Below, piece after piece: positions 1 to 47,866 of a stretch of DNA of 47,866 nucleotides. Made by a program: the position numbers and the translations under genes. The notes under the pieces are model-generated. The model was not told the DNA's origin, did no database searches, and saw nothing but the letters and a program-made list of their open reading frames with translations. Positions within the stretch are counted from its first letter, which is position 1; each line of letters begins with the position of its first letter. This DNA comes from Alphaproteobacteria bacterium (GTDB taxonomy: Bacteria > Pseudomonadota > Alphaproteobacteria > ATCC43930 > CGMCC-115725): NCBI GenBank assembly GCA_030041335.1, contig JASHOB010000035.1, positions 1 to 47,866 on the forward strand, in the 5' to 3' direction.

Positions 1-546
1 GTCGCGATAGAACACGCTGGTGCCGGGAAGATCAGTCATGGTGTTGGGGCGCGGCGCATAATTGTAGATTGCCTCGCCGGCCGCCGATTGTTGTGGCCGG
101 AACGAGGCGTGAAAATCGTAACTGAAATCGTTCTCGCCCGAGGACACCCACGGAAACGTCCAGTCGAGCCGCCGCGCCTGCGCCTCGAGCTTCGCCAGCG
201 GCGCCCGCGATACCGCGACAAAATTGGTGTCGCGCTGCCGCAGATGGACGATGAAGCCGTTGTAGCCGTCGGCCCAGAACGAGCAGCTTTTGCACCCTTC
301 CGCCCATTCGGGCGCAAACATGAAATGCTGGACAATGAGCTGCGAGCGGCCGTCGAACAGCTCGGCGAGCGTCTTCTTTCCGGTGGCGGCGTCGAACACA
401 TAGCTCTTGTCGATCCGCACCCAGGGGAGCGCGCGCCGTGCGGCGCTGAGCCGGTCGCGTGCGCGGGTGAACTCCTTTTCCTCGTTGAGGAGACGCCGCC
501 GGGCGTCGAGCCACTCGGCTGGTGAGACGACGGCATGACTGGTCAT
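1..546 (-). CDS. DUF899 family thioredoxin-like protein (partial, runs off left edge)
   Basis: The 182 visible residues match the DUF899 family, thioredoxin-fold proteins of unproven function. An N-terminal helical segment (about 10-40) leads into the thioredoxin-like part. It holds a CxxC at C85-K-S-C88, followed at once by the family hallmark FWADGYNGF. The C-terminal end is missing because the frame is still open at base 1. The ATG at 546 lies 1 bp after the stop of the upstream gene at 548, which is a paralogue, so the two are almost certainly co-transcribed. The CxxC suggests a thiol/disulfide role, but this is inference; no substrate can be read from the sequence. Confidence 0.88.
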   Translation of the reverse strand, partial: MTSHAVVSPAEWLDARRRLLNEEKEFTRARDRLSAARRALPWVRIDKSYVFDAATGKKTLAELFDGRSQLIVQHFMFAPEWAEGCKSCSFWADGYNGFIVHLRQRDTNFVAVSRAPLAKLEAQARRLDWTFPWVSSGENDFSYDFHASFRPQQSAAGEAIYNYAPRPNTMTDLPGTSVFYRD

Positions 547-547
547 C

Positions 548-1123
548 CTATGCGCCTCCGTATTTGTATTGCGGTGACCAATCGCCGGCCCCTTCGGGCA
601 GCATGTCGAAGAAATGCCAAACCGCGCAGAAATCGTCATAGGGTCCGAGTTGCTGGTCGGAAACCCGGACGACTGCGCCCGCCTTTTTTTTGAACACCGA
701 GACGCCGGGCCGGTAGCCGTTATCGTCCATGTACCCCATGTCGCGGGCAAAATTGCTGCCGCGATGGGACACCATACGGAATTTCCAGCCGCGGCTGTCC
801 TTGAATTTCTGCTGCCTTTCGGGCGCGTCGGGCGAGGAAACGACAAAGGCCGCACGACTCTCGAGGTGCGGGAGCACGCCGTTGAATCCGTCCGCCCACA
901 GCGTACAGAAGCGGCATGACGCGCCCATGTTGTGGATGACGAACAGCGTGTCCTTGTCGCCGAACAAGTCGGCGAGGCTGGTGGCGCCGCCGGTCGTCGC
1001 GAAAGTGTAGTTGTCGACCGGCTCCGGCTCGACGCGCCCCTGGGCCTTGCGCATCTCCTTCCGCAGCCGCGCGATCTCGTCGCGCATTGCCGCCAGGCGC
1101 CGGGTGGTGTCGCGGTAGCTCAT
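548..1123 (-). CDS. DUF899 family thioredoxin-like protein
   Basis: This 191-residue protein is a second DUF899 member, distinct in sequence from its downstream neighbour. Residues 8-30 form a charged, probably coiled-coil helix. The thioredoxin-like domain carries a CxxC at C70-R-F-C73 followed by LWADGFNG. The ATG at 1123 is chosen because it forms an ATGA overlap with the stop of the upstream ArsR-type gene and is preceded by a clear GGAGG. Longer in-frame starts would lie inside that gene. The cysteine pair suggests a redox role, which is not proven for the family. An N-terminal helix plus thioredoxin fold in tandem copies suggests possible hetero-oligomers. Confidence 0.9.
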   Translation of the reverse strand: MSYRDTTRRLAAMRDEIARLRKEMRKAQGRVEPEPVDNYTFATTGGATSLADLFGDKDTLFVIHNMGASCRFCTLWADGFNGVLPHLESRAAFVVSSPDAPERQQKFKDSRGWKFRMVSHRGSNFARDMGYMDDNGYRPGVSVFKKKAGAVVRVSDQQLGPYDDFCAVWHFFDMLPEGAGDWSPQYKYGGA

Positions 1124-1506
1124 GACTGCCTCCTCGAGTTGCGCTTGCGCTTGGGCCGTTCCGCCGCGCCCAGCCACAGGGCCAAGGTGTCGAATTGATC
1201 CTGCCAATATTTGCTGTAGCGGTTGACCCACAGCGCGGCCTCGTACATCGGGCCGGCATCGAGCCGGCAGCGCGAGACGCGGCCCGATCGCTCCTGACGG
1301 ACCAGGCCCGCTTTGACCAGGACCTGGATATGTTTCGACACCGCCTGCACCGAGATGTTGAAGGGTGCCGCCAGTTCCTTGACGAGGAGCGCTTCGCCGT
1401 CGAGCCGCGACAACAGCCTGCGCCTCACCGGGTCGCTTAAGGCGGCGAACACGCGATCAAGCGCTTCGTCATTGTCGGCGTCGGCGCCACGCTGACGATC
1501 AACCAT
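1120..1506 (-). CDS. ArsR family winged-helix transcriptional regulator
   Basis: The 128-residue protein has the layout of small ArsR-type repressors. A conserved FAALSDPVRRRLLSRL segment lies near residues 20-36. The helix-turn-helix follows at about 41-72 (VKELA, then the recognition helix VQAVSKHIQVL), and then a wing containing RQERSGRVS. No cysteine metal-binding motif is visible, so it is not an obvious metal sensor. It resembles the subgroup found beside SRPBCC or thioredoxin-like genes. It heads a three-gene operon with two DUF899 genes (4-bp overlap, then 1-bp gap) and is probably autoregulated through the palindromes around 1499-1544. Confidence 0.9.
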   Translation of the reverse strand: MVDRQRGADADNDEALDRVFAALSDPVRRRLLSRLDGEALLVKELAAPFNISVQAVSKHIQVLVKAGLVRQERSGRVSRCRLDAGPMYEAALWVNRYSKYWQDQFDTLALWLGAAERPKRKRNSRRQS

Positions 1507-1544
1507 TTAGTTGATATTCAATCAGACGGTTGACTAAGAGTCAA
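1499..1544. promoter_or_regulatory. Cluster of inverted repeats, candidate ArsR operator
   Basis: Three related dyads sit over and just upstream of the regulator start codon: TCAAC-N6-GTTGA at 1499-1514, TTGA-TAT-TCAA at 1511-1521, and the perfect TTGACT-AAG-AGTCAA at 1530-1544. The stretch is AT-rich compared with the flanking genes. The repeated TTGA/TCAA half-sites suggest binding by the adjacent ArsR-type dimer, controlling its own operon and perhaps the divergent gene at 1629. The repeats are directly visible; their role is inferred. Confidence 0.55.
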
Positions 1545-1628
1545 GCGTCCCGCACAGCGGCCCATGCGCGCCGCTCATTGTTAGAGGCGCGAGGCCACCC
1601 TATCATCAAGCGCATGAAGGAGGTCGTC

Positions 1629-2465
1629 ATGACCGATACCATACTGGTGCAAGAGGCGGCGCCCGACACGATCGAGACCGTGGTCAACTATTATCGCGAT
1701 ACCGGGGAGACGCCCTATACCTGGAGCGGCGGGCCGGGCTCGACCGAGGTCCGGTCGAGCAACAGCGTCGCGCCCTACCGCGTCGTCATGCACAACGGCC
1801 GCAAGCACGAGGGCGGCTTCCTGCTCGATCGCGAGGGCTTCGAGTTTCGCCGCCACGAAACCGCGATGCGCGATTTCTTCGACGCCGACGAGATCAAGCG
1901 CGTCTACTACCCCGAGATGGCAGCGCTCATCAAGGCGGTCAGTGGCGCCAAGCGCGTCGAGGTGTTCGACCACACGCTGCGGACCGGCGATGTCGATGAT
2001 CGCGAAGCGCGCAAGATCCGCGAGCCGGTGCAGCGCGTTCACAACGACTACACGGAATGGTCGGGACCCCAGCGCGTGCGCGATCTGCTGCCGGACGAGG
2101 CCGAGGCCCTGCTCCGCGACCGCTTTGCCATCATCCAGGTGTGGCGGCCGATCCGCTTGCCGTTGGAAAGCGATCCGCTGGGCATCTGCGATGCGCGCAC
2201 GATCGCGTTCGAGGATTTCGTGGTGTCGGAGCGGCGCTATCCCAATCGCGTCGGCCAGACCTATGCGGTCAATCACAGCCCGCGCCACAAATGGTACTGG
2301 TTTCCGGGCATGCGGCGCGACGAGGCGATCGTGTTCAAGGTTTACGATTCGCTCAAGGACGGCCGCGCCCGCTGGACGGCGCACACCTCGTTCACCGACC
2401 CGACATCGCCGCCCGACGCCCGGCCGCGCGAAAGCATCGAGATTCGTACGCTGGCTTTTTTCTGA
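1629..2465 (+). CDS. CmcJ/NvfI-like oxidoreductase
   Basis: The 278-residue product resembles the CmcJ/NvfI/AsaB group of oxidoreductases, known from fungal meroterpenoid pathways and cephamycin methoxylation and often present as single genes in proteobacteria. Visible family features are the HND-containing stretch near residue 140 (VHNDYTEWSG), a central IIQVWRPI strand, a conserved HTSF-DP segment and the C-terminal RESIEIRTLAF. The ATG at 1629 is used because GGAGG lies just upstream; earlier in-frame codons lack one. The crotonase gene follows within 20 bp, so the two may act on one pathway, but the substrate is unknown. HxD suggests metal binding; this is inference. Confidence 0.8.
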   Translation: MTDTILVQEAAPDTIETVVNYYRDTGETPYTWSGGPGSTEVRSSNSVAPYRVVMHNGRKHEGGFLLDREGFEFRRHETAMRDFFDADEIKRVYYPEMAALIKAVSGAKRVEVFDHTLRTGDVDDREARKIREPVQRVHNDYTEWSGPQRVRDLLPDEAEALLRDRFAIIQVWRPIRLPLESDPLGICDARTIAFEDFVVSERRYPNRVGQTYAVNHSPRHKWYWFPGMRRDEAIVFKVYDSLKDGRARWTAHTSFTDPTSPPDARPRESIEIRTLAFF

Positions 2466-2482
2466 AAATGGAGGAGGCGGGC

Positions 2483-3304
2483 ATGGCAGGGGATCGCCAC
2501 GGCAATGCGGTGGTCGTGGAAAAGTCGGACCGCGTCACCACCGTGATTCTCGACCGGCCCGATGTTCGCAACGCGGTCGACCCCGACACCGCAAGCAAAC
2601 TGGTCGCCGCCTTCACCGAATTCGAAGCGGATGGCGGTGCCGACGTCGCCGTGTTCTGGGGCGCCCACGGCGCGTTCTGTGCCGGCGGCGATCTGAAACA
2701 TCTCGCCGCTTCCGGTGCCGACGTGTGGCTCAACCAACTGAGCTATCCGCGTTTGGGTTATGCCGGCACGCCGCCGGGCCCGCTCGGCCCGTCCAGGCTC
2801 GAACTGTCGAAGCCGGTGATTGCAGCCGTATCCGGCGCCGCCGTCGCGGGCGGCATGGAATTGGCGCTGTGGTGCGACATGCGTGTCATGGAAGAGTCGG
2901 CGTTCTTCGGCGTCTATTGCCGGCGCTGGGGCGTGCCGCTGATCGACGGCGGCACGGTGCGCCTGCCCCGCCTCGTCGGCATGGGACGCGCCATGGACAT
3001 CATTCTCACCGGACGAAAAGTGACGGCGGCTGAAGCCTATCGCATCGGTTTGTGCGAGCGGGTCGTGGCCGACGGCACGGCGCGTCAGGCGGCCGAGGAA
3101 CTGGCGCACGCGATCCAGCGCTTCCCGCAGGAATGCGTCCGCGCCGATCGCGCCTCGGCTTATCGCCAGCACGGCCTCGCGCTGCGCGACGCGATGCGCC
3201 AGGAATATGAGGGCGGCCTTGCGGCCTTGCGGCGTGAAGGCATTGCCGGTGCCGGGCGCTTCGCGCAGGGCGCCGGCCGGCACGGTGACTACGGAAACAT
3301 CTGA
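2483..3304 (+). CDS. Enoyl-CoA hydratase/isomerase (crotonase) family protein
   Basis: This 273-residue crotonase-fold protein has both oxyanion-hole regions: GAFCAGGDLKH near residues 60-70 and AAVAGGMELAL near 120-130. The first catalytic glutamate of hydratases is present in GMELAL. The position of the second glutamate (the PEI-like motif of classical hydratases) is replaced in a FGVYCRRWGVP segment, so hydration by the usual two-glutamate mechanism is doubtful. The start at 2483 follows a strong GGAGGAGG; an ATG 15 bp earlier is possible. It lies immediately downstream of the CmcJ/NvfI-like gene and is probably in the same operon. Confidence 0.87.
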   Translation: MAGDRHGNAVVVEKSDRVTTVILDRPDVRNAVDPDTASKLVAAFTEFEADGGADVAVFWGAHGAFCAGGDLKHLAASGADVWLNQLSYPRLGYAGTPPGPLGPSRLELSKPVIAAVSGAAVAGGMELALWCDMRVMEESAFFGVYCRRWGVPLIDGGTVRLPRLVGMGRAMDIILTGRKVTAAEAYRIGLCERVVADGTARQAAEELAHAIQRFPQECVRADRASAYRQHGLALRDAMRQEYEGGLAALRREGIAGAGRFAQGAGRHGDYGNI

Positions 3305-3346
3305 GGCCGCGTGGACAGCGGATTGAGGGCGGCCTATATAGCGCTG

Positions 3347-4180
3347 ATGTCCGCGGTTCCCTTCATCAAGATGCATGGTCTCGGCAATGATTTCGTCGTG
3401 CTCGACGCGCGACGGAAGCCGCTCCGCTGCGACGAGGCGCAGGCAAGGCGAATCGCCGACCGGCACACCGGCGTCGGATGCGATCAGCTCATTATCCTCG
3501 AACCGGCGCGCGATCCGCGGGCGCACCTGTTCATGGCGATCCGCAATGCCGACGGCGGCATGGTCGAGGCCTGCGGCAATGCCGCGCGGTGCATCGCCGA
3601 TCTGGTGATGCGCGAGGATAACAGCACGTCTGCGACCATCGAAACGGCGGTTGGCCTGGTTGACGCGCATGCGGCAGGGCGCCGGCGCGTCGGCGTCGAT
3701 ATGGGCGAGCCGGCGACGGCGTGGCGCGAAATTCCGCTCGCGCGCGAATGCGACACGGACCATGTGCCGCTGGCGCTGGGGCCCCTCAGCGACCCTGTCG
3801 CCACCAGCATGGGCAATCCCCATGTCACTTTTTTCGTGTCCGATCTTGCCGCCGTCGAGATCGCGTCGCTGGGACCGAAGCTGGAGCACGACGCGCTCTT
3901 TCCGCAGCGCGCCAATATCGGCGTCGCCCAGATCCTGTCGGCGTCGCGGCTGCGGTTGCGCGTTTGGGAGCGCGGCGCCGGCCTGACCAAGGCTTGCGGA
4001 ACCGGCGCCTGCGCCGCCCTTGTCGCCGCGGCACGACGCGGGTTGACCGGGCGCCAAGCCGAAATCGTGGCCGATGGCGGCACGCTCGACATCGAATGGC
4101 GTGCCGACAATCACGTCGTCATGACCGGGCCCGTGGCGGTGAGTTTCACCGGGACGCTCGATCCATCCTTGTGGCGCTAG
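3347..4180 (+). CDS. dapF: Diaminopimelate epimerase
   Basis: DapF converts LL- to meso-diaminopimelate in the cytoplasm, supplying lysine and peptidoglycan synthesis. The 277-residue protein begins with the typical KMHGLGNDFVV. It carries the two catalytic cysteines in conserved settings: C76 in EACGNAARC and C217 in TKACGTGAC. A GNPH motif lies near residue 156. The ATG at 3347 gives the standard N terminus; an upstream GTG at 3311 would add 12 unsupported residues. Only 4 bp separate its stop from the mtaB start, so the dapF-mtaB-ftsY group is likely one transcript. Confidence 0.97.
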   Translation: MSAVPFIKMHGLGNDFVVLDARRKPLRCDEAQARRIADRHTGVGCDQLIILEPARDPRAHLFMAIRNADGGMVEACGNAARCIADLVMREDNSTSATIETAVGLVDAHAAGRRRVGVDMGEPATAWREIPLARECDTDHVPLALGPLSDPVATSMGNPHVTFFVSDLAAVEIASLGPKLEHDALFPQRANIGVAQILSASRLRLRVWERGAGLTKACGTGACAALVAAARRGLTGRQAEIVADGGTLDIEWRADNHVVMTGPVAVSFTGTLDPSLWR

Positions 4181-4184
4181 CACC

Positions 4185-5423
4185 TTGACTCTCGACATCG
4201 TTACTTTCGGCTGCCGGCTTAACGCCTTTGAATCGGAAGCGATTCGCGGTCACGCCGAATCCGCCGGTCTCGAGGATGCCATCATCGTCAACACCTGCGC
4301 GGTGACGGCCGAGGCCGAGCGCCAGGCACGCCAGACGATCCGGAAGCTGCGGCGGCAACGGCCGGACGCGCGGCTGATCGTTACCGGCTGCGCCGCGCAG
4401 ATCGATCCCGCGAAGTTCGCGGCCATGCCCGAGGTCGATCGCGTTCTTGGCAACGAGGAAAAGCTCAGGGCGAGCAGCTATCGCGACCTGCCCCAGCGCG
4501 TTGCGGTCGGCGATATCTTCGCGGCGCGCGACACCGCATCGCCGCCGGTCGACGGCTTCGAAGGGCGCGCCCGCGCCCTGGTCCAGGTCCAGCAAGGCTG
4601 CGACCACCGCTGCACTTTTTGCGTCATCCCTTACGGCCGCGGCGCCAGCCGGTCGGTTCCCGTCGCCGCCGCGATCGCGCAGGCCCGGCTCCTGGTGGAG
4701 CGCGGCTATCGCGAACTCGTGCTCACCGGCGTCGACATCACCGCCTATGGCCTCGATCTGCCCGAACGGCCGCGCCTCGGTGCGCTCTGCGCCAAATTGT
4801 TGGACGCGGTGCCGGCCTTGATGCGCTTGCGCTTATCGTCGCTCGACGTCGCCGAGATCGACGACGAATTGTGGTCACTCTTCGCCAAGGAGCCGCGCTT
4901 GATGCCGCACCTTCATCTGTCGCTGCAGGCGGGGGACGATCTGATACTGAAGCGCATGAAACGGCGCCATTCGCGGGCGCAAGCGCTCGCCGCGGCGGCA
5001 CGGGCACGGCGTCTGCGGCCGGGAACCGCGCTCGGTGCCGATCTGATCGCTGGTTTCCCCACCGAGAGCGCGGCCATGTTCGCCAACACGCTGTCGCTGG
5101 TGGAGGAGGCAGGTCTCGATTATCTCCACGTCTTTCCCTTCAGCCCGCGCCCCGGCACGCCGGCGGCGCGGATGCCGCAACTGCCCCGCGAACTGGTTCG
5201 CGAACGGTCGGCACATCTGCGCGAGGCAGGCACCCGGGCCCTGGTGCGCTCCCTCGCGGGCCGCGTCGGCGATGTCGCCATGGTTTTGGTCGAACGCCCA
5301 GGGTTCGGGCGCAGCGAGCACCACGCACCGGTCAGGTTCGTGCAAGCATCGGCACCCGGTCGCGTCGAAAAAATGCGGATCGCCGCCGCCGACGGCGCCG
5401 CCCTGAGCGGCGTGCCGGCATGA
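4185..5423 (+). CDS. mtaB: tRNA N6-threonylcarbamoyladenosine37 methylthiotransferase, MtaB type
   Basis: MtaB is a radical-SAM enzyme that converts t6A37 to ms2t6A in ANN-decoding tRNAs. The 412-residue protein has the N-terminal MTTase domain with cysteines C10, C38 and C69, binding the auxiliary cluster. The radical-SAM cluster motif is C139-x3-C143-x2-C146, followed by PYGRG. The C-terminal part is consistent with a TRAM-like region but short. The start is a TTG at 4185, 4 bp after the dapF stop, because the reading frame begins with the conserved TFGCRLN and no ATG precedes it. Its end overlaps ftsY by 4 bp (ATGA). Confidence 0.93.
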   Translation: MTLDIVTFGCRLNAFESEAIRGHAESAGLEDAIIVNTCAVTAEAERQARQTIRKLRRQRPDARLIVTGCAAQIDPAKFAAMPEVDRVLGNEEKLRASSYRDLPQRVAVGDIFAARDTASPPVDGFEGRARALVQVQQGCDHRCTFCVIPYGRGASRSVPVAAAIAQARLLVERGYRELVLTGVDITAYGLDLPERPRLGALCAKLLDAVPALMRLRLSSLDVAEIDDELWSLFAKEPRLMPHLHLSLQAGDDLILKRMKRRHSRAQALAAAARARRLRPGTALGADLIAGFPTESAAMFANTLSLVEEAGLDYLHVFPFSPRPGTPAARMPQLPRELVRERSAHLREAGTRALVRSLAGRVGDVAMVLVERPGFGRSEHHAPVRFVQASAPGRVEKMRIAAADGAALSGVPA

Positions 5424-6361
5424 CGGATACCGCGGAAAAGCAGCGCTCCTGGTTCGGCCGGTTAAAGGCCGGTCTCGCCCGCTCTTCGGCCAAGCTCGGC
5501 GACGGCATCGCCGGCATTCTCACCAAACGCCGGCTCGACGACGAGGCGCTCGACCAGCTGGAAGAGGTTCTGATCGCCGCCGATCTTGGCTGGGGCCTCG
5601 CCAAAGAGGCGACGCAGCGGCTGCGTCATGCCAAATTCAATCAAGAAGTTTCACCCGAGGAAGTCCGCCGCACATTGGCGCAAATCATCGAACCCTTCCT
5701 TGAGCCGGTCGAGCGGCCCTTGGTGCTCGATCCGTTGCGCAAGCCCAATGTCGTGCTTGTGGTCGGCGCCAATGGCAGCGGCAAAACCACCACCATCGGC
5801 AAGTTGGCCAAGCTGTTTCGCGAGCAGGGCAAGAGCGTCGTGTTGGTGGCGGGGGACACATTCCGCGCCGCCGCGGTGGAGCAGCTCAAGGTCTGGGGCG
5901 AGCGTGCCGGCGCGCCGGTGATCACCGGCCCTTCCGGCAGCGATCCCGCCGGCCTTGCCTTCACGGCGTTGGAACAGGCGCAGCGCGAGGGCAGCGACAT
6001 TCTGCTGATCGACACGGCCGGGCGGCTTCACAACAAGGCCGATCTCATGGCCGAACTGCAAAAGATCCAGCGTGTGCTCAAGAAGCTCGACCCGACCGCG
6101 CCGCATGCCGTGCTCTTGGTGCTCGATGCCACGATCGGCCAGACGGCCTTGCAGCAGATACAGACCTTTCGCGACCTGATCGGCATTACCGGGATCATCA
6201 TGACCAAGCTCGATGGCAGCGCGCGGGGCGGCGTCATGGTCGCGCTTGCGGAATTGTATACAATTCCCGTCCCCTATATCGGCATCGGCGAGCGGGTCGA
6301 CGATTTGCGTCCCTTCGAAGCCGCCGCCTTTGCCCGCGGCCTCACGGGGATTGATAGTTAA
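5420..6361 (+). CDS. ftsY: Signal recognition particle receptor FtsY
   Basis: FtsY is the membrane-associated GTPase that docks SRP-ribosome complexes for co-translational insertion. The 313-residue protein has a short basic N terminus and an NG domain. The G1 loop GANGSGKT is at about 116-123, DTFRAAAVEQL lies near 150, G3 is DTAGR near 200 and G4 is TKLDGSARGG near 260. The acidic A domain seen in enterobacteria is essentially absent, as is usual in alphaproteobacteria. The ATG at 5420 overlaps the mtaB stop, indicating translational coupling. Confidence 0.96.
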   Translation: MTDTAEKQRSWFGRLKAGLARSSAKLGDGIAGILTKRRLDDEALDQLEEVLIAADLGWGLAKEATQRLRHAKFNQEVSPEEVRRTLAQIIEPFLEPVERPLVLDPLRKPNVVLVVGANGSGKTTTIGKLAKLFREQGKSVVLVAGDTFRAAAVEQLKVWGERAGAPVITGPSGSDPAGLAFTALEQAQREGSDILLIDTAGRLHNKADLMAELQKIQRVLKKLDPTAPHAVLLVLDATIGQTALQQIQTFRDLIGITGIIMTKLDGSARGGVMVALAELYTIPVPYIGIGERVDDLRPFEAAAFARGLTGIDS

Positions 6362-6372
6362 TCGTCTCTTAA
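6358..6372 (+). promoter_or_regulatory. Perfect CtrA-type box (TTAA-N7-TTAA)
   Basis: TTAA at 6358-6361 and TTAA at 6369-6372 are separated by exactly seven bases, matching the CtrA consensus of alphaproteobacteria. The first half overlaps the ftsY stop codon. The box sits about 90 bp upstream of the sensor kinase. An additional dyad, AATCGT (6360-6365) and ACGATT (6376-6381), overlaps it. The match is read directly; regulation by CtrA is inferred. Confidence 0.6.
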
Positions 6373-6458
6373 TTTACGATTGGGTATCTTGCGCGGGACG
6401 CGAATCGGTGAGATGAGTTGACGTTGCCTCGTGATGGGGCTTCGCCCTGGAGGCGAAA

Positions 6459-8036
6459 CTGAGCGTAGCACGTCAGACCGTCTCGATCGTCGACGATCGC
6501 ATTGACAATTTGGAAACTCTCGAGCGGCTGGCCCGTTCGTTGGGCGACGATATCGAGGTGCGCCGTTTTGCGCACCCCGTCGCCGCGCTCGACGCTTCGC
6601 TCTCAGCGCCGCCCGATCTCCTGATCGCCAACCTGGGGCTGCCGGAACTCGGCGGCGCCGAGTTTATTCGCCGGCTGCGCCAGCATCCCGCCGCCGCCGA
6701 TCTGCCGGTTCTCGTGGTCATCGCCCATGACGACCGCGACCGCTATCTTCACGCGCTCGAGGCCGGTGCCAGCGACTACCTCCTCAGCCCGGTCGATCAC
6801 CGCGAGTTTCGCGTCCGCGCCCACAATCTGCTGACGCTCAAACGTCACCGATCGCTGCTCAAACGGCGCGCGGCGGCAGCGGCGAAGAGCGAAAGGCGAC
6901 AGCGCGACGAGTTGCAGCACAGCCACGAGATGCTGCTGCGCATCATCGATGCGATGCCGGTAATGGTCGGCGTCACCGACCGCGGCGGTCGTTTCCGCTT
7001 CGTCAACAGTTCGCTGGCGCGGCACTACGGCTTGCCCGCCGCGGAAATGATCGGAAAATTGCCGAGCGCCGTGTGCGGCGATGACGAGACCCGCGAGACA
7101 ATGGCGCGCCATCGCCAGGTCATCGACGGGCAACGTTCCCCTGGTGCGTGGGAACAAGAGATCTCGCTGCCGGGCGGGCAGCGCCGCGTTCTCCTCAACA
7201 ATCTTGCCTTGTTGCGCGACGACGAGGGTGAGCCCGCGCTGGTGGTATCGGCGGGCCTCGATATCACCGAGCGAACGGCGGCCGAGCGGGCGCTGTTGGC
7301 CGCCAAGGAGGAAGCCGAGCTTGCCAGTCGCAGCAAGACCGAATTTCTCGCCAACATGAGCCACGAACTGCGCACGCCCCTCAACGCCATCATCGGCTTT
7401 TCCCAACTCATGGCCGACGAGATGATGGGCCCGCTGGGGAGTGCGCGCTACACCAGCTATGCACGCGACATCTGCGCCAGCGGCCAGCATCTCCTGAGTG
7501 TGATCGGTGATATCCTCGACGTCTCAAAGCTCGAGGCCGGCGACATTGAGCTCGACGAGGACGAAGTCGAAGTCGCGCAAGTGATCCGCGACCTCCAGCA
7601 TCTCGTGGTCGAGCGCGCCCGCGCGCTCGACATTGGCATCGATCTCGAAATGCCCGCCGACCTGCCGAAGATTCGCGGCGATGCCCTCAAGCTGAAGCAA
7701 ATCCTCCTCAACCTCATCAGCAACGCGATCAAATTCAGCCATCACGGCGGACGCGTGGTCGTCCGCGGCGGGGTCAAGCCCGATGGGCTGCATTTGAGCG
7801 TGACCGACCACGGCATCGGCATGGACGACGGGGAAATCAAAACTGCGATAACGCGCTTCGGCCAGGTCGCGAGCGCGTGGAGCCGCAAGCACCACGGCAC
7901 CGGCCTGGGATTGCCCTGGGCGATCGGCCTCATCGAACTCCATGACGGCAGGCTCGCGATTGACAGCGTCAAGGGACAGGGCACCACCGTCACTGTCGTG
8001 CTGCCCTCATCCCGGCTGGTGCCGGACTGCCCGTAG
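6459..8036 (+). CDS. Sensor histidine kinase: degenerate receiver, PAS and HisKA-HATPase (PleC/DivJ-like)
   Basis: The 525-residue protein has four parts: an N-terminal receiver-like domain (about 7-125), a PAS domain (about 150-270), a dimerisation/phosphoacceptor helix with SHELRTP (H302), and an HATPase_c domain with [15 protein letters not shown] and GTGLGLPWA. The kinase core resembles PleC/DivJ cell-cycle kinases. The receiver keeps the acidic pair D12-D13 but has Asn at the phosphoacceptor site (N58), Ile at the usual Thr, and Ser at the conserved Lys (S110), so it probably cannot be phosphorylated. No ATG or GTG precedes the receiver in frame: a stop lies at 6432. A CTG at 6459 sits 5 bp after GGAGG. 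A TTG at 6510 would delete the first receiver strand. Start is uncertain; identity is not. Confidence 0.9.
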
Positions 8037-8155
8037 CGCCTCCGCGGTTGCATCGGCCCTGCCTGGGGCCAATTCTTCGCCGATCGAGCTCCTTCGCACG
8101 TCGCCAAGACGAGCGTCATCTGCGAGGATGGCGATATTCCCGGGGAGGAATGCGA

Positions 8156-9025
8156 ATGGCCGACTACCGCGATCATTTGGCGAGTTTGTTGCCCGCCGCA
8201 CCATTGTCGCGGCGCGCTTTTGTCGTGACCACGCTGGCGAGCGGCTTTGCCTTGTCGGCACAGCCGATATCGGCCGAGACCATCACCACCAACGCCGCGG
8301 GTCTGGTCGCGGGCGAGGTCCAAATCCCGGTCGTCGATGGGCTGATACCGGCCTACCGTGCCGCTCCGGCGAGTGGCGGCCCTTTTCCGACCGTGCTCGT
8401 CATCCACGAAATCTTTGGGGTTCACGAATGGATCAAGGACGTGTGCCGACGCCTGGCCCATGCCGGCTATTTCGCCGTGGCACCGTCCCTCAACGCGCGT
8501 CAAGGCGATGTCGCCAAGGCGCCCGATATGCCGAGCGTCATGGCAATCATGGGGCAAGTCCCGGATGCCGAAGTCGCCTCCGATCTCGACGCCACCATCG
8601 CCTGGGCAGCCACGACCGGCAAGGCCGACACCGAGCGGGTCGGTGTCACCGGATTCTGCTGGGGCGGGCGCCAGACCTGGCTTTATGCCGAGCACAATCC
8701 CAAGGTAAGGGCGGCGGTGGCGTGGTATGGTCCGCTCGGCTACCCGACCAATTCGCTGCACCCCAAAAATGCGCCGGACCTGATCGCGCAATTGCAGGTG
8801 CCGGTGCTCGGCCTTTACGGCGGGGCCGATGCCGGCATTCCCAAGAGTCAGATCGTGGCCTTTGCGGCAGCGCTCAAGCGGGCGGGCAAGGACTGCCAGG
8901 TCATCATCTATCCGGACGCGCCCCACGGTTTTGCCGCCGATTACCGCCCGAGCTATCGCGCCGCCGCCGCGGGCGATGGCTGGCAGCACATGCTGCAATG
9001 GTTCAAGGGGCACGGCGTCGCCTGA
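8156..9025 (+). CDS. Tat-exported dienelactone hydrolase family protein
   Basis: The 289-residue alpha/beta hydrolase has the dienelactone hydrolase arrangement. The nucleophile C168 is in GFCWGG, the acid is D225 in YGGADAGIP, and H257 lies in PHGF. An IHEIFG motif supplying the oxyanion region is at about 83-88. The N terminus has a twin-arginine signal: SRRAF at 18-22, then a hydrophobic stretch ending in an AQPISA-like cleavage site near 40. The mature enzyme is therefore likely periplasmic. The ATG at 8156 is preferred over one at 8150 by spacing to GGGGAGG. The natural substrate is unknown; family members hydrolyse lactones and esters. Confidence 0.92.
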
Positions 9026-9090
9026 TATCGGCGCGCTTGACGGCGCGCCCGGTTGGCGCATCCTTAGCCATCAGTTGACGGGAGGAACCG

Positions 9091-9663
9091 ATGCCCGACA
9101 AGACCGAAGCGCATGCAAAACCCGAACTGCTGTCGCAACTGCCGGTGCGGCTGCATCACCACGCCTATGCGGTGAAGGACCAGGAGGCGAACCGCCATTT
9201 CCTCGAGGACATTATCGGGCTGCCGCTGATTGCGACCTGGTGCGAGCGCAATTTCAACAGAGCGGTGGGACGCGAGGTCGATTATTGCCACACCTTCTTC
9301 GGCATCGGCGACGGCGGCGCGCTCGCGTTTTTCCAATATGCCGATGAAGAAGTCTGGAAGAAGAGCAAGGCGATCCATCCCGAAATCGACGTCGCCTGGC
9401 ACATCTCGCTCAAGGTGACGCAGGCGACGTTCGACGAAATCGTCGGCCGCCTCACCGCGCATAAGATCGCGTTCAACAAGATCGATCACGGCTACTGCCT
9501 GTCGCTCTATTGCCGGACGCCCGACCACATGCAGCTCGAGTTCACGGTCGATCCGCCCAATGCCGCGGAGATCGACAAGATGCGGCGCGCCGACGCGCAT
9601 CGGGAACTGGCGCGATGGCTGGCCGGCGACCGACACGTCAATAATACCGATCGGCCGCACTGA
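9091..9663 (+). CDS. VOC (glyoxalase/dioxygenase fold) family protein
   Basis: The 190-residue protein has the paired beta-alpha-beta-beta-beta modules of the vicinal oxygen chelate superfamily. The first begins at LHHHAYAVKD (about 21-30) and the second at VAWHISLKV (about 101-109). Likely metal ligands are a histidine of the HHH cluster (22-24), H104 and E150 in MQLEF. A strong GGGAGG precedes the ATG. It follows the dienelactone-hydrolase-like gene by 65 bp on the same strand. A shared role in ring-cleavage or lactone metabolism is possible but cannot be shown. The closest annotation is a glyoxalase/bleomycin-resistance type dioxygenase of unknown substrate. Confidence 0.85.
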   Translation: MPDKTEAHAKPELLSQLPVRLHHHAYAVKDQEANRHFLEDIIGLPLIATWCERNFNRAVGREVDYCHTFFGIGDGGALAFFQYADEEVWKKSKAIHPEIDVAWHISLKVTQATFDEIVGRLTAHKIAFNKIDHGYCLSLYCRTPDHMQLEFTVDPPNAAEIDKMRRADAHRELARWLAGDRHVNNTDRPH

Positions 9664-9721
9664 GGCGGTCATCGGACCCGGGCTCGCCGCCGTGCCGGGC
9701 GCTCTCCGGCGTGGCGTCAGG

Positions 9722-10654
9722 TCAGGTCGCTTGCGTGGAGGCGCGCCCGGCGCGCGTGTCTTCGGGTTTGAGATAGGCCGTTAGCTCTGCCACCAAATGG
9801 TCGAACAACAGCCGCACGCGCCGGCTGGTGCGGAGATCCTCGTGCATCACCACCCAGCAATCGAGCATCAGGCGGAAGTCCTCGTGCAGCACCGGGACAA
9901 GCTCAGGTTGGCGACGCGCCAGCGCTTCCTGGCAGCCGCCAATGCCGTAGCCGGCGCGCAGCGCTTCCAACTGTGCCAAACCCGAATCGGTGCGCAGCTT
10001 GAACATGTCGCGGCTCGCCGGCGGCGACTGGTCGGCAAGCATCGCGTTGCCCCACGGATCGGCATCGAAACCGATGATCGTGTGGGTCCTCAATTGTGCC
10101 ATGCTCGTCGGCATGCCGTGGCGCGCGATGTAATCGCGGTGAGCGTAAAGCGAGATCGACACCGGGCCGATATGGCGCGCCACCAGCGCCGCCTGGCTCG
10201 GCCGCACCATGCGCACCGCGATATCGGCGGCGTGGCGCAGCAAGTCTTCGATGCGGTCGGACAGCACTAATTCAAGTGCAATGTGCGGGTGGGCCTCGTG
10301 GAAGCGCGTCAACATCGGCGGCAGTACGGCCGCGCCCATGAACTCGCTTGCCGTCAGACGCACCGTGCCGCGTGCTTGTGCCGCCTCGCCCGAAGCGCTG
10401 CGCCTCAAGGCGGTCATGGCCGCCGCCATGGTTTCGGCATGCGGGCGGAGATCAAGGGCGGCCTGGGTCGGCTTGACGCCGTGGCGCGACCGCGTGAACA
10501 GCGGCACCCCAAGCCGGGCCTCAAACTCGGCGACCTGACGGCCGACCGTGGGTTGGGTCAGGCCCAGGTTGCGGGCGGCGCCTGAAAGGCTTCCGGCCTC
10601 AAGCACGGCCAGGAAGGCGCGGGCCAGGTCCCAGTCACCACCGGTCTGGTTCAT
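9722..10654 (-). CDS. LysR family transcriptional regulator
   Basis: The 310-residue protein has the canonical LysR layout. The N-terminal winged helix-turn-helix spans about 8-65 (AGSLSGAARNLGLTQPTVGRQ, then LGVPLFTRSRHGVKPT). A linker helix follows, then a periplasmic-binding-like effector domain (about 95-300). It is transcribed away from the epimerase-like gene at 10748, with a 93-bp AT-richer gap between them. By the usual behaviour of the family it probably controls that gene and itself. The effector is not known. Confidence 0.94.
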   Translation of the reverse strand: MNQTGGDWDLARAFLAVLEAGSLSGAARNLGLTQPTVGRQVAEFEARLGVPLFTRSRHGVKPTQAALDLRPHAETMAAAMTALRRSASGEAAQARGTVRLTASEFMGAAVLPPMLTRFHEAHPHIALELVLSDRIEDLLRHAADIAVRMVRPSQAALVARHIGPVSISLYAHRDYIARHGMPTSMAQLRTHTIIGFDADPWGNAMLADQSPPASRDMFKLRTDSGLAQLEALRAGYGIGGCQEALARRQPELVPVLHEDFRLMLDCWVVMHEDLRTSRRVRLLFDHLVAELTAYLKPEDTRAGRASTQAT

Positions 10655-10747
10655 GGTTTTTTGTATAACAGCGATAGGTATTTATGGAATTTATTTAGAG
10701 GTGGACCCTGTCAATGTGATGGACAGCCATTAGCAATGGAGGTCGTC
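10655..10747. promoter_or_regulatory. Divergent LysR/epimerase promoter region with inverted repeat
   Basis: The gap is AT-rich for this genome (about 10656-10700). It contains a dyad CTGTC (10708-10712) / GACAG (10722-10726). A TATAAC-like hexamer lies near 10672. A GGAGG ahead of the ATG at 10748 is the epimerase ribosome binding site. The location is typical for LysR control; the exact binding site is not established. Confidence 0.4.
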
Positions 10748-11755
10748 ATGATCGACAAGATCCTGGTTCTGGGCGCGACCGGCGGTGTCGGCGGCGAGGT
10801 CGCCCGGGCGTTTTTGCGGCGCGGCTGGCAGGTCACGGCGCTGACCCGCCGGCCCGAGGTGGTGGCGGAGCGGTTCGGGCATGCCCCGGGCCTCACTTGG
10901 CTGAAGGGCGATGCCATGAGCGCGGCCGATATTCGCCAGGCGGCCCGGGACGCGCGGTTCATCTTCCACGGCGCCCATCCCGCCAACTACGCAAATTGGC
11001 GGGAGTGGGGCATTCCGATGCTGGCCAACAGCATTGCCGCCGCGAAGGCGACCGGCGCGCGCCTGATCCTGCCGGGCAATATCTACAATTTCGGTGCCGA
11101 TGCCGGGAGTTTCGTCGACGAGACCGCACCGCAGCATCCCGTGACGGAAAAAGGCCGGATCCGCGTGCGCATGGAGGAGATGCTCGACGAGGCGGCGCGC
11201 GACGGCGTGCGCTCGCTGGTGGTGCGCGCCTGCGACTATCTGGGCCCGCAATCGCCGAGCTCATGGTTTACCGGTGCGATGGTAAGGCCCGGCAAGCCGC
11301 TCGGCGCGATCACCTATCCAGGCACCCGCGATGTCGGTCATGGTTTTGCCTACTTGCCCGATCTGGCCGAGGCGGTGGCGCGTCTGTGCGAGATCGACGA
11401 GCGGCTCGGCGCTCATGAGGTGGTGCATTTTGGCGGCCATTGGTTCGCGCGCGGCACCGATTTCTGTGCCGCGGTCGGACGCGCGGCCGGCATCGCCGAC
11501 CTGCGCGTGCGGCGCTTTCCGTGGTTCGCGATCTGGTTGGCGCGGCCGGTCTGGGGCCTGGCGCGGGGCTTGTGGGAGATGCGCTATTTGTGGCGCGAGC
11601 CGCTGCGGCTCGACAATCGCAAGCTGGTCGGGCTCATCGGTCCGGAGCCGCACACGCCGATCGATGAGGCGCTGCGCGCGACACTGGAAGGGATCGGGTG
11701 CCTCGCGCTGGCGGCGACCCGGGCTCAAACCGTCAAACGGCTGCGCGCGGCATGA
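10748..11755 (+). CDS. NAD-dependent epimerase/dehydratase-like (extended SDR) protein
   Basis: The 335-residue protein opens with a Rossmann strand and glycine motif LGATGGVGGEVARAF (about 8-22). It continues with a DxxD-like ADxRQAARD stretch and the GAHPAN segment expected of atypical or extended SDRs acting on NAD(P). A canonical YxxxK dyad is not obvious, so catalytic activity may be altered, as in NmrA-like or sugar-epimerase-like proteins. The ATG at 10748 follows GGAGG with good spacing. It is divergent from a LysR regulator that probably controls it. The substrate is unknown. Confidence 0.85.
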   Translation: MIDKILVLGATGGVGGEVARAFLRRGWQVTALTRRPEVVAERFGHAPGLTWLKGDAMSAADIRQAARDARFIFHGAHPANYANWREWGIPMLANSIAAAKATGARLILPGNIYNFGADAGSFVDETAPQHPVTEKGRIRVRMEEMLDEAARDGVRSLVVRACDYLGPQSPSSWFTGAMVRPGKPLGAITYPGTRDVGHGFAYLPDLAEAVARLCEIDERLGAHEVVHFGGHWFARGTDFCAAVGRAAGIADLRVRRFPWFAIWLARPVWGLARGLWEMRYLWREPLRLDNRKLVGLIGPEPHTPIDEALRATLEGIGCLALAATRAQTVKRLRAA

Positions 11756-11871
11756 GAAACTGGAAGCTTGCGCGGCGACGCTGGTGAGGCCGCTTGCGGC
11801 CCGGTTCGCGCGCGCTTCCCGGCCGCGCATCTCCGCCAAGGTTGCGCGTCCGGGGATTGTGCAAGCGGCCG

Positions 11872-13725
11872 CTATGCGGCGCGGTTGCGGCGGGGGGTAA
11901 GTGCCGCCTCGTCTTCGTCGAACAGCTCGGCCAGCTTTTCCAGCATGGTGCCACCGAGCTGTTCGGCATCGACGATGGTGACGGCGCGGCGGTAATAGCG
12001 CGTGACGTCGTGACCGATGCCGATGGCGATCAGCTGGACGGGCGACTCGCCTTCGATCTCGGCGATCACGTCGCGCAGATGCTTCTCGAGATAGTTGCCG
12101 GGGTTGACCGACAGGGTCGAATCGTCGACCGGCGCGCCATCCGAAATTACCATGAGGATGCGCCGCTGCTCGTGCCGGCCGATGAGGCGCTGATGCGCCC
12201 AGAGCAGTGCCTCCCCGTCGATATTCTCCTTGAGAATCCCCTCCCGCAGCATGAGGCCGAGACTCTTGCGGGCGCGGCGCCACGGCGCATCGGCGGCTTT
12301 GTAGATGATGTGCCTCAGATCGTTGAGACGTCCGGGATTGGGCGGCTTGCCGCTGGCAATCCAGCGCTCGCGCGATTGCCCGCCCTTCCAGGCGCGCGTC
12401 GTGAAACCCACAATCTCGACCTTGACGCCACAGCGTTCGAGCGTACGCGCCAGAATATCGGCGCTCATGGCCGCCACCGTGATCGGTCGGCCGCGCATCG
12501 AACCAGAATTGTCGATGAGCAACGTCACCACCGTGTCGCGGAAATTGGTTTCCTTCTCGCGCTTATAGGACAAGGGGTAAACCGGATTGGTGATGACGCG
12601 CGACAGGCGCGCGGTATCGAGCAGACCTTCCTCGAGATCGAACTCCCAGGCGCGCGTCTGCTTAGCCATCAGGCGACGCTGCAAGCGATTGGCGAGGCGC
12701 GAGATGACGGTCTGAAGATTCGAAAGCTGCTGATCGAGCAAGAGCCGCAGGCGCGTCAATTCGTCGGGGTCGCACAGGTCGGCCGCGTCGACGATCTCGT
12801 CGCACTCGGTGGTGAAGGGACGATAGCCGTGGCCCTCGTCCTTGAGATTGGACCGCGGCTGATGGCCCGGCCGGCCCGGCCGGCCTGGATCGTCCTCGCT
12901 GGTTCCGGGCATCAGCTCGCCCTCGATCTCGCCCGCGCCGGTGTCCTCTTCGCCGTCGCTGTCGGGCGCCCCGGCTTCGAGGGCGCCTTGGGCTCCGGAG
13001 GATCCGCCTTCGCCGCCTTCGCTTTCGCTGTCGCCCTGCTCGGAATCCTCGCCTTCGGACTCGGAATCGTCCGGTTCGGAATCTTGCTCGGCGTCGCCCA
13101 GGTCGATGTCGAGATCGCGGATCAGCTGCCGCGCGATCTTGGCGTAGCCATCCTGGTCCTTGAGATGCTTGGCGAGCTCGAGAAAATCGCGGCCGACCTT
13201 GCCCTCGAGAAAGGGCCGCCAGGCCGCGATCATGCGCCGCGCCGAAGGCGGCGGCACGGCGCCGGTCAGCGCCTCGCGCGTCAGGAGACGCACCGCTTCC
13301 GGCAGCATCGCGGCGTCGCGCTCGGTGACGTGGGCAAAACCCTGGCGGCGGCAACGTTCTTCAAGATGCGCTGCGAGATTGGTGGCGACGCCTGCCATGC
13401 GCTGCGCCCCCAACGCCTCGACCCGTGCCTGCTCGATGCCTTCGAACAATTGCCGCGCCCGATCGGCCTGCGGACGCCGCTTGGCGTGCACCGCATCGTC
13501 GTGGTAGCGCAGCCGCAAGGCCGCCGCGTCGGCGGCGCCGCGCAGCTGCGCCGCCTCTTCGCCCGCCAGCTCACGCCCGGGCACGGGCAGACGCACCCGC
13601 GTGCCGCCGACGGCCGGCAGCTCGGCGCCATAGACGACGCTAATGTCGTCGCGTTCCGCGATCGCGCGCACCGCCGCAGCGGTCGTCCGCTTGAAGACGT
13701 CGACGGGGGATTCGGCTTCCGCCAT
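11872..13725 (-). CDS. cobT: Aerobic cobaltochelatase subunit CobT
   Basis: CobT forms, with CobS and CobN, the ATP-dependent chelatase inserting cobalt into hydrogenobyrinate a,c-diamide in aerobic cobalamin synthesis. The 617-residue protein has an N-terminal helical domain and a long acidic Asp/Glu/Ser-rich linker (about 205-290). The C-terminal von Willebrand A domain carries the MIDAS motif DNSGSM, later followed by ISDGAPVDD. The start at 13725 lies 20 bp after the cobS stop; longer in-frame extensions would run into cobS and look non-coding. cobN is not in the window. Confidence 0.96.
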
Positions 13726-13745
13726 TTGCGTTCGGTGACCGCTGC

Positions 13746-14741
13746 CTATACCAACGTGGTGGGAACACCGGTTTCCCGGAGCTCGGTTCCGAAACAGCGC
13801 TGGTAATATTCCGCCACCGTCGAGCGCTCCATCTCGTCGCATTTGTTGAGGAAGGTGAGACGAAAACCGAAGGCGATGTCGTTGAAGATGCGCGCGTTCT
13901 CGGCCCAGGTGATCACCGTGCGCGGCGACATGACGGTGGAGATATCGCCGTTGATGAAGCCCGACCGCGTCAACTCGGCCAGCGCCACCATGGCATGGAT
14001 GGTGCGGCGGCCTTCTTCATTGTCGTAACTCGGCGTTTTCGCCAGCACGATGTCGACCTCGGCGTCGTGCGGCAGGTAGTTCAAGGTCGCGACGATGTTC
14101 CAGCGGTCCATCTGGCCCTGGTTAATCTGCTGCGTGCCGTGGTAGAGGCCCGACGTGTCGCCGAGGCCGATGGTATTGGCGGTCGCGAACAGGCGAAACG
14201 CCGGATGCGGGCGAATCACCTTGTTCTGGTCGAGCAGCGTCAGCTTGCCGTCGACTTCGAGCACGCGCTGGATCACGAACATCACGTCGGGTCGGCCGGC
14301 ATCGTATTCGTCGAAGCACAAGGCCGTCGGGTGTTGGAGCGCCCACGGCAGCATGCCCTCGCGATATTCCGTCACCTGCTGACCGTCCCTGAGGACAATG
14401 GCATCCTTGCCCACCAGGTCGATGCGGCTGATGTGGCTGTCGAGATTGATCCGGATGCACGGCCAGTTGAGCCGCGCCGACACTTGTTCGATGTGCGTGG
14501 ATTTGCCGGTGCCGTGATAGCCGGCGATCAAAACCCGGCGGTTGTAGGCAAAACCGGCCAGGATCGCGAGCGTGGTGTCATGATCGAAGCGATAGGCGTC
14601 GTCGATCTCGGGCACTAGGTCGGACGGCGGCGCTGAAAACGCCGGCACCTGCATGTCACTGTCAAGACCAAAGGTCTGGCGCACCGACACGGTGATGTCG
14701 GGTCGATCCAGGGATTGGCTACTGTCATTGGCGGAATTCAT
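13746..14741 (-). CDS. cobS: Aerobic cobaltochelatase subunit CobS
   Basis: CobS is the AAA+ ATPase ring subunit of the cobalt chelatase. The 331-residue sequence has Walker A GYHGTGKS (about 74-81) and Walker [10 protein letters not shown] (about 141-149). Sensor-1-like FATANT lies near 190, and the [12 protein letters not shown] segment is typical of the MoxR/CobS clade. It lies between a J-domain gene (6 bp upstream) and cobT (20 bp downstream), the usual alphaproteobacterial order. The ATG at 14741 gives the expected full length. Confidence 0.97.
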
Positions 14742-14747
14742 GGGGCC

Positions 14748-15308
14748 TCAGGAGGGGAAGTAACTGGCTTTCAAGGTGGCGTAGGCTCGGTTGATGATCT
14801 TAAGCCTTTCCTCCGCCGCCTTGTCGCCGCCATGGGCGTCGGGGTGGTGCATTTTAACCAATTGTTTATAGCGCGCTTTGAGCGCCGCCAAAGTGAGCGG
14901 CAGTGCGAGATCGAAGGTTTCGAGCGCCAGTTCCTGCTGGGTTGCCGGCCGGGCACGGGATTTGGCGCGCGGCGCCTCCTCGAAGTCGAACAGGCCAAAA
15001 TCGCGAACGCCGTTGCCGAAGCGCCAGGCGACGCGGTGACCGAACTTCCAACTCGGCCGCTGCCCGACCATATCCTTGCGCAACTCGGCCTCGATCTCGG
15101 CCTCGTTCATGCCGGCGTAATAATTCCACGATGCGTTGTAGGATCGCACGTGATCCAGACAGAACCAGTAGTAATTGCGCAAATCGTCGCGTGAGCGGGG
15201 CGCACGATATTCTCCGGTGCAGCAACAGCCCGGATGGTCGCACGGCCGCGCCAGCGGCGTGTTTTGATCCAACGCCGCGCGGTCGGAATAGGGAATCGGA
15301 CGAGACAT
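14748..15308 (-). CDS. J-domain (DnaJ-like) protein upstream of cobS
   Basis: The 186-residue protein has a C-terminal J domain (about 130-184) with the HPD tripeptide at 155-157, so it should stimulate an Hsp70/DnaK ATPase. The N-terminal half contains C23, a CCC run at 28-30 and a C50-x2-H53 pair that could bind a metal, and a WxFGxxVAW-like motif near 86-96. It has no G/F or classical zinc-finger domain. Its fixed position ahead of cobS in this lineage suggests a chaperone role linked to the chelatase or simple co-transcription; which of the two cannot be told here. Confidence 0.9.
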   Translation of the reverse strand: MSRPIPYSDRAALDQNTPLARPCDHPGCCCTGEYRAPRSRDDLRNYYWFCLDHVRSYNASWNYYAGMNEAEIEAELRKDMVGQRPSWKFGHRVAWRFGNGVRDFGLFDFEEAPRAKSRARPATQQELALETFDLALPLTLAALKARYKQLVKMHHPDAHGGDKAAEERLKIINRAYATLKASYFPS

Positions 15309-15418
15309 CTATACCAGTATGGGATGCGGCCCCGACCAACACAAGCGCAGGAAGGCAGGCGACTGCCATCGCATCGCAGCGATTGACAAGGCGTTTTGCG
15401 GTTATCAGGCTTGGTCTG

Positions 15419-15706
15419 ATGGCCACCATCGATCGTCTGCGGCAGCGGCTGACGGCAGCATTTGCGCCGTCGCGCCTCGATATATATGACGAATCGCATC
15501 GCCACGCCGGCCACGCGGGGTCCCGGCCGGGCGGGGGCACGCATTTCCAAGTGACAATCGTCGCGGCCGCTTTCGCCGGTCAGAGCCGGGTCGCGCGGCA
15601 GCGCGCGGTCTACGATGTGTTGGCCGAGGAGCTGGCCACCGATATCCATGCGCTGAGCCTGACAGCGCTGACACCGGTTGAAGCGGCCTCCCAAGGCCGA
15701 GGTTAA
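15419..15706 (+). CDS. bolA: BolA family protein
   Basis: The 95-residue protein has the BolA alpha-beta fold pattern: an N-terminal helix (IDRLRQRLTAAF), the DESHRHAGH motif (about 24-32), a GTHFQVTIV strand, then a RVARQRAVYDVL helix and the IHALSL strand that ends the domain. BolA proteins bind monothiol glutaredoxins and [2Fe-2S] clusters and influence iron homeostasis, cell shape and stress response. The ATG at 15419 is the only fitting start. It is divergent from the J-domain/cobS/cobT operon, a common alphaproteobacterial arrangement. A TTGACA hexamer at 15383 may be part of its promoter, though no good -10 matches. Confidence 0.93.
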   Translation: MATIDRLRQRLTAAFAPSRLDIYDESHRHAGHAGSRPGGGTHFQVTIVAAAFAGQSRVARQRAVYDVLAEELATDIHALSLTALTPVEAASQGRG

Positions 15707-16122
15707 GGCGCCGGTCGCGGGTTGGTGGCGGGGATCATGCCTGACCCCGGTCCGGACGCCGCCCACCGTCCGGGAGCCGCCCTATTGCCGGTCCCGCCTG
15801 GCAGCCTCAGGGCGGCCTGCGAACCTGTCTTGATTCCGACTTGCCGCGAAGGCGGCAAGAGGCGGCATGGGCGCCGCCGTCGGCAACGCCTCGGTCCTTT
15901 CCGGCCTTCTGCGCCCATGGTTCGGGTTCGTTAGACCGTCGTCGCCGGTTGATCCGAAAATTGCCCGGCGTGTGAGCTGCCTCACTATCCGCTCCGACAG
16001 GCGAGCCTTAGGTTGGGGTGAAGATGTTGCGTTGCCCGTGCCGCGCGGCAACGCCGGACCGGTCTTGCCGGTTACCGGGGACGCGCCGGAGCCGGGCAAC
16101 GCCATCAGGAGGAGACAGGCAA
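15707..16122. other. 416-bp gap between bolA and an orphan gene
   Basis: I find no convincing gene here on either strand. It contains an 8-bp stem hairpin, CTTGCCGC (15840-15847) and GCGGCAAG (15852-15859) with a 4-base loop and no T-run after it, and a 6-bp dyad GTTGCC/GGCAAC near 16031-16052. An AGGAGGA at 16107-16113 is the ribosome binding site of the next gene. It may hold that gene's promoter and leader. Confidence 0.5.
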
Positions 16123-16509
16123 ATGGACAACCACACAAATCGAGCATTCGATCCGACATTGGCGCCGCCTCCGGGACCTGCGCCGACCGCCGCGCTCAGC
16201 CACGGCATTGCCATCGAGTACCAGGCGTTGGCGCGCTCCTTTTCGAAGGGCGACCACGCGGGCGTGCTGTTCCTGCTGGCGAGTTGCTACTACCCGACCA
16301 GCGGCTTCACCATTTTTTTTGAGGAGAACGCCGGCAAATACCAGTTGATGGAGCGGCCTCCGACAGGGGTGTTCTTGAATCTGGTCACGTATTACGCGGC
16401 GTGCTGGCCGACACAAGGCGTCTCGTTCGAAGCGGATGACCTGCCGAAGCAGGTGACGATTGTCGATGCCCAGGGCGAGCATGTGGTCAAGGTCCGCCAT
16501 TGGCGGTGA
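16123..16509 (+). CDS. Hypothetical protein, 128 aa
   Basis: I do not recognise this family. The 128-residue product starts with a polar, proline-rich segment (about 1-32). A compact region follows, with a FTIFFEENAGKYQLMERPPTG stretch split by a helix and a C-terminal strand pair (VTIVDAQGEHVVKVRHWR). No signal peptide or membrane segment is visible, so it is probably cytoplasmic. The ATG is supported by a strong AGGAGGA ten bases upstream. It stands alone between bolA and a minus-strand gene. Confidence 0.7.
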   Translation: MDNHTNRAFDPTLAPPPGPAPTAALSHGIAIEYQALARSFSKGDHAGVLFLLASCYYPTSGFTIFFEENAGKYQLMERPPTGVFLNLVTYYAACWPTQGVSFEADDLPKQVTIVDAQGEHVVKVRHWR

Positions 16510-16580
16510 AGCGCATAAGGCCGTAGCGCAACGGCCGCATCGCGTGTCGGGCCGGAGCGAACGGGTCGATCAAGGTTCTC

Positions 16581-16937
16581 TCAGCGGGCCGTGAGGGGGC
16601 GGGCCTCGCCGCTGGCGCCGAGTTGAGTCGGCGGCGGCGGGAGCTGGCCCGCCTGCTGCAGCATTTCCTCGAAACTGTCACCGACCGTTCCGGTGAGGAA
16701 GTTCACCACATCCTGCCGTTTGCGTTCAGAACCCGTTCTCGCCGCGGCAACCAGGTCATGAAGGCGGACCCTTTGCGTCTCGGTCAAGGTCGCGATCAGC
16801 GGACTGTCGGCAGGCAGATTGAGCGACGTGCTGAGCCAGGCGAGATCACCCGGTGTCAGCATATCGTCCGCTTGGCTCCCGGGCGCCACCGCGAGGGCCA
16901 TTGCCAAGACCAACACCCAGCCAATGATGCGCGTCAT
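16581..16937 (-). CDS. Small secreted protein of unknown function
   Basis: The 118-residue product begins with a typical signal peptide: basic MTR, a hydrophobic stretch (about 4-18), and a cleavage site near GSQA-DD. The mature part is helical and polar (TLTETQRVRLHDLVAAARTGSERKR), then has a short proline run PPPP near the end. No known domain is recognised. The start at 16937 places the signal peptide at the N terminus; an ATG 24 bp earlier is possible. It is divergent from the NTF2-like gene at 17017. Confidence 0.72.
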   Translation of the reverse strand: MTRIIGWVLVLAMALAVAPGSQADDMLTPGDLAWLSTSLNLPADSPLIATLTETQRVRLHDLVAAARTGSERKRQDVVNFLTGTVGDSFEEMLQQAGQLPPPPTQLGASGEARPLTAR

Positions 16938-17016
16938 ACCGTCCCCGTCCCCGGGAAACATGCCGCCGCTATAATAGCGCGAACAGAACGGAGCGGTATC
17001 GGGCGGAGCGTCGAGG

Positions 17017-17373
17017 ATGGGGCCCAAGGAACTGATCGAGGCGTGGGTCGCCGCGTTCAATCGCGGCAAAGCGGATGAGATGGCGGCGTTCTATCACGAT
17101 GACGCGGTTAATCACCAGGTCGCGCTGGAGCCGGTAACGGGCCGCGAGGCGATCCACGCGATGTTCGCGCGGGAATTTGCCCAGGCGAGGATGGTGTGCA
17201 TCGTCGAAAACATCTTCGCCGATGGCGATTGGGCGATCCTTGAATGGCGCGATCCGTTAGGCCTGCGCGGCTGCGGCTTTTTCCGGATCACGGACGGCAA
17301 GATCGCGTTCCAGCGCGGCTACTGGGATCGGTTGTCGTTTCTGAAATTGCACAATCTGCCGATACCGCGCTGA
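17017..17373 (+). CDS. Nuclear transport factor 2-like (SnoaL-type) protein
   Basis: The 118-residue protein fits a single NTF2-like cone fold. A first helix (ELIEAWVAAFNRGKADEMAAFY) is followed by the HDDAVNHQV segment, GREAIHAMFARE, and strands ending in FFRITDGKIAFQRGYWDR (about 90-108), a usual SnoaL signature. Such proteins are small-molecule binding proteins or isomerases; no catalytic residues can be assigned with confidence. It stands as a single gene whose end is 20 bp from the convergent membrane-protein gene. Confidence 0.82.
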   Translation: MGPKELIEAWVAAFNRGKADEMAAFYHDDAVNHQVALEPVTGREAIHAMFAREFAQARMVCIVENIFADGDWAILEWRDPLGLRGCGFFRITDGKIAFQRGYWDRLSFLKLHNLPIPR

Positions 17374-17392
17374 CGCCGGCGGTCGCACCGGG

Positions 17393-17914
17393 TCAACTTC
17401 GTCCCTGACGATCGATCGGGGACGGGCGGCGAGAGATCTGGACCAGCCGCAGCGCCCGACCCCAGAGGATGCCGGCGAGGAGCGCCCCGGTGGCACCGAA
17501 TTCAAGCGTCAGCCCGGGATCGCCGCGCAGTTCCGGCCATCGGCCATAGGTGTAGCCCATGGCGTAGCGCAGGATGAGGACCGCGATCACGATGAGCAGC
17601 GGTGCGACGCTGCCGGGCACCACGACGCGGCCCGGTTCGCGCCGCCGCACGGCGTCGCCCGGCACCAGGTTCCAACCAATCGCCACACCGATTGCCAAGC
17701 TCACCGCGAACGCCGGAATTGCCAGGGTCAAGTCGGCCCTGCTGGTCGCGATGTCGAGCAGACCGATGGCCAGCACGATCGCCGGCAACGCGAACATCGG
17801 TGCGAGCGCGCGCTCGCGCGTCGACACGTTGCGTACGCCGAGCCATAGCATTACCGCGAACAGCGGCCAAACCCAGAAGGGTGTGTGCGCGAGCGCCGCA
17901 ATAATTCCGGTCAT
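17393..17914 (-). CDS. Multi-pass inner-membrane protein of unknown function
   Basis: The 173-residue protein has about five hydrophobic segments (about 8-25, 38-56, 65-88, 105-122 and 138-158). A HTPFWVWPLF motif at the N terminus recalls DUF6622-type membrane proteins, a resemblance I hold loosely. No catalytic or binding motif is seen. The ATG at 17914 overlaps the GNAT gene stop by 4 bp, so it is likely the last gene of the thrC operon and translationally coupled. Confidence 0.75.
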   Translation of the reverse strand: MTGIIAALAHTPFWVWPLFAVMLWLGVRNVSTRERALAPMFALPAIVLAIGLLDIATSRADLTLAIPAFAVSLAIGVAIGWNLVPGDAVRRREPGRVVVPGSVAPLLIVIAVLILRYAMGYTYGRWPELRGDPGLTLEFGATGALLAGILWGRALRLVQISRRPSPIDRQGRS

Positions 17915-18537
17915 TCGTAATTGGCATCGAGGCGGGCCGCCCATTCGTCGTGCAACAGGGCGAAGAGCACATGATCCTGCCAGCGGCCATCGATGCACAG
18001 ATATTCCTTGGCGTAACCCTCTTCGCGGAAGCCATTCTTCATGAGCACCGCGCGGCTGGCGCGGTTATGGGGCAGGCAGGCGGCCTCGACGCGGTGCAGC
18101 TTGAGCCGGCCGAAGGCAAAACCCACCATCAGCGCCAGGGCTTCCGTCATGTAGCCTTGTCCGGCGAAACGCTGCCCCATCCAGTAGCCAAGTGAACCCG
18201 ATTCGGCGACGCCGTGGCGGATCTGACTGAGACCGATGCCGCCCAACAAGACACTGTCCGCGTTGCGGTAAAGGAAGAGGTTATAACCCTGGCCGCTGCG
18301 CCATTCGGCGGCGTAATGGAAAAGGCGCTGGCGAAACGCGGCGCGGCTCAACGCGTCAGGCGCCCACACCGGCTCCCATGGCGTCAGGAAGCTGCGCGAC
18401 GCTTCGCGCAGTCGCGCCCATTCATCGTAATCCTCGCGTCCCGGCGCCCGCAGCGTGACGCGGCGTCCCACAAGACGTGTCGCCGGGGGCTCGGCGCCGG
18501 CAAAGAGGCGCGGCAGGCGCAGAAGGTTTGAACTCAC
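17911..18537 (-). CDS. GNAT family N-acetyltransferase (RimJ/RimL-like)
   Basis: The 208-residue protein has the RimJ-type GNAT pattern: RRVTLRAPGREDYDEWARLR (about 25-44), a central GIGLSQIRHGVAESGSLGYWMG strand pair, the acetyl-CoA loop RFAGQGYMTEAL, and the C-terminal NRASRAVLMKNGFREEGYA motif. RimJ-like enzymes acetylate the N terminus of ribosomal protein S5, but the family includes other targets. It follows the M16 peptidase by 17 bp and overlaps the next gene, so it belongs to the thrC-M16-GNAT operon. Confidence 0.9.
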   Translation of the reverse strand: MSSNLLRLPRLFAGAEPPATRLVGRRVTLRAPGREDYDEWARLREASRSFLTPWEPVWAPDALSRAAFRQRLFHYAAEWRSGQGYNLFLYRNADSVLLGGIGLSQIRHGVAESGSLGYWMGQRFAGQGYMTEALALMVGFAFGRLKLHRVEAACLPHNRASRAVLMKNGFREEGYAKEYLCIDGRWQDHVLFALLHDEWAARLDANYE

Positions 18538-18554
18538 CGTTGCCGCTCAGTTGC

Positions 18555-19814
18555 TCAGGCTTCGAGCCGTTCCGCGACACGCGCGTAAGGTTCGAGCCTG
18601 CCGACCGGCCCCAGTGCCGCAATGGTCGGTTTGCCCGAACGGATGCGGCGGGCGACGCGCTTGACGCCGTCTTGATCGACGGCATCGATCTTGCGCACCA
18701 GCTCCGCCATGTCGAAAGGCGTGCCGTGGACCAGCATGTATCCGGCCTGCTGTTCGACCCGCGTCATCGTGCTCTCGAGCGACATGAGGAGGCCCGCCTT
18801 AAGCTGGGCGCGCGCCCGTTCGAGCTCGTCCGTGCCAAAGCCGTCGCCGAGGCGGCGGATCTCGTTGGCCAGCACCGGGATCAGTTCCGGCAAGGCATCG
18901 GCGCCGGTGCCGGCATAGACGCCGAACACGCCGCCATCACTGAATGGGCTGGCAAAGGAATAGACCGAATATACGAGACCGCGCTTTTCGCGCACCTCCT
19001 GGAAGAGACGCGACGACATGCCGCCGCCGAGTGCGGTCGAAACCAGGGACGCGGCGTAGTAATCGGGATCGCCGTAGCTGAATCCGGGAAAGCCGATGAG
19101 GAGGTGCGCCTGCTCGAGGTCGCGCTCTTCGCGGAAGTCACCGCCGACATAACGCGCCGGATCGCTCAAGGCGCCGTTGCGCATCGGCATGTCGGTAAAG
19201 AGCCGTTCCGCCATGGTCACCAGCTCATCATGGCCGATCTTGCCGACCGCGATCAGCAGCATGCGCGATGTGGCGTAGTGGTCGTGCATGTAATTGGCGA
19301 CGGTGTCGCGGTTCATGCGGCGGATGATGTCGGCGCGGCCCAGTACCGGTTGCCCCACCATCTGGCCGGGGAAAGCGGTTTCCTGGAAATGGTCGAAGAC
19401 AATATCGTCGGGCGTATCGTTGGCCTGGCCGATCTCCTGCAGGATGACACCGCGCTCGCGCTCCAGCTCCGCCGGATCGAAGATCGAGCGCTGCAGGATG
19501 TCGGCGAGCAGATCGAGCGCCAACGGCACATCCTCTTTCAGCACTTTGGCGTGATAGGCCGTGTGTTCGCGCGAGGTATAGGCATTGAGGTGGCCGCCGA
19601 CATCCTCGATCTCGGAAGCAATCGCGAGCGCCGAGCGTCGCTCGGTGCCTTTGAACGCCATGTGCTCCAGCATATGGGAGACGCCGTTGATCGCTTTCGG
19701 CTCGTGTCGTGTGCCGATGGCGACGTAGACGCCGATCGACACGGTCTCGACGCTCGTCACCGTGTCGGTAATGACCCGCATACCATTCGAGAGTTTGGAA
19801 AGACGCACGCTCAT
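18555..19814 (-). CDS. M16 family zinc metallopeptidase (processing-peptidase-like)
   Basis: The 419-residue protein has the inverted zinc site HxxEH at H47-M-L-E50-H51 in GVSHMLEHMAF, followed by the distal region TSREHTAYHAKVL. The second half is the usual inactive M16_C domain with the GGGMSSRLFQEVREKRGLVYSV arrangement. It resembles bacterial relatives of the mitochondrial processing peptidase beta subunit. Those degrade or trim peptides in the cytoplasm or periplasm; no signal peptide is seen. It overlaps thrC by 4 bp (ATGA), a conserved alphaproteobacterial pair. Confidence 0.94.
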   Translation of the reverse strand: MSVRLSKLSNGMRVITDTVTSVETVSIGVYVAIGTRHEPKAINGVSHMLEHMAFKGTERRSALAIASEIEDVGGHLNAYTSREHTAYHAKVLKEDVPLALDLLADILQRSIFDPAELERERGVILQEIGQANDTPDDIVFDHFQETAFPGQMVGQPVLGRADIIRRMNRDTVANYMHDHYATSRMLLIAVGKIGHDELVTMAERLFTDMPMRNGALSDPARYVGGDFREERDLEQAHLLIGFPGFSYGDPDYYAASLVSTALGGGMSSRLFQEVREKRGLVYSVYSFASPFSDGGVFGVYAGTGADALPELIPVLANEIRRLGDGFGTDELERARAQLKAGLLMSLESTMTRVEQQAGYMLVHGTPFDMAELVRKIDAVDQDGVKRVARRIRSGKPTIAALGPVGRLEPYARVAERLEA

Positions 19815-21235
19815 GCCGCGACCTCACGAAGCGGGCGGGCATGACTCCGGATATAGTCCTCGACCGCCGCCACGCTATTGGGAAGACTGAGCAACCGCTC
19901 GGGCCGTTCCAGCAAATCGGCGAGCCTCGGCGGCAGCTTGGGCCGCACACCGATGGCGCGCTCGATTGCGTCGGGAAATTTGGCCGGATGCGCAGTTGCC
20001 AGTGAAACGATCGGCGCCTTTCCCGCGATGGCCCGGTGGGCACGCGCCGCCGCGACCCCGACCGCGCTGTGAGGGTCGAGCATGACCTGGCTCGCGCGCC
20101 AAGTCCGCGCGATCTCGGCCAGCGTGGCGTCGTCATCGAAGGAATAGGCGGTAAAGAGCCGCTTGGCGTCGCGCCATTCCGCCGCCGTCACCGGCATGGC
20201 GCCGGTGTTGCGGAATCGCGCCATCGCGTCGGCGACGGCGTTTGCGTCGCAATCCTTGAGTTCGTAGAACAGGCGTTCGAAATTGCTCGCGACCTGGATG
20301 TCCATGCTGGGCGACAAAGAGGGTGTGACCACGCCGAGGCTCATGGCGCCGTCATTGAAAAAGCGGGCCAATATGTCGTTGCGGTTGGTGGCGATGACAA
20401 GATCGGCGATCGGCAATCCCATCCGGCGCGCGACATGGGCGGCATAAACATTGCCAAAATTGCCCGTGGGAACGACAAAACTCACCCTTTGATCGGGCGC
20501 GCCCAGGGCCAGTGCCGCCGTCGCGTAGTAGACGGTCTGTGCCATGATCCGGGCCCAATTGATCGAATTGACTGCCGACAGATTGTGGGCGATGCGGAAT
20601 GGCGTGTCGGCGAACATCGCCTTCACCAAGTCCTGGCAATCGTCGAAGCTGCCCCTGATACCGAGTGCGTGGACGTTGGGGGCGGCGATCGTGGTCATCT
20701 GACGGCGCTGGATCTCGGAAATGCGTCCTTCCGGGTAGAGAATGAAAATGTCGGCCGTGCCACGCCCGCGGATGGCCTCAATGGCGGCCGCCCCGGTGTC
20801 GCCTGAGGTGGCGCCGACGATGGTCACGCGGCTGCCGCGCCGCCGCAGAACCTCGTCCAGGAGACGCCCCAGGAGCTGCAGGGCGTAGTCCTTGAAAGCC
20901 AGCGTCGGACCATGGAACAGCTCCAGCAGATACAACCCAGGGGAGAATTCACGTAGGGGCGCCACCCGTTCGTCGTCGAACGCTGCGTAGGTCTCGGCCA
21001 CGATCTGGTCAAGACGGGCGGCGGTCAAAGCGGATCCCGAGAAGCGCCCGACCAGTCCGGCCGCAATTTCCGTATAAGGCCGACCGCGCCACCCGCGCCA
21101 TTCCACCGCTGACAGGCTAGGCCATTGAACCGGCACATAAAGTCCGCCATCGGGTGCGAGCCCGCGCAACAATATTTCCTCGAACTCGAGACGTTCGCGC
21201 CGGGGCCGGCCATCGCGGGTGCTGACATACTGCAC
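19811..21235 (-). CDS. thrC: Threonine synthase
   Basis: ThrC is the PLP enzyme converting O-phospho-L-homoserine to L-threonine. The 474-residue length and the N-terminal MQYVSTRDG plus LAPDGGLYVP match the longer proteobacterial class. The Schiff-base lysine is K115 in LAFKDYALQ, and a GATSGDTGAAA phosphate-binding loop lies near 143-153. The glycine loop PTGNFGNVYAA is near 266. It is the first gene of an operon with the M16 peptidase, GNAT and membrane protein. No leader-peptide attenuator was seen in the 76-bp gap upstream. Confidence 0.96.
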   Translation of the reverse strand: MQYVSTRDGRPRRERLEFEEILLRGLAPDGGLYVPVQWPSLSAVEWRGWRGRPYTEIAAGLVGRFSGSALTAARLDQIVAETYAAFDDERVAPLREFSPGLYLLELFHGPTLAFKDYALQLLGRLLDEVLRRRGSRVTIVGATSGDTGAAAIEAIRGRGTADIFILYPEGRISEIQRRQMTTIAAPNVHALGIRGSFDDCQDLVKAMFADTPFRIAHNLSAVNSINWARIMAQTVYYATAALALGAPDQRVSFVVPTGNFGNVYAAHVARRMGLPIADLVIATNRNDILARFFNDGAMSLGVVTPSLSPSMDIQVASNFERLFYELKDCDANAVADAMARFRNTGAMPVTAAEWRDAKRLFTAYSFDDDATLAEIARTWRASQVMLDPHSAVGVAAARAHRAIAGKAPIVSLATAHPAKFPDAIERAIGVRPKLPPRLADLLERPERLLSLPNSVAAVEDYIRSHARPLREVAA

Positions 21236-21311
21236 AGGACTGATCCTTGGGAGGATGAATTCCCAGCCTATCGCCTGCCCGGCCCTGCCGCAACAGGGGG
21301 GCGTTGGCGCC

Positions 21312-22208
21312 TCAGGGTTTCAATTTGTAGCCCCGCGCGAACAGGAAATGAGCGAGTGCGAGGAGAGCGCCGTTGATCGCGATCATGATCGCGATCCCGA
21401 TCGTGAGCGAGCCGTCGGCGTGAGCGATGAAGCCGGCGCGAAATCCGTCGATCATGTAGAAGAACGGATTGAAGTCGGCGACGAAGCGCAACGAGGCGGG
21501 CAGTCGATCGATCGAGTAGAAGGTGCCTGACAAAAACGACAGCGGCATCACGAGGAAATTGGTCACGGCGGCAATGTGGTCGTACTTCTCGGCCCACAGC
21601 GCCGCAAGGATGCCGAGCACCGACAGCAGCAGCGATGCCGCGACCCCATGAAACAATATCAGCCGCCAGTCGGCGATGTTGACATGGACCGCGATGATCA
21701 TGGCGATGGCGACGGCGGAACCGCAAATGAGGCCGCGGGTGACGCCGCCCAAGGCGAAGCCCCATACCAGTTCCGCCGGGCTCAGGGGCGGCATCAGCAA
21801 ATCGCTCATGCTGCCCTGGATCTTGGCGATCATCAGCGACGAGGTGGTGTTGGCGAAGGCGTTTTGAATCATCGCCATCATGATGAGGCCCGGCGCCAGG
21901 AATTGTGCGAACGGCACACCGGCAACGGCGCCGCGCTGGCCGGCGAAGGCCAAGAGGAAAATCGCGAGAAACAACAGCGTCGTCACCACCGGGGCGATCA
22001 CGGTCTGCATCGAGACTTTGAGAAAACGTCGCACCTCGCGCAGATAGAGCGTCCACAGGCCAAGCCAATTGACCGCGCCGAACTGGCGTACGCGTATCCG
22101 CGGTTCACCGCTCGCGGCAAAAGCGGCGAGCAGATCCGTTTTTTCCAACAGCACGAGGCGTTCCCGTCGTTTCTTATCGGGCCGCGACTCTATGGCGCGT
22201 CTCACCAT
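21312..22208 (-). CDS. ABC-2 type transporter permease without adjacent ATPase
   Basis: The 298-residue protein has a polar N-terminal extension of about 45 residues. Six membrane segments follow, with an ABC-2 permease signature: LYLREVRRFLKV before the first segment, and NPFFYMIDGFRAGF near 258-271. It resembles YadH-type permeases that pair with a YadG-type ATPase, yet no ATPase gene is next to it here. The substrate is unknown; this family exports lipids, polysaccharides or drugs. It is divergent from recX, with 136 bp between them. Confidence 0.88.
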   Translation of the reverse strand: MVRRAIESRPDKKRRERLVLLEKTDLLAAFAASGEPRIRVRQFGAVNWLGLWTLYLREVRRFLKVSMQTVIAPVVTTLLFLAIFLLAFAGQRGAVAGVPFAQFLAPGLIMMAMIQNAFANTTSSLMIAKIQGSMSDLLMPPLSPAELVWGFALGGVTRGLICGSAVAIAMIIAVHVNIADWRLILFHGVAASLLLSVLGILAALWAEKYDHIAAVTNFLVMPLSFLSGTFYSIDRLPASLRFVADFNPFFYMIDGFRAGFIAHADGSLTIGIAIMIAINGALLALAHFLFARGYKLKP

Positions 22209-22344
22209 CGAACAAGCCAGCTGCTAAGATGGGTGCCATGAGCGCAAGGCGGGTCGCGACGTTGCTCCTGGGCGGCAGAGGCATGCGTTCCCCGCTTTGC
22301 GCGCTCGCTCCCCGGCCTAGCCTTCCTTGCCCGCGTCGCTGCCG

Positions 22345-22908
22345 ATGACGGCACGTCGGGCGGGGCCCATGACGATGGCGGTTCTGGAGCGAGCGGCGGC
22401 CGCCCATCTCGCGCGCTATGCGAGTTCGAGCGAGAATTTGCGACGCCTATTGATGCACCGCGTTGCCAAGGCGGCGCGCGGGGATGAGGCCGCATCCGCG
22501 GAGGGCCGATCCCTGGTCGAGGCCCTGATCGCGCGCTTCGCTCGCGCCGGTTTGCTCGATGATGGCGGCTATGCGGAGGCCAAGGCGGCGCGGCTCTCGG
22601 GCGCCGGCGCCTCGACCCTGAAGATTCGCGGCTGGCTGATGCAGAAAGGGTTGAGCCGCGCCGAGGTCGACCGCGCGATCGCGGCGCTCGGGGAGCGTGG
22701 CGAGGGATCGGAATTGACGGCGGCCTGCATCTTCCTGCGGCGCCGACGGCTCGGCCCCTATCGTCCGCCCGACCACCGCGCTTCGTTCCGACAAAAGGAT
22801 CTGGCGGCATTGACGCGTGCGGGCTTCGCGCTTGACCTGGCGCGCAAGTTGCTGGCTGCGGCCGACATCGCCGCCCTCGAAGCGATGGCACGTGGCGACG
22901 AACCTTGA
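22345..22908 (+). CDS. recX: RecX-like regulatory protein
   Basis: The 187-residue protein has the helical repeat architecture of RecX, which binds RecA filaments and modulates recombination. Visible features are LARYASSSENLRRLL (about 24-38), a LDDGGYAEAKAARLSGAGAS-like motif, and the KGLSRAEVDRAI helix. Its C-terminal half (LRRRRLGPYR, then DLAALTRAGFALDLARKLL) fits alphaproteobacterial RecX. recA is not nearby. The start is uncertain: the ATG at 22345 and one at 22369 both lack a clear ribosome binding site. Confidence 0.82.
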   Translation: MTARRAGPMTMAVLERAAAAHLARYASSSENLRRLLMHRVAKAARGDEAASAEGRSLVEALIARFARAGLLDDGGYAEAKAARLSGAGASTLKIRGWLMQKGLSRAEVDRAIAALGERGEGSELTAACIFLRRRRLGPYRPPDHRASFRQKDLAALTRAGFALDLARKLLAAADIAALEAMARGDEP

Positions 22909-22996
22909 GCCCGCGGCGGCCTGAACCGGTCGTCGGCGACCGTGTCAGGCAAGCTGCGCGCGCAACCGGCACCCGATCAGCCAGCGAGGGCGGCGA

Positions 22997-25318
22997 TCAG
23001 CCGCGATCGCGGGGTGCGCGGAACCGGGTGACCTGCGAGGGATCGCCGGCGTGGGCCTCGGCAACAATCTCCGGCTCGCGCACAAAGACCGTTTGCGCCG
23101 GAAGCGCGAGCGCGATCCCTTCGGCTTGAAACCGTCGCATCACGCGGCGGTTGAATTCGCGCTGTACCGGCCAGCGGCCTTTGTCGGTACAGACGATTTG
23201 CCCGACCAGGGTCACGCTCTGCCCCTCGACCCTATCGACACCCCAATACTGCAGATCGCTGAGCATGTGCGGCTTGAACTCGGGCTCCTGGCGCATCGCC
23301 GACGCGATCTCGGCGAGCAGGCGCGCGGCGCTGTCGGTGTCCTCGCCCAGCGCGAGGTTAACACTGACCCCGGCGTTGCCGATGCCGCGATTGGTGTTGA
23401 CGATCATGGTCACGGAGCTGAAAGGAACGGTATGCACCGCGCCGGCGCCGTCGCGCAGCCGCATGCTGCGGATCGTCAATTCTTCGACCGTGCCGGCATG
23501 ACCGCCGCCGATATCGACAAAGTCGCCGATGGCGACCGTGTTCTCGATCAGGATGAAGAGGCCGTTGATGATGTCGCGCACCAATTGCTGCGAGCCGAGG
23601 CCGACGGCGATGCCGATGATGCCGGCGCCGGCCAATAGCGGACCGATGTTTACGCCGAGCTGCGACAGAATGATGATCCCCGCCATCGTGATGATGGCGA
23701 TCAAAATCGTGGAGCGTGCCAGCGGCAACAGCGTGCGCAGCCGCGCGCCGACCTGGGCCTGACGCACCGGACTGCCGCCGGTCAAGGCGCGCTCGACCGC
23801 GGCATTGACTAGCTCCCACACGATCACCGCGATGACGACGACGAACGCGATCGAGACAAGGGTGCCCAGGGTTTGGCGCACCGGTTGCTGTTCGAGCCAG
23901 CCGATAACGTCAACGCCCCAGGCTTGCAGCAACAGCACGACGGCGAGGGTGTAGATGACGGCAGAAATCCCGAAGACCAGCGCCGGCAAATAGCGATTGG
24001 CGCGGTTCGGCAAACCGGGAAATCGGCGCCGCCAGTCGCCGGACAGCTCGAAACCGCGACGGTTGAGAATATGAACAAGCCTGGTGGCGAAGGCGGCGCC
24101 GACCAGGACCGCGAGGCTTGCCCCGGTGGCGCGCAGGACGAAACCGACACCGCCGTGCAGATCGACGATATAAGAGCCGAAGCTGCCGAGAATGTAGAGG
24201 ATGGCCAAGATGTGCCAGATGTCGGCGAGGCCGGAGCGGACCGTATGGAAGAGGCCGGTCGACGGCGCTGCCTCGGGATCGCTGCGCAGGATGGCGCTCA
24301 CGGCAGCATGGTTCTGGAGCACCACCACAATCGCCAGCCCGGCAAGGACGATGGTGGTGAGTCGCAGGATCAGATCGTCGATGGCGGCAGGGGCGCCGAG
24401 AAGCGTCAGGAGCTGCGCCGCCGCGAAGCCATAGACCGCCCAAAACACAAAACGCCGCGTCCAAATGTAGACGTAGGTCCGCGATTCCTCGCCGAGCCGG
24501 AGAAAATAGAGATAGACCGGCGACAGGAGCATGACCCAGGCCGCCGCCATCAGCGCCTGGGAGCGGAGGATGGCGGCGATCGCCACCGCCGCGATCGGCC
24601 GCGCCGGCCAGATCGGGGCGAGTGCCGCCAGCACCAGCGTCGCCACCGCCACGAAAACCGCGATCGGGACCCACGCGAGCACCAGCATGATCACGAACTG
24701 CGGCAGCCAACGCAGGAATTGTTCGCGGTGCCTTGCGACGATGCGGGCGCGCATGGGCCGCAACAACCGTCCCGCCGCGATCGCGGCGATGGTCGCGCCA
24801 ACAAAAACAATCGCGAGCCGCGTCAGTGCATCGAGCCACGCGCTCCGCGCCCTTGCCGACGTCGCTTGCGCCTTAATCCAGCGGATCGCCGAAGGTGCGG
24901 CGCGCGCAATGCCGATAATGTTGAGCGTTTCGTTGGCGATCTCGCCGAACTTGGCCGCCACGCCCTCGACCACGCTTGGTGCCTCGCTCTCCGCCGCAGG
25001 CGCGGCGCTTAGAGCCGTACCTGTCGCCGGGCCAGCGCCTTTCTGCGCCGCGATGAGGGCCTGAAGCTCGTTGATGAGCTGCGTTCGCTGCTTATCGTTT
25101 TGCAGAATACCAACGAGATTTTGGAGATCGCCCGCGGGAGCCGCTGGACTGGCGTTGGGCTGCTGCGCGCCGGTCTTTGCGCTCGCTGCGGCGGCGACGG
25201 CGGTGACGGCATTGAGGGCGGGTTGGCCCGACGCCGGCACGGCCATCAGCCCGAACGCCACGATTGCGAGCCCGGCGACGCTGCGCATGCGTCGCAAATA
25301 AGGGTAGGCGCGGCGCAT
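22997..25318 (-). CDS. Large mechanosensitive channel of the MscS family (YbiO-like)
   Basis: The 773-residue protein has a signal peptide (about 1-32) and an Ala/Pro-rich exported region with a NLVGILQNDKQRTQLINELQALI helix (about 66-88), similar to YbiO-type channels. About ten membrane segments follow. The C-terminal MscS domain (about 560-745) carries the TM3 helix and LGSQQLVRDIINGLFILIENT, then VGDFVDI-like and VPFSSVTMIVN beta-domain motifs. Such channels open on membrane tension to release osmolytes. It starts 9 bp after the LysE-type gene ends, so the two are probably one operon. Confidence 0.92.
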   Translation of the reverse strand: MRRAYPYLRRMRSVAGLAIVAFGLMAVPASGQPALNAVTAVAAAASAKTGAQQPNASPAAPAGDLQNLVGILQNDKQRTQLINELQALIAAQKGAGPATGTALSAAPAAESEAPSVVEGVAAKFGEIANETLNIIGIARAAPSAIRWIKAQATSARARSAWLDALTRLAIVFVGATIAAIAAGRLLRPMRARIVARHREQFLRWLPQFVIMLVLAWVPIAVFVAVATLVLAALAPIWPARPIAAVAIAAILRSQALMAAAWVMLLSPVYLYFLRLGEESRTYVYIWTRRFVFWAVYGFAAAQLLTLLGAPAAIDDLILRLTTIVLAGLAIVVVLQNHAAVSAILRSDPEAAPSTGLFHTVRSGLADIWHILAILYILGSFGSYIVDLHGGVGFVLRATGASLAVLVGAAFATRLVHILNRRGFELSGDWRRRFPGLPNRANRYLPALVFGISAVIYTLAVVLLLQAWGVDVIGWLEQQPVRQTLGTLVSIAFVVVIAVIVWELVNAAVERALTGGSPVRQAQVGARLRTLLPLARSTILIAIITMAGIIILSQLGVNIGPLLAGAGIIGIAVGLGSQQLVRDIINGLFILIENTVAIGDFVDIGGGHAGTVEELTIRSMRLRDGAGAVHTVPFSSVTMIVNTNRGIGNAGVSVNLALGEDTDSAARLLAEIASAMRQEPEFKPHMLSDLQYWGVDRVEGQSVTLVGQIVCTDKGRWPVQREFNRRVMRRFQAEGIALALPAQTVFVREPEIVAEAHAGDPSQVTRFRAPRDRG

Positions 25319-25327
25319 GGCAAGCTC

Positions 25328-25981
25328 TCAAATGCGGGTGAGCGCCTTAAGTGCCGCGCCCAAGAGCCCGACGCCCGACACCGCAAGAATGCCGCCCGAA
25401 ATGCGGTTGAGCCAGGCGAGGTGGAAGCTGCCGGCGAGACGCTGCAGCCAGAAAAGGCCAAAACTCAAGCCCAACCACCACACCAGCGAACCCGCAAACA
25501 CGCCCAACACCAGCATGCCGAGCGTGAACATCCCGGCGCTTTCGGCGACGCCGACCTTGGCGAAGATTGCGGCGAAGGCGAGAATGGTGATCGGATTGGT
25601 GATGGTGAGGGCAAACGTCGAAAAATAAGCCGTGAAGCGCCGTTCACCGGAAAGCGGCACGGTTTCGCGCTCGGTCGGCGGCACCAGCAAGGTACGCACG
25701 CCGACGATTACCAGGAAAATGCCGCCAGCGGCGCCGAACCAATCCTGATAGGAGAGCAGCCAGTCGCGCAGAAAGGTCAGACCGGCGGCGGCGATGACGC
25801 CGAAGATGGTGTCGGCGGTGGCGGCGCCAAGGCCGGAGATGAACCCATAGACCGGACCTTCGAACACGGTGCGGCGGACACACAGGACGCCGACGGGTCC
25901 GACCGGCAACGCAATCACGATACCGATGGCGACGCCCTTCAGGAGCGCGATCAGCAGCAACGCCGCCGGCAATAGAGGCAT
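25328..25981 (-). CDS. LysE/RhtB family amino-acid exporter
   Basis: The 217-residue protein has about six hydrophobic segments. The LysE signature begins GVAIGIVIALPVGPVGVLCVRRTV (split over about 14-38), followed by GFISGLGAATADTIFG and the central ALTITNPITILAF motif. Family members export amino acids such as lysine, homoserine or threonine; the substrate cannot be read here. The ATG at 25981 is used; a longer TTG start lacks support. It precedes the MscS-type gene by 9 bp, so efflux and tension release may share regulation. Confidence 0.9.
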   Translation of the reverse strand: MPLLPAALLLIALLKGVAIGIVIALPVGPVGVLCVRRTVFEGPVYGFISGLGAATADTIFGVIAAAGLTFLRDWLLSYQDWFGAAGGIFLVIVGVRTLLVPPTERETVPLSGERRFTAYFSTFALTITNPITILAFAAIFAKVGVAESAGMFTLGMLVLGVFAGSLVWWLGLSFGLFWLQRLAGSFHLAWLNRISGGILAVSGVGLLGAALKALTRI

Positions 25982-26098
25982 GCCCGGCAGTCTCAGGGAT
26001 GCGTCTCGTTGGCGCAACGGGAAATAGGCGATCCGTTGCCCTTGTTTGTGGTAGCGTCGCGCTACCGACGCACAGGCACCGCCTGCCGGGCGATTAAG

Positions 26099-26239
26099 AT
26101 GATCGGGATTGAAGAGCCTTCATGCCGGCTTGCAGCCATCCTTGCCGCGGATCGCGCGGGCGATGCGCACGCGCTCGGCGAGGATGCTGCCGCCCGCAGC
26201 GCGCACGGCCGCGCGACGGTTCGGAGGATCGGGGCATGA
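26099..26239 (+). pseudogene. Mini-ORF repeating the N terminus of the class III cyclase domain
   Basis: This 46-codon frame encodes a peptide whose residues 10-30 (CRLAAILAADRAG then LGED) closely match the first residues of the next gene (RRLAAILAADVAG then VGDD), including the metal-binding Asp of class III cyclases. Similarity fades after about 30 residues. The shared codons differ mostly at third positions, so this is not a recent tandem copy. The frame ends in a TGA overlapping the cyclase ATG (ATGA at 26236-26239). It may be the remnant of a second cyclase gene or a coupled leader peptide; I favour a remnant. Confidence 0.5.
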
Positions 26240-28152
26240 ACGAGGCGCGACGCCTAGCGGCAATTCTGGCCGCCGACGTTGCCGGCTACTCGCGCCTCGT
26301 CGGCGACGATGAGGAAGGCACGGTCGCACGGCTGAAGTCGATCCGGGCCACGATCGTCGATCCCAGCATCGCCGCCAATCACGGCCGCATCGTCAATACC
26401 GCCGGCGACAGCGTGCTGGCCGAGTTTGCCAGCGTCGTCGACGCGGTCCGCGCCGCCCTCGCGATCCAGAGCGAGATCGCTCAGAACAACGCGCCGGTGC
26501 CGCCCGACGAGCGGATCGAATTTCGCATCGGCATCCACCTCGGCGATGTCATGGTGCAGGCCGATGGCGACCTGCTCGGCGACGGCGTCAACATCGCGGC
26601 GCGGCTTGGAACCCTGGTCGGGCCGGGCGGCATCTGCCTGTCGGAGGATGCCGTCCGCCAGGTCGAGGGCAAGGTCGAAGCCCGGTTTACCGACGCCGGC
26701 AGTCGCGCGCTGAAGAACATCGCGCAGCCGCTGCGCGTCTACACCGCTCTCGCCGGCATCGACCGGCGTGCCAAGTCCAACGGCCGCGACGCCGCGCCCG
26801 GCCTGCGGCGCCGGCGCAGCCCCTTGCGGCTTGCCATCATTTTGGGCGCGGTGATTCTGTTCGTTGTCGGGAGCCGGGCCATCAACTTGTATTTCAATAA
26901 GGCCGGCGACACGGTCGCGCCGCGGCCGCTTGAACGGCTGTTGCAGCGACACGATGCGCCACGGTTTTCCATCGTGATCCTGCCCTTCACCAATCTTTCG
27001 GGCGATGCGAGCCAGGACTATTTCGCCGACGGCATTACCGAGAATCTGACCACCGATCTGTCGCAGGTCCCCGGCATGTTCGTGATCGCACGCAACACCT
27101 CCTTTTCCTATAAGGGAAAGGATATCGACGCCCGCACGATCGGCAGGGAACTCAATGTCCGCTATGTCTTGGAAGGCTCGGTGCAGCGCGATGGCGACCG
27201 GGTACGCGTCAATGCCCAACTGATCGACGCGGCGAGCGGCGCCCATCTTTGGGCCGACCGTTTCGACGAGGCAAAGGGCGATCTCTTTAAGCTTGAGGAC
27301 GAGATCGTGGCGCGTCTCGCCAACTCGCTCGGGCACGCCGTCGAGACGGTGGAAAGCGAGCGTGCCGTCAACACGCGCTCGCGCAATCCCGATTCGGCTG
27401 ACCTCACTTTGCGTGCCATGGCCGCAGACAATCAGTCGCAGTTGGGTAACGATCGCGACAAAGTCGCCGAGGCGCGTGCGCTCTACGGCCAGGCGCTTCA
27501 GCTCGATCCCAACAATTACCACGCCCTGGTTGGTTCTGCGTGGCTCGATGTCGAGGACGTCGCTTACGGTCACGCAGGGCCGGGCCAGATCAAGCACGGC
27601 GAAGATCTGGTCGAGCGCGCGCTGGCGCAAGCGCCGGGGCAGGCCGAGCCCTACGTCGCCAAGTCGATGCTGGCGCTCTTGTCGCGCCGGCCTGACGTGG
27701 CGGCGACCGAGGCGGCGCGCGCCATCGAGCTCGATCCCAACAACCCTAACGGCTATGGCGCGTTGGCCTGGGCGCAGACTCTGGCGGGCCATAACCAGGA
27801 AGCGCTTGCCGACATCGACAAGGCCATCGGCCTGAGCCCGCGCGATCCGGCGCTCGGATTTTGGCTCTATTTGCGCGGTGGCGCTCTGGTCAACCTCAAG
27901 CGCTATGACGACGCCGCCGCCGCCGAGCAGGCGGCGATCGACGCGCATTTCAGCGGCTCGCCCGCCTATCTCACCATGGCGGTCGCCTACGCACTCAAGG
28001 GCGATATCGCGAAGGCGCAGGCGGCAATTGCAGTGGTGCGCGAAGCCGATCCTCGTATATCCTTGAAAAGTCTGCACGCACTGAGCGCAACCACCGATTG
28101 GCCGCGTCCTTATTGGGAGGGACTGCGCAAAGCGGGATTGCCGGAGGGCTGA
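26236..28152 (+). CDS. Class III nucleotidyl cyclase domain, TolB-like domain and TPR repeat protein
   Basis: The 638-residue protein has an N-terminal class III cyclase homology domain (about 5-170), one membrane segment (about 198-213), a TolB/FlgO-like domain (about 243-345) with FSIVILPFTNLSGD, and TPR-type helices (about 400-630). Metal-site aspartates D14 and D58 are present, as are the transition-state pair N119/R123 and the substrate-selecting D112. The usual lysine before the second metal Asp is N54. This Asn is common in such CHD-TPR proteins, so activity is uncertain. The cyclase part would face the cytoplasm and the TPR part the periplasm. The glutathione peroxidase gene follows after 17 bp. 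Confidence 0.9.
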   Translation: MNEARRLAAILAADVAGYSRLVGDDEEGTVARLKSIRATIVDPSIAANHGRIVNTAGDSVLAEFASVVDAVRAALAIQSEIAQNNAPVPPDERIEFRIGIHLGDVMVQADGDLLGDGVNIAARLGTLVGPGGICLSEDAVRQVEGKVEARFTDAGSRALKNIAQPLRVYTALAGIDRRAKSNGRDAAPGLRRRRSPLRLAIILGAVILFVVGSRAINLYFNKAGDTVAPRPLERLLQRHDAPRFSIVILPFTNLSGDASQDYFADGITENLTTDLSQVPGMFVIARNTSFSYKGKDIDARTIGRELNVRYVLEGSVQRDGDRVRVNAQLIDAASGAHLWADRFDEAKGDLFKLEDEIVARLANSLGHAVETVESERAVNTRSRNPDSADLTLRAMAADNQSQLGNDRDKVAEARALYGQALQLDPNNYHALVGSAWLDVEDVAYGHAGPGQIKHGEDLVERALAQAPGQAEPYVAKSMLALLSRRPDVAATEAARAIELDPNNPNGYGALAWAQTLAGHNQEALADIDKAIGLSPRDPALGFWLYLRGGALVNLKRYDDAAAAEQAAIDAHFSGSPAYLTMAVAYALKGDIAKAQAAIAVVREADPRISLKSLHALSATTDWPRPYWEGLRKAGLPEG

Positions 28153-28169
28153 GATTTAAGGAGAATGGC

Positions 28170-28676
28170 ATGGCACAGAGCATCGCCGCCAAGGCACACG
28201 ACTTCTCTTTCACCACCATCGATGGCGGGCCGCTGCCGCTGGCGCAATTCCGGGGCAAGCTCTTGCTGGTGGTGAATACCGCATCGCAGTGCGGCTTCAC
28301 GCCGCAATACCGCGAACTGCAGGCGCTCTATGAAAAATACCGCAGCAAGGGTCTCACCGTGATCGGGGTGCCGTCGAACGATTTCGGCGAGCAGGAACCG
28401 GGGAGCAATGCCGAGATCAAAAAATTCTGCAAGGACAAATACGCCGTCGACTTCCCGCTCGCCGCCAAGGAAAAAGTCAGTGGTGCCGACGCGCACCCGT
28501 TCTATCAATGGGCGGCGAGCCAAGGCGGCGAAGCCGCAGCGCCGCGTTGGAACTTCCACAAATACCTGATCGGCCCCTATGGCGATCTCGCTGGTGTTTA
28601 CCCCACGCAGGTCAAACCCCTCGACCGCACCATCACCGACGATATCGACCGCTTCATCGCCACCTCGACGGCCTAG
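28170..28676 (+). CDS. Glutathione peroxidase (cysteine type)
   Basis: The 168-residue protein is a non-selenium glutathione peroxidase-fold enzyme. The catalytic tetrad is recognisable: C41 in NTASQCGFTPQY, Q75 in NDFGEQEPG, and W127-N128 in PRWNFHKYL. A second cysteine, C88 in KKFCKDKY, is where the resolving cysteine of thioredoxin-dependent members sits, so thioredoxin may be the real reductant. It reduces peroxides in the cytoplasm (no signal peptide). The ATG at 28170 follows AAGGAGA. It is likely co-transcribed with the cyclase/TPR gene. Confidence 0.95.
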   Translation: MAQSIAAKAHDFSFTTIDGGPLPLAQFRGKLLLVVNTASQCGFTPQYRELQALYEKYRSKGLTVIGVPSNDFGEQEPGSNAEIKKFCKDKYAVDFPLAAKEKVSGADAHPFYQWAASQGGEAAAPRWNFHKYLIGPYGDLAGVYPTQVKPLDRTITDDIDRFIATSTA

Positions 28677-28710
28677 TCCCGCGTCCGCTCCGCGTGCCGG
28701 CGGCCCGATG

Positions 28711-28728
28711 GTGAGCGGCCCCGCTCAC
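28711..28728. terminator. Hairpin between convergent genes
   Basis: GTGAGCGG (28711-28718) and CCGCTCAC (28721-28728) form an 8-bp perfect dyad around two bases. It lies 35 bp after the peroxidase stop and 57 bp before the end of the convergent membrane-protein gene, as expected for a two-way transcription end. No T-run follows on either strand, so termination strength is doubtful. Confidence 0.35.
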
Positions 28729-28784
28729 GCTCGCTCGCGGGCGGGAGGCCGGTAGCGACGAAGCGATGGGCGCCGCACCTGACG

Positions 28785-29312
28785 CTAGCGCAGGATTTCT
28801 ACCAGCAGGACCCATGCGCCGATCATGCCGGCGACAACCGCGACAATCGTGGCGAGCGCCACCCAGTAGAGCCCGCCGCCATCGCCGGTAATCAAGCTGA
28901 TGCCGGCGACGATAATCGGCAGCGACGCGAGTTGCCCGAGACAGAGTCGCAGAAAATATTGGCCGCGGGTCGCGCCGCCGGCACTGGCGGCACCGGAGCC
29001 GATGCGGACCAGTGAGACGGTCATGATCAAACCGAAGACAATGAACTCGATGCCGAGCGCCATTGCGCTCTGCTCGGGGATCAGCCCCAAGAGCCCGACG
29101 ATCAGCAAGGACAGCAAGAGCAGCAGCGCCTCGACGGCGCGCCCCGATACGGCGCGTGACGACAGTACGCGCTGCAGATTGAGCGAGATGGCGACGAACA
29201 CCAGACCCGCCAACGCCGCCCCGGCCGCGGCTTGTGTGGAAAAGAAATCGTGCCATGTGTCGAGATTGAACGCAGCCATCGAGGCGGCCCCCGCACCTGA
29301 ACGCTCGGCCAT
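28785..29312 (-). CDS. Four-helix membrane protein of unknown function
   Basis: The 175-residue protein has four hydrophobic segments (about 30-48, 62-80, 84-105 and 125-172, the last probably two helices). A short polar N terminus is followed by FNLDTWHDFFSTQAAAGAALAGLVFVA (split motif), a pattern I associate with small membrane proteins of unknown role. An internal ATG at 29279 (MAAFN) is an equally good start. It is a single gene, convergent with the peroxidase and divergent from the ABC operon. Confidence 0.75.
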   Translation of the reverse strand: MAERSGAGAASMAAFNLDTWHDFFSTQAAAGAALAGLVFVAISLNLQRVLSSRAVSGRAVEALLLLLSLLIVGLLGLIPEQSAMALGIEFIVFGLIMTVSLVRIGSGAASAGGATRGQYFLRLCLGQLASLPIIVAGISLITGDGGGLYWVALATIVAVVAGMIGAWVLLVEILR

Positions 29313-29367
29313 TATTACAACGAATTAAGTTGCTCTCGCCGCTTCAATCGCTTGATTCGGGCGGCGT

Positions 29368-29385
29368 GCCCGGCTAAATCCGGGC
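29368..29385. repeat. 6-bp stem-loop upstream of the ABC operon
   Basis: GCCCGG (29368-29373) and CCGGGC (29380-29385) enclose CTAAAT. It lies about 60 bp ahead of the ABC ATPase gene within the divergent gap. It could be a leader hairpin; nothing more can be said. Confidence 0.25.
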
Positions 29386-29443
29386 CCACGGCAGGATCCC
29401 GACCGTTCGGCCGGGACCAAGAGCAAGCGACAGGTCAGTTTGG

Positions 29444-30385
29444 ATGGAAGCCAAAATCGAGGTGCGGCACTTGACCAAGCGGTTTGGCCCGATAACCGCG
29501 GTCAATGACGTCACTTTCGCTGTCGGGCGCGGTGAGGTGTTGGGTTTTCTTGGCCCGAACGGCGCCGGTAAGTCGACCACGATGAAAATGATCACCGGCT
29601 TCTTGGCGCCGACGCGCGGCACAGCCGTGATCTGCGGCCTCGACATGATCGACCAGCCGCTCGAGGCGAAGCGCCATGTGGGATATCTGCCGGAAGGCGC
29701 GCCGGGCTATCCCGACATGACGCCCTCGGGTTTTCTCGCTTTTGTCGCCCGGATTCGCGGCTTTGATGGCGCCGAAGCGAAACGCCGCATCGCGCTGGCG
29801 GTCGAACGCACCACCCTCGCCTCGGTCTTGGAACAGCCGATCGAGACGCTGTCGAAGGGCTTCAAGCGCCGTGTCGGCCTGGCGCAGGCGCTGTTGCACG
29901 ATCCCGAGGTGCTGATCCTCGACGAGCCAACCGACGGGCTCGATCCCAACCAGAAGCACGAAGTGCGCAATCTCATCACGACGCTCGCGCCGGAAAAAGC
30001 CATCGTCATTTCGACCCACATCCTCGAGGAGGTCGATGCGGTGTGTTCCCGCGCGATCGTGATCGCGGGCGGACGCGTGTTGATCGACGACACACCCGGC
30101 AGGTTCGCGGCACGCTCGCGGCTGCACAACTCGGTCCGGCTGATGCTTGCGGACCCGGCGATCGACGCCCGCACCGCGCTGTTGCGCTTGCCCGGCGTGG
30201 TCGCGGTCGAGCCGATCGAGGACGGCGAAGGCAGGGCGTTCCTGGTGGTGCCGCAGGAAGGCAGGGCAATCATCGCCGAAGTAACCGATCTGGTGCGGAC
30301 CGCCGGCTGGCCGGTCGCGGCACTGCGCGTTGAGCGAGGCAGGCTCGACGATGTGTTCCGCGACATCACCGCCAAGGCCGCGTAG
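29444..30385 (+). CDS. ABC transporter ATP-binding protein, GldA-like
   Basis: The 313-residue ATPase has Walker A GPNGAGKST (about 37-45), a Q-loop region before MTPSGFLAFVARIRG, signature LSKGFKRRVGLAQAL (about 140-154), Walker B LILDEPTDGLD, and the switch His in STHILEE. A C-terminal extension of about 80 residues is usual for ABC-2 exporters. Gene order (ATPase, permease, GldG-type protein, DUF4340 protein) matches the Gld-type ABC system first known from Bacteroidetes gliding. Homologues are widespread in non-gliding proteobacteria, where the cargo is unknown. Confidence 0.93.
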   Translation: MEAKIEVRHLTKRFGPITAVNDVTFAVGRGEVLGFLGPNGAGKSTTMKMITGFLAPTRGTAVICGLDMIDQPLEAKRHVGYLPEGAPGYPDMTPSGFLAFVARIRGFDGAEAKRRIALAVERTTLASVLEQPIETLSKGFKRRVGLAQALLHDPEVLILDEPTDGLDPNQKHEVRNLITTLAPEKAIVISTHILEEVDAVCSRAIVIAGGRVLIDDTPGRFAARSRLHNSVRLMLADPAIDARTALLRLPGVVAVEPIEDGEGRAFLVVPQEGRAIIAEVTDLVRTAGWPVAALRVERGRLDDVFRDITAKAA

Positions 30386-30401
30386 CTTCAGTCCTCCCGA
30401 G

Positions 30402-31136
30402 ATGCGCAGCACGTTCATCATTTTTCAGCGCGAGCTTGCGAGCTATTTTGCGACGCCGCTTGCCTATATCTTCATCGTCATCTTCCTGGTGATGGCCGGG
30501 ACCTTTGCGTTTTTCATCGGCAATTTCTTCAATCGCGGCCAGGCCGATCTGCAGCCCTTCTTCCAGTTCCACCCCTGGCTCTACCTGGTGCTGATCCCGG
30601 CCTTGTCGATGCGGCTCTGGGCCGAAGAGCGCAAGACCGGTACCATCGAACTGTTCCTGACCCTACCGATCTCGATGACGCAGGCCGTGCTCGGCAAGTT
30701 CTTCGCCGCCTGGGCTTTCGCGGGCATCGCCCTAATCCTGACCTTTCCCTTCTGGATCACGGTCAACATTCTGGGTTCGCCCGACAACGGCGTGATCCTG
30801 GCGAGCTATATCGGCAGTTTCCTGATGGCGGGTGCCTATCTCGCCATCGGCGGCGCGCTCTCGGCGCTGACCAAGAGCCAGATCATCGCCTTCGTCGTCA
30901 CCGCGGCGGTGTGCTTCTTCTTCACCGTCAGCGGCTCCTCGATCGTGCTCAGCTTCGTCAACGGCTGGGCGCCGCAAGGGCTGCTGAACGATCTCGCCTT
31001 TTTCAGCTTCCTGACGCATTTCAATGCCATCATCCGCGGCGTCATCGATCTGCGTGACCTGGTGTTCTTCATCTCGGTCATGGCGTTTTGTCTGTTCGCC
31101 AACGCCGTTCTCGTCGACTTGAAGAAGGCCGACTAG
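30402..31136 (+). CDS. ABC-2 permease, GldF-like
   Basis: The 244-residue protein has six membrane segments. The GldF-type start IIFQRELASYFATPLAYIF (about 5-23) is followed by LSMRLWAEERKTGTIELFLTLP (split over about 68-89), the usual cytoplasmic loop. The ATG at 30402 lies 16 bp after the ATPase stop. With the ATPase it should form the membrane core of the exporter; the next gene starts 3 bp after its stop. Confidence 0.92.
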   Translation: MRSTFIIFQRELASYFATPLAYIFIVIFLVMAGTFAFFIGNFFNRGQADLQPFFQFHPWLYLVLIPALSMRLWAEERKTGTIELFLTLPISMTQAVLGKFFAAWAFAGIALILTFPFWITVNILGSPDNGVILASYIGSFLMAGAYLAIGGALSALTKSQIIAFVVTAAVCFFFTVSGSSIVLSFVNGWAPQGLLNDLAFFSFLTHFNAIIRGVIDLRDLVFFISVMAFCLFANAVLVDLKKAD

Positions 31137-31139
31137 GCG

Positions 31140-33071
31140 ATGGGCCGATTCCCGCTGTCCCGCAAAGCTGCCGCGTGGTGGGCGTTGGCCGCGGCGTTCG
31201 TATTGTTTGTCGCGGTCAATGTCATCGCCGAGCAGCAACTGCGCGGCTCGCGCATCGATTTGACCGAGAACCGGCTTTATACCTTGTCGCCAGGCACGCG
31301 GAAGGTGCTGGCGAAGATCGAGGAGCCGATCACGCTGCGCTTTTATTACTCGCCGCAGCTCGGCGCCGCCGCCCCGCCTTACGGTATTTATGCCGAGCGC
31401 GTGCGCGAGATGCTGCAACAATATGCGGCGCTCTCGCACGGCAAGATCAAGCTCGAGCAAATCGATCCGGAGCCTTTTTCCGCGGCCGAGGATCGGGCCG
31501 TCGCCTTTGGTCTGCAGGGGGTGGCGCTCGCCCAGAACGGCGATCAGGTCTATTTCGGCCTCGCCGCGACCAACGCCACGGACGACCAGCAGATCATCGA
31601 ATTCTTTCAGCCCGACCGCGAGCGCTTTCTCGAATACGATCTGACCAAGCTGGTCTACAGCCTGGCCTTTCCGAAAAAAACCGTGGTCGGCCTGTTGTCG
31701 AGTTTGCCACTCGAAGGCGATTTTGAGGCGGCGATGCGCGGCGCGCCGCTGACGCCCTACGCCATCTATGAGCAGATGAAGCAGCTCTACGATGTTCGCG
31801 ACGTTCAGACCGACGCTGACCAGATTTCGCCCGATATCGACGTGCTGATGATCGTGCACCCGCAGCACTTGTCGCAGAAAACCCTCTACTCCATCGACCA
31901 ATATGTGATGAAGGGCGGCAAGGTGCTGGTGTTCGTCGATCCTTATTCGGAAGAGGAGGCGCAAAAGAGTCAGCAGCAGGCCATGGACCCCGGCGCACTC
32001 GCGAGCGATCTCGAGCCGTTGTTCAAGGCCTGGGGTGTTGAGATGCTGCCAGGTAAGGTCGCCGGCGATCGCGCCAATGCGAGGCGCGTCAATATCGGCA
32101 CCGCCGCCAGCCCCCATGCCGCGGACTACATCGCCTGGCTCGCGCTCGATGACCACAACGTCAATCGCGACAGCCCGATCACCGGCGATCTGACGCAGCT
32201 CAATTTCGCGACCGCCGGCATTCTGGAGCCAGTGAAGGGCGCCACCACCAAATTCACGCCCCTGGTCTTCACCTCGAAGGAAAGCCAGGTCGTCAGCGTC
32301 GACAAGGTGGTGGGCTATCCCGACGTCGACGCCCTGCTGAACGGGTTCAAACCCTCCGGCAGGAACCTGACGCTCGCGGCACGGATCAGGGGCCCCGCCA
32401 AGACCGCCTTCCCCGACGGTTTGCCAAAGGCGGTCGCCGCGAAGGATCCCCCTCAGGCCCATGTCAGCAAGCCCGCGCAAATCAAGTCCGCGGTCAAGCC
32501 GATCAACGTCGTGGTGGTCGCCGATACCGACATGCTCGCCGACCGGTTCTGGGTCGATATTCAGGATTTTGTCGGTCAACACGTCGCCATTCCCAACGCC
32601 AACAACGGCGACTTCGTCACCAATGCCATCGACACGCTATCGGGCGGCGACGATCTCATCGGTCTGCGCACGCGCGGCACCGCGGTACGGCCCTTCACGC
32701 TGGTGCAGAACATTCAGCGCGCCGCGGACGAGCGCTACCAGGATACGGAAAAGGGTCTGGAGCGGCAGCTCAAGGAAACCCAGGACAAGATCCATAATTT
32801 GTCGGGCCGTGATGCCCAGGCGCAAGGCGCCGATACCAGCGTCAACGCGCTCGAGCAGGCGCAGACGCTGGATAACTTCCGGGCCGAGTTGATCAAGGTA
32901 CGGCGCCAACTGCGTGAGGTGCAGCTGGCGTTGCGGCAGGATATCGATCAGTTGCGCACCGAGATCGAAATCGCTGACATCGCCGCGATCCCGATCTTGC
33001 TCAGTGTCATTGCCATCGTGCTCGGATTGGTGCGCCTGAGCCGCCGTCGCCGCCGCGCCGAGGCGGGTTGA
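31140..33071 (+). CDS. GldG-like ABC auxiliary protein
   Basis: The 643-residue protein has an N-terminal membrane anchor (about 12-32), a large extracytoplasmic part and a C-terminal membrane helix (about 612-632). Near the N terminus it carries the GldG-type motif IDLTENRLYTLSPGTRKVL, then EPITLRFYYS. The central region with VLMIVHPQHLSQKTLYSIDQYV fits the ABC-type uncharacterised transport (GldG) domain. Coiled-coil heptads precede the last helix (about 545-605). Such proteins probably work as periplasmic parts of the ABC system. The start at 31140 is 3 bp past the permease stop. Confidence 0.92.
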   Translation: MGRFPLSRKAAAWWALAAAFVLFVAVNVIAEQQLRGSRIDLTENRLYTLSPGTRKVLAKIEEPITLRFYYSPQLGAAAPPYGIYAERVREMLQQYAALSHGKIKLEQIDPEPFSAAEDRAVAFGLQGVALAQNGDQVYFGLAATNATDDQQIIEFFQPDRERFLEYDLTKLVYSLAFPKKTVVGLLSSLPLEGDFEAAMRGAPLTPYAIYEQMKQLYDVRDVQTDADQISPDIDVLMIVHPQHLSQKTLYSIDQYVMKGGKVLVFVDPYSEEEAQKSQQQAMDPGALASDLEPLFKAWGVEMLPGKVAGDRANARRVNIGTAASPHAADYIAWLALDDHNVNRDSPITGDLTQLNFATAGILEPVKGATTKFTPLVFTSKESQVVSVDKVVGYPDVDALLNGFKPSGRNLTLAARIRGPAKTAFPDGLPKAVAAKDPPQAHVSKPAQIKSAVKPINVVVVADTDMLADRFWVDIQDFVGQHVAIPNANNGDFVTNAIDTLSGGDDLIGLRTRGTAVRPFTLVQNIQRAADERYQDTEKGLERQLKETQDKIHNLSGRDAQAQGADTSVNALEQAQTLDNFRAELIKVRRQLREVQLALRQDIDQLRTEIEIADIAAIPILLSVIAIVLGLVRLSRRRRRAEAG

Positions 33072-33084
33072 GGGAGCGCCTGCC

Positions 33085-34158
33085 ATGCGGTCATCCGGTC
33101 TTTTCGCTTTGTTCGGCGTCACCATCGCGGCGGTGATCGTCGCGATCGTGCTGTCGCTCGGCGGTGGCGGCAGTTCCAACAGCGATCCGCGCATCAACCA
33201 GCCGGTCATGACCGGGCTGACCCAGCGACTGGGCGAGGTTGCGCGCCTGACCGTGATCCGGGGCGACGGCAAAACGACGTTGTGGCGGCGAAACGGCGTC
33301 TGGGTCGTTGAAGAGAAGAACGACTATCCCGCCGATGCCGGTAAAGTGAAGACCACGCTGTTCGGTCTCGCTGCCTTGCGCTACGCCGAGCCAAAAACCT
33401 CGAAACCCGACCTTTATTCGCGGCTCGACGTCGAGAACCCGGACAAAAAAGGCAGCGACGCACAGCTCCTCACCCTGAGCGACGCTAGCGGCAAGCTGAT
33501 GAGCGAGATGATCTTCGGCAAGCGGCGCTACGATATTTTCGGCGGCGGCAATGACGGCATCTATGTCCGCAAGCCCGGCGAGGCGCAGTCGTGGCTCGCC
33601 AACGGATCACTGACCTTGCCGACCAGCACCCTCGATTGGGTCGATCGCAGCATTACCATGATCAAGGGCGACGACATCGCGTCGGCGCGTTTCATCGCGC
33701 CCGATAACACCGTGGTGGCAATTTCACGGGCAAAGCCCGGCGCGCCGCTGCAACTGGTCGGCGGTGTACCCAAGGGCAAGAAGCTCAAGAGCAGCGATGC
33801 ACTCGACGACCTCGCGCGCGCGCTCGATTACTTCACCCTCGACGACGTCGAACCGGCAACCGCGGTCCCGTTTCCCGACAAAGGCGTCAGCGAGGCGATC
33901 TACACCACGCACGATGGCCTGACCGTCACCGTCTATATGATCCCGCGCGACGAGACCACCAAGGACGATAGCGGCAAGGCCACCACCAAGACGAAATACT
34001 GGGTGAAGTTGATCGCGGCGGGCACCGGTAGCGCTGCCAAAGCGGCGGCTAAGCTGAACCAGCGGGTCGCGGCCTGGGCTTACGCCGTGCCGGACTTCAA
34101 GGCCAATACCTTCAAGACCCGGATCGGCGATCTGATCGAGCCGGAGAAGAGTTCGTAA
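33085..34158 (+). CDS. DUF4340 domain-containing membrane-anchored protein
   Basis: The 357-residue protein has one N-terminal membrane helix (about 6-26) and an extracytoplasmic beta-rich DUF4340 region: LTVIRGDGKTTLWRRNGVWVVEEKNDYPADAGKV (split over about 52-86), then GSDAQLLTLSDASGK and a DIFGGGNDGIYVRKPGEAQSWL segment. DUF4340 genes regularly follow GldG-type genes, and here it starts 13 bp after one. It probably acts with the exporter at the outer face of the membrane; no enzymatic motif is seen. Confidence 0.9.
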   Translation: MRSSGLFALFGVTIAAVIVAIVLSLGGGGSSNSDPRINQPVMTGLTQRLGEVARLTVIRGDGKTTLWRRNGVWVVEEKNDYPADAGKVKTTLFGLAALRYAEPKTSKPDLYSRLDVENPDKKGSDAQLLTLSDASGKLMSEMIFGKRRYDIFGGGNDGIYVRKPGEAQSWLANGSLTLPTSTLDWVDRSITMIKGDDIASARFIAPDNTVVAISRAKPGAPLQLVGGVPKGKKLKSSDALDDLARALDYFTLDDVEPATAVPFPDKGVSEAIYTTHDGLTVTVYMIPRDETTKDDSGKATTKTKYWVKLIAAGTGSAAKAAAKLNQRVAAWAYAVPDFKANTFKTRIGDLIEPEKSS

Positions 34159-34177
34159 CGCGCCCGGTCGGCGGTCG

Positions 34178-34588
34178 CTACCCGACTGCGATCAGGCGTG
34201 CGACGGCGAGCAGCGCCAGGCCAACGCCGCCGGCCGCGATCGGCAGCGCTGCCATCACCGCCGCGTGCTTGCCGCTGACAGTGCCGGGCTGAATCTTGAC
34301 GTCGCCCGCGAGCCATTCAGCGAAGCTTTGAGTGGGCTCACCCGGATCCTCGATCGGATCGTGATGGTCGTGCCAGATATGGGCGATGTCGGCAACGATG
34401 CCGATACCGAAAAGGATGAACAGGGTCACCGCCACTGGCACGAAGCCATATTGGGCATGAGCGAAAAACGTCCAGGCGGCGAGAATGAACAAGACCGCCA
34501 TCGCGGCAAGAAAGTGATAGACCTTGGGATGCAAGGAAACCAAACCCTGCTTCTGATGGGCGATCGGTTCGGTTGGATGCGTGATCAT
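34178..34588 (-). CDS. Small membrane protein of unknown function
   Basis: The 136-residue protein has three hydrophobic segments (about 25-45, 48-68 and 109-131). Between them lies an acidic, His-rich loop IAHIWHDHHDPIEDPGEPTQSF (split motif, about 69-90). Short His/Asp-rich loops of this kind can bind metals, but this is speculation. I do not recognise the family. The ATG at 34588 lies 111 bp from the divergent GMC oxidoreductase start, and a palindrome lies between the two. Confidence 0.75.
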   Translation of the reverse strand: MITHPTEPIAHQKQGLVSLHPKVYHFLAAMAVLFILAAWTFFAHAQYGFVPVAVTLFILFGIGIVADIAHIWHDHHDPIEDPGEPTQSFAEWLAGDVKIQPGTVSGKHAAVMAALPIAAGGVGLALLAVARLIAVG

Positions 34589-34646
34589 AGCGTTCTCCGC
34601 AAACCGTACTCCCGTTGAAGAAACAACCGGTGCCGCCTTCACGGCA

Positions 34647-34664
34647 CATGACAGATTTGTCATG
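34647..34664. promoter_or_regulatory. Perfect 7-bp inverted repeat in a divergent promoter
   Basis: CATGACA (34647-34653) and TGTCATG (34658-34664) flank GATT. The 18-bp dyad sits 36 bp upstream of the GMC oxidoreductase start and 59 bp from the divergent small membrane protein. Its size suits a helix-turn-helix dimer site. No regulator gene is adjacent. Confidence 0.45.
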
Positions 34665-34699
34665 GTGCGACGGAAGCATGAGCGTGAGGTGCCAGATCG

Positions 34700-36319
34700 A
34701 TGGCGGAATACGACTTTATCGTGGTCGGTGCGGGTTCGGCCGGATGCCTCCTGGCAAACCGGCTGTCGCGTGATCCCCTTCATCGCGTGTTGCTGGTCGA
34801 GGCCGGGGGCAAGGACGATTGGCGCTGGTTTCGTGTTCCCGTGGGGTTTCGCTATGCGATCGGCAACCCGCGTGCCGATTGGTGTTTCAAATCGGAGCCC
34901 GAACCCGGGCTCGACAATCGCATCATCGACATTCCGCGCGGCAAAGTGATCGGCGGCTCCTCGGCCATCAACGGCATGGTTTATTGGCGTGGCATCGCGT
35001 CGGATTACGATCATTGGCGCCAGCTCGGCCTGGTCGGTTGGGGCTGGGACGACGTGTTGCCGCTGTTCAAGGCGCACGAGGATTTTGGTGAAGGAGCCAA
35101 GGAATTTCATGGCAGCGGCGGCGAATTGCGCGTCGACCCGCCGCGCGCTCGCTGGCAAGTGCTCGATGTCGCGCGCCGCGCCGCGATCGAGTACGGGCTG
35201 CCGCCGACCAGCGATTTTAACACCGGCGACACACTCGGCGTCGGCGATTTCCACGGCACGCAGAAGGGCGGCGAGCGCTGGAGCAGCGCCAGCGCCTTCC
35301 TCAAGCCGGTGCTGCACCGACCCAATCTCGAATTGTTGACCCAAGCGCTGGTCGAGCGTGTCGCTTTCGCCGGCCGCCGCGCCACGGGTATCGTCTATCG
35401 CCGCGACGGGACGACGGAAACCGCCACGGCACGCCGCGAGGTCATCCTCGCCGCCGGTGCGATCGGCTCGCCCCATCTGCTCTTGCTGTCGGGCGTCGGA
35501 CCGGCGGCGCAGCTGCGCCAGCACCATATCGATATTGTCCTCGACCGCGCCGGCGTTGGGGAGAATTTGCATGATCATTTGCAAATCCGGATCAAGTACC
35601 GGTTCGACGGTCTCGACACGCTTAACCAGCAATATCATTCGCCGTGGCGCCGCGCGCTGATGGCGCTCGACTATGCCTTGCGCCGCCGCGGGCCGCTGAC
35701 CATGACGGCATCGACCCTCGGTGCGGCGGCAAAGTCGGATCCGGGTCAGGAATGGCCGAACCTCTGTTTTGTTGTTCTGCCGTTTTCCTACACGGCCGGA
35801 GCGATGAACCGGGTCTTCGACCCTTATGCCGCCCTTACCATGTGCGTCTATGACGCGCGACCAACAAGTCGCGGCTCGCTGTCGCTCAAGAGCGCCGAGC
35901 CAACGATGCCGCCGGCACAGCGCTACAATTACCTCGGCACGGAACGCGATCGCCGTGTCGCCGCCGACGCGGTGCGGGTGACACGCCGCATTCTGGCGCA
36001 GCCGGCCTTTGCCCGATACCGTCCGCAGGAGATCTCGCCCGGCCCCACGGTTGGTGATGACGACCCGGCCCTGACGGCGTTCGCGCGGCGCGACGGCACC
36101 ACGGTGTTTCATCCGGTCGGCACCGCCAAGATGGGCTTGCCCAGCGATCCTCTGGCGGTGGTCGATGCGCGGCTGCGCGTCATCGGGCTCGACCGGCTGC
36201 GGGTGATCGACGCGTCGGTGATGCCGTCGATTACCTCCGGTAACACCAACGCGCCGACGATGATGATTGCCGAAAAGGGCGCGCGGCTTATCCTGGAGGG
36301 CCAAGCGGCGGGCCGCTAG
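34700..36319 (+). CDS. GMC family FAD-dependent oxidoreductase (choline dehydrogenase-like)
   Basis: The 539-residue flavoprotein has the FAD-binding [16 protein letters not shown] (about 8-23), the GMC signature [20 protein letters not shown] (about 79-98), and the second signature [16 protein letters not shown]. The C-terminal active-site region is [10 protein letters not shown] with the later Asn/His position in [10 protein letters not shown]. It resembles choline dehydrogenase/alcohol dehydrogenase members, but family substrates vary (alcohols, sugars, choline). No signal peptide is seen. The ATG at 34700 follows a moderate GAGG. Confidence 0.94.
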
Positions 36320-36521
36320 CGTCGAGGACGGCGGCCGAACTTGCCGGTCACATTTGCGCGAGCGCCGCGGCGGCGTATGTGCCGACGTGGGCGCCGGCCG
36401 ATGTCTCCGCGCAGCCGACCGGCAAGCGCCGCTCTCCGGCGGGGGCGCGATCGCCCGCCCGATCGGCGCCGGCGCCCCGACGCGACGAACTGGACAGAAT
36501 TTTGCGGTATTGCAATAAATT

Positions 36522-36543
36522 AAGACGCATATCTCGCCGTCTT
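36522..36543. repeat. Inverted repeat in AT-rich leader of the UspA gene
   Basis: AAGACG (36522-36527) and CGTCTT (36538-36543) flank ten bases. It follows the only AT-rich stretch (about 36498-36523) of the 277-bp gap after the GMC gene and so probably lies in the UspA promoter or leader. The rest of the gap is very GC-rich and I see no gene in it. Confidence 0.35.
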
Positions 36544-36596
36544 GAGCAAAAATCATGCGGGCGCCACAATAGAAAGCGCGTCGAGGGAGGCTGGTG

Positions 36597-37439
36597 ATGA
36601 AAAGCTTGCTAACCGTCGTGGGCGACGGGCAGGCGGTGCCGCTGCTTCAGACGGCGCTGCTGGTGGCGCAGCGTTTTGGCGGCCGCATCGTCGGTCTCAA
36701 CGCGGTGACGGCCGAATATGCGCTGGTGTTCGGCGGCGAGATGGGTCTGACCATTTCGTCCGAGGTCGATCGCTCCGTCGAGCATGAAAGCGAGCTGAAG
36801 CGCGACGAGGCGCGCGCCCTGTTTCAGGGCTTCATGGAGCGCAACGGCATTCCCATCGGGGCCCGGGCCGACAATCGCCCTAGCGCCGAGTGGCGCGAAG
36901 AATCGGGCCGGCAGAACCTCGTGGTCGGCACGTTGGGCCGCGCCTTCGACCTGATCATCTTGGAACGCCCGGCGAAGCTCAATTCGCTCGCCGAGGCGAC
37001 CCTCGAAGACGCGCTGTTCGAAAGCGGTCGGCCGGTGCTGATGGCGCCGCCCGAACCGCCGGTCTCGCTGGGCGAGCGAATCTTGGTTGCCTGGAACGGT
37101 TCGAGCGAAACCGCGCGTGCGGTGGCATTCGCGATGCCGTTTCTCGAGCAGGCGAAGCAGGTTGATGTCATCTCGGTCGAGGGCGGCACCGTACCGGGCC
37201 CGCTGGCGGAGGCGGTGGCGCAAACCCTGGCCGCCCACGGCATCCCGGTGCGCGCCCGTCACATCCCGGCTGCGGGCCGCGCCGCCGGCGCCATCTATAT
37301 CGAGGAAGCCAGAGCCATGAACGCCGATTTCATGGTGAAGGGCGCCTATACTCAAAGCCGGCTGCGCCAACTCATTTTCGGCGGCGCCACGCGACACATT
37401 CTGTCCGAGGCGCCGATTCCGGTCTTGTTAGCGCATTAG
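36597..37439 (+). CDS. Tandem-domain universal stress protein
   Basis: The 280-residue protein consists of two Usp domains. The first (about 1-150) is divergent. The second (about 155-280) begins [18 protein letters not shown] and ends with the [24 protein letters not shown] nucleotide-binding pattern (split), G-2x-G-9x-G-like. Such proteins bind ATP or act in stress survival and redox/oxygen adaptation. The ATG at 36597 follows GGGAGG; a GTG one codon earlier is possible. It lies 75 bp ahead of phaA on the same strand, so stress and polyhydroxybutyrate genes may share control. Confidence 0.9.
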
Positions 37440-37513
37440 GCCTTGAGCCTAGGGTTTCCAAACCACCGGCTGCGGACCATCTAAAGTCTATCGGCCAACG
37501 CCCAGGGGAGATC

Positions 37514-38695
37514 ATGAGCAACGCCAGCGAAATCGTCATCGTCGGGGCGGCGCGCACGCCCATCGGTTCGTTCAACGGCGCATTGTCGTCGCTGCCGGCA
37601 CACGAGCTCGGTACCATTGCCATCGCCGCAGCGCTTGAGCGGGGCCATGTCGAACCGGGTGAGGTCTCGGAAGTGGTGATGGGCCAAATCCTCACCGCGG
37701 GGCAGGGCATGAACCCGGCGCGACAGGCGGCACTCGCCGCCGGCTTGCCGGTCTCGACCACCGCCTATGTCGTCAACCAGGTGTGCGGCTCCGGCCTGCG
37801 CTCGGTGGCGCTCGGTTCGCAGCAGATCGCGACCGGCGATGCGTCGATCGTCGTTGCCGGCGGCCAGGAGAGCATGAGTCTCAGTCCCCATTGCCTCCAC
37901 CTCCGCAACGGCACCAAGATGGGCGACGTCCAGATGATCGACACCATGATCAAGGACGGGCTGTGGGATGCCTTTAACGGCTATCACATGGGCAATACCG
38001 CCGAGAACGTCGCCGAAAAATATCAAATCACGCGCCACGACCAGGACGAGCTCGCGGCACGCTCGCAACAGCGTGCGATTGCCGCGCAGGAGGCGGGACG
38101 TTTCGCCGACGAGATCATCCCGGTGACGATCAAGACACGCAAAGGCGATCAGGTCATCGACAAGGATGAGTATCCTCGCCCCGGAACGACCGTCGAAGTG
38201 CTGTCAAAACTGCGTCCCGCCTTCACCAAGGACGGCACCGTCACCGCGGGCAATGCCTCCGGGATCAATGATGGTGCGGCGGCGGTGGTGCTGATGAGTG
38301 CCGCCGAAGCCGAGAGGCGCGGGCTAGCGCCGCTCGCCCGCATCGTCTCCTGGGCAACCGCAGGTGTCGATCCCGCGCTGATGGGCACCGGACCAATCCC
38401 GGCGTCGCGTCGGGCGCTCGAGAAGGCCGGTTGGAAAGCGGGCGATCTCGACCTCATTGAAGCCAACGAGGCATTCGCGGCGCAGGCTTGCGCCGTCAAT
38501 CGCGAGCTCGGTTTCGATCCGGCCAAGGTCAATGTCAACGGCGGCGCCATCGCCTTGGGCCATCCCATCGGCGCCTCGGGCGCGCGCATATTGGTGACGC
38601 TGATTCATGAGATGGCGAAACGCGACGGCAAACGCGGGCTCGCCACATTGTGTATCGGGGGCGGCATGGGAATTGCGATGTGCGTCGCCCGATGA
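37514..38695 (+). CDS. phaA: Acetyl-CoA C-acetyltransferase (beta-ketothiolase)
   Basis: The enzyme condenses two acetyl-CoA to acetoacetyl-CoA, the first step of polyhydroxybutyrate synthesis. The 393-residue protein has the nucleophile C91 in [11 protein letters not shown], the GGQESMS segment, the catalytic His in [11 protein letters not shown] (near 351), and the second Cys in [10 protein letters not shown] (near 381). A GGGGAG precedes the ATG. Its position just before an acetoacetyl-CoA reductase supports the PhaA assignment over other thiolases. Confidence 0.95.
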
Positions 38696-38729
38696 CAGAT
38701 GACGGGGTCGATGCCGAGGCGTCGTCTGA

Positions 38730-38755
38730 TCCCTAACGTCTGACATCATTAGGGA
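38730..38755 (+). promoter_or_regulatory. Hairpin covering the phaB ribosome binding site
   Basis: TCCCTAA (38730-38736) pairs perfectly with TTAGGGA (38749-38755) around a 12-base loop. The right arm contains most of the AGGGAGG Shine-Dalgarno of phaB (38751-38757), whose ATG is at 38763. Folding of the mRNA would therefore hide the ribosome binding site. The pairing is directly visible; an effect on translation is inferred. Confidence 0.5.
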
Positions 38756-38762
38756 GGTCTGG

Positions 38763-39485
38763 ATGACACGAGTGGCAGTGGTTACCGGTGGTACCCGCGG
38801 GATCGGTCGGGCGATTGCAGAGTCGCTACACCGCGCCGGCTTCAAAGTCGCCGCGGTCTATGCTGGCAATGACGATGCCGCACGCGGCTTTGCCGGCGAA
38901 ACCGGCATCAAATGCTATCGCTTCGATGTTTCCGATTACGCTGCCTGCGAAGCCGGCGTCAAACGCATCACCGAAGAACTCGGCCCGGTCGACGTGCTGG
39001 TCAACAACGCCGGCATCACGCGCGACGCCGTGCTGCACCGCATGACGCCCGAGCAGTGGGGCGCGGTGATCGCCACCAACCTCACCTCTTGCTTCAACAT
39101 GTGCCGTGTTGTCATCGAAGGGATGCGTGAGCGCAGTTTCGGCCGGATCGTGAATATCGGGTCGATCAACGGCCAAGCCGGTCAGTATGGGCAGGTCAAT
39201 TACGCCGCCGCCAAATCCGGCATTCATGGTTTCACCAAGGCGCTGGCGCAAGAGGGCGCCGGCAAGGGCATTACCGTCAACGCGGTGGCGCCGGGCTACA
39301 TCGATACCGACATGGTGCGTGCCGTTCCGCCCAATGTTCTCGAAAAAATCGTGGCGCGGATTCCCACCGGCCGCCTCGGTCAGGCCGAAGAGATCGCACG
39401 CACCGTGCTATTCCTGGTCGCTGAGGAGAGCGGCTTCATCACCGGCTCGACGCTGTCGGTCAATGGCGGCCAGCATATGTATTAG
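38763..39485 (+). CDS. phaB: Acetoacetyl-CoA reductase
   Basis: PhaB reduces acetoacetyl-CoA to (R)-3-hydroxybutyryl-CoA with NADPH. The 240-residue short-chain dehydrogenase has the cofactor loop TGGTRGIGRAIA (about 8-19), NNAGITRDAVLHRM (about 80-93), the catalytic Ser in NIGSINGQAGQ, and YAAAK for the Tyr/Lys pair. The FITGSTLSVNGGQHMY end is the PhaB type. It follows phaA by 67 bp and its last 4 bp overlap the end of a convergent thioesterase gene. No polymerase (phaC) is in the window. Confidence 0.95.
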   Translation: MTRVAVVTGGTRGIGRAIAESLHRAGFKVAAVYAGNDDAARGFAGETGIKCYRFDVSDYAACEAGVKRITEELGPVDVLVNNAGITRDAVLHRMTPEQWGAVIATNLTSCFNMCRVVIEGMRERSFGRIVNIGSINGQAGQYGQVNYAAAKSGIHGFTKALAQEGAGKGITVNAVAPGYIDTDMVRAVPPNVLEKIVARIPTGRLGQAEEIARTVLFLVAEESGFITGSTLSVNGGQHMY

Positions 39486-39889
39486 CCCGCGAGCTTCGAC
39501 AGCACCAACTGCGTCTGCACGGTCTGCGATACGAGGCGCCCGGCGTCATTGGTGATCCGGGTCTGCCATACCGAGGTACGACCGCCGACGTGTAGCGGCA
39601 CCGCTTCGGCACGCACCACGCCGGTGCTGGCGCCGGCGAAGAAATTGGTTTTCGATTCGATGGTGGTGGTGCCGGCCGCATCTTTTGGCAGTGCCAGGTA
39701 GGCGCCATAGGCGCCCACGGAATCCGCGAGCGACATGATCGCACCACCGTGAAGGCGGCCGCCGACGGTCGTCAGCTCGGGCCGTACCGCCATCTCGGCA
39801 ACGACTCGCTGAGGCGTGGCTTCAATGACTTGAATGCCCAGCGTCTCGAAAAAAGTCCCCTCGAAGCGAAATGCCTTGGCGTCGGCCAT
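39482..39889 (-). CDS. PaaI-type hotdog thioesterase
   Basis: The 135-residue protein has the hotdog fold pattern of PaaI/YbgC-type acyl-CoA thioesterases: LGIQVIEATPQRVVAEM (about 17-33), the RLHGGAIMSLADSVGAYGAY central helix motif (about 44-63, its HGG being the active-site loop), and the ESKTNFFAGA strand. It probably hydrolyses small or aromatic acyl-CoA in the cytoplasm. It converges on phaB with a 4-bp overlap of the stop codons and is divergent from the GlcG-like gene at 39992. Confidence 0.9.
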   Translation of the reverse strand: MADAKAFRFEGTFFETLGIQVIEATPQRVVAEMAVRPELTTVGGRLHGGAIMSLADSVGAYGAYLALPKDAAGTTTIESKTNFFAGASTGVVRAEAVPLHVGGRTSVWQTRITNDAGRLVSQTVQTQLVLSKLAG

Positions 39890-39928
39890 GTCCCCTCACA
39901 CGAGTGTGCTTTGCGATCGCCCAGCGCG

Positions 39929-39955
39929 CGGCTAGGATCCGCTTCATCCTAGCCG
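39929..39955. promoter_or_regulatory. Perfect 10-bp inverted repeat upstream of the GlcG-like pair
   Basis: CGGCTAGGAT (39929-39938) and ATCCTAGCCG (39946-39955) flank the seven bases CCGCTTC. It lies 36 bp before the ATG at 39992 and 40 bp from the divergent thioesterase start. It is either a strong RNA hairpin in the leader or an operator. No T-run follows, so it is not a standard terminator. Confidence 0.55.
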
Positions 39956-39991
39956 AACAGCGGGGCAACGATAATTACTTAGGAGGTCATC

Positions 39992-40402
39992 ATGCCGACA
40001 CTCTCCAGCCGCACCGTGCTTACCCTCGACGCCGCCAAGGAAATCATGGCGGCGGCCGAGGCCGAGGCGCGCAAGAACAATTGGAATGTTTCGATAGCGA
40101 TCCTCGACGAAGGCGGCCGGTTGATGATGTTGCAACGTCTCGATGGAGCGCCGCCGGCGAGCGTTGATGTTTGTCAGGCCAAAGCGCGTTCCGCCGCTCT
40201 GTTCAAGCGCCCGACCAAGGTCTTCAGCGACGCCGTGAGCAGCGGCCGCGTCGCCATCATGTCGCTGCCCGGGGCGGTGCCGGTCGAGGGCGGCTTGCCT
40301 TTGCTCGCCGGCGGCGAATGCATCGGTGCGATCGGCGTCTCCGGCGTAACGTCGGAGCAGGATGCGCAAATCGGCGCCGCGGGTGCGGCGCTCCTGAATT
40401 AG
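39992..40402 (+). CDS. GlcG/HbpS-like heme-binding family protein (cytoplasmic)
   Basis: The 136-residue protein matches the GlcG/HbpS (DUF336) family: SRTVLTLDAAKEIMAAAEAEARKN, then VSIAILDEGGRLMMLQRLDGAPPASVDV and a C-terminal GAIGVSGVTSEQDAQI. HbpS members bind heme and act in redox sensing, while GlcG is of unknown role. No signal peptide is present. AGGAGG precedes the ATG. A paralogue with a signal peptide follows 19 bp later, so the two are probably an operon with one copy on each side of the membrane. Confidence 0.88.
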   Translation: MPTLSSRTVLTLDAAKEIMAAAEAEARKNNWNVSIAILDEGGRLMMLQRLDGAPPASVDVCQAKARSAALFKRPTKVFSDAVSSGRVAIMSLPGAVPVEGGLPLLAGGECIGAIGVSGVTSEQDAQIGAAGAALLN

Positions 40403-40421
40403 CGACGAACGGGAGGAAATG

Positions 40422-40904
40422 ATGCAAAGGAAGCTCCTGACGCTGGGAATGGCCGGCGTGCTGGCCACCGGCTTTGCGCTATCGGCCTCGGCGCAACTGG
40501 CGGATCGAAAGGGCATGACCTTGGCGGAGGCGAAAAAGCTCCTCGCCGCCGCCGAGGACGCGGCGCAGAAGGGAAACGCGCACATGGGCCTGGCGGTGCT
40601 CGACGAGGGCGGACATCTGGTGGCGTTCGAGCGCATGGACGGCGCCTCTCTGGTGACCGTTGAATTTGCCCAGGCCAAGGCGAGGACGGCCGTCATGTAC
40701 AAGGCGCCGACCGATGTCTTCAGCAGCGGTCTCAGCAAAGGCGGAGTGGCGATTTTGGGCCTGCCGGAGATGGCGCCTTTCGGCGGCGGCTTCCCCCTGA
40801 TGGTCGGCGGCCAAGTGGTAGGCGCGATCGGTTGCTCCGGCGGCAACACGCCAACCCAGGACTCCGAGGTCTGCAAAGTCGCGGTCGCCGCACTGGGCAA
40901 ATAG
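40422..40904 (+). CDS. GlcG/HbpS-like heme-binding family protein (exported)
   Basis: The 160-residue protein has a signal peptide (MQRKLLTLGMAGVLATGF, cleavage after ALSASA near residue 24). A GlcG/HbpS domain follows: MTLAEAKKLLAAAEDAAQKG, VLDEGGHLVAFERMDGASLVTVEFAQAKA (split), and the end GAIGCSGGNTPTQDSEV. It is thus a periplasmic partner or paralogue of the preceding protein. The ATG at 40422 is preferred to the one at 40419 by spacing from GGGAGG. It ends 12 bp before gpsA. Confidence 0.88.
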   Translation: MQRKLLTLGMAGVLATGFALSASAQLADRKGMTLAEAKKLLAAAEDAAQKGNAHMGLAVLDEGGHLVAFERMDGASLVTVEFAQAKARTAVMYKAPTDVFSSGLSKGGVAILGLPEMAPFGGGFPLMVGGQVVGAIGCSGGNTPTQDSEVCKVAVAALGK

Positions 40905-40916
40905 CGGGCGCAGCGC

Positions 40917-41912
40917 GTGCGGCGCATCGGCATCATCGGCGCCGGGGCTTGGGGCACAGCCCTGGCGCAGGTGCTGCGTCGCGCCGATCGCGACATCGTG
41001 ATCTGGGCGCGCGAACCCGAGGTCGTTCGCGCGATCAACCACGACCATGAGAACAGGCTGTTTTTGTCCGGCGTCGCACTCGATCCCGCGATCCGCGCGG
41101 AGACGGATGTTGCGGCCGTGGCACGCGACGCGGAAAGTCTGTTGCTTGCCGTGCCGGCGCAGCATCTGCGCACAACCTGCCAGGCGCTGGCGAGCGTCAG
41201 CGTCCCTGTTGTGGTCTGTGCCAAAGGCATCGAGACAAAAACCGGCGCATTGATGAGCGAAATCGTGGCCGGCGAAATTCCGAACGCCGTCATTGTCGTG
41301 CTTTCGGGCCCGACTTTCGCGGCTGAGGTGGCGCGCGGTCTCCCCACTGCCGTCACGCTGGCGGCGCGGGATGGAGCAATCGGGCGGCGGCTCGTCGACG
41401 TGCTGGGGACGCGGACGTTCCGTCCCTATCTCGGTGACGACGTCATCGGCGCCGAGATCGGCGGCGCCGTCAAGAATGTGATGGCGATCGCTTGCGGCAT
41501 CGTCGAGGGCCGCAGCCTCGGCGATAATGCGCGCGCCGCGCTGATCACGCGCGGGCTTGCCGAAATGGTGCGCCTCGCGGTGGCGAAGGGCGGGCGCGCC
41601 GAAACGCTGACGGGATTGAGCGGATTGGGTGATCTGGTGCTGACCTGCACCGCGAACCAGTCGCGCAATTATTCGCTGGGCCTGGCCCTCGGCCAAGGCC
41701 GTCCTTTGGCAGCGGTGTTGGCAGAACGCGTCACGGTCGCAGAAGGGGTCGATTCGGCCGCCGCGACGGCAACCCTCGCCCACCGGCTGGGCATCGACAT
41801 GCCAATCACCGCGGCGGTTGATGCCATCCTCCATCGCGGCGCGCCAATCGACCATGCCATCGCCGCCCTTTTGGCACGGCCATTCAAGAGCGAGGGCACG
41901 AGCCGGCGATAG
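40917..41912 (+). CDS. gpsA: Glycerol-3-phosphate dehydrogenase [NAD(P)+]
   Basis: GpsA reduces dihydroxyacetone phosphate to sn-glycerol-3-phosphate for phospholipid synthesis. The 331-residue protein starts with IGIIGAGAWGTALAQVL (about 4-20), then NRLFLSGVAL, the catalytic Lys region EIGGAVKNVMAIACG (Lys near 190) and GLSGLGDLVLTC. The start is a GTG at 40917, giving the canonical N terminus; no ATG fits. It is 12 bp after the exported GlcG-like gene, so it may be read from the same transcript. Confidence 0.96.
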   Translation: MRRIGIIGAGAWGTALAQVLRRADRDIVIWAREPEVVRAINHDHENRLFLSGVALDPAIRAETDVAAVARDAESLLLAVPAQHLRTTCQALASVSVPVVVCAKGIETKTGALMSEIVAGEIPNAVIVVLSGPTFAAEVARGLPTAVTLAARDGAIGRRLVDVLGTRTFRPYLGDDVIGAEIGGAVKNVMAIACGIVEGRSLGDNARAALITRGLAEMVRLAVAKGGRAETLTGLSGLGDLVLTCTANQSRNYSLGLALGQGRPLAAVLAERVTVAEGVDSAAATATLAHRLGIDMPITAAVDAILHRGAPIDHAIAALLARPFKSEGTSRR

Positions 41913-42222
41913 AGGATCGGAGGATCGCGATCCCGAAGGCCGCCAATCGAAGTCAGCTCGCAAACGCGCAGGGCGGGATCGCGGCCACCGCTTAGCGGTA
42001 CCGAGCGGATATGTTTCGCGACCTTGCTGCCATTCCATCGCGGCGACGACAAATCGTATCAAAAGCACAAGGAGGCGCCCGCTGACACCGTCTTCCGCTT
42101 CAGGTCAAGTCAAGTTGGGTCAAGCGTTCGTCCAAAGGGGCCGGGAGGTCTCGGAGTGAGTAGCTACTTCCCTCACAAGGTCCTGTTCTCCAGCTCGCGG
42201 ATGTTGGCGGATGAGCAATTAC
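41913..42222. other. 310-bp gap between convergent gpsA and the glycan operon
   Basis: No gene is supported. The gap has a 12-bp palindrome GGATCGCGATCC (41922-41933), a small stem ACCGC-TTA-GCGGT (41987-41999), and three copies of GTCAAG within 21 bp (starting at 42104, 42109 and 42119). The stems may serve as transcription ends for the convergent units, but no T-runs follow them. Confidence 0.5.
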
Positions 42223-43644
42223 TTATTGAGACGACCCAATCGACCCACGCACGGCGTTGAGCCAGGTGTTGAACTCGAATCCGCCGCCGGGTAACGCGGC
42301 GCGCGTTGCGGGGGCTTCGCCCCCGTTCCCGGCACAACTGGCGGCAGCCTCAACGCGTAGCCCGTCGAGCGCAGCCGTGAACGACGCCAGCGCGCGGCGC
42401 AACGCGTTGGCCGCCTGTGGCGAGACGGCCAGAGCACCGGTCGGTGGCACCAACGTTCCGTCCTGGCGCAGCCACGTCATAGAGGAATCAAGCCGCATCG
42501 CAAAAGTTTCGAAGACCGGACCGGCCGCAGTTTTGTCATCGGGACCGTCCGCAAGGGCCTGGGCGGTCGACCGCGCCTCCAGCACGGCCGCGCGCTCGTC
42601 CCGGATCGCTGCGGCATAGGCGTGCTCGGCATCCCAATCGTCGGTGGCAGATTGCGCCAGCCGATGGGCCGCCAACGACGCGCGCTGCTTCGCGCGCAGG
42701 ATCGAATCGAGATCCTCGAGCACGGCCCCCGTTGCTGCCTTGGTGCCGGTGCAGATCGAAGGCGACGCCGCGTCAAGCGATTTGAGCGCGCGCTGCAAGT
42801 CCTCCACCGCTTCGCCGACTGTGCGCGCATCGCTCGCGTCGGCCGAGACGACCCGATCGAGCGGCGCGGTATCGTCCGATCCGAACGCCAATGCCGGGCT
42901 CGGGGCTGCGAGTGCCGCGGCGTCGGCGGCATCGCGCACTTGCGTCTCGCGCGCCGGAGGTCCGAGGCAGGGCGCGTGCGCCAATTCTTTGAGGGCGCTG
43001 GCGGCCTTCCTGAGCGCTGCCACCGAGTGATTGAGCGCATCGTCGTCGGCTTCGAGCTCGAACGCCTGCTCCGCGGCGGAATCGACGCTTGCCGCGTCCT
43101 GGGGGGCCTCTTCCGCGGCATTGTCCGCCGCGGCGCTCGCGTCGGGCACCTCGGCAATGCGGCCGGCACGGTGCAACCGGGATTCTGAACCGGCGAGCTG
43201 CGCCGCATAGGCGGCAAAAGCCCGCTCCACGCCCGGGATGCCGTGGAAGCGGACGGTCTCGCGCTTGACGCTGCTCTCCGCGGCCTCGATCGCGCGGAGG
43301 TCGGCGTCCCGAGCCGAGTTGAAGTCCGGCGCAGCGAGCCAGGTGCGGCCGGGCGCGGTGACAATCCGCGCGGCGACGGACCGGAGTTGCCGCTTCGCGT
43401 CGGCGACCGTGCTCAGATCGGCCGCTACTGCGCGCACCGCGGTCTCCTCGTCGCGGCAAAGCGGAACGCTGAGCGTCGAATGGGGAACCCGCGCGATGCG
43501 TTCGAGATCGTGGCGCAATCCGTCCGCCGCGGCCGCCAGCGCCTGCGCGTCGGCCGCCTGCGCGAGGAGCTGCGCCGTTGGCGAGGCCATGGCACTCGCC
43601 GGGAGCAGCACGGCTAGCATCGCGGAAGCGGCCAATCGCATCAT
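42223..43644 (-). CDS. Exported alanine-rich helical protein with four cysteines
   Basis: I do not recognise this 473-residue family. A signal peptide (MMRLAASAMLAVLLP, cleavage near SAMA-S) directs it out of the cytoplasm. The rest is alanine-rich and predicted helical, with an acidic stretch (about 165-205). Four cysteines, near 63, 226, 298 and 437, each follow an amphipathic helix of similar pattern (for example AALRKAASALKEL then C, and EDLQRALKSL then C), suggesting four diverged repeats. The ATG at 43644 overlaps the glycosyltransferase stop by 4 bp; one at 43653 is an alternative. It is the last gene of the glycan operon, so a role in glycan export or assembly is possible. Confidence 0.78.
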   Translation of the reverse strand: MMRLAASAMLAVLLPASAMASPTAQLLAQAADAQALAAAADGLRHDLERIARVPHSTLSVPLCRDEETAVRAVAADLSTVADAKRQLRSVAARIVTAPGRTWLAAPDFNSARDADLRAIEAAESSVKRETVRFHGIPGVERAFAAYAAQLAGSESRLHRAGRIAEVPDASAAADNAAEEAPQDAASVDSAAEQAFELEADDDALNHSVAALRKAASALKELAHAPCLGPPARETQVRDAADAAALAAPSPALAFGSDDTAPLDRVVSADASDARTVGEAVEDLQRALKSLDAASPSICTGTKAATGAVLEDLDSILRAKQRASLAAHRLAQSATDDWDAEHAYAAAIRDERAAVLEARSTAQALADGPDDKTAAGPVFETFAMRLDSSMTWLRQDGTLVPPTGALAVSPQAANALRRALASFTAALDGLRVEAAASCAGNGGEAPATRAALPGGGFEFNTWLNAVRGSIGSSQ

Positions 43645-44459
43645 CGTCGCCATGTAGGCCGCGATGCCGCAGCGCGGGAGCACGTTCCGCCGCGGCTTGG
43701 CTCGGAAGTACCGCAAGCAAGGCCGAATTCGCGACAAAGGCCTGCGGACGGACGGCGCGACGGCAGAACCGTGCGCAGGAGACGTCGCCGCCACCCGATG
43801 TTCCCCGTTGCAACCGAATGGTTTTCGCCGTTATTCCTGACGAAGACCACAGCGCGGAACGGCAGCGGCGCGAGCGGCCGGCCCTCCGCCTTCGCGATGT
43901 CCCGCCAATGCGAGTGATTCGAAAAGGACGTGAACCGGCATGGTGCGGTCGAGTGCGGCGTCTCGGGCAGGTCAGGCAGCGAGTAATTGAAAACGGCGCA
44001 GCTCCCGCACAGGCGGTCGAAGCGCGGCGCCGTCCGCACAAGACCCGTGGCAAGATCGTATTCGTAACCGGCATCGACGATATATCCGTGCGGATCCGGA
44101 TGACGGCGGACGTGCGCCACGATACGGTTGCTGACAAGGTCGTCGGCATCCACGAACATCAGGAAACCGCCGCCCATCCGCCGCAGCGCCGCGGCGATAC
44201 ACATGTGTTTCAGGCGCTTGTCTTTCATTTGTTCGGCACTGCTAACGATGGGCATAGGCGGTAATTCGATCGTGACCACTCGGGGGTCGGCGAACCCGGT
44301 GGCCGCCGGACGCTCGTGGCAGGCGACGATCACGGAAAAATCCGGGTCGCTTTGGGCGAGGACTGAATTCAGCGTCGCCTCGAACAGCCGGCCGACCCGG
44401 TCCCAATCCCTCGCGGTCTGGCGGCTGCGGAGCGGGATGCCGAAGGCAAAACGATTCAC
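43641..44459 (-). CDS. Glycosyltransferase-like protein (GT-A fold)
   Basis: The 272-residue protein looks like a family A/2-type glycosyltransferase. FAFGIPLRSRQTARDWDRV opens the protein, then FEATLNSVLAQSDPDFSVIVACHE (split over about 26-49), and the metal/donor motif VDADD at about 103-107. The acceptor part is short, and the last 35 residues are Arg/Ser-rich and look disordered. The start is a GTG at 44459 forming a GTGA overlap with the upstream gene; a longer ATG start at 44525 would lie inside it. Its end overlaps the next gene by 4 bp. Sugar donor unknown. Confidence 0.82.
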   Translation of the reverse strand: MNRFAFGIPLRSRQTARDWDRVGRLFEATLNSVLAQSDPDFSVIVACHERPAATGFADPRVVTIELPPMPIVSSAEQMKDKRLKHMCIAAALRRMGGGFLMFVDADDLVSNRIVAHVRRHPDPHGYIVDAGYEYDLATGLVRTAPRFDRLCGSCAVFNYSLPDLPETPHSTAPCRFTSFSNHSHWRDIAKAEGRPLAPLPFRAVVFVRNNGENHSVATGNIGWRRRLLRTVLPSRRPSAGLCREFGLACGTSEPSRGGTCSRAAASRPTWRR

Positions 44460-45502
44460 AGCAGATGACCCACCGAAACGCCGACGCACAAGTCGAATGC
44501 CAAGGCTTTGCGGCCGACGCCCCAACCTGCCCAGCCTGTCCGATATCCTCTCCTCGAAACGATTTGACGCACCGCGCTCAAGCGTCCACGAAAGCTGCGC
44601 GTCGTATATATACGTCTTCTCGTTTCGAACAACTCGGCGAGGTTTCGATATTTAGTCGCACCCGACGCCGCCCGATCCTGCCAATCACCTGCCAATGCCG
44701 GTGCCGCTTCCTCCAGTATCCGTGCAAACCGGCCGGCGTATTCTTCCATGCGCTTAAGCCTCCCGGCCTTACTGCTCAGCGCTGCATGGACACTACGTGA
44801 GAAACGGATGGGCCGGGTCCAAGCCCGTAGATCCCTGGTCCAACCGTACAGGTTCGACGCATGCTGCCGGTACCAGGCCAAAGGTTCATGAATATAAGCT
44901 GTATGGCCAAACACGCTGGAGACGAAGAACACCCACTGGTCATGCGCCATCGGCTGTGTCGGATCGAGCCAATCCCGAGACATCTCCCAGAAATCCGTTA
45001 AGTCCAAGGCCGGACGACGAAACACTTCGGTAAAGCCCGGAGGCCGGAAGCCAAGCGCGCAGGATGCGAGCGGCGCCGTCAGCGGCGCAGACCCAAATAC
45101 ACCGACGTTGCCGAGAGGGACGCCTGCTTCGGTAACCACGGTGGCGTTGTGATAGGCCAGAAGCACGGCCGGGTCTTCGAATGCCCTTATACACACCGCA
45201 AGTTTCCGTGGCGACCAGACATCGTCCTGATCACAGAAGGCGATCAGATCAGAGGTACAGAGGCTGGCCGCCCGCATGAAATTGGCGCGGTATCCGAGCC
45301 GATTTTTGTTTTGGTGAATATAGACCGGAAACGGAGCCGCTGTTGCGAACTGTGCGACGATCGCTAGCGTATTGTCGGCGGATCCGTCATCGCTGACTAC
45401 GAGTTCGGAGGGCAGATGCTGCTGCGCGGCCAGACTCTCCAGCTGCTCGCGAATGAACCGTTCGCCGTTATACGTGGCCATGGCAATGGAGACGGAAACC
45501 AT
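44456..45502 (-). CDS. Glycosyltransferase family 2
   Basis: The 348-residue enzyme has the GT2 N-terminal domain: VSIAMATYNGERFIREQLESL (split over about 3-23), the nucleotide-binding SDDGS (37-41), and the metal-binding D91-Q-D-D94 followed by VWSPRKL. The pattern is close to rhamnosyltransferase-type GT2 proteins. It probably adds a sugar to a lipid-linked surface glycan at the inner face of the membrane. It lies 22 bp after the methyltransferase gene and overlaps the next glycosyltransferase by 4 bp. Confidence 0.92.
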   Translation of the reverse strand: MVSVSIAMATYNGERFIREQLESLAAQQHLPSELVVSDDGSADNTLAIVAQFATAAPFPVYIHQNKNRLGYRANFMRAASLCTSDLIAFCDQDDVWSPRKLAVCIRAFEDPAVLLAYHNATVVTEAGVPLGNVGVFGSAPLTAPLASCALGFRPPGFTEVFRRPALDLTDFWEMSRDWLDPTQPMAHDQWVFFVSSVFGHTAYIHEPLAWYRQHASNLYGWTRDLRAWTRPIRFSRSVHAALSSKAGRLKRMEEYAGRFARILEEAAPALAGDWQDRAASGATKYRNLAELFETRRRIYTTRSFRGRLSAVRQIVSRRGYRTGWAGWGVGRKALAFDLCVGVSVGHLL

Positions 45503-45524
45503 CGCGGCTCCTTCTCGTCAGAAG

Positions 45525-46649
45525 TTACTGCTGACGTTCTGCTGTCACGATAATCTCCTCCCCGCGTGTCGGGCGAAGCAGCGCCTGCCAATCGGCAACG
45601 ACTGCTCGCAGCCTCAACCCGAAGGGGAGCTCCGAACCGTCACGCGAAAAAGGCTCGTCCCTTAAAGCTACGCGATGACTGGTCGTGAAGTACCATTCGG
45701 CGATCGGAGGACGACGAACCGGACGGATCGCAACAAAACCGGTTGCCGACAATGTCGAGATCAATGAGCTGGCAGTAAACAAGACGAGATGCCGCGGTGA
45801 ATCCAAAGCGAGCCAATCGGAGCCGAAAAACGCGTGGCCGGCCGAAGCAAAGTTCGGTGTGGCGATCCACAGAGTGCCACCCGGCTCCAGGATGCGACAC
45901 ACCTCGCGCAACCCGGCAGCCGGGTCATGCAGGTGCTCGATGGAGTGGCTCATCGTGACGGCAGAGAAACGAGCCTCTGGGAAGCCAGTGTCCGGCAGGC
46001 TCCCTACCGTTATCGGCATACCGCGCGCGCGCCCTGCCGCCGCCGCTCTGGGATCGGGGTCCAACCCCTCGGCCGCCCAGCCGCACGTGCGCGCCCAGCC
46101 GATAAAAGCGCCGTTGCCGCAGCCGATGTCCAGGAGCCGCGCCCCAGGACGCTTGCGCACAAGATGTCGCACCATCATACCAGCGTTGAGGCGGCGCCTC
46201 GGCGAAGCCGAGATCGCCCATCGGATCCACGGAAGCGTGGGCCTCAGCTCGAGGTTGTAATTGGCATTCAGATAGTCATTGAGGACGGCTTTCTTGGAAG
46301 CCGCATAGTTGTCCTGCAAGACCCTCCTCAATCCCCTTCCCGCGATCGAAGTCTGGGCGCGACCACCGGCAGGCTCATGCGTATAATAGGACGCGTAGGC
46401 GCGCCCGATGCTTTCGACGGTCGGGCGCGGATCGAGATAGCCGCTGTTGCAGGCGTTGCATCGGTAAAGCGTCCACTTCCCCGGCGCGCAGAAGAACACC
46501 CGATCGGCAAGACCCTGATAGAGCATCCTCCGATCGCGGCTTCCGCAGAGGGGGCAACGCTCCACAGTCTCCAGTTCGTGCTCGGGCCACGGATTCGGTT
46601 CACCAGGCCCCGACCGGGCATCCGGGTCGGACGGTAGAAGAGACCGCAT
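45525..46649 (-). CDS. Class I SAM-dependent methyltransferase with N-terminal zinc ribbon
   Basis: The 374-residue protein starts with a four-cysteine zinc ribbon (C32-x2-C35 and C64-x2-C67), then a helical linker. The methyltransferase core carries motif I ARLLDIGCGNGAFI (about 170-183), HSIEHLHDP and GTLWIATPNF. This layout is frequent in polysaccharide loci, where such proteins methylate sugars or cap glycan chains. The ATG at 46649 shares a base with the flippase stop (TGATG), and GAGGGAGA precedes it. Confidence 0.9.
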   Translation of the reverse strand: MRSLLPSDPDARSGPGEPNPWPEHELETVERCPLCGSRDRRMLYQGLADRVFFCAPGKWTLYRCNACNSGYLDPRPTVESIGRAYASYYTHEPAGGRAQTSIAGRGLRRVLQDNYAASKKAVLNDYLNANYNLELRPTLPWIRWAISASPRRRLNAGMMVRHLVRKRPGARLLDIGCGNGAFIGWARTCGWAAEGLDPDPRAAAAGRARGMPITVGSLPDTGFPEARFSAVTMSHSIEHLHDPAAGLREVCRILEPGGTLWIATPNFASAGHAFFGSDWLALDSPRHLVLFTASSLISTLSATGFVAIRPVRRPPIAEWYFTTSHRVALRDEPFSRDGSELPFGLRLRAVVADWQALLRPTRGEEIIVTAERQQ

Positions 46650-47866
46650 CAAATTCTCCCTCTGCTCTTGCCCAGCGCCAGGCGCGCCCTCTCCGGCGGA
46701 ACGATTCGCCCCAGGCTTGCCCACATCTCCGGCGGTGCGACACGATAGAAATAGACGAGCCCCGCAATCGCAAAAGCAATCATCGCCCCGGCGCGGACAA
46801 CGGGGATGTGAGCGACCAGTCCAATGACCAGCTGCATTGCAATGATGATCGCGAGCCCGCTGCCGACCACGGAAGCAACACGGGTCCGCAAGCCTGCCAC
46901 ATAGAATAGGAGAACTCCGTCTATGGTCACCCGAGCGACCCAGGCGCAAGCCGCGCCTTGCAGGCCGGCCAGTTTGATCGCGATCCACAAAACAACCACA
47001 TAGGGTATCAACTCAAGCGCGTGCAACTTTGCTACTATGTCCGGACGCCCTTGTCCCTGGAGCAACGTAAGCGGAATGAAAGCCAGAGAGTTTACCCACA
47101 TTCCTATCAAAAGAACTTGACCCACCGGGGCCGCAAATCTCGCGAATTCGGCGCCGACCCATGCATTCAGAAACGGTTTCATCAAAACGGTCGCCACAAG
47201 CAACATCGGCAGCGTGACCGCCGCCAGGCTCGACACGGCTCGCCCGGCCAACGGCGTCGACGCCGACTGGAGCAGCGAAAACCGCGGGAACAATGCGCGC
47301 GTGAGACTGGCCGGAAAGAGTTGGAGTCTGCCGACCAGGTTGAAAGGGACCGTGTAATGTGCCACTGCCCCCGGCCCGATATGCGAGCCGATGAGAATCT
47401 GATCGAGAGAGGTCAGGATCGGGCCTATGACCGAGGTCACGGTCACCCAGCTGCCATAGCGGATCAGTGGCCCCGTCAGATCGCTGCGAAAGCGCGGCCG
47501 CCCGCGCAGCGGGACGTAGCGCCGGCACGCCAGGAAGAGCGGCACCCAGGCCGCCACTCGCGCCCCGATCGAGGCCGCGATCAACCCATCCAATTCGGGG
47601 CCACGCCAGTAGGCGGTTGCCAGCGGCAGCAGCTGAAGCAATAACGTGCCGAAGACCTGCAACAGGTTGAGAACCAAGAACCGCTCTTGCGCCTCGAGGG
47701 CTGCCACATTCGCGGCCGAAACCAGACCGAGCGGCACCGCCGCCGCCAACCACGGCAACGCCAAATAGATCTCGTTACGCATGCCGATCGGAAGCGTATC
47801 GCCGAAATATCCGTTGACCAGGTAATGCCCGCTCACAAACAACAAAAGCGCGCCGAACACACCCAA
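46649..47866 (-). CDS. Oligosaccharide flippase (Wzx/MATE-like), partial at right edge
   Basis: The 405 visible residues hold about ten to eleven hydrophobic segments typical of polysaccharide flippases: RYGSWVTVTSVIGPILTSLDQ followed by ILIGSHIGPGAVAHYTVPFNL, and LLQGQGRPDIVAKLHALELIPY. It probably moves lipid-linked oligosaccharide across the inner membrane. The frame is still open at the window end, and the usual first two or three helices are missing, so the gene continues beyond base 47866. It is the first visible gene of the coupled glycan operon. Confidence 0.92.
   Translation of the reverse strand: MGVFGALLLFVSGHYLVNGYFGDTLPIGMRNEIYLALPWLAAAVPLGLVSAANVAALEAQERFLVLNLLQVFGTLLLQLLPLATAYWRGPELDGLIAASIGARVAAWVPLFLACRRYVPLRGRPRFRSDLTGPLIRYGSWVTVTSVIGPILTSLDQILIGSHIGPGAVAHYTVPFNLVGRLQLFPASLTRALFPRFSLLQSASTPLAGRAVSSLAAVTLPMLLVATVLMKPFLNAWVGAEFARFAAPVGQVLLIGMWVNSLAFIPLTLLQGQGRPDIVAKLHALELIPYVVVLWIAIKLAGLQGAACAWVARVTIDGVLLFYVAGLRTRVASVVGSGLAIIIAMQLVIGLVAHIPVVRAGAMIAFAIAGLVYFYRVAPPEMWASLGRIVPPERARLALGKSRGRI

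Follow-up and report, generated by a model that had tools for sequence, protein, structure and literature searches.

Organization of the locus

The window, that is, the whole stretch of 47,866 nucleotides that was analysed, corresponds to one whole contig of an assembly of 262 contigs and 5.17 Mb. Directly ahead of a gene for a class III adenylate/guanylate cyclase with TPR repeats lies a short open reading frame, here called the mini-ORF, which is translated as MIGIEEPSCRLAAILAADRAGDAHALGEDAAARSAHGRATVRRIGA followed by the stop codon (Table 1). The cyclase ATG occupies positions 26236-26238 and the TGA of the mini-ORF positions 26237-26239, both within one ATGA. An earlier note on this DNA had described this 46-codon frame and its overlap, and its coordinates all matched the re-read sequence. 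With a TTG start the frame extends back to 26009. The N-termini of the family agree with a cyclase start at 26236 (MNEARRLAAILAAD compared with MTESRKLAAILAAD, MSENRKLAAILAAD and similar), and translation of the cyclase most likely starts from its own Shine-Dalgarno-like GGAGG, which is spaced 8 bases from the ATG.

The left neighbour is presumably a LysE-like exporter gene (lysE), for which the ATG shared with relatives was used as start, the mechanical ORF reaching to 26017. The right neighbour is taken to be a glutathione peroxidase gene (gpx). The leader upstream of the mini-ORF contains a perfect inverted repeat, GGTAGCG-TCG-CGCTACC at 26050-26066, with no T run after it, which is a possible candidate operator. 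A 607-codon open frame runs antisense to the cyclase (26254-28077, minus strand) and is probably a by-product of G+C-rich codon use.

Table 1. Features of the locus and N-terminal cyclase stubs found elsewhere; locations without a contig label are positions in the window.
Feature	Location	Strand	Extent, basis or remark
LysE-like exporter gene (presumed), divergent left neighbour	25328..25981	-	ATG start common to relatives
Leader 5′ of mini-ORF	26027..26098	+	left limit set by eye
Mini-ORF, 46 codons	26099..26239	+	terminal TGA shared with cyclase ATG; sequence, ORF list
Probable cyclase-derived core, RLAAILAAD then R-A-G	26126..26161	+	firm portion of the probable relic; profile and score tests
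Remaining mini-ORF up to cyclase start	26162..26235	+	at best weakly cyclase-like
GGAGG, Shine-Dalgarno-like, for cyclase, within mini-ORF	26223..26227	+	sequence; putative role
Class III adenylate/guanylate cyclase domain and TPR protein, 638 aa	26236..28152	+	Pfam PF00211, TPR models
Glutathione-peroxidase-like gene (presumed), right neighbour	28170..28676	+	
Stub, own genome	C90:81822		residues 2-50; begins 5 bases past the end of a cyclase match
Stub, own genome	C86:6644-6876		residues 5-79, frame broken; directly behind a cyclase
Stub, own genome	C233:97552		residues 1-74
Stub, own genome	C259:6307		residues 3-39
Stub, own genome	C199:6356		about 16 residues, extended by the profile across a stop to 39; behind a C-terminal piece of a cyclase
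Stub, own genome	C93:9415		residues 1-37, eroded
Stub, relative	G002:C335		16 residues; ATGA overlaps stop of preceding cyclase
Stub, relative	G001:C353		residues 4-26
Stubs, relatives	G029:C40 (two), G017:C191, G027:C97, G027:C44		profile search
Stubs, relatives	G022:C87, G008:C38		from other searches

Similarity of the mini-ORF to the cyclase N-terminus

All nine residues of RLAAILAAD in the mini-ORF are identical to those of the neighbouring cyclase, and the codons agree at 9/9 first and second positions and at 1/9 third positions. The third-position divergence claimed earlier is therefore real, with 8/9 differing. Local alignment of the mini-ORF with cyclase residues 1-60 gave a score of 63, which was reached by none of 5000 codon shuffles, none of 5000 dinucleotide shuffles and, in a larger run, by 2 of 400,000 dinucleotide shuffles. 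The likeness to the cyclase start thus stands, and a score no better than that of shuffled sequence, named beforehand as the outcome that would speak against it, was not what was found. The same score was reached by none of 832 other 218-nt segments of the window and by none of the regions upstream of 136 other cyclases, where the best value was 43.

Scored with a profile built from the N-termini of other cyclases, the mini-ORF attained 14.5-15.4 bits, the next best among 141 other upstream regions having 5.1 bits. In a six-frame scan of the window with this profile only the cyclase (94.4 bits) and the mini-ORF (14.5 bits) exceeded 8 bits, and in a scan of 1.54 Mb, comprising the window and overlapping loci mostly chosen for cyclases, each of the distinct matches listed at 11-34 bits was judged to be a cyclase, whole or in part. 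Codons for RLAAILAAD, searched with AGR and TTR codons left out, were found 27 times across 39 family genomes (about 163 Mb by listed sizes), one of the sites being the mini-ORF (26126-26152). Each of the remaining 26 has the score of a cyclase N-terminus (38.7-121.7 bits, compared with 15.3 for the mini-ORF), and some of them are stubs or broken frames themselves; a control pattern with the nine residues backward was found at 0 places. It is thus confirmed that the likeness of the mini-ORF to the cyclase N-terminus exceeds chance.

Extent of the similarity

By sequence comparison, homology can be called firm only for RLAAILAAD plus the AG one residue later. The 11 residues after the D are, in register, weakly above chance (328 of 20,000 codon shuffles and 134 of 20,000 base shuffles as good), as are the corresponding 33 bases at the DNA level (374 of 20,000 base and 953 of 20,000 codon shuffles). 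No excess was seen for residues 4-11 after the D, for which 2313 of 20,000 shuffles were as good in register; these residues contain the LGED that the earlier note had counted into the likeness, so this part of its claim falls away while RLAAILAAD and AG are upheld. The motif YSRL is near-invariant among 128 cyclases (Y in 121, S in 124, R in 123 and L in 127), and the mini-ORF has DAHA in its place, that is, strongly constrained residues have been lost.

Taken as a whole, the mini-ORF matched its own cyclase weakly, with 16.3 bits (E 0.093 in its genome), and Ala/Arg/Asp/Gly-rich frames in other genomes, read as unrelated, reached up to 20.6 bits against it. Searches of Pfam and NCBIfam with the mini-ORF gave no family at E 10, the catalytic domain (PF00211) included, and a PDB search gave a single chance-level match (E 1). 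The G+C content at the three codon positions is 78/63/72% in the mini-ORF and 70/47/80% in the cyclase.

Among the own-genome DNA matches to the leader, the best 7 of 39 others were read and no cyclase was found. Outside the own genome, 14 listed family matches lie wholly before the cyclase start; three of them are cyclase starts (G018:C819, G062:C74 and G007:C79), and eight of the other eleven were read and are unrelated. The two best family DNA matches to the mini-ORF outside the own genome are unrelated. Three other possible sources of this DNA were rejected. The end of the mini-ORF was compared with cyclase C-termini, and 9380 of 20,000 codon shuffles did as well; the leader was compared with residues 61-638 of the cyclase, and 217 of 1000 shuffles did as well. 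For the gene found between lysE and gpx in other genera, two of its proteins were compared with the leader in six frames, and the score of 31 was reached in 770 of 1000 base shuffles with one protein and in 567 with the other.

The lysE-gpx gap in related genomes

In two genomes of the same genus (G002 and G003) the start of lysE faces gpx across a short gap without a cyclase, the contig of G002 ending inside lysE; the leader at 26027..26098 is absent from these empty sites. The identity of the glutathione peroxidase to that of the window is 81% in G002, 78% in G003 and 69% in G001. In G001 a cyclase with 66% identity over residues 239-638 stands before gpx, and its contig begins inside this cyclase. 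It is the only orthologous cyclase locus that was found, and its contig lacks the leader side. No second cyclase, intact or partial, was present at the orthologous place in G002 and G003, where no cyclase stands. A similar peptide, whose absence from relatives the earlier note had set against its reading, is indeed missing from these two genomes, yet the whole cyclase is absent there as well, and the missing peptide therefore does not discriminate. Loss of the cyclase in G002 and G003 and separate gains both fit its absence.

As an observation in its own right, the gap between lysE and gpx (25982-28169 in the window; loci L111-L117 and L119) is a variable slot that holds a cyclase, is empty or holds another gene. 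In five genomes of three other genera (G009, G010, G012, G018 and G019) a different gene is located there, which we take to encode a sulfite-oxidase-like molybdopterin protein, and in G007 the gap measures 274 bases.

Cyclase paralogs, arrays and stubs

The own genome (G000) contains 49 matches to the cyclase at E 0.001, including partial and distant ones. The nearest cyclase-TPR paralogs found are G001:C348 (66% over residues 239-638) and, in the own genome, G000:C253 (48% over residues 1-637). Six other N-terminal-only cyclase stubs are present in the own genome (Table 1), three of which (C90, C86 and C199) lie behind another cyclase or its end. The profile search for stubs covered 10 genomes, and the stubs of G008 and G022 came from other searches. 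Left out of the count were, in the own genome, C161 (internally damaged), C168 (contig edge) and C90:79290, as well as G018:C828 (pieces in two frames), G003:C12:4415 and weaker rows. The stubs end between about residue 16 and residue 79 with no clear cluster, and a preferred break point after codon 20 is not claimed. In G002:C112 (L337) cyclases follow one another head to tail, their matches being 2 bases apart (2059/2056 and 269/266).

A separate case was noticed in G001:C324 (L377, L386; minus strand from 1615), where a gene of 949 residues opens with 23 cyclase residues (MNTEPARKLTTILAADVAGYSRL). Behind them come a TIR domain (PF13676) and WD40 repeats. The start codon of this gene shares bases with the stop codon of a frame whose terminal AKAGLPEE looks like a cyclase C-terminus, and a cyclase stub appears to form the start of this otherwise unrelated TIR-WD40 gene. 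In the literature search, no title or abstract opening among the matches listed dealt with such cyclase stubs.

Origin of the mini-ORF

The mini-ORF is most likely a relic of the 5′ end of a second class III cyclase gene. Such a gene would once have stood in tandem directly before the present cyclase, and a deletion that began shortly within the upstream gene and stopped a little ahead of the downstream one would have left a stub, the downstream cyclase and its Shine-Dalgarno-like sequence. The mini-ORF would thereby keep the first codons of the lost gene through RLAAILAAD-AG, and the stretch between AG and the cyclase start would be eroded or foreign. This reading is favoured by the family-specific 9-mer, by the paralogs, abutting cyclases and N-terminal stubs in the genome and its relatives, by the weak in-register likeness after the D in protein and DNA, and by the three leader-only family matches that are cyclase starts. 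Given the background of stubs in the genome and its relatives, a further stub is much likelier than a coincidence of about 5 in a million. Several findings speak against it: no second cyclase was seen at the orthologous place (the G001 contig starting inside the cyclase and G002 and G003 being empty), no cyclase C-terminal trace precedes the start codon, the codon-position G+C of the mini-ORF is unlike that of the cyclase, unrelated frames resemble the whole mini-ORF no less than cyclases do, and its two best family DNA matches outside the genome are unrelated. Moreover, 9/9 residues are kept with saturated third positions and YSRL is then lost at once, which is odd for uniform decay, and a deletion junction soon after D-AG must therefore be assumed.

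That a G+C-rich frame beside a cyclase spelled RLAAILAAD by chance, and was picked in a by-eye scan of many genes, is very unlikely: although the likeness amounts to a single exact 9-mer with little around it, unrelated Ala/Arg/Asp/Gly-rich frames score higher against the whole mini-ORF, and a scan of many genes and windows would be expected to turn up rare coincidences, the alignment score was matched in just two of the shuffles of the larger run, the 39 genomes contain no other RLAAILAAD site outside a cyclase N-terminus or its stub while the backward control is empty, and the family leaves N-terminal stubs in this very genome. To the same small degree one may consider an old event in which slippage or unequal exchange duplicated some 100-140 bases at the 5′ end of the cyclase itself. 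The mini-ORF stands immediately before the cyclase on the same strand, and in a comparison of 60 bases the neighbour takes 11th place among 128 cyclases and agrees well after the D (20 of 33 bases; maximum 21, mean 14.2), which also speaks for self-duplication. Within the RLAAILAAD codons, however, the neighbour matches no better than cyclases in general, with 19 of 27 bases agreeing (mean 19.4, maximum 24). It shares one of nine third positions, compared with a mean of 3.95 for the 22 cyclases, itself included, that have these nine residues. For these reasons the comparison favours, without proving it, a separate paralog as the source over an old copy of the cyclase's own start.

The earlier note had offered a lost second cyclase gene or a coupled leader peptide; the 9-mer census, the stubs and the abutting cyclases argue for the former, and the latter gained no positive support. 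The least probable of the explanations considered is a functional role of the mini-ORF, as a leader peptide or upstream ORF whose translation would be coupled to that of the cyclase by termination and reinitiation at the ATGA. The frame is intact with an ATG start, and reinitiation may take place at the ATGA if the mini-ORF is translated, since ATGA pairs are often coupled: according to the available parts of one report, 13 of 14 overlapping gene pairs tested in Haloferax volcanii and E. coli were strictly coupled (PMC6728339). Against this, no purine-rich site was seen before the mini-ORF ATG in the inspected positions 26081-26102, the cyclase being preceded by GGAGG; the leader RNA does not fold unusually in its one minimum-energy fold (z -1.05; 27 of 200 shuffles fold as well); and nothing of comparable score to the mini-ORF lies upstream of 136 other cyclases. 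In addition, among the 324 ATGA sites of the window, counted on both strands, 55 terminate an ORF of at least 46 codons; of 77 aligned cyclase starts, 62 have the form xTGA, and 10 of these 62, the window's own included, terminate an ORF of at least 40 codons. Because such overlaps are common, a mini-ORF ending in the cyclase ATGA needs no selection, and because long open frames are common in G+C-rich DNA its frame remains open. Hardly more probable is the idea that cyclase 5′ ends act as portable translation starts, the first 16-40 codons of a deleted tandem cyclase persisting and starting or tuning the next gene via ATGA coupling; the TIR-WD40 gene of G001:C324 and the mini-ORF would be cases.

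Comparison with known systems

With the mini-ORF as a probable relic of a second cyclase gene, an odd reading frame is explained as probable debris of a cyclase family multiplying and decaying in the lineage. Similar remnants are found repeatedly in this genome and in related ones, and the mini-ORF therefore looks like ordinary genome debris; it is ordinary in itself, and the family-level pattern of stubs is mildly interesting. With N-terminal stubs of class III cyclases, some of them right behind another cyclase, in several genomes of one family, these arrays document on a small scale how tandem copies arise and are deleted. Evidence of expression should precede any annotation of such stubs as small proteins or leader peptides.

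Like leader peptides and coupled overlapping pairs, as described in the accessible parts of PMC6728339, the mini-ORF is short, lies upstream and has the ATGA overlap, but no unusual fold was seen in the one minimum-energy structure of its leader RNA, and no Shine-Dalgarno-like site was seen before its ATG at 26081-26102. With the class III cyclase-TPR paralogs it shares RLAAILAAD and AG in register; unlike them it is without YSRL and without a catalytic domain, and it therefore cannot be a working cyclase. Gene relics and truncated pseudogenes are, as far as the available parts of the sources go, a known kind in bacteria (PMC522871, PMC9336565), and a cyclase pseudogene has been described in M. 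tuberculosis and M. bovis, M. tuberculosis having 17 class III cyclases (PMC2447327, likewise in part). The mini-ORF differs from such relics in being very short and in a frame that overlaps the start codon of an intact paralog. It resembles them in being a shortened and eroding gene piece whose family has intact members elsewhere in the genome, and it is of the same kind as the six other cyclase stubs of its own genome.
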